IMG/VR virus record: IMGVR_UViG_3300006810_000316 | Location: 1 to 26,752 of that record | Origin: a virus | Strand: one strand, 5' to 3' | DNA length: 26,752 nt | Notes under the pieces: generated by a model | What the model saw: the letters and a program-made list of their open reading frames with translations, nothing else | The model's database searches: none | What the model was told of the DNA's origin: nothing | Shown here: in pieces, positions 1-26,752 of the stretch | How positions within the stretch are numbered: the first letter of the stretch is position 1 | Layout of the letters: every line of letters starts with the position of its first letter | Made by a program: the position numbers and the translations under genes

Positions 1-1581
1 AAGCTCGTTTAACTCAGCTTCAGTCATCTCCCCAACAAAGGGCGTTGAATCACTACCATTGTATTCTGGTGAGGCTTCAGCAATGCCAATCTCTTCTTTT
101 AGCGATGAAAGATCAATGTCTTTCTCTTTGATCATGCCTTCAACAAGAGCGCTAAGGGCTTCATCGCTAAACAAATCATCAATAAAAGAATCATCTTTAA
201 ACGAATCCGCTAAGCTTTTGTCTGGCACCATCTCAACTTCCGGCTCAAGAAGAGGTCTCAAATCAAAAGGAGTAAGTCCAAGAATATTCCGAAGAATGTA
301 CGACTGTAGTGCTTCAGGCTCCACCCCAAGGATTTGACCCATCTCCTGTAGCTTCTGAGCTAAGTTCAGCGAAAGGTCCATAGCCTCCATACGCTGCTGC
401 TCGTCCAGCGTAGACGGAGACATCATCTGAAGCTGGAACTGGTTCTCAGGTCTTAATGGGTCAAGACCTACTAAAGCTAAATGGATCTGGCACAGACGTG
501 TTAGGCCATTGATAACCGCACGTTGAAGCCGCTTCACGGCTCGCCCGAAAGTCACATCAATCTGTGCCAAACCGTACTTAACTGACGAGTATGCATCGAG
601 ACCAATGTAAGCTTTTGGAATCTTTAAAGCCGCAAAGAGCTTGTCTCGGAAGTACTCAATATCGACAACACCCGTTACATTTGGGTCAACGCCAAGGTAA
701 TCAATCCTACTATTGGAGTCTTTCCTGATAGGCCAGAAAATATCTGCCGTCAGGTTAAGAGGATTGAACCGAGAAGTCCATTCACCACTCTCCGGGTTAA
801 AGTATTGCTTCTTGCCAAAGTAACGCTGGTATCTGCGTGTAAGTGCGAGCGCCTGATCGTGGCTCACACCACCGACATCAATATAGAAAATTCGATGTCT
901 GCCAGCGATCTCAAGACGGTAAATAACGAGGACATCCTCTAAAAGAGTCAACTGACGCCATGTGCGACGAGCGTTCTCAAGCATAGAAGTGCCGTACACA
1001 GAACCACCTTGCCGAACCGTCTGCGTCCTAGACATAATCCTAAACTGGACCATATCCCAAGGCGCAAAAGGACGATCCCCAAAGGGAGCTACTCTAAAAC
1101 CCGTGAGCCTCGAATACTTATCAACTAACCGCTCAACATCTTCCGCTTCCATAAACTCAATCCCGACAATACCTTTGTCAGGACTGGCTAATGGTCGTAC
1201 GAAGTTATCCCCGAATTGTGCCAGGTAACGTGCAATACCAAATACATAATCCTCAATATCAATGCGGTCTAACATCCGCATTAACTCTACTGAGACTTGA
1301 GGGTTACGCGAGTTCACCCAACACGTCGAATGATGCACAGGGCTCATTTGACATGACTCATCAGCATAGATGTCTAGAGCGCCAGATATAAGCGTGTCCT
1401 CGCCCATATCTCGATAGTCTTTGTACTTTTTAATTCTGGTGGAAGATAGCTCCATCCGAGAACGGTAGTACGAAGCCATAGGAGAGAACTGAGCAGCCTG
1501 ATCACCTACAGGTGCTCCGGGTTCTATAATCTCTGGCCGAGCAAATAACCTTTGCACCAAATCTTGAAAGCGGTTTGCCAC
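1..1581 (-). CDS. Portal vertex protein, T4 gp20-like (3' end beyond window)
   Basis: The portal forms the dodecameric ring at the head vertex through which the terminase pumps DNA. The frame is open for 527 codons from a GTG at 1581 and runs off the left edge, so the C-terminus is missing. The GTG follows the HU-like gene's stop after one codon and has GAGGA about 8 bases upstream, so I chose it. Portal-like segments are SGALDIYADE (about residues 67-76), the stretch around VYGTSMLENARRTWRQLT (195-212), then LLEDVLVIYR and IFYIDVG (213-237), typical of the gp20 core. A portal-like stem/wing segment follows (DYLGVDPNV, IPKAYIGLD). The visible end is acidic and low in complexity. Partner terminase lies just upstream. 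Family assignment is from motifs remembered, not from a search. Confidence 0.9.
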   Translation of the reverse strand, partial: MANRFQDLVQRLFARPEIIEPGAPVGDQAAQFSPMASYYRSRMELSSTRIKKYKDYRDMGEDTLISGALDIYADESCQMSPVHHSTCWVNSRNPQVSVELMRMLDRIDIEDYVFGIARYLAQFGDNFVRPLASPDKGIVGIEFMEAEDVERLVDKYSRLTGFRVAPFGDRPFAPWDMVQFRIMSRTQTVRQGGSVYGTSMLENARRTWRQLTLLEDVLVIYRLEIAGRHRIFYIDVGGVSHDQALALTRRYQRYFGKKQYFNPESGEWTSRFNPLNLTADIFWPIRKDSNSRIDYLGVDPNVTGVVDIEYFRDKLFAALKIPKAYIGLDAYSSVKYGLAQIDVTFGRAVKRLQRAVINGLTRLCQIHLALVGLDPLRPENQFQLQMMSPSTLDEQQRMEAMDLSLNLAQKLQEMGQILGVEPEALQSYILRNILGLTPFDLRPLLEPEVEMVPDKSLADSFKDDSFIDDLFSDEALSALVEGMIKEKDIDLSSLKEEIGIAEASPEYNGSDSTPFVGEMTEAELNEL

Positions 1582-1584
1582 TAG

Positions 1585-1881
1585 TCAGTCCTCATTTAAA
1601 AGTGAATCCATTACTGCCGAGTAAAAAGCGGGAGTCTCTATGGGGGAAGCCCTTAATATTTTATTGAAAGCGACCGATGGCTTAAGCCACAAGCGTTCCT
1701 TCCCTTCGTGCCCGCCATATTTTCGCACGTATAGACGGCCAAAGGGTGCCAGCCAGATCTCATCGCCATCAATAAGTGCATCAGCAGCAACTTTAAGAAA
1801 CTCATTTACGTATTTCTCAAACTTATTTTGAGGAAGACAAAGGTTAGTCGCTGCCTTTCGTGCAACTTCTCGTTTAGTCAA
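1585..1881 (-). CDS. HU/IHF-like DNA-bending protein
   Basis: Small protein of the bacterial HU/IHF fold, a dimeric architectural DNA-binding family. I chose the TTG at 1881, because it gives an HU-like N-terminus (MTKREVARKA) and has GGGAGG about 4 bases upstream; a GTG at 1893 has no ribosome binding site. From that start it is 98 residues: two N-terminal helices (1-35), then the family turn DGDEIWLAPFGRLYV (38-52, with the conserved GD and FG), basic residues, and KPSVAFNK (67-74), equivalent to the last strand and helix. The DNA-intercalating arm looks shorter than in E. coli HU, and about 20 extra residues follow. It sits between terminase and portal, so a role in packaging or genome condensation is possible, but this is inference. 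Confidence 0.75.
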   Translation of the reverse strand: MTKREVARKAATNLCLPQNKFEKYVNEFLKVAADALIDGDEIWLAPFGRLYVRKYGGHEGKERLWLKPSVAFNKILRASPIETPAFYSAVMDSLLNED

Positions 1882-1901
1882 AAAACCTCCCACGAGCTAA
1901 T

Positions 1902-1930
1902 ATAATAGCACTAACCATTAACTCTACCAA
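1902..1930 (-). promoter_or_regulatory. Candidate sigma70-type promoter for the HU-like/portal genes
   Basis: Read on the minus strand, TTGGTA (1930-1925) is followed after 17 bases by TATTAT (1907-1902). That is 4/6 and 5/6 matches to the -35 and -10 consensus with the ideal spacing. It lies in the 42-base gap after the terminase stop and would start transcription about 10-15 bases before the HU-like start codon. The -35 hexamer overlaps the last terminase codon and stop. No experimental support. Confidence 0.45.
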
Positions 1931-4017
1931 CCCTGCATGTTTGTTTTGTCACCGATGATTCCGGTGATTCGATCTGCCTCATCGTAATCCGACATCAACC
2001 AATCCGTACCTATGATCGCTGCTGGTTCAGTAGGGGGTGGTGGCTCGTTCTTCTTCCTTAGCTGTTCCTCAAGAACCATATTCTCCGAGAGTTGGTTCTC
2101 TGTGTACTTAGAAGTAACCACGGCATAGTGACTACCGGCTAAAGCGTCAGCAACGTCCTTACCAGAGTTCGGCGGGTGGTCGATCTTCATTCTATTTGAG
2201 TTCTTGCTATGAACAACTTGTAGCGAGGTTAACTCATCGATCAATGGCCGGTACATGTAGTAATTAATGCACCCTGCCATAAATCCAGCTTTAAGTGTCT
2301 GATAAGCAGTAGGCGTACGATCCATCGATATTTCAAAAGATTCGATGCCAGACTTCTTAAAAATTTGTTGATGGTAATTCGATTGAAATTTATCAAAGGT
2401 AACTGCGCCAATAGGCATCCCAAGTTTCTGCAAATAAAAAATGAAACTGGTTATTTTAGCAAAATCAATCTCAGACCCTTTAGGCGGTTTAATTTTGATC
2501 ATGAAGTCTACATAAACTACAGGGAGTGTAGTTTTTTGAATCACACCTTGCATGTCTGGGCGTTCTACTTTCTTAAACCCATAGAGATGTGAACACACTA
2601 AGCCAACGCAGTCATGCTTTAAGGCCAAGTCAGCGTGGATAAATCTAGGAGCCCCAGCATTCACCTTTAGCTGGTACGTATGCCTAAAAGAATCAATTTC
2701 CTCAAAAACATCCTCTTTCTTAAAAATAGATTCAAGCGTCATATCATCATCCTTAATCGAGAGTGTGGGCTCATCGACTGTAAAAGGATGGTACCTGTCC
2801 GAATCAATTAAGGAATGCAAGCGTTCACGGTTTCCGAAGAAAGGAGACGCTGCGTAAAGAGCAATGCCAGAGATGTCTCTAATAGATCTTTCTAAATCTT
2901 CATTGTAGCGTTCATACCAAGCGATAGGTACTTCTTCGACCCTTACATCATCAGGAATGTCTCCCCCAATGGGGATTACTTTATAGCGACCATCTTCTTT
3001 CCGCTCCACCTTGTCCAGTAGCCTAGACGTATGGAACTTGTTACCTATAAGGACTCGGAAACGTTGTCCGGGGTAGCTTTTTACTTGGTACAAAGAGAAA
3101 GAAGAGATGTGAACCTTATCCTTCAACGTAGAGTTCTTCAGGTGTTCATCTAAGAAATCACCCTCTGTATTAGCCGACGAAGCAATACAAAGTAAGCCCG
3201 GAACACGACCCTTGTTCGTCATAAAACGAGATTCGAGTCGAGTCTTTACTGAGTTGTAGAGATCTCGAACCTGTTTAGCCCCGACCGACTTCGAGAATGC
3301 GATTTCGTCAACAATCGCAGAGAACACGTCTTGACCTAAGGCGTGACTGCCCTGAGAACCAAAAGAAAACTTAATGTTGTTAGGAAACCTAAGAATAGTG
3401 CCGCGAGCACTCCTGCCCCCTATAGCGTCTTCAGACACTCCAACAACCTGACGGAAGTATTCTGACTCCTTAAGTCGGGTTATCAGCATGTTAGCTTCAA
3501 CGTCTTGAGCAAGGTTCAAGCTTACAGAGAAGAGACCGAACACAATATTTGTACAACCATAAAAACCACAAGGGTCTCTCATACAAGTAACTTGGTACAA
3601 CTTGTACATTGTCGCGAGCATTGCAGCGCTGGTCTTACCAATACCGATAGCACCAGATAACACCCATTCGATAGAGCCAGAGTTGATTACGTTACAGATT
3701 TCTTCTTTCCAGCAATCGTACAAGTTCTCCCTGTACCACTTGCCGACAAAGAACTCTGAATCAATAAACTCTTCTACAGATACAGGCTTCCTTAAATAAA
3801 CAGAATCCCAAGCGTCTTGCTCAAGACTACGTTGTTCTTCTAGGTTTCCACTAAGACGACTTTTTAGTAAGCCAAATAAGTATTCTTTGTCCTTCCCATT
3901 TAGTTGATCTAAAAGATCAACTTGTTGCTGATCTCTGAGAAGAACACGTATAAGCGCCTCAAAACGGGCATTGTCTTCATCAGTTAGGTCAGGTAATTTT
4001 TGATTTTGATCGTTCAT
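1924..4017 (-). CDS. terL: Terminase large subunit (packaging ATPase-nuclease)
   Basis: Motor that docks on the portal, hydrolyses ATP to drive DNA into the head and cuts the concatemer. It is 697 residues. The N-terminal ATPase has a Walker A GAIGIGKT at 122-129 and a Walker B FSAIVDEIA at 232-240 with the catalytic DE pair. The C-terminal RNase H-like nuclease shows three acidic motifs: HADLAL (Asp463), TFDKFQS (Asp542) and KDVADAL (Asp621/Asp624). The length is somewhat above the T4 gp17 size (about 610), with about 100 extra residues before the ATPase. ATG at 4017 has GAGGGGG upstream at a long spacing. It overlaps the upstream gene by 29 bases, implying coupled translation. Confidence 0.93.
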   Translation of the reverse strand: MNDQNQKLPDLTDEDNARFEALIRVLLRDQQQVDLLDQLNGKDKEYLFGLLKSRLSGNLEEQRSLEQDAWDSVYLRKPVSVEEFIDSEFFVGKWYRENLYDCWKEEICNVINSGSIEWVLSGAIGIGKTSAAMLATMYKLYQVTCMRDPCGFYGCTNIVFGLFSVSLNLAQDVEANMLITRLKESEYFRQVVGVSEDAIGGRSARGTILRFPNNIKFSFGSQGSHALGQDVFSAIVDEIAFSKSVGAKQVRDLYNSVKTRLESRFMTNKGRVPGLLCIASSANTEGDFLDEHLKNSTLKDKVHISSFSLYQVKSYPGQRFRVLIGNKFHTSRLLDKVERKEDGRYKVIPIGGDIPDDVRVEEVPIAWYERYNEDLERSIRDISGIALYAASPFFGNRERLHSLIDSDRYHPFTVDEPTLSIKDDDMTLESIFKKEDVFEEIDSFRHTYQLKVNAGAPRFIHADLALKHDCVGLVCSHLYGFKKVERPDMQGVIQKTTLPVVYVDFMIKIKPPKGSEIDFAKITSFIFYLQKLGMPIGAVTFDKFQSNYHQQIFKKSGIESFEISMDRTPTAYQTLKAGFMAGCINYYMYRPLIDELTSLQVVHSKNSNRMKIDHPPNSGKDVADALAGSHYAVVTSKYTENQLSENMVLEEQLRKKNEPPPPTEPAAIIGTDWLMSDYDEADRITGIIGDKTNMQGW

Positions 4018-4645
4018 CTACAATTACCCCCTCTTCGGTAAAATCATCACCCTCATCTGGAGCTAATACCTCTACCTCTAGTGTTTCTTCAGTACTCTTA
4101 ATTATAGAAGACAACTCCAAGTCAATTGCTTGTAGCAAGTCTAACATAGCTGCCCTAGATGCTCGGTCTTCTTTAGAAGCACCTTCTACAGTCAGGTTGA
4201 TACTTCTGTTATCAACTATAACAGGAGGGCCATCGATAACCCTGTCAATGTTCTGAGTAGAATCATTGATCTCCTTAGAAAGCGATTCCCTTAACCGAAG
4301 TAGGTCTTGGTTAGACAGCGGACGACCCGGCGCAAATAAACGACCTTCGACACGTCCAAGAAGATCTAAAGCCTGATCTCTCCTCCATGCTTGATAACGA
4401 GCATAAGAGACTTGGGAAGACTTAAGATCATCTTGATAATTCTCCAGCGTGCCCTTCTCGATGCGAGACTCTCTTTCACCTTCTCGTTTACCAGTCGAAG
4501 CGATACCTGAGACGACGCGCAAAGCCTCTCGCGCTCTAGAAACAGAGTATTCGGGCTCAGGTTCATCAACACCCTCTAAAATACTTAAAGGGTCAAAGTC
4601 ACCTAGATCTACTTCGTTGAGTTTTTTTCTTTCGTTTTGGGACAT
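3989..4645 (-). CDS. Candidate terminase small subunit
   Basis: Charged 218-residue protein directly upstream of, and overlapping, the large terminase, the usual place for the DNA-recognition subunit. It has an acidic N-terminus, a central basic helical part (about 60-125, with YARYQAWRRDQ), then IDRVIDGPPVIVDNRSIN (about 135-152). That segment resembles the 'DR-x-GKP' stretch plus short beta strand seen near the end of many small terminases. A leucine-rich helix (about 163-185) and an acidic tail follow. No clear helix-turn-helix is visible. I chose the ATG at 4645 over the GTG six bases upstream, although neither has a strong ribosome binding site. The assignment rests on position plus a weak motif; it could be another accessory protein. 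Confidence 0.4.
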   Translation of the reverse strand: MSQNERKKLNEVDLGDFDPLSILEGVDEPEPEYSVSRAREALRVVSGIASTGKREGERESRIEKGTLENYQDDLKSSQVSYARYQAWRRDQALDLLGRVEGRLFAPGRPLSNQDLLRLRESLSKEINDSTQNIDRVIDGPPVIVDNRSINLTVEGASKEDRASRAAMLDLLQAIDLELSSIIKSTEETLEVEVLAPDEGDDFTEEGVIVDERSKSKIT

Positions 4646-4988
4646 TAGCACCTACCGATTTAAGAGTAGCTTCAACCCTTCTATAGCATTTACGTAACGC
4701 CTCTTCTGATAAGTCAAACTCAGAGCTTAACTCTGAGTAAGAAATATCGGTCGTAGTTAACGCCACAAAGATCTTCGCGTCACGAACAAGTCTGAATATT
4801 ATAGAGCGATCAGGCACTTGAAATGTAGTGCCTGAAAAAATATTAAGAAACTTCAGTAGTTCACTCTCACCAAAGACAGAGATAAGCTCTGGCAGTAACG
4901 TTTCTTCACACTCTTTCAACAAGAGTGGGACAAATACATCTACATACGGAGCAACATCTTTATCTAATAAGTGAAAGTCATTTTCCAT
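4599..4988 (-). CDS. Mor-like helix-turn-helix protein
   Basis: 129 residues. Residues 31-60 (LLPELISVFGESELL... to FSGTTFQVPD) match the pattern of the Mor/C transcription activators: a helix, a Gly-Thr turn, then a short strand ending in 'VP'. Residues 82-108 (ISYSELSSEFDLSEEALRKC) read as a helix-turn-helix. The last 12 residues are strongly basic (KRKKKTQRSRSR), suiting nucleic-acid binding. It overlaps the next gene by 47 bases. It may be a phage transcription regulator; a DNA-binding terminase component is the alternative, given that it lies two genes before the large terminase. Family similarity is from memory of the pattern and is weak. Confidence 0.55.
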   Translation of the reverse strand: MENDFHLLDKDVAPYVDVFVPLLLKECEETLLPELISVFGESELLKFLNIFSGTTFQVPDRSIIFRLVRDAKIFVALTTTDISYSELSSEFDLSEEALRKCYRRVEATLKSVGANVPKRKKKTQRSRSR

Positions 4989-4996
4989 GGAAAGTA

Positions 4997-5752
4997 TTAA
5001 GCAGCCTCTTCTTTTTCATAATCAAGAGGCCCGCCAGTCAAAAGAAATGGAGCGTCTTCGTCTGAAGACAAAACACTTATCCTTAAGGACTCCAAAATTT
5101 GACGTGAAGAGACAACCACATAGTCCTCAAAGAATTGGGCTTGATCTTCCGTTAAACCAAAGTGCTGCTTAAGTACTTTAGGTACCGGTTTTTTTCCATG
5201 TACAAACCTTCCTAAAATGTACGCGCACACACGACGCCTGAACGGATCTTCAAACCTAGATTCGCTACACACTTTATGCCAAAGCATCGAAGGCAAGCTC
5301 TCTAGCATAATCTTAGCTTCCACATCCTCATGAGTGACTAAATAGCCACAGGTATAGCTCTTGCACTGGTAACCAAAATCAACAATGCGTGTGGTTTCAG
5401 TGCTGATAACTTGCCTGAAGACACCACCTCGGATAATGCGTCTAAAATGAAAAATAAATTCAGGCATGGAAACGCCATACAACTCACTCCTGAGGCGTCG
5501 AAGTTCTGAAAACAATTCAAATGAAGCGTAATTAACAAAGTCAATTACTCTGGGACTGTCGTGTCTGTGAAACTTTCCTTGCCGGTACATTAAACCAAAC
5601 AAAGGGAGCAACGCATTAAAAGCACGCTCCATAGAATTCTTTGAATTGTAGGTTAGATGCCTATGGTAAGCCTTATAGGCAATCTCATCATCAAAGTCTT
5701 CAAAAGCCAGCTTTACCAATTCATCGACTGGACCTTTGATTGACAATCCCAT
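4997..5752 (-). CDS. Uncharacterised phage protein, faintly sigma-like
   Basis: 251 residues, function not recognised. The N-terminal half is helical and aromatic (residues 40-110, with LFGLMYRQGKF and FVNYASFELFSELRRLR), loosely recalling sigma-70 region 2. Near the C-terminus PKVLKQHFGLTEDQAQFF (about 190-207) reads as a possible helix-turn-helix. A short Cys pair (CKSYTC, about 129-134) lies mid-protein. Together this could be a divergent phage sigma factor for late genes, since it precedes the packaging genes, but no motif is decisive. ATG at 5752 has GAGGT about 10 bases upstream. It ends eight bases before the Mor-like gene start. Confidence 0.45.
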   Translation of the reverse strand: MGLSIKGPVDELVKLAFEDFDDEIAYKAYHRHLTYNSKNSMERAFNALLPLFGLMYRQGKFHRHDSPRVIDFVNYASFELFSELRRLRSELYGVSMPEFIFHFRRIIRGGVFRQVISTETTRIVDFGYQCKSYTCGYLVTHEDVEAKIMLESLPSMLWHKVCSESRFEDPFRRRVCAYILGRFVHGKKPVPKVLKQHFGLTEDQAQFFEDYVVVSSRQILESLRISVLSSDEDAPFLLTGGPLDYEKEEAA

Positions 5753-5770
5753 TTTTGCCCATACCTCAAA

Positions 5771-5938
5771 TCAATCCTCAGTAATCGTCATCACATGTGC
5801 CTTTAAGCAATCCTCTGCAAGGCTAGAACTACTAAATAGTCTATCACACCTCGGACACTTATATGCACGAACTGAACTGTCGTTTGCAGGCGTACTGATC
5901 TCTGAAACTTCTAAAATTTCTATAGATTTATTATCCAT
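5771..5938 (-). CDS. Small zinc-finger-like protein
   Basis: 55-residue protein from the ATG at 5938, which has GAGGA about 8 bases upstream; a longer frame from a TTG at 5986 lacks such a site. The C-terminal half reads YKCPRCDRLFSSSSL...CLKAHV: a CxxC pair followed by a further Cys and His, resembling one C2H2-type finger in spacing. The first half is hydrophilic. It probably binds one zinc and may contact nucleic acid or protein, but its role is unknown. It is co-oriented with its neighbours and separated from the HNH gene upstream by an AT-rich 81-base gap. Confidence 0.5.
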   Translation of the reverse strand: MDNKSIEILEVSEISTPANDSSVRAYKCPRCDRLFSSSSLAEDCLKAHVMTITED

Positions 5939-6012
5939 CTTACTTATCCTCACTATTTTATTCTTTAACCCTTCGTTTTTGTTCAATAAAATCGTTACTT
6001 TGCCTAAAAATC

Positions 6013-6018
6013 ATTATA
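6013..6018 (-). promoter_or_regulatory. Possible -10 element before the small zinc-finger gene
   Basis: A perfect TATAAT reads on the minus strand just after the HNH-gene stop codon, in the 81-base gap before the ATG at 5938. No -35 hexamer is seen at 16-18 bases, so this is weak by sigma70 rules. An AT-rich gap could give it by chance. Confidence 0.25.
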
Positions 6019-6019
6019 A

Positions 6020-6919
6020 TTAAAGGGATACACTCACACTTGCTAAGTCATCTGGGTCTATCCCTTCTCTCTCACAATATTGTAGCAGTGAGAGGGGCTC
6101 CCAACTAACTTTAACCCCAAATGAGGCTTTCTCACTAAAGTCTTCGAGTTGGACCTCCTTACGCATCAACACGAGCTTAATCAGCCTAGACCAAGCCTCA
6201 GGGTCGAGAAGAAACCCACGGAAAGAAAGATCCGTCACGAGTTGGTGGCACCCAACGCACAGAGCAACCATGAGTTTGTTATCTGGGTCATTGCCCTTGC
6301 CGATGACGTGGTGTGCCGAGAGGCCACTCTTTGGCTTCTCTAGGCAACACTGACAGACACCCTCGGCCATCCCAACGGCGTCCATACGCATGCCGTCGAA
6401 ATACTCCGAATCTCGCCTCAGACGGCCCGCACAGCGGCTTGAACACGTCTTCCTACCGTTGACTATAGGTCTGAAGAAAATGGACGCACAGCCCGGACAG
6501 GGGGCTTTTTCTAAACCTAAACGCTGAGCCTCTTTTAGCCACACCTCCCCAAAATAAAGCTCGAAGGCTGATGCCGCTAACACAGCGTCAATTTTATGAA
6601 GTCTACAAAAACCTGCCCACGTCTTGTCCCAAGACTTGAGGGGCTCCCAAAACTTGTAAACCTCCCGCTTACTCAGGCCAATACCTCTAGGAATCTTTAA
6701 GGGTTTACCCCCTCGTTCCCCAAGAGTCAAAACCGCAGCAGCCTTGTAAACAGTCCCAACGTAAGTACGTCGTAACTCAGACGCGATCTCACTTAATTCT
6801 AAACCTTGGGAGAGCAATTCCTTTAAGCGTGAAACCTCGCTTACACTCCAAGAAAGAGATGCAACGTGCCAAGTGTCTGGCCCGCCTTCAGCGTACTTAT
6901 TTGTGACTTGCCGAGACAT
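6020..6919 (-). CDS. HNH nuclease-like protein with HTH and extra zinc cluster
   Basis: 299 residues from the ATG at 6919, which has GAGGGTG upstream; the GTG at 6925 is less well placed. Domains in order: an N-terminal SANT/HTH-like segment (about 22-60, SWSVSEVSRLKELL and LSEIASELRRTYVGTVYK), a four-Cys cluster (Cys141, 144, 159, 163; CPGC and CSSRC), then an HNH core (about 189-225). The core has CQCC, the double His AHHV at 203-204, Asn214 and the CVGCH ending. The HNH fold is a metal-dependent DNA nuclease. The standing position inside the operon and the DNA-binding N-terminus suit either a resident nuclease or a free-standing homing endonuclease. It overlaps the upstream gene by 23 bases. 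Confidence 0.75.
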   Translation of the reverse strand: MSRQVTNKYAEGGPDTWHVASLSWSVSEVSRLKELLSQGLELSEIASELRRTYVGTVYKAAAVLTLGERGGKPLKIPRGIGLSKREVYKFWEPLKSWDKTWAGFCRLHKIDAVLAASAFELYFGEVWLKEAQRLGLEKAPCPGCASIFFRPIVNGRKTCSSRCAGRLRRDSEYFDGMRMDAVGMAEGVCQCCLEKPKSGLSAHHVIGKGNDPDNKLMVALCVGCHQLVTDLSFRGFLLDPEAWSRLIKLVLMRKEVQLEDFSEKASFGVKVSWEPLSLLQYCEREGIDPDDLASVSVSL

Positions 6920-7709
6920 GGTCACCCTCTAACCTAATCTCGACATATTGCTGAATATCCTCATACTCGGTCTGTAAAAACTTCCGAATGGTTTCTTTGT
7001 CCGAACCAACCTTTGCGGCCAATTGGTCCAAAGAAACTTTATCCGAACCAGTAACAAAGAAAAGAATTTGTTCCCAAGCAGATTCGGGAGACGGATTCAT
7101 GACCGCAGCCTGATAACGTCGAAACAGTTCATCTTTAGACAAATTAGATTTAGACAAATTAGACTTCTTACTGGGCAGTGGAGAACTTTCACTCTGGGCA
7201 GGGGCAGCTTCTTTGGACTCCACATTACCACAACTGCTACCATCCACTATAGAGTTCAATAAGTTAGGTGGTATATTTGAAAGAATCTCAGACCAAGGGA
7301 CAACAACCTTCAAAACAAGTCCTTCTTTCGTTGGGCCAGCAACCTCTGCTGTAACCTTAACAGGGAATTGTTCCGGCCCACTCCTCTTTCTCAAGCTAGT
7401 ATCTTTCTTTTTTGAGGTTGTTTTTTTCTTCTTCGCCACTGTTTTTGTTTTCACACCGCCAAGCAGAGTCCCTAGCTCCTGAATGAAATCAGGAGAAACT
7501 CTATGCGTCCGCTGCACATCAATTAAACCCTGATGATACTTTTTGGATAAAGGGGCGTACTCATTGAGAACGGACTCGATATCAGCACGTACTGCACCAA
7601 CCATCGAATACTTATCAAGTAAAGATTTGTAAGCAGTTAAAACACCAGCGGACTCAAGCCTAACGTACAATGCGTCAACCTTCTTCTCTTTGTCTGACTC
7701 TTGACTCAT
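6897..7709 (-). CDS. Uncharacterised protein with Lys-rich linker and C-terminal HTH-like part
   Basis: 270 residues from the ATG at 7709 (a GTG two codons upstream is possible), function not recognised. The N-terminal 90 residues are helical. Residues about 90-112 form a lysine-rich linker (KKKK and KKK runs). A beta-like part follows, with VPWSEILSNIPPNLL (about 136-150), then a serine-rich stretch containing SNLSKSNLSK. The last 60 residues (WEQILFFVTGSDKVSLDQLA, VGSDKETIRKFLQTEY) look like a winged-helix or HTH domain. The composition suggests a nucleic-acid-binding protein. Its 5' end overlaps the end of the SbcC C-half gene by 35 bases, tying it to the recombination block. Confidence 0.5.
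   Translation of the reverse strand: MSQESDKEKKVDALYVRLESAGVLTAYKSLLDKYSMVGAVRADIESVLNEYAPLSKKYHQGLIDVQRTHRVSPDFIQELGTLLGGVKTKTVAKKKKTTSKKKDTSLRKRSGPEQFPVKVTAEVAGPTKEGLVLKVVVPWSEILSNIPPNLLNSIVDGSSCGNVESKEAAPAQSESSPLPSKKSNLSKSNLSKDELFRRYQAAVMNPSPESAWEQILFFVTGSDKVSLDQLAAKVGSDKETIRKFLQTEYEDIQQYVEIRLEGDHVSASHK
7134..7163. repeat. 15-bp perfect tandem duplication in coding sequence
   Basis: tttagacaaattaga occurs twice head to tail (7134-7148, 7149-7163). Because 15 is divisible by three it keeps frame and duplicates the peptide SNLSK in the serine-rich linker of the unknown protein at 6897-7709. It looks like a slippage duplication. Confidence 0.9.
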
Positions 7710-8313
7710 TTCCACTCTTACTCACTTCAAATACTCTTGATGCGCCTATACTTAAAGAAGGACGGTTCGTCACCACAATAAACTGTACAGAAAGCGCGTC
7801 ACTCAGTAACCGTAATAAAGACCCAAGGTTTCTGACTGAACTATCGGAGTTAACCAACCTAGCAGGTTCGTCTAGTATTATCACTCCATCCGTACGGTTT
7901 GGCATCAACGTCCAAACTACAACCCGCATTGCTAGAGAAATAACATCAACAATACCGCCACCCATTGAGGAGACTGGGTCCATTTCGCGACCATCATCTA
8001 CAACAGTGATCGCAACTTCAGGTTGACCTCGTTTAACTGACTGAGTTAGTTTACATTCATAAGGTCTTTCAAAGACCGCAGTTAAAGCTTGAGAGATTAA
8101 ATCTTGAACCTCTTTCAAGGCTAATTCTCGATATGCTTGACCAACTTGAACAGCAATAGGAAGGGCCTCCGAGTGTGCCTTCTGGTCAACTTTTGCTGAA
8201 GTTAGTTGAGAAAGTTTCCCCTCTAATTCAGACTTTATGAGTTCGTGAGCCCCTTCAACTTTAGTTAAATAGCTATCGAGCTTCGCTAGACGTGAGCCTA
8301 ACGCTTCTATCAT
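7675..8313 (-). CDS. C-terminal half of split SbcC/Rad50-type ATPase
   Basis: 212 residues from the ATG at 8313, preceded by GGAG at 7 bases. An in-frame extension to 8403 has no such site and reads through the XRE gene. A short coiled-coil part (1-65) is followed by an ABC-type ATPase tail: signature SSMGGGIVDVISLAMR (115-130), Walker B GVIILDEP (143-150) and a switch strand ending VVTNRP (180-185), where the usual His is Asn. There is no Walker A and no CxxC hook. This is the half missing from the Walker A/zinc-hook gene at 9688-10806, so the two products probably join into one SbcC/Rad50 ATPase that works with SbcD. It overlaps the XRE gene by 41 bases. Confidence 0.8.
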   Translation of the reverse strand: MIEALGSRLAKLDSYLTKVEGAHELIKSELEGKLSQLTSAKVDQKAHSEALPIAVQVGQAYRELALKEVQDLISQALTAVFERPYECKLTQSVKRGQPEVAITVVDDGREMDPVSSMGGGIVDVISLAMRVVVWTLMPNRTDGVIILDEPARLVNSDSSVRNLGSLLRLLSDALSVQFIVVTNRPSLSIGASRVFEVSKSGNESRVRQREEG

Positions 8314-8512
8314 TAAATTCTCCACCCAAAAACCACTCCATAGGATACCCGGACGCCTCAGCCATACGATACAGAACAGCAACCGATGGTACTCTCCTAC
8401 CACTCATGTATGAATACAAAGCTGACAAGCTTATATTTGCACTTTCAGCAAAAGTTTTTGGAGCGCCATCTACAACTAACTTGACTCTGTCTTTAACTAC
8501 TGTAAGGGACAT
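8273..8512 (-). CDS. XRE (Cro/CI-type) helix-turn-helix protein
   Basis: 79 residues. Helix-turn-helix of the Cro/CI type at about residues 18-50: TFAESANISLSALYSYMSGR then VPSVAVLYRMAEASG, followed by the family ending YPMEWFLGG (about 56-64). The ATG at 8512 overlaps the upstream stop as TAATG. It has only the DNA-binding domain with a short tail. It may regulate the recombination operon in which it sits, which would be an unusual place for a phage repressor; a role in host gene control is the alternative. It ends 41 bases inside the SbcC C-half gene. Confidence 0.75.
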   Translation of the reverse strand: MSLTVVKDRVKLVVDGAPKTFAESANISLSALYSYMSGRRVPSVAVLYRMAEASGYPMEWFLGGEFNDRSVRLTSSEAR

Positions 8513-8772
8513 TATTCCGCTGCCATAGCTTTCTCAGCCGAAGCAACTAATGCTTCAACTTCAGCGCCAAGCTCCGCAACCTTAGATTTAAGAAGCTTTA
8601 GTTGTTCCTCTCCATCCTCTAAACTGCCTACGTCAAACATCTCTTTCAAGTTAGCAAGGGCAGCGTCAAAAGCTGCTTGGTGCTGCATAACTACCTTTTC
8701 GGCATTCATCTTAGCTTCATGTAGTTTGTTTACTCTATCTCTAAGACCTTCAAGCGAATTTATATCAGCCAC
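8512..8772 (-). CDS. Small coiled-coil protein between SbcD and SbcC C-half
   Basis: 86 residues from a GTG at 8772; GGAGG lies 6 bases before it, so I prefer it to the ATG at 8793. Almost the whole chain is heptad-like and Ala/Leu/Glu-rich (LRDRVNKLHEAKMNAEKVVM, then LLKSKVAELGAEVEALVASA), consistent with an antiparallel two-helix coiled coil. It overlaps sbcD by 8 bases. Sitting between the parts of a split SbcC, it might supply coiled-coil length or bridge the halves; this is inference from position. No family recognised. Confidence 0.6.
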   Translation of the reverse strand: MADINSLEGLRDRVNKLHEAKMNAEKVVMQHQAAFDAALANLKEMFDVGSLEDGEEQLKLLKSKVAELGAEVEALVASAEKAMAAE

Positions 8773-9691
8773 CACTATCCTCCAAATCAGCACTATATTT
8801 AAGAAGCAATTCTCTCGCCTCTGGTGAACACCCTGACCGATTTACCACATCTAAAAGAACCGTGTCGAATCTAGGAGTCTCAGAACTACTAGTAACGTTC
8901 TGCTTGGCTAACACCCCAGCAAATTCAACCAGATCTTCAGCAGGCTCTGGCTTTTTAACTACCGGTTTAAACACCTTTGAAGAGGGCTCGACATCAAACA
9001 AAATTCTTTTGAGACCTTTAGAATCAACGTCGTAAACAAAAACACCCGGCTTCAAAGCCATGTCGCCCTTTGAAGCTTTAATCCTAACAAGGGCTCCGGG
9101 GTTAACAATCTTTCTACTACCACGCTCTTTGACAAACGAGTAATGGTAGTGACCGCAGACAATCAATTCCCACCCAGAAGACTTGCGTAAATAATCGTCA
9201 GCGAACACAAAATCTTCTTGTTCACGCCATAACTTATCCATTAAAACCATCTCGTGGGTAACAAGAATATTCCTATACCCATCTAATGGTGCTGGAGAAC
9301 TAGTGTGCATATAACTATTTCCAAAAAGCGCAAAGTCTCCAACAATTACAGGATCATGACTCAATAACGTTATTGCTTTAGAAGCAACAGCAACTCCAAA
9401 AGCAGTACGATTAACAGTATCTAACGATGCGCCGTACAAGTCATGATTACCCGGCGGTGAATAGATGCCATGTGGGTACTCTTGAAAGATGGGAAGGTAC
9501 TTAACGAGTGTGCTTAAAGCAGCGTCATGGGTATCAAAAACATCACCCGTCATTATAATCGGAGCTTTGTACTCCAACCCAATTGAAAACGCAGTCCTTA
9601 ATTTACTTTCCTGCACCTTAACAAAATCATCTACGCGACGAGAAGGGGCAGAATCTCTAAGATGAGCATCCCCAATTAATACAAAATTCAT
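8765..9691 (-). CDS. sbcD: SbcD/Mre11-type nuclease (T4 gp47-like)
   Basis: Manganese-dependent calcineurin-type phosphoesterase that, with SbcC/Rad50, processes DNA ends and hairpins; T4 gp47 is the phage counterpart. All five metal motifs are visible: GDAHL (Asp8, His10), MTGDVFD (Asp50), GNHD (81-84), VTHE (His146) and CGHYH (His181, His183), followed by NPGAL (197-201), a usual ending of the fold. At 308 residues it is shorter than E. coli SbcD (400), with a short capping domain. The ATG overlaps the SbcC N-half stop as ATGA, so translation is probably coupled. Confidence 0.92.
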   Translation of the reverse strand: MNFVLIGDAHLRDSAPSRRVDDFVKVQESKLRTAFSIGLEYKAPIIMTGDVFDTHDAALSTLVKYLPIFQEYPHGIYSPPGNHDLYGASLDTVNRTAFGVAVASKAITLLSHDPVIVGDFALFGNSYMHTSSPAPLDGYRNILVTHEMVLMDKLWREQEDFVFADDYLRKSSGWELIVCGHYHYSFVKERGSRKIVNPGALVRIKASKGDMALKPGVFVYDVDSKGLKRILFDVEPSSKVFKPVVKKPEPAEDLVEFAGVLAKQNVTSSSETPRFDTVLLDVVNRSGCSPEARELLLKYSADLEDSGG

Positions 9692-10806
9692 TGGGCCACC
9701 CTTTTTGCAATGTCACGGTCTTCTTCAGAGAACGGTCTTAAACACTCACTACAATGCTCTAAATTGTCTACAACTTCTTCCAAAGCAGCAAAGGCATCTA
9801 CAAGAGAACTTTCAGCTTCTTTTAGATAATTCACCGCTGTGTCTAACTCAATCGAAAGCTTGCCAATAGAAACGACTGACCTTGAAAGGTCATCGATGTT
9901 CCTCTTGAGCAAAGTAAGAGTTTCGAGTTTAGCCTCGGCACCAGAAACATCAACCAAACCCGTAAAACGCTTCTTTGAAGAAGTTAAAGAATTGCTCGCA
10001 GACCTGAGACGTAAAAATGAACCTGCGTAGGCAGAGTAGTCACTTTTCACCAACTCTAACTCTGCAAACTTGCTCGATACAACATCCACACCTTTCAAGG
10101 CAACAGATAACCGCTCTGCCTCATTCAGGCATTTTGCCGCAGACCTATACGAGCCAATCAACATCTCCAGTGTCGATGCCGACATGGCTTCTGATTCTAA
10201 CTCTCTATATAATTCCTTACCTAGATCCACATCCGCTCGAACTGAAAGACGTGCCTCAAGAATCTCAAGTTTCGACTGAAGATCTAAAGCCTCGTCAGAT
10301 AAACGACTCACATCTTTATTGACTTGCCCACTACCGCTCTTAACAAGGCCAGCCAACTTATCTGCAAACTCAAATCCTAATAGCTCAGCTAAAGCTTTCG
10401 ATATTTGACCATCCGACATCCCGATTAAAAAATGAGAGGAAAGTTGGCTCTGAGTATTTACATCTTCAAGCCTGAGTACTGGGAGAACTTCTGGCGGGAC
10501 AGTTGTCCCTACTTCGGTGAAGGAGCTTTTAAAATCACCCACCTCAACACGATAACCATTGAATGAAGACTTTTTCTCACGCTCAACCAAACCGTTAGTC
10601 GTTCGTATACTTACACTGCAAAACTTCTTACCCCTACGAACAAATGTAGACCCTCTAGGGCGGTTAGTTACTAGCCAATTTACTGCCCTAAGAATAGCCG
10701 TCTTGCCGCTATCAGTATCCCCAAGAATGACGTTCACTCCGGGGGAAAACTCCAAAAAACTTTCCGAATGACTCTGAAAGTTTTTTATAGTGAGATACTC
10801 TATCAA
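9688..10806 (-). CDS. N-terminal half of split SbcC/Rad50 (Walker A plus zinc hook)
   Basis: 372 residues, starting with the Rad50/SbcC pattern IEYLTIKNFQSHSES and Walker A GDTDSGKT (29-36), a Q-loop around NTQSQLSS (about 117-124), then a long coiled coil (about 160-345) ending in a zinc hook CSEC (352-355). The chain stops 17 residues after the hook, exactly where a full-length protein would fold back. The signature motif and Walker B are absent here and occur in the gene at 7675-8313. The start is a TTG at 10806 overlapping the RecA stop, with GGAGG 7 bases upstream. It should act with SbcD in end processing and recombination. Confidence 0.88.
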   Translation of the reverse strand: MIEYLTIKNFQSHSESFLEFSPGVNVILGDTDSGKTAILRAVNWLVTNRPRGSTFVRRGKKFCSVSIRTTNGLVEREKKSSFNGYRVEVGDFKSSFTEVGTTVPPEVLPVLRLEDVNTQSQLSSHFLIGMSDGQISKALAELLGFEFADKLAGLVKSGSGQVNKDVSRLSDEALDLQSKLEILEARLSVRADVDLGKELYRELESEAMSASTLEMLIGSYRSAAKCLNEAERLSVALKGVDVVSSKFAELELVKSDYSAYAGSFLRLRSASNSLTSSKKRFTGLVDVSGAEAKLETLTLLKRNIDDLSRSVVSIGKLSIELDTAVNYLKEAESSLVDAFAALEEVVDNLEHCSECLRPFSEEDRDIAKRVAQ

Positions 10807-11963
10807 GACTCAGCCTCCTCTTCGCTCGCCATCTCACTGAGAGTCTTACTGGGTTTTAAGAAACGGTCTTTCACCATCTCCATTAACCACTCACGCATAC
10901 CGTCATGTGTATCTAGAACAGCCGGAAAACCTAGAGGACGAAACTTTAACTCCTCCTCATTGTAAACCGCAGAGTAGATCCCACGAGTCTGCTTCTGTAG
11001 GTACTCGCAATCACCGCCAAGCTTTTTACTGCTGCTGCCTGACATTGCCTGCCCTTCTGCAAGGAAAAACAAGTTGGCAATATCATCATTGAAGCCACCC
11101 TCGAACAACAACGGGATTCTAGCTTCAAAATCTTTAGCCCTCTCTCCCGGTATCTTGTTCTTGGTGATCTTAGCCTTAACGATATTCCCTACATGTTCAC
11201 CAGCAACTACAATCTTACCGTTTGCAACAGTGCCCAGTCGAATAGCTTGAGAAACTCCAAACTTGATACCCCAACCGCCCGGAGTCTCATCCGTGGGTCC
11301 ACCAAAGGAAGACATCTTCGTAATAATTTGGTTGATAAAAACCAACGAAGCTCGACTTTCACGAAGTGTGTCGTAAATCTTCTTGATGCCAATATGAATA
11401 GCTCTTGGCTTATCCATGGCAGTGCCCGCACGGTCTGGGTCTATGTCTCTGGAACAGGGAGAAGCAGCTATTGTATCCCACACAATAACTACCGGGGGCT
11501 TTTCCTTGCCCTTAGAGTTTAACTTCTCAAGCTTTTGAAGCGTAGCATCTATAAGCGAAAAGCCTTCCTCTACAGTCCTAGCCTCAAACTGAATCAAAGC
11601 ACTGGCGTTTAAACCAAGCTCTTTGACACGCTCCGTTGTCCAAGAGTTCTCGGAATCCAAAACAATCGCCGTACCGCCCATCTTCTGACAATTAGCAAGA
11701 ATATGTGCAGCAAGGGTAGACTTGCCCATACCCGGACGACCACTAATCTCAATCATCCTACCTAGAGGGACACCTCCATGAAGAATAAGATCCAACATTA
11801 ACAGGCCAGTCGGGACAAACCCTTGTACATCCCCACGAAGACCGTCATGAGCAAGGCTCGCTACACTCTGTTTAAACTCTTTATTGATTTCGCTAACCAC
11901 TGAACGCAATGTCTCCATTCGGACATCTAATTCAGAGGCACTCGAAGAATGTTTTTTAGCCAC
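10803..11963 (-). CDS. recA: RecA-family recombinase (UvsX-like role)
   Basis: Strand-exchange ATPase that coats single-stranded DNA. It is 386 residues. Walker A GRPGMGKST (75-83), catalytic Glu105 in DSEN, Walker B VVIVWD (158-163), the switch motif FINQI (209-213) and a DNA-binding L2-like loop with GPTDETPGGWGIKF (222-235, the counterpart of RecA's T-T-G-G...KF). The N-terminal helix and acidic C-terminal tail (EEEAES) resemble RecA. The start is a GTG directly after the upstream stop, with GGGAG 7 bases before it. In T4 the same trio (recombinase, gp46, gp47) starts recombination-dependent replication; the gene order here suits the same task. Confidence 0.93.
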   Translation of the reverse strand: MAKKHSSSASELDVRMETLRSVVSEINKEFKQSVASLAHDGLRGDVQGFVPTGLLMLDLILHGGVPLGRMIEISGRPGMGKSTLAAHILANCQKMGGTAIVLDSENSWTTERVKELGLNASALIQFEARTVEEGFSLIDATLQKLEKLNSKGKEKPPVVIVWDTIAASPCSRDIDPDRAGTAMDKPRAIHIGIKKIYDTLRESRASLVFINQIITKMSSFGGPTDETPGGWGIKFGVSQAIRLGTVANGKIVVAGEHVGNIVKAKITKNKIPGERAKDFEARIPLLFEGGFNDDIANLFFLAEGQAMSGSSSKKLGGDCEYLQKQTRGIYSAVYNEEELKFRPLGFPAVLDTHDGMREWLMEMVKDRFLKPSKTLSEMASEEEAES

Positions 11964-12920
11964 TTAATTTCTCCCAACGGGAGACCTTCGTTGCGCCCCT
12001 ATCCGCGCAAAAGGGGTCACCCAAGAATCATATTGTCGAGTTATCGAATTAAACTCCATATCTACTAAAATACTTAAAGCCTCTTCAAACCCTGACCGTA
12101 ACTCGCATCGAATAGAGTCACCTATCGAGCGCAAGACATCTTCATCAAAGACTTCCAAACCAAGCTCCATAAGTTTCAAGTTTCGGTCTAATATTTCTTC
12201 AGCAGTGGCGATATTCTTCAAACGACTAGATGTCTGACTTACCGCCCATTTACACAGGGATGAAGAAGACGAAGCCCTGCTCTCCTCTAAAACTTTTTTG
12301 GCTGTTTTCTCGCCTATGCCTTTAACACCAAAGATTTTATCAGAGGAGTCTCCACACAAAGCCCGATACAAAAGAAAAAACTCTTTCTCTACGCCTGCAA
12401 CCTCAAGAAAGTTTTCTTCATTGACGTAGGTGCGCTTTACTGGACGATACATCGAAACGTTTGAAGAAACCATCTGCATAAAGTCTTTATCCTCAGAAAC
12501 AATTACGCAGTCCCCGAAACCCGAAGATAAACCTACAGTCACACACTCATAAATAAGGTCATCGCCCTCAGTACCTGCATACGACATCGAATTTACACGA
12601 AGTAAAGGAAGTATCTTGTCCAAATAAGACCGTTGCAGGGCAAAGTTCCTTAAATAAAGTTCTGACTCCTCATCCAAAGGCTTCCTGTTCTTCCTGCCCT
12701 TGTAGTCTGGATAAAGAGATAGACGCCTTTTGGATAGACCACTATCCCAAACAACAATACAACGTCTCACGGAGTGCGCGTTCCTCAAGAGCCATTGAAG
12801 ACTCTTGAGGAACCCAGCAACTCCACCAAACTTTTCTCCAACACCTTTGTCACCAGACGTTAGGTAGGGAACCCTCAAGATTCGGTGAAGCGTGTGGTTC
12901 CCATCAACGACGATAAACAT
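11964..12920 (-). CDS. 5'-3' exonuclease / flap endonuclease (FEN family)
   Basis: Structure-specific 5' nuclease that removes RNA primers and flaps, like T4 RNase H or T5 exonuclease. It is 318 residues. The metal-site acids are visible: Asp6 (VVDGNH), Asp59 (VVWDSG), Glu118-Asp120-Asp121 (TEGDDL), Asp144 and Asp146 (SEDKDF), Asp191 and Asp194 (GDSSDK). The helix-3-turn-helix for duplex DNA follows at about 196-210 (IFGVKGIGEKTAKKV). The basic arch region includes YPDYKGRKNRKP (70-81). ATG at 12920 has little ribosome-binding signal. It lies between SSB and RecA, four bases after the SSB stop. Confidence 0.92.
   Translation of the reverse strand: MFIVVDGNHTLHRILRVPYLTSGDKGVGEKFGGVAGFLKSLQWLLRNAHSVRRCIVVWDSGLSKRRLSLYPDYKGRKNRKPLDEESELYLRNFALQRSYLDKILPLLRVNSMSYAGTEGDDLIYECVTVGLSSGFGDCVIVSEDKDFMQMVSSNVSMYRPVKRTYVNEENFLEVAGVEKEFFLLYRALCGDSSDKIFGVKGIGEKTAKKVLEESRASSSSSLCKWAVSQTSSRLKNIATAEEILDRNLKLMELGLEVFDEDVLRSIGDSIRCELRSGFEEALSILVDMEFNSITRQYDSWVTPFARIGAQRRSPVGRN
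12781..12812. repeat. 11-bp perfect inverted repeat inside the 5' nuclease gene
   Basis: ttcctcaagag (12781-12791) and its exact complement ctcttgaggaa (12802-12812) are separated by 10 bases. The RNA could fold into a stable hairpin about 110 bases into the coding region. No T-run follows on the coding strand, so it is not a canonical terminator. Confidence 0.8.
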
Positions 12921-12923
12921 TGA

Positions 12924-13964
12924 TTAAAAAGAAATTTCCTCTTCGTGGTATTTTTGACGTGCTTCTAGAGTACGAGTATTAGTCGTCTCATCATGCTGAC
13001 AGTTCACCTCTACCGGACAAATCATGCACTTCTTCAACGCAGCCACATGATAGCCAAAACAATCAGGGCGCGACCCGGTAAATGTTGTTTTTGGCTGTGC
13101 CGACGCTACAGCCGAGTCGCTTTGTTCAAAAATATCGCCAGCCCTCGAAAGCAAAGAGAGAACCCCGTCCGCAAGAGTTTTCCCACGGGCAAGATCTTCT
13201 TTGGAAGGGTGTTTAAACATCTTTCCGAAGTTGTGACCCGCGCTCTGTGCGGCTTCCGAGAGGTCTTCACTGTCAAGTAAAGGACTTTTCCCTTCCGGGT
13301 CAAACATAACGTCGTACTTGGTATCAAGGCCAGCCCCTGTGCGAGTCACAATGACATCATAACCCTTATCGATGTCAGTGAAGTCACCAATCATGTAATT
13401 GCCCTTGGCGTTCTTCCGTACAGCAGCTTCACGGATTGTACCGTATACACTCATCGGAAGACCGACTGCCCAAATCTTCGGGACGCTTACTGTATTTCCC
13501 TTGAACTGGGCCTGTGTCTCCTCAGTATTATCACGAACAATCGCGTTTACGTAGGCACGACCACGAAGTCCATGCTTACCGAGAAAACGCTTCTTGTCAG
13601 CCTCAGAGAGATCATTTGTGTCACAGTAATCGTAAAGCTTTGCCATAGCGCGGCAGATCGGGCACTCAATACCACTCTCTGGAAAGCTACGCTCTGGGCA
13701 ACGGAATTTACCGTCCTTTGGTGAACCATTGAAACCCGGCGGGTTCCAATGATCATAGATGACCATTCCAAAACCACCATTCGGAACAAAAAGCTCGTCA
13801 CCGTAACCCGGAGGAAGGATGCGAAGTTGATGAGAACCCTCTTCAAGGTTGTACCATATGTTCTCATCTCGGTTGAAGCGTTGACGACCACCGTTGGCCC
13901 GACGCTCTTGTTTAAGTTTGTTTGCCTGCTCCTCCTTGAGGAGCGAATCCATGTCGAGTTTCAC
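12924..13964 (-). CDS. ssb: Single-stranded DNA-binding protein, T4 gp32-like
   Basis: Protects single-stranded DNA at the fork and loads recombinase. It is 346 residues. An N-terminal basic arm (about 10-30) is followed by an OB-fold core with HQLRILPPG (45-53). A zinc site can be read as His72, Cys89, Cys101, Cys104, matching the His-Cys-Cys-Cys order of gp32. A second Cys cluster near the end (Cys302, 313, 316, 322; DCFGYH then CMICPVEVNC) is extra to gp32. The chain ends HEEEISF, an acidic tip with terminal Phe like the protein-docking tip of bacterial SSB. The start is a GTG with AAGGAG about 9 bases upstream, a strong site fitting a highly made protein. Confidence 0.88.
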   Translation of the reverse strand: MKLDMDSLLKEEQANKLKQERRANGGRQRFNRDENIWYNLEEGSHQLRILPPGYGDELFVPNGGFGMVIYDHWNPPGFNGSPKDGKFRCPERSFPESGIECPICRAMAKLYDYCDTNDLSEADKKRFLGKHGLRGRAYVNAIVRDNTEETQAQFKGNTVSVPKIWAVGLPMSVYGTIREAAVRKNAKGNYMIGDFTDIDKGYDVIVTRTGAGLDTKYDVMFDPEGKSPLLDSEDLSEAAQSAGHNFGKMFKHPSKEDLARGKTLADGVLSLLSRAGDIFEQSDSAVASAQPKTTFTGSRPDCFGYHVAALKKCMICPVEVNCQHDETTNTRTLEARQKYHEEEISF

Positions 13965-13976
13965 TCTTATTTCTCC

Positions 13977-14474
13977 TTAAAAGTCATTACCTGAACTAAT
14001 CACTCTATCCCGTTCGCGAGCCATGTTATCCAACAACCGGGCTCGCTGGCTCATAGTGAATTGCAACTCATTCAAAAAACTAGAAAGCCTCTCTGTAGAG
14101 ACCATGTCTACATGCAACTCTTCGTAATCAGAGTCAGCCATAGTCACCGCATCGGCTACCCACTCTGGTATCGCAGTGCCCTTCCCTCCTTCCTGCTTAC
14201 GGCGTTCAGATTCTCTCCTCACCGAAAGCTTTTTCATTGCTTCATTCCGAATAAAACGAAGCTTTGCCTCCTTAGCAATCGCAGCATAGTGAGCCGCAAC
14301 CCATGAAAGCTCCACTGCTAACGACATGTGTCGGTCAACCGCTTCTGAAACGTTAATGATCTGCGCGTCTAACTGAGCGCTAATTCTCGGGATACGCTCT
14401 TTGTCCTCTTCGGTAACAAAGTCGCATGAATCAAGGAAAACTCTAATTTCTTGACTCAAATTGTTTTCATTCAT
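13977..14474 (-). CDS. Uncharacterised helical protein upstream of SSB
   Basis: 165 residues from the ATG at 14474, which has GAGGAG 6 bases upstream (an ATG two codons earlier abuts that site). Function not recognised. Nearly all alpha-helical by composition: a long charged helix at about 50-95 (AAIAKEAKLRFIRNEAMKKL), a short glycine linker, and a further helix at the C-terminus (LSSFLNELQFTMSQRARLLD). No Cys cluster or nuclease motif. It is encoded just before SSB in the replication operon, so a replisome accessory role, such as a helicase loader, is conceivable but unsupported. Confidence 0.55.
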   Translation of the reverse strand: MNENNLSQEIRVFLDSCDFVTEEDKERIPRISAQLDAQIINVSEAVDRHMSLAVELSWVAAHYAAIAKEAKLRFIRNEAMKKLSVRRESERRKQEGGKGTAIPEWVADAVTMADSDYEELHVDMVSTERLSSFLNELQFTMSQRARLLDNMARERDRVISSGNDF

Positions 14475-14515
14475 GAACATCTCCTCAAACTCTTAGGAAA
14501 AGAATCAACTCTTAC

Positions 14516-15172
14516 TTAATAAGAGGCCTCAAGATCGAAATCTGCTCCCCTTAAATGCAATAATTCTTGATCCGCCACGGTGAGGCCCATACTTGCCTCT
14601 TCCGTAATGCGTTGAAGTGCTGCAAGAATGCTTCCTGCACCATTGTATGCCTGTAGGTCTAACATGGCATCGGTCAAAGGATACACCTCTATAGGCAGTT
14701 CCATAGAAGATCGAATGATCACAAGCCTTTTTTGTCGCATCTCCCGCATCTTAGCGAGAAGCGCGAGCCGTGACTGTTCCTTAAAATACGACCTATCAAC
14801 TGCCGTCTTCATGCCAGACGTGGCGGCGGCTGTAGCAGCAAGCACCGTCTTGACAACATTGCCAGCAGCTAAGGCTGAAGAACTGGAAAGCCCCAAAATG
14901 AGCAAATCAGTAACAATTTCAAAAGTACTTGAAGAACGATAAAGCGACTGTTCGTAATCATCAAAGGCAACATTTGAAAGGTATAAAATCTCAGCGATGA
15001 AGTGATTCCTACCTTCGGCGGTCTCACTAGCCAATGAAGGAATTTCTCCTGAACTGTATCTATCTATCAAGGCTTGCTCATAAGAAAGAGCAGGGGGTGA
15101 CTCTTTTACAGACCATCGACTTGCCGTACACGAAGAACACAGTACTAAAATAGCTACCAAGAACAGTTTCAC
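14516..15172 (-). CDS. Putative phage lipoprotein / membrane-associated protein
   Basis: 218 residues from the GTG at 15172, which lies one base after the polymerase stop with GGAGG 7 bases upstream. The N-terminus MKLFLVAILVLCSSC is a signal peptide: Lys, hydrophobic core, then CSSC with Cys15 as a possible lipidated residue (the -3 position is Cys rather than the usual Leu). A hydrophobic Ala/Leu/Ser stretch occurs at about 86-120 (VTDLLILGLSSSSALAAGN, VLAATAAATSG) and might contact the membrane. The rest is helical. No family recognised. Phage lipoproteins known elsewhere block receptors or superinfecting phage (for example T5 Llp); a similar role here is inference. Confidence 0.6.
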   Translation of the reverse strand: MKLFLVAILVLCSSCTASRWSVKESPPALSYEQALIDRYSSGEIPSLASETAEGRNHFIAEILYLSNVAFDDYEQSLYRSSSTFEIVTDLLILGLSSSSALAAGNVVKTVLAATAAATSGMKTAVDRSYFKEQSRLALLAKMREMRQKRLVIIRSSMELPIEVYPLTDAMLDLQAYNGAGSILAALQRITEEASMGLTVADQELLHLRGADFDLEASY

Positions 15173-15173
15173 C

Positions 15174-18100
15174 TTAAACCCTCCAAATAGCTTCCACACC
15201 ATCTCGCCTCGCACTCCCACCAGAGTAACCTGACTTGGTAGTTATCGTATCGCTAACCTCCTCCTCATACGTACTCACAATCTCCTCTTTTACATCATAG
15301 TTCCTGCGTAAAGCCTCTAAGGTCTCATCGTAGTAAGCGCCGTTTCCCTTAACGTGAAGGTGGTCATCATCAAAAGTTTTTACAACTAAATCACCATCCC
15401 AACGAACACCTAGATTTACATCGGCAATCAAAGGCACGGTCATCCAACCATGCATGGAAAGAATTCTCTCTTCCATGCACGACTTACCCAACTTAAGCGC
15501 ACCCATTATCTCATCGGGGTGCAAGTCAAAAACAATCGAGTCATGCGTGGTTTCCCAAGGGTGAGAATTCATGCCCTTCATTTCAGTGTTAACAAGAGTA
15601 AGACTGTCAATCACCATCTCAGCCGCAGCGGATTGCACGATGTAGTTCTGAGACTGACGCTTTCCACGCTCACGCTCTGCCCGATTGTCTGAATTGAAAT
15701 GCTCAAAGTAAAGCTTCGTACCGAGTGGTGATTTAGCCCAACCCTGAACCTCAAAATTCTTATGCTGTTCCTCGATCCAAGCCGCCACCCTATCAAAGCG
15801 TTTCATAAAACGCTTGATCATTTGATCAGACTCCTGAACTGACAATCCAGTCTGGTCTGCAATCAAAAATGCCGAAGCTCCGTAGACAATACCAAAGGAA
15901 ATCGTCTTTGCGTAACGACGTTCATTCTTGGTCACGCTCTCTGGGTCTTTGTTAAAGATCTGACCAGCAGTCATACTATGAAGGTCGCCACCTAAGGAAA
16001 CCATACACGTAGGACACACCCCATTATCTTCTGCACACCCTACATAAGCACATTTAGGGCAACTGTAATAAACGTTGATAAAGTGCTCGTCCTGAGTAAG
16101 TGCAGCCAATACACGCATCTCAAGCTGGGACTGGTCCATTTGGGAAACCAAGCCACCTTCAGAATACCACCGTGAAACTAAAAGCCTACGCACATCACTC
16201 GATGCCGGGAAAGAATGGATATTCATGTTCCTAGCAGCAAGTCGCCCCGTATCAGTTACGTGTGCGAGATAATTTATAGTGAGACGATTGGTATCTGGAA
16301 CGATATTCTTTGGAATTGTATCAAAGTAATCATTCGATAGCTTTTTAACTTTTTTATACAGCCTAAGCTCACTTAAAAACTCGTAAAGCTTTTCCTTCTT
16401 CTTCACCTCAAGGTCATTTAGAAGTTTAACAATAACGGCGTCGCTCGCCGATGGAGATCCAGGGTTCAAGTAAACGGGGGCTGCGTGGTCATACTTCAAC
16501 GGTTTCTTAAGATTCAAAACATCAGTAGCGCCGTCATTAAGTAACTCTACCTTCTCTGAACCCTTCTCCCCACTCAGGTCGCCAACCCAAGCGTTAGGTG
16601 TTGCAATACTAATAGCGTGAGGAATCGACGTAGCCCCAGCCTTTAGGTTATACGGAATCTTTATATTCGCCGGTTTCTCTCCCCTACGTAGAGCAGGGTT
16701 CATACTTAAGACTGGTGCCCCAAACTCACCAAAAAGAACATTAACTAGTTGAGCAGATGAGCGGGGGTTGAACTCCCCCTTGTACAAGGAATAGACCTCG
16801 TCAAATAATTGCAACCTAGAGAGTGCTGAATCTGCAATCTTTGGGTACTCTACACGGAGACGTGATAGCATATCCATGTCAACAAGTGCACCACGCTCCT
16901 CAATATCTAATAACGTATAAGAGAGTTCATGACGGCGTTGGTACGCACTCCATAAACCCTCTTTATCAATTTTCTCCTCGAAAACATGTTTCAAGGCCAG
17001 CGTAGCAACTGGGTCTATGGCACTGTATCGGCCCATCATTTCTATTGGCATGTACTTGTATGAGCGACGTTCTGGTGGTTGTTCATTAAACCACGCATCC
17101 CCCGGTATGGACCAATTACCCCACCCCAAAAACTCCTGAGCTAAAGGCTTCAAACCATGACCTCTGGTAGCCATGTGGAGCGCATAGCTCATCAACATAG
17201 TATCCCTGTGCATGTTCGGGACGACCCCAAGCTTCTCGCGAGACCATGGGCCTTCAGCTTTCAGAAAACCGTGAACTACTATCGGTATTTCAGTAAGGAC
17301 TTGCCGCAAAATCGGTGCTATCTTTTCAACATCAACTTTTGACTCAAAGTGATATAAAGGGATGCTTACCCCACTACTGATGTCAGTGGCAAAAGAAGCT
17401 GCCACCAACTTTTTTTCCGGGTCAAACAAATCCAAGTTACCTAAACGATTCGACTCGGATCTTTTATCCGATACGGAAGTATCGTACTCCAAATCAAAAG
17501 CAACTTCTGAAATCTCACCAGCCTTGAACTGCTTTAGCAAGCCTTTCAGGTAGCCCTCAGCACTCCAATTAGAATTCAGAATCTCCGTCTGGACTGGAAC
17601 CTCGACTTGGTTGATCAAACCCCAAGCCAATGAACATGAACGAAGTATAGATGATTCAAACCTGCCACGGGAGTGCAGGTCGGCTGAAGGGTGTATAGAC
17701 GGAACGATCAGGTATTCTTTCCCACGGATTGGGATATGGTAGAACTTACCCGCCATTGATGTGATCGAGGATGAGTAAATACCAGTAAGGTACCGCGTAG
17801 GAATATTCCCAAAAGTAATGATTACCTCAGGTGAATATCTCTCAATCTCGTCAAGCAAGTAGCTCACACAAGACGACACCTCTTGTTCAGTTGGACTTCT
17901 TGGAGAACGGTCAGGCTTGTGCGGGTAGCACTTCACTATGTTCGTAAATAAAATCTCTTCCGAAGGTATCCCAGCACGAACCAGCAATCCTTCACCGTGG
18001 CTCGCCGCAGGGCCGATGAAGCTCAAACCCTTCCGGTTTTCTTCTGGACCCGGTGCCTCACCCACAACAAGCACGCGAGGTTTTACAGAACCCCTACTCT

Positions 18101-18245
18101 TTACCAAGATCTGGCCGTTCACAGGGTCTTCGAGGAAGTGTGGACAATAGGAACACTTAGCTCTTGAAGCACATGCGGATGAAATCTCAGCATCATCCCA
18201 TTTAGGGTTGGCTGCACGCATCTCAGCTGGAGTAATCTCTGCCAA
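15174..18245 (-). CDS. Uracil-DNA glycosylase / family A DNA polymerase fusion
   Basis: Replicative polymerase of 1023 residues. Domain 1 (about 20-212) is a family 4 uracil-DNA glycosylase: GEAPGPEENRKG (62-73), TNIVKCYP (101-108), IHPSA (184-188), with likely iron-sulphur cysteines Cys31, Cys34, Cys106 and Cys126. Domain 2 is a 3'-5' exonuclease: Asp251 and Glu253 (DLEYD), an altered second motif with Glu331, and Tyr407/Asp411. Domain 3 is the polymerase: motif A MDQSQLEMR (703-711), motif B RRYAKTISFGIVYG (776-789), motif C HDS (901-903, usually HDE). A five-Cys zinc-ribbon-like insert (Cys729 to Cys747) lies between motif A and GGDLHSMTA. Start TTG at 18245 follows the primase stop by one base. 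Confidence 0.93.
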   Translation of the reverse strand: MAEITPAEMRAANPKWDDAEISSACASRAKCSYCPHFLEDPVNGQILVKSRGSVKPRVLVVGEAPGPEENRKGLSFIGPAASHGEGLLVRAGIPSEEILFTNIVKCYPHKPDRSPRSPTEQEVSSCVSYLLDEIERYSPEVIITFGNIPTRYLTGIYSSSITSMAGKFYHIPIRGKEYLIVPSIHPSADLHSRGRFESSILRSCSLAWGLINQVEVPVQTEILNSNWSAEGYLKGLLKQFKAGEISEVAFDLEYDTSVSDKRSESNRLGNLDLFDPEKKLVAASFATDISSGVSIPLYHFESKVDVEKIAPILRQVLTEIPIVVHGFLKAEGPWSREKLGVVPNMHRDTMLMSYALHMATRGHGLKPLAQEFLGWGNWSIPGDAWFNEQPPERRSYKYMPIEMMGRYSAIDPVATLALKHVFEEKIDKEGLWSAYQRRHELSYTLLDIEERGALVDMDMLSRLRVEYPKIADSALSRLQLFDEVYSLYKGEFNPRSSAQLVNVLFGEFGAPVLSMNPALRRGEKPANIKIPYNLKAGATSIPHAISIATPNAWVGDLSGEKGSEKVELLNDGATDVLNLKKPLKYDHAAPVYLNPGSPSASDAVIVKLLNDLEVKKKEKLYEFLSELRLYKKVKKLSNDYFDTIPKNIVPDTNRLTINYLAHVTDTGRLAARNMNIHSFPASSDVRRLLVSRWYSEGGLVSQMDQSQLEMRVLAALTQDEHFINVYYSCPKCAYVGCAEDNGVCPTCMVSLGGDLHSMTAGQIFNKDPESVTKNERRYAKTISFGIVYGASAFLIADQTGLSVQESDQMIKRFMKRFDRVAAWIEEQHKNFEVQGWAKSPLGTKLYFEHFNSDNRAERERGKRQSQNYIVQSAAAEMVIDSLTLVNTEMKGMNSHPWETTHDSIVFDLHPDEIMGALKLGKSCMEERILSMHGWMTVPLIADVNLGVRWDGDLVVKTFDDDHLHVKGNGAYYDETLEALRRNYDVKEEIVSTYEEEVSDTITTKSGYSGGSARRDGVEAIWRV

Positions 18246-18246
18246 C

Positions 18247-19197
18247 TTAATTTTCCCGCGAGGCGTCTGTATTCATCAGGAAACGCACACTAGAAGACAA
18301 CCCATACTCAATGGACGATGCCCGTAGTTCAGAAAATTTCTCTCTACCTAGTGATGCTGGGTCTTCACCAAAAGGCAGCGACACCAAGTAAAGGCTACCT
18401 ACATGAGGTGCTATTTTTCGTGCGAGACTTAAGGCTTCCCTCTTCGCGTCTGGATCTAGCGCCAAGTACAGTTTGTCTAAACCAAGAGATTGCAAGATGC
18501 GAATCTGGGGCTCAGAAAGTTGCTTCCCATAACTTGCAATACCGCTTCTACCAGCCGCAATAGCAGAGATAGGGCCTTCACAAAGAGTAGCGACCTTGCC
18601 ACCTTCACGATTGAATCGACCAAGGTTGTAAATTTGACTAGAGCGAGCACTCTGAGTCGAAGGGCAGTTCTTATACCTCGGGAGTCTACCGTCGTAAGAT
18701 CTACCGACCCAATAGCAGAGGTTTCCCTCAGCATCGTAGTCAGGAAAGATTACTCGACCATCACCAATACCAATGTTGTAGTAAGAAATATCTTCTTTCG
18801 TCAGACCACGCTCCACGAGGTAATCCCAAGCAGACATGCCTTCCTGAACCAAAGCGAAATCATCAGGAAGCTTTATGTCTATGGCCTCATCTACATTAAC
18901 AACAGTTGAAGAGACTTTCTTTCGCTTGTTCCTGTGAAAAGCCAAGTAAGATAAATTGATACCACCATGTTCCTTTGGGCGACCTTTAAACCCACACCTA
19001 AAACAATGGTAGTAACCAAACTTCTTACTCTCTCGGTCAATACATACGTGCAGCCGATACTTCGTATCTGCCGTGGGCTCCCCACGCAGCACGCAGTTTG
19101 GGCAATTCAAAGCAACGTTCTGCCCATTCGATAATAGCTGGCTGTCTGCCGCATCCAGGCCAAGCTCGGACACAGGTGAATAATCCAAGGTCGCCAT
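18247..19197 (-). CDS. DnaG-type primase (zinc finger plus TOPRIM)
   Basis: Makes RNA primers with the DnaB-like helicase. It is 316 residues, about half of E. coli DnaG and like other compact phage primases. The N-terminal zinc finger has Cys32, Cys35, Cys65, Cys68 (CPNC and CFRC). A core stretch RVIFPDYDAEGNLCYWVGR (148-166) has the DnaG 'IPI.d..G.v.gf.GR' pattern. TOPRIM follows: Glu207 (LCEGPIS), GIASYG (219-224), LALDPDA (245-251, Asp248 and Asp250) and LPFGEDPASLG (274-284). There is no long helicase-binding C-terminal domain. ATG at 19197 has GAGGT upstream. It sits directly between helicase and polymerase. Confidence 0.9.
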   Translation of the reverse strand: MATLDYSPVSELGLDAADSQLLSNGQNVALNCPNCVLRGEPTADTKYRLHVCIDRESKKFGYYHCFRCGFKGRPKEHGGINLSYLAFHRNKRKKVSSTVVNVDEAIDIKLPDDFALVQEGMSAWDYLVERGLTKEDISYYNIGIGDGRVIFPDYDAEGNLCYWVGRSYDGRLPRYKNCPSTQSARSSQIYNLGRFNREGGKVATLCEGPISAIAAGRSGIASYGKQLSEPQIRILQSLGLDKLYLALDPDAKREALSLARKIAPHVGSLYLVSLPFGEDPASLGREKFSELRASSIEYGLSSSVRFLMNTDASREN

Positions 19198-19205
19198 TCG
19201 TGACC

Positions 19206-20570
19206 TCAGCTAGCGGCTTGTGCCAAGGATACCGGCGAAATCCCCCCTGCGTGCTCCTGAATAAGCATTCGAGCCGACTGCATCGAGCACTTAATCTCAC
19301 CACCCTTACCAGTTCTGCGACACTTGACTAGCTTCAAGCGACAAATACCGTCTGTGTACTCCTCCATAGTCTGCGAAATAGCGACAACGACATCTGCCTT
19401 ACAGGCTTTCTTGTGAGACTCACTGATCATATCGAGCCCAACATGGTCACCTTTGGCAGCGGAGCGATTCGTCTGAGTATCTGTCCAGACAGCAACGCCA
19501 AAGTCATGAGCCAATGCCTTCAATTCTGTATACACCAACCCCTTCTCCACGTACGATTCACCGTCACGCTTAGCACTAGAGAGGTCATCTGCGTTATCAA
19601 TACAGACCAAGGAAGGGGCTTTACCCTTCTTGTACATCTGACGTGAGAGGAACGAACGCAAAGCGGAAACTGAAGTGCCGGGAGAAACATACTGAGAGAC
19701 TAGGTCTGCATCGCCAACACCCGCAAGAACCTCTTGCATCTTCTCCTTGTAAGCAGAACCGACGCTACGGCTAGAAATCATGGCTGTCGGGAGCCCTGAT
19801 AAACGGGCAGCGTATCGTACTGCCAAGTCAACAGTCTCTAATTCATTGACTGTGAAATGAACGACGGTATGACCATGCAAGAAAGCAGCAGCACCCATAT
19901 TAATCAGAAACGTTGATTTACCAGTGCCTGTGTAACCAAGGACAACCCCAACCTCGCGACGAGCTAGACCACCACCCATAAACCCGTCCAAGCTAAGGAT
20001 ACGAGTAGGGATTTTCTTTTCCGGGTTATAAAGATCATCCTCATCGATCAAATCTTCAATCGACATCAACTGATCTTTAATGTTCAACTCGTCTGCGGAA
20101 AAAGAAGTAGTCTGACGCCCACGGTCAAACAACTCCCAAATGTTATCTACCGGCTTATCCTGCTCAAGGTAATCAGCAGCCTGTGTCACCATCGCTTCCA
20201 TCGTACGGGATCGACCAAACTCAACTACCTTATCCGCGATCTGGTCAATATAACTCATGTCCATGTCGTAAACGTCTGCAAGTAAGCGAAGACACACTTG
20301 CTGAAACTCATCATTCTTACCGCGAGTTTCATTGACGACCATCGACTTCACGACTTCGCGAATCGGTACACGGTAATTACTGCTGCCACTATCGTAGTAA
20401 TCTTTCACCAAGCGGACAATTAAAGCACACGCCTCACTATCAAAATAACGCCAGTCAATCGTGTTGGCATAGCGGGGGAGAAAAGTAGGATCATTTAAGA
20501 TTAAGGCTACAATTTTAACCTGAAAAGAGTCATCAAAACTACCCACCGTGTAATACGTCTTATTACTCAT
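19206..20570 (-). CDS. DnaB-like replicative helicase
   Basis: Hexameric fork helicase with RecA fold. It is 454 residues from the ATG at 20570, two bases after the upstream stop and with a G-rich ribosome binding site; an earlier frame opening at 20597 lies inside the previous gene. N-terminal helical domain (1-150), linker, then ATPase: Walker A GYTGTGKST (212-220), catalytic Glu243 (FTVNELE), Walker B LVCIDNADD (321-329) and a later motif WTDTQTNRS (362-370), standing for the DnaB 'SQLNR' segment. The order matches DnaB and T7 gp4-type helicases. The primase gene follows immediately, fitting a primase-helicase pair made as separate proteins. Confidence 0.9.
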   Translation of the reverse strand: MSNKTYYTVGSFDDSFQVKIVALILNDPTFLPRYANTIDWRYFDSEACALIVRLVKDYYDSGSSNYRVPIREVVKSMVVNETRGKNDEFQQVCLRLLADVYDMDMSYIDQIADKVVEFGRSRTMEAMVTQAADYLEQDKPVDNIWELFDRGRQTTSFSADELNIKDQLMSIEDLIDEDDLYNPEKKIPTRILSLDGFMGGGLARREVGVVLGYTGTGKSTFLINMGAAAFLHGHTVVHFTVNELETVDLAVRYAARLSGLPTAMISSRSVGSAYKEKMQEVLAGVGDADLVSQYVSPGTSVSALRSFLSRQMYKKGKAPSLVCIDNADDLSSAKRDGESYVEKGLVYTELKALAHDFGVAVWTDTQTNRSAAKGDHVGLDMISESHKKACKADVVVAISQTMEEYTDGICRLKLVKCRRTGKGGEIKCSMQSARMLIQEHAGGISPVSLAQAAS

Positions 20571-20572
20571 TA

Positions 20573-22069
20573 TTATTTCCCCCCCGCTGTCCCGCAAATT
20601 GAAAGAATCACTTGATTTGGATCAGAATAGTCTAACGCTTTGAAATCCCTCGCGTGTGAATATCTTGAGAGAAAAAACTTTCTGCGCGTGGCTGCTTGGT
20701 TTTTTAGAACAAATGAACCCTTATCGCTAAAATCGATAATATCCACTGAATTCTCTCCCGGCTTTGCGCGAAGCACACGACCAGAACGTTGTATGATTCG
20801 ACGGTACGCTTTACCAGCCCCGGCGAGAATCAAAACGTTCGCATCAGGAAAATCAGCGTCCTCATCTACTGCTGGTGAGCCGATGAGGATGTAACCACCC
20901 TCAATATCTTCTAAATGCCCACGCAGTTCATTGATCGGTGTCTTTCGGGAGGTAAGTTCCCTACCCTGATCAAAGGTAATTAGTTTAGAGCCGCCGTGGT
21001 ACATCAACACCGGAAAGAACTCTTGTGAGATTGCTTTCCCCAAAGACTTACCGTGAGAAATCTCGGTGACCATCACGATGACTTTGCGCCCGCGCTTAAC
21101 AAGACCAACAGCAAGGTCTCGGATCATATCATTGCGAGCTTCGTTCTGATTAACACCGTACTTCTTTACCTTGAGCCAGTCCCTCTCCGCACCGATACCC
21201 TCAGAGCGAGCTTCTAGGAAATGGACCCTTGGCGTAGCCATGTGTCCAAGATCCATGAGCACCGAGTCCGACAACTCAACCACTGGGTCGCCCGTCATGC
21301 CTATGATTACGTAGTCAGATCTGATCTTTGGCTTGTCCTCACTAAACGGTGTCGCGGACAAACCAAGTCTGTAAGACGCTTCTGTCCCAGCACCAGTACC
21401 AACCCACATAGGGGCCTGAAGGTGTTGCACCTCCATCCACTGAACCGCGATAACGCCTTTCAGCCAGTTATGAAATGCTGAACCCTTACGTTGGTTGATA
21501 TTGTGTAGCGAGTTCACGACGGCCACCAAATGAAAGGCATCCAAATCCTTGTGCCCATCCCCAAGACGACCTACATCTCTCAACCCATACTCGGTCCACC
21601 TACTCCACAACTGGTACAAGGAATTCACACCCGGAACTACGATCAGGGTCTTCTTCTCCTCGTTCAGTTCAATCCACTTAGCAACTGCTGCGGAGATAAT
21701 CGTCTTCCCTGAACCAGTAGGAGCTATGATAAGCCCACGCTTACGGTATAAAGCTTTTGTTGCAATAGACTGCTGATAGTCACGTAGTGTTGAACCCTTC
21801 AGCAAGTCAGGCTCTACCGAAACAGTATCGATGTCATTCAATTCAGGAGCATCAACTACTTGGTATGCCATAGACACTGCATCCAACTGTCTGAGTGTCA
21901 TAGGTAAGAGACCAGTGAGTAACTTATTCCCACGCTCAAGCAGACTTAAACCTTCGACGTAGAAAGATTCCTCTAACTCTGAGAAAGTCAGGAAAGCCTT
22001 TACGTAGGCAATACCTCTGGGTGGCCCCTCCAACTTTGTATAGAGTGGACCGTAATGAAAAGTCAGCAT
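20573..22069 (-). CDS. SF2 DNA helicase, UvsW-like, with altered DExH box
   Basis: 498 residues. UvsW in T4 unwinds branched DNA and R-loops and moves origin-dependent to recombination-dependent replication. Visible motifs: LRDYQQ (Q-motif-like, 95-100), Walker A APTGSGKT (116-123), motif Ia VVPGVNSLYQLW (144-155), motif III LSATP (237-241) and motif VI IIQRSGRVLRAKPG near the C-terminus. Motif II reads MEVQH (212-216) where DExH is expected, so the metal-binding Asp appears to be Met. A UvsW-like N-terminal part precedes the helicase core. The ATG overlaps the sigma-like gene stop. It is encoded just before the DnaB-like helicase. Confidence 0.85.
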   Translation of the reverse strand: MLTFHYGPLYTKLEGPPRGIAYVKAFLTFSELEESFYVEGLSLLERGNKLLTGLLPMTLRQLDAVSMAYQVVDAPELNDIDTVSVEPDLLKGSTLRDYQQSIATKALYRKRGLIIAPTGSGKTIISAAVAKWIELNEEKKTLIVVPGVNSLYQLWSRWTEYGLRDVGRLGDGHKDLDAFHLVAVVNSLHNINQRKGSAFHNWLKGVIAVQWMEVQHLQAPMWVGTGAGTEASYRLGLSATPFSEDKPKIRSDYVIIGMTGDPVVELSDSVLMDLGHMATPRVHFLEARSEGIGAERDWLKVKKYGVNQNEARNDMIRDLAVGLVKRGRKVIVMVTEISHGKSLGKAISQEFFPVLMYHGGSKLITFDQGRELTSRKTPINELRGHLEDIEGGYILIGSPAVDEDADFPDANVLILAGAGKAYRRIIQRSGRVLRAKPGENSVDIIDFSDKGSFVLKNQAATRRKFFLSRYSHARDFKALDYSDPNQVILSICGTAGGK

Positions 22070-22620
22070 CCCAAGGCATCTTTCAATTTAGATCTCAGGA
22101 AACTCTTCTTCCGTTGGAAAGTTGACCTGCCCAACTTGAGAAACTTTGCACAACTATCGTCAGAGGTGTCCCTCTGAATAACCGCAACCTCGCCAGTGAG
22201 AACTTCCAAATAAGTTTTCAGACCTGACTCTTCCATAGCCAGTTGAAATCTACGAACACTGATAGCGGTAAGGTGAAGTGTCTCGGGACTATGAGACACT
22301 GAACTGATCGAATCGATGTCGATCAAAAGTTCTTCAGAAAGGATCTTCTTGATGCGACCAAGTTTTCTTGGGACGGCAACATTCAAATAGGCTAGAAGCC
22401 TATTTTCATCCCGTGAACCATCAAACTTTTCACAGATTTTCCAGACCTGTTCCCATGCAATCTGGACATTATCCTCAAAGTCCAGACCATTCTTCTGCTT
22501 CCATAAAACAGCGTTTCTTTTTATAAGTCCTTGAATTTTCTTGGAATTATAAGCTCTACTGAAGCTATCTTCGACTATCCCTTGCTCTCCCACCACACCA
22601 ACTCCTTCTGCCCAAGGCAT
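22063..22620 (-). CDS. Sigma-70-like transcription factor (short)
   Basis: 185 residues from the ATG at 22620, with GGGAGA about 5-6 bases upstream; a TTG 12 bases earlier overlaps that site. Residues about 25-92 look like sigma region 2: a helix, then DFEDNVQIAWEQVWKICEKF (48-67; the ECF 'D..Q..f...w....F' pattern) and AYLNVAVPRKLGRIKK (77-92). The C-terminal part, about 145-182 (CAKFLKLGRSTFQRKKSFLR), reads as a region 4-like helix-turn-helix. Length is that of ECF sigma factors. It may direct host RNA polymerase to phage promoters. It heads the replication operon. Resemblance is by pattern only. Confidence 0.65.
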   Translation of the reverse strand: MPWAEGVGVVGEQGIVEDSFSRAYNSKKIQGLIKRNAVLWKQKNGLDFEDNVQIAWEQVWKICEKFDGSRDENRLLAYLNVAVPRKLGRIKKILSEELLIDIDSISSVSHSPETLHLTAISVRRFQLAMEESGLKTYLEVLTGEVAVIQRDTSDDSCAKFLKLGRSTFQRKKSFLRSKLKDALGC

Positions 22621-22653
22621 TCTCTCTCCCAATGAGAATCAAAGAGAAAGCGT

Positions 22654-22682
22654 AGAATCGCAGAACTCTATTCAGATGTCAA
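22654..22682 (-). promoter_or_regulatory. Weak promoter candidate for the replication operon
   Basis: A perfect TTGACA (22682-22677, minus strand) is followed after 17 bases by GATTCT (22659-22654), which has only 3/6 matches to TATAAT. It lies about 30 bases before the sigma-like gene, where a promoter is needed because a terminator ends the upstream unit at 22840-22866. The rest of the 22633-22839 gap shows no gene; it is AT-rich with no further clear element. Confidence 0.3.
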
Positions 22683-22839
22683 CAACAACCGCTGAATTTG
22701 CTCTAAATCCACCAACCAACTGCGAAAAAAAGAAATAGGAGCCATATCTAGTAGGAATCGTTCTGGCCCGATTTAATTTCTCTACTAAACCTTAGAGGCA
22801 AAAAATGCTGATTTTGCTCTCGAAAAATTAAAAATTTTG

Positions 22840-22866
22840 AAAAAACTGGCTAATTACTTGAGCCAG
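22840..22866 (-). terminator. Rho-independent terminator after the HTH gene at 22854-23327
   Basis: On the minus strand CTGGCT (22866-22861), a 9-base loop, AGCCAG (22851-22846) and then TTTTTT (22845-22840). The 6-bp stem is perfect. Its first arm lies in the last codons of the gene and the loop contains the stop codon. It separates that gene from the replication operon. Confidence 0.7.
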
Positions 22867-23327
22867 AAAACCAGTTCTCGGATGTCGAACTTTCGTTTTT
22901 TGGTCATGGAAAAGATGGCTTTTCGGGTGGCGTTTGGGTTTAAGCCTATGATTTCACATACTTCTACGAAGCTGAACGTCGGCTCAGACTTGCAATCTCC
23001 GTTCAGCCATGCTTGAGCAGCTAACTTGTTGGCCGTGATTCCGGCACTTTCTGCGCTATTACTTCGCTTCTTCTTGCGAGGGCCTTTTTGTAAGCACCAG
23101 ATTGCATCACCAAGCGCAGCGATCCGAAGACGCACCTCTGGGGTAAATCGGTTTAACCCAGCACTGCTTTTTTCAATGACAAAGTTTGAGTATGCGTCTA
23201 CATCATAGTTGCTCAGAACCTCTAACCCTGCTTCCCACTCAGCAAGAGTGAAAGATTCTTCGATTGATAGACCTAACTTAGTATCTATGTCACTTTTATT
23301 TTTCTTAGAGGACCGTCGCTTACTCAT
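22854..23327 (-). CDS. Putative HTH regulator
   Basis: 157 residues. The N-terminus is basic (KRRSSKKNKS). The middle (40-85) is helical and contains RLRIAALGDAIWCLQKG. The C-terminal part TFSFVEVCEIIGLNPNATRKA (about 117-137) matches a pattern I know from phage and proteobacterial hypothetical proteins ('FSFe-CE-LGL-P--vR'), which reads as a helix-turn-helix; it ends ELVFWLK. It is probably a DNA-binding regulator. It has its own terminator and no ribosome-binding site near the ATG. Tandem TATAGG repeats begin 15 bases upstream, so it may control itself through them. Function not established. Confidence 0.6.
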   Translation of the reverse strand: MSKRRSSKKNKSDIDTKLGLSIEESFTLAEWEAGLEVLSNYDVDAYSNFVIEKSSAGLNRFTPEVRLRIAALGDAIWCLQKGPRKKKRSNSAESAGITANKLAAQAWLNGDCKSEPTFSFVEVCEIIGLNPNATRKAIFSMTKKRKFDIRELVFWLK

Positions 23328-23341
23328 CGGATGCCAAGAAG

Positions 23342-23389
23342 TTGGACCCTATAAACATTCCTATATTGGACCCTATAAACATTCCTATA
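23342..23389. repeat. 24-bp tandem direct repeat made of four TATAGG boxes
   Basis: ttggaccctataaacattcctata occurs twice, exact and head to tail (23342-23365, 23366-23389). On the minus strand TATAGG recurs four times with a constant 12-base period, separated alternately by AATGTT and GTCCAA. It lies 15-62 bases before the ATG of the HTH gene at 23327, in the divergent intergenic region, so it may be an operator or promoter array. Confidence 0.85.
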
Positions 23390-23427
23390 ATAATCTAAGT
23401 AAGAATGTGCTATTTTTATTTTAATTT

Positions 23428-23453
23428 TAATCCGATCTATTAATCCGATCTAT
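23428..23453. repeat. 13-bp tandem direct repeat in the divergent gap
   Basis: taatccgatctat occurs twice in tandem (23428-23440, 23441-23453), inside a very AT-rich stretch reaching to about 23510. It differs from the neighbouring 24-bp repeat. It may be a second regulator site or iteron-like origin element. The rest of 23328-23536 holds no gene that I can see. Confidence 0.8.
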
Positions 23454-23536
23454 TAGGTGTAATTATTTGTTTTATTAGAAAAAAGAAAATATTTATTGTT
23501 TTCAGAGCTAAGAGTTTATGGTAAATCAAATAACGA

Positions 23537-23767
23537 ATGGGTGTAGCCTTGCGTTTAAAAATTTTGTTCTGTCAAACAGTTAATATTGGTAAGTTCGAGG
23601 CGGTGCGTCCGGGCATAGAACTAGAGGATGAAGCCGAAGAGGGTGAGGATTTACACGCTCTCTACCTACGCATCCGTGAAGCTGGAGAGTTACTTTTTGA
23701 AAAAGAGTTAAACGCTCAAGTAGCTTTCGCTCTAGAACGTAGAGACAAAAATACTCTTGTAGAATAA
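23537..23767 (+). CDS. Small acidic phage protein, plus strand
   Basis: 76 residues (or 72 from a TTG at 23549; neither start has a clear ribosome binding site). After a short lead, VNIGKFEAVRPGIELEDEAE (about 15-34) reads as two beta strands. An acidic segment EEGEDLHALYLRIREAGELL (34-53) then forms a helix, and the rest is helical. The pattern 'vNiG-fE-vr-----E-d-eeGed---a---l' recalls small conserved phage proteins of unknown role. It is the first gene of a plus-strand pair diverging from the HTH gene at 23327, across the repeat-bearing gap, so it may be early-expressed. Moderately sure it is real from its protein-like composition. Confidence 0.55.
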   Translation: MGVALRLKILFCQTVNIGKFEAVRPGIELEDEAEEGEDLHALYLRIREAGELLFEKELNAQVAFALERRDKNTLVE

Positions 23768-23811
23768 ATTAAATTAGTTAATTCTATGTTAGAGTTAGAT
23801 TAGAAATTAGA

Positions 23812-24468
23812 ATGGCAATAATAACACAAACACTAGCACAAAGACGGCCCAAACCGAAACGGACTGTTCAGGAACGCTTCATAAGCAAGATCCAACCAGA
23901 CCTAGAAACTGGCTGCTGGTTATGGGTAGGGGCGAAAGTAGGCTCAACCGGATACGGCCAATGCGCTGATGCTGTAGGTAAGCCAAGGGCCGCTCACAGG
24001 GTAAGCTGGGAACTCTTTCGAGGAGAAATCCCCAAAAACGCTTTTGTTAAACACGTAGATACGAACCAATGCCCAAAGAACTGTGTTAACCCTAAACACC
24101 TTTATGTTGACAAGGCACGAAAGAAGCCCAAGAACAACGAAACTAAGCCTTACCCTTCCTCTGTTTTAAGCAAACAACAGGTCGAGGAGATACGTGAGCG
24201 GTATAAGCCAAGATCGGAACGCACACGAATTAAGGACTTGGCTGCTGAATTCAACGTCTCCATAGTAACAGTCCGCAATATCCTTACTGGCAAAAGCAAT
24301 GGCGGTAAGAAGTTGACTAAGTCAGACGTACTGAAGATCAGAGAGAAGTACGAGCCGGAAGAGAAAAACGCCGCCTCTCGTTTAGCCCAAGAGTACGGCG
24401 TCAGCCTTAATACTATTTTGTCAGTAGCTGCGGGTAGAAGTTGGAAAGACAATAACGAGGCTGCTTGA
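23812..24468 (+). CDS. HNH homing endonuclease-like protein
   Basis: 218 residues. The N-terminal HNH_3-type domain (about 18-103) has RFISKIQPDLETGCWLW, AHRVSWELFRGEI, VKHVDTNQCPKNCVNPKHLY: the His of KHVD and the NPKHL ending are the HNH core, and Cys residues flank it. Two similar C-terminal helix-turn-helix segments follow: LSKQQVEEIRERY...IKDLAAEFNVSIVTVRNILT (about 120-160) and LTKSDVLKIREKY...ASRLAQEYGVSLNTILSV (about 168-207). These are DNA-recognition modules usual in free-standing phage homing endonucleases. It lies on the strand opposite most genes and ends two bases from the convergent repeat-protein gene, fitting insertion as a selfish gene. Confidence 0.85.
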   Translation: MAIITQTLAQRRPKPKRTVQERFISKIQPDLETGCWLWVGAKVGSTGYGQCADAVGKPRAAHRVSWELFRGEIPKNAFVKHVDTNQCPKNCVNPKHLYVDKARKKPKNNETKPYPSSVLSKQQVEEIRERYKPRSERTRIKDLAAEFNVSIVTVRNILTGKSNGGKKLTKSDVLKIREKYEPEEKNAASRLAQEYGVSLNTILSVAAGRSWKDNNEAA

Positions 24469-24469
24469 A

Positions 24470-25820
24470 CTATAACAACCCCCTTTTCTCTAGGGCTTCT
24501 TTTGCGGCGATAATGACATACATATCACCATCAGTACTCAAAACATGTAGAGTGTCAGGATGAGTCTTTGGGTGGTTTGCTACAGCTACTTTGATATCCC
24601 AAGCATTATTAGTAATCATCATCAGTATAAATAGCACGTCGAGTGTCAGGACGAGTATTTGGGTGTTTTGCTACAGCTTGTCTGACAAACTTATCCTCAT
24701 CAGTACTCATAGCATGTAGAGTGTCAGGATCAGTATTTAGGTGTTCTGCTACAGATCGTCTGACACCCTCATTACCATCAGTATGCAAAGCATGTAGAGT
24801 GTCAGGATGAGTATTTTGGTTGTTTGCTACAGCGAACTTGACCCACATTTTACCATCAGTATGCAAAGCATGTAGAGTGTCAGGACGAGTATTTGGGTTT
24901 GATGCTACACCATACTTTACTTTCCAATCACTATCCTTATGCAAATCATGTAAATCTTCTTGACTAAAACTGTCCTTCGGAATAAATGGGCTGCCAATTT
25001 TAATTCTTTCTCTCTTACTCAACCCTTCTAAAGCCTTAGACATACCTTCTTGATATTTTGAAGCTACTTCGGGATTCCAACCTTGTTCTCCACCATTTAC
25101 ACTATGCAAATGTTGTCCACTTTCACGATGGCTTAAAAACCTTTCTCCAGTTTCTTTGTCATGGACATGGTAAAATCTAGATCCGGGGTGCTCTTCTTTG
25201 TAATCATCCCACCTACTAGAATTATCTCCAACACCTCGCATAGGAGTACCTCTATGCTTATTGGATACAACACACCATGCACTCCCTTTACCTAAAATGT
25301 CCATAGCTCTTTGATCATGAACTTCTCTAACAGTATAAGTGGGATCATCGTGAATGACTGTAGTTCCAGCACCATTGATATGGTCTAAGTCATCTTGACT
25401 GAAATCACCCCATTCCATGTTAGTCTTCTTAGGTCTGAATCCTTCTAAGGAAGAATTAAGGTGATGAAATGAGTCGTATTTGTTGATGTCGGAGTGTGGG
25501 AGCTTTTTCTTATGAGTCTCAAAATCTTTTAAGACTTGTCTAATTCTACCGACATCCTCTTGCCTGAATTGTTTGTCTTTGTACCAATTCAGTATTTTTT
25601 GAGTGTATTTCTTGTTCTTGGAAGGGTCAGCTTCATTAGCAAGGAAATCAATAATGTGGTGAGGTTCTCGATGCTTGGCTAGAGTGTCATGGGAACTATC
25701 GATGCCGTCTTCATGTTGTTTCTTTAGGAAGTCGATACGGCCTTCAAAGATGAAGATGGACTCTAGGATAGAGCCTAAGTTATTATTGAGAGTGCTTGTT
25801 ATGAGTAGATCTGAGGTCAT
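24470..25820 (-). pseudogene. Frameshifted 'WC-domain' protein with LRV-like repeats, copy A
   Basis: The frame from ATG 25820 (GAGAGG 6 bases upstream) runs 403 codons to a TAA at 24609. The repeat pattern continues in the +1 frame to a stop at 24470, ending in EALEKRGLL as copy B does. N-terminal part (1-120) is helical with DPSKNKKYTQKILNWY. The next domain (about 140-260) has GKGSAWCVVS, YKEEHPGSRFYHVHDKETG and a His/Gln-rich end, a pattern I recall from phage proteins of unknown role. Then come 26-residue repeats of the form LHTD-x4-VR-x-AVA-x-HPNT-x-PDTLHA, like leucine-rich-variant (HEAT-like) repeats. The break is a net 13-base insertion. Its ATG overlaps copy B's stop. Could still make a shortened protein. 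Confidence 0.7.
24535..24960 (-). repeat. 78-bp coding repeat array, copy A
   Basis: A conserved block (gcatgtagagtgtcagga on the plus strand) recurs with its c at 24544, 24635, 24713, 24791, 24869 and 24947. The spacing is 78 bases except for one interval of 91. The 78-base unit codes for 26 residues of the leucine-rich-variant-like repeat. The 91 = 78 + 13 interval marks the frameshift of copy A. Confidence 0.9.
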
Positions 25821-25881
25821 AACAAGCCTCTCTTCTTTAGGGTTTCTTTTGCTGTTTTACTGATATACTCATCATCATCAG

Positions 25882-26465
25882 TACTTAAAACATGTAGAGT
25901 GTCATGACGAGTATTTAGGTTTTTTGCTACAGCCTGTTTGACCCACCTATTACCATCAGTATGCATAGCATGTAGAGTGTCAGGATGAGTACTTGGGTGT
26001 TCTGCTACAGCCAACTTCACATCCCGATCTTCATCGGTATGCAAAGCGTGTAGAGTATCGGGATGAGTGTTTGGGTGTTCTGCTACAGCTTTTCTGACCC
26101 ATCTTTTATCAGTATGCAAAGCATGTAGAGTGTCATGACGAGTATTTGGGTGTGTTGCTAAACTATGTCTAACATCATCCCAATGATCATTACGTAAAGC
26201 GTGTAGAGTATCGGGATGAGTGTTTGGGTGCCTTGCTTGTTTGGGTGCCTTGCTACAGCTTGTGTAACCCATCTACCCCCAGTATGCAAAGCCAAAGCAT
26301 GTAGAGTATCAGAATGAGTATTTGGATGTTCTGCTAAACCTTGTATAACACCATCCCAATAATCATTACGTAAAGCATGTAGGGTATCACGATGAGTGTT
26401 TGGGTGTTCTGCTACTCTTTGTCTAACATACTGATCCTTATCCGTATGTAAAGAATGTAGATCTT
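25882..26465 (-). repeat. 78-bp coding repeat array, copy B
   Basis: Conserved block positions at 25891, 25969, 26047, 26122, 26200, 26298, 26376 and 26454. Intervals are 78 except 75 (one codon lost) and 98. The 98 is explained by the 17-bp duplication, a 6-base caaagc duplication near 26287-26298 and one lost codon. Confidence 0.88.
26221..26254. repeat. 17-bp perfect tandem duplication causing frameshift
   Basis: tgtttgggtgccttgct is present twice head to tail (26221-26237, 26238-26254) inside the repeat array of copy B. Seventeen bases shift the frame. Deleting one copy rejoins the two halves in one frame with an intact repeat unit. Confidence 0.93.
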
Positions 26466-26752
26466 TTTGACTAATAAAAGGACTTTTAAGTTTTTCTTTG
26501 CTACTCAACCCTTTTAAAGTCTTAGACATACCTTCTTGATACTTTGAAACTACTTCGGGATTCCGAACTTTTTCACTATTATCTAAAGCATACAAATGTT
26601 GGTTACTTTGATGGTGGTTTAAAAATCTTTCTCCAGTTTCTTTGTCATGTACATGGTAGTATGTAGATCCGGGATGCTTTTCTTTGTAATTATCGAAGTA
26701 ACTTGAATCTTCTCCAACACCTCGCATAGGAGTGCCTCTATGCTTGTTGGAT

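Follow-up and report, generated by a model that had tools for sequence, protein, structure and literature searches.

In the 26.7-kb virus record analyzed here (the window), Rad50/SbcC is, in our judgment, likely to be a three-piece protein made up of an N-terminal half (N), a small helical protein (S) and a C-terminal half (C), working with the nuclease SbcD. The N-half, SbcD, S and the C-half are separate, translationally coupled genes; that N, S and C assemble, where S sits and in how many copies, and the catalytic activity and role of the assembly are inferred. The Rad50/SbcC-Mre11/SbcD system itself is known. What appears to be new is the splitting of Rad50 into N, S and C, in which S, a small protein of which we found no description, is the inferred third part of the complex.

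The genes belong to a replication module on the minus strand of the window, which also encodes a DnaB-like helicase, a primase, a DNA polymerase, a gp32-like SSB, a 5′-3′ exonuclease and a UvsX/RecA-like recombinase. On the 3′ side of the recombinase gene follow, in order, the N-half, SbcD, S, an XRE protein and the C-half:

10803-11963, minus strand: UvsX/RecA-like recombinase (PF00154, 1.4e-30), directly upstream of N with a 4-nt overlap
9688-10806, minus strand: Rad50/SbcC N-terminal half, 372 aa, TTG start; Walker A lobe, long helical arm and CxxC hook
10699-10722, minus strand: Walker A motif GDTDSGKT of the N-half, residues 29-36, from the sequence
9742-9753, minus strand: zinc-hook motif CSEC (C352 and C355; residues 352-355) at the end of the N arm
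8765-9691, minus strand: SbcD/Mre11-type nuclease, 308 aa; motifs DAH, GDVFD, GNHD, THE and GHYH
8512-8772, minus strand: S, small two-helix protein, 86 aa, GTG start; AF2 helices 2-47 and 52-86 with a turn between
8273-8512, minus strand: XRE/Cro-like protein (PF01381, 1.1e-6)
7675-8313, minus strand: Rad50/SbcC C-terminal half, 212 aa, ATG start; short coil, GGG signature, Walker B and D-loop
7954-7962, minus strand: ABC signature GGG of the C-half, residues 118-120; G118 invariant, G120 nearly invariant
7867-7884, minus strand: Walker B motif VIILDE of the C-half (LDE 147-149); D148 and E149 invariant in 46 C-halves

The recA-like/N, N/SbcD, SbcD/S and S/XRE junctions overlap by a few bases and the XRE/C junction by 41 bases. 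Because all of these junctions overlap, we regard N, SbcD, S, XRE and C as a coupled operon. Ribosome sites are present for N (GAGGAGG), S (GGAGG) and C (GGAG), and S would be 87 aa long if the GTG at 8775 is its start. An XRE gene occupies the site between S and C only in the window and in two other loci (L006 and L007), which rules it out as a component of the system; the protein is probably outside the complex and confined to the window's lineage.

The N-half matches PF13476 (AAA_23) at 1.7e-13, and the best solved structure for its family profile is 5f3w (4.8e-21), Rad50 of M. jannaschii, with SMC proteins scoring lower. Across 58 N-halves, G29, G34 and K35 are invariant, as is the hook cysteine C352, while Q121 of the Q-loop and C355 are nearly invariant; zinc binding by the cysteines is inferred. 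The stop codon comes 17 residues past CSEC, and in the loci measured the hook lies 1-28 residues from the C-terminus of N. The AF2 model (pLDDT 86) comprises a lobe (residues 1-131), a helix (145-281), a loop, a second helix (290-347) and the hook region, and a fold search with it returned Rad50 first (P. furiosus Rad50). A Gly/Pro break about 60 residues ahead of the hook is only weakly enriched.

The C-half matches phrog_15167 at 1.4e-19 and SMC_N weakly. Its family profile finds 3qkr_B as the best solved structure (2.2e-17), Rad50 of P. furiosus, and SMC again scores lower. Walker A and CxxC are absent from its 212-aa sequence. The sequence-only reading had assigned Walker A, a coil and CSEC followed by an early stop to the first gene, a short coil, GGG and Walker B without Walker A or hook to the second, and SbcD, an 86-residue helical protein and a Cro-like protein to the space between; re-reading the sequence bears this out. 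The inequality of the two arms that it pointed to is also real, the two long AF2 helices of N standing against about 60 coil residues in C, and the profile search it suggested for each half places Rad50 first, above SMC, for both.

The Mre11/SbcD phosphoesterase motifs are present in the window's SbcD, and among members of its family DxH and GHxH are found in 100/100, GNHD in 97/100 and GDxxD in 95/100. For S, the AF2 model (pLDDT 93) has a first helix of 46 residues. The alignments of S include 49-55 relatives. The S family is in neither Pfam nor NCBIfam, S has no significant family match in PHROG, and a fold search with S against solved structures gave no match.

The first relative of the split locus was found by tblastn in Bacillus phage vB_BboS-125, where an N whose sequence ends in CPLCEQTHKGGGC is accompanied by an AP2 gene, a gene for a helical protein of 78 aa, and C. 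N and SbcD, together with a gene for a helical protein of 94-98 aa and C, are present in Microcystis phage Mvi-JY20 and in a phage of 485 kb. Scans of IMG/VR together with one genome scan yielded about 90 loci, whose layout we read with home-made profiles. In nearly all complete loci, N is 296-532 aa long and ends soon after CPxC, SbcD is nearby and S comes just before C, which measures about 190-245 aa (295-304 in two loci). N, S and C occur together in 139 loci, or 83 after dereplication, which come both from phages and from the chromosomes of Bacillota. In all 83 dereplicated loci the gene immediately upstream of C, and on its strand, is S; the two genes overlap or are at most 20 nt apart in 67/83 and overlap in 46/83. 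No natural S+C fusion protein was found. Some loci have their parts on different contigs or with other genes in between. The hook is missing in Magritte, where N and C are about 93 kb apart and no S was seen beside C; this counts against the three-part reading. The N/S/C split is thus common to many phages and a sizeable minority of Bacillota, and is not phage-specific.

The pairwise distances measured for the three proteins correlate with one another (Mantel r 0.77, 0.63 and 0.82; p 0.001), as expected for co-inheritance. A quick tree of split and fused forms has long branches, and a single origin is neither shown nor excluded. In a check of 16 phage and viral records with AAA_23, 14 gave a single match, apparently the N-half; Tunturi_5 gave none, and one record had a further sub-threshold match.

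The suggestion that related arrangements exist in other phages is therefore confirmed, and extends to Bacillota chromosomes. That the two genes are halves of one Rad50-type ATPase is upheld by the Rad50-first profile matches and N fold match, the conserved order, the co-divergence and the near-exclusion with SbcC described below. The three-part complex postulated in the sequence-only reading fits the conserved order, the place of S beside N and C and the co-divergence, but a physical complex is still inferred. None of the phage records checked, which were complete or long, has a full-length SbcC-like protein, named there as a refuting find; the window, however, is only a fragment.

We propose that the Rad50 chain would be permanently cut into N, bearing the Walker A lobe, ascending arm and hook; S; and C, bearing the short coil, signature and Walker B. 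Each ATPase head would arise by pairing of an N lobe and a C lobe contributed by different chains. Such a two-chain head is structurally possible, because separate Rad50 N and C lobe chains have been crystallised together (1f2t, 1ii8, 3qkr). Two assemblies would dimerise through ATP at the heads and zinc at the hook; as N carries the hook at its end, a zinc can still be shared between two N-halves. SbcD would bind the coil base, as Mre11 does, and S may pack on the N arm and, together with the C coil, stand in for the descending strand that is missing. In the phage, the complex could serve RecA/UvsX-dependent repair and replication by processing DNA ends, and in operon-bearing bacteria it could replace full-length SbcC. 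We rank first the view that S belongs to the arm, next to N and C, with its copy number undecided.

Arm lengths bear on this placement. Across loci the N arm, measured between Walker A and the hook, is 255-475 residues long, S is mostly 75-110 residues and C is constant; N arm length and S length are uncorrelated (rho -0.23). In the shortest forms, 255-265 residues lead up to the hook and 194-199 lead down from hook to signature through the N-tail, S and C, near the balance of fused proteins (EP_H11, 275 up and 226 down; JWF, 290 up). Without S the downward part would fall about 80 residues short of this balance. The window's N exceeds these shortest forms by about 50 residues and others exceed them by as much as 200, S and C keeping their lengths. 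Because the N arm varies while S is constant, one S and one C cannot cover the longest arms, which implies that S is present in more than one copy, that N arms pair distally, or that N folds back. The S gene had been read as a linker-sized coiled coil; it is real and conserved, but it offers no simple length match for the longer arm, and S as a filler matched to a long arm is unsupported, there being no correlation with arm length.

Distal pairing is possible, though we doubt it. The N-halves of a dimer would form a parallel distal coil up to the hook, with antiparallel pairing to the C coil limited to the proximal arm and S acting as a clamp or cap at the junction rather than as the descending strand. 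This would explain why the chain ends just past the hook, why N arm length is free while S and C are constant, and why S has a turn in its middle. However, it leaves to chance that S and C balance the N arm in the shortest forms, approximately as in their fused relatives.

We consider it unlikely that S is a multi-copy arm protein, with one S per block of about 50 residues of N arm. N arm lengths do cluster at intervals of about 50 residues (the best period is 53, with R 0.62 and 0/2000 smoothed resamples as high), and helix 1 of S is 46 residues long. However, a repeat profile found no matching repeats, and its counts were inconsistent and did not track arm length, so tandem repeats behind the steps were rejected. 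Stepwise arm lengths are also known in one-chain SMC proteins (PMC5344682), and the clustering may be exaggerated by common descent.

To S beside N and C in the arm we can add a broader reading: that in many Bacillota and their phages Rad50 normally, and often exclusively, consists of three polypeptides, that its arm is built from separate subunits, S being a dedicated arm subunit not recognised before, and that N alone sets arm length stepwise, with heads, S and hook held constant. We advance this combination tentatively, as somewhat less likely than not.

Searches with S alone in bacterial genomes recover the rest of the system. In the class of Paenactinomyces, S was detected below 1e-8 in 19/151 genomes, and N and C flank it in 19/19. 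At a threshold of 1e-6, S was found in 32/199 genomes of the phylum of Syntrophothermus and 14/196 of the class of Ezakiella, and in 29 of the 33 loci read from these two sets all three genes are present together. Of the four exceptions, one is at a contig edge, with SbcD; in the other three, a rimO-like gene comes after SbcD-N-S, and an intact C-half is on another contig (E about 1e-63).

We called full-length SbcC with TIGR00618 at E 1e-20 or better, scoring the best three or four candidates per genome; no genome passed the curated cut-off of that model. Full-length SbcC was called in 1/19 S-bearing vs 109/132 other genomes of the Paenactinomyces class (Fisher p 4e-11), 1/32 vs 77/167 in the Syntrophothermus phylum (p 7e-7) and 0/14 vs 84/182 in the Ezakiella class (p 4e-4). 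We note that these statistics ignore shared ancestry, that related species are not independent and that the sets share a few genomes. The search can also miss divergent SbcC: in G163 (L134), an SbcC-sized protein that it did not list lies beside the operon. With the under-representation observed and ancestry uncorrected, the three-piece version usually takes the place of the normal full-length SbcC in bacteria, and it may explain the apparent lack of SbcC in many Bacillota genomes.

The bacterial operon is often placed after recA(-recX). In G031 the order is cinA, cshA, recA, recX, SbcD, N, S, C, rny, ymdB, and recA adjoins the operon in L172-L176 too. This housekeeping site by recA, recX and rny, along with Rad50 as the best solved relative, weighs against a Lamassu-like or other defence ATPase in place of Rad50, which we regard as very improbable. 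The N-half does have a weak match to LmuB in PADLOC (3.8e-12), but the protein it is paired with is an SbcD carrying Mre11 motifs, and PADLOC has no match for the window's SbcD or for S (the scan covered N and these two proteins, the remaining neighbours being outside it). Although each half alone looks truncated, we rule out decay or frameshifting of an ordinary SbcC as the origin of N and C, since separate intact ORFs with ribosome sites and catalytic motifs persist in more than 80 dereplicated loci and the parts can be separated by other genes, by gene order and even onto other contigs.

The split proteins share with Rad50/SbcC and Mre11/SbcD of P. furiosus, M. jannaschii and E. coli the motifs, the arm, the CxxC hook and the nuclease neighbor. 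In those systems Rad50/SbcC is one chain, whereas here there are three, with one break just past the hook and another between S and C; the split family does not have both lobes and both arm strands on one chain, their genes being separate throughout. SMC proteins have a hinge, whereas the split proteins have a CxxC hook and match Rad50 better than SMC. T4 gp46/gp47 and Achromobacter phage JWF gp43 (670 aa) are likewise short-armed phage recombination nucleases, but with one fused chain; in JWF and EP_H11 the part after the hook is about as long as the N-tail, S and C of the split form. T4 gp46/gp47 is used with the UvsX recombinase. The Mimivirus R555-type Mre11/Rad50 fusions (PMC3175470) also have an odd chain architecture, but there SbcD is fused to SbcC rather than SbcC being cut up.

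PHROG 16465 ("exonuclease") and 15167 ("ATPase") contain N-type and C-type halves, which the library leaves unconnected. In jumbo phages, the catalytic core of DNA polymerase III is split into two standalone proteins, likewise a split replication enzyme but unrelated to Rad50, and SbcC/SbcD are nearly universal, according to one article (PMC7824862), in which a text search showed no split SbcC. We found no description of a three-part Rad50/SbcC or of S in the open-access literature, preprints and subscription papers being outside our scope.

Models of Rad50 and SMC assume a single chain that ascends the arm, passes the hook and returns, relaying signals between hook and heads. If the three-piece Rad50 is correct, a natural cut at the hook and within the arm would show that the chain need not be covalently continuous. 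It would also turn heads, arm and hook into modules that could be exchanged or titrated, and would add a small arm subunit missing from the family libraries searched.

Two further features vary among the loci. The H-loop (switch) His of Rad50 is Asn (VTN) in the window and two close relatives; the family as a whole mostly has His (38/46 C-halves). In L132 and L133, a HerA-type ATPase gene lies upstream of the operon, resembling the archaeal clusters herA-mre11-rad50-nurA.

In bacteria, the split Rad50/SbcC occupies a housekeeping position at six loci (L128 and L172-L176), beside recA(-recX). In L128 (G031:C5:64000-83000), the SbcD-N-S-C operon lies immediately 3′ of recA(-recX) and is followed by rny and ymdB; recA(-recX) likewise immediately precedes the operon in L172-L176. 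At two further loci (L132 and L133), a HerA-type (DUF87) ATPase is encoded upstream of the operon, a placement that recalls the archaeal herA-mre11-rad50 clusters; an AIM24-family protein is also found upstream in L133. At another two, the split operon directly adjoins an SbcC-sized protein (1029 aa in L134, 1016 aa in L135) and an SbcD-sized ORF, and it is possible that both Rad50/SbcC forms recently coexisted there.

In three genomes (L157, L159 and L162, with L179-L181), C-half and SbcD-N-S are encoded on different contigs, so the parts persist unlinked. In Microbacterium phage Magritte, the N-half (L003:7001-8053), which lacks the hook, and the C-half (L009:284-934) are approximately 93 kb apart, and no S was seen adjoining this C-half.

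Walker A-hook distances among 62 dereplicated N-halves fell into clusters approximately 50 residues apart (252-271, 300-326, 336-358, 375-383, 403-421 and 465-474). One N-half (L098:6001-7390) is interrupted: its two ORFs, 71 and 229 aa long, are separated by approximately 485 nt, the operon being otherwise intact.

The Rad50 switch-loop His is absent from 8 of 46 C-halves; in the window's lineage it is replaced by Asn (VTNRP in the window C-half, 7675-8313). Two C-halves (L083:5299-6186 and L096:7076-7990) carry approximately 85 additional residues ahead of the signature. This insertion is as long as a single S protein, and S is nonetheless present at both loci.

One other window gene opposes the surrounding genes in orientation and possibly encodes a homing endonuclease:

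23812-24468, + strand, HNH endonuclease family protein
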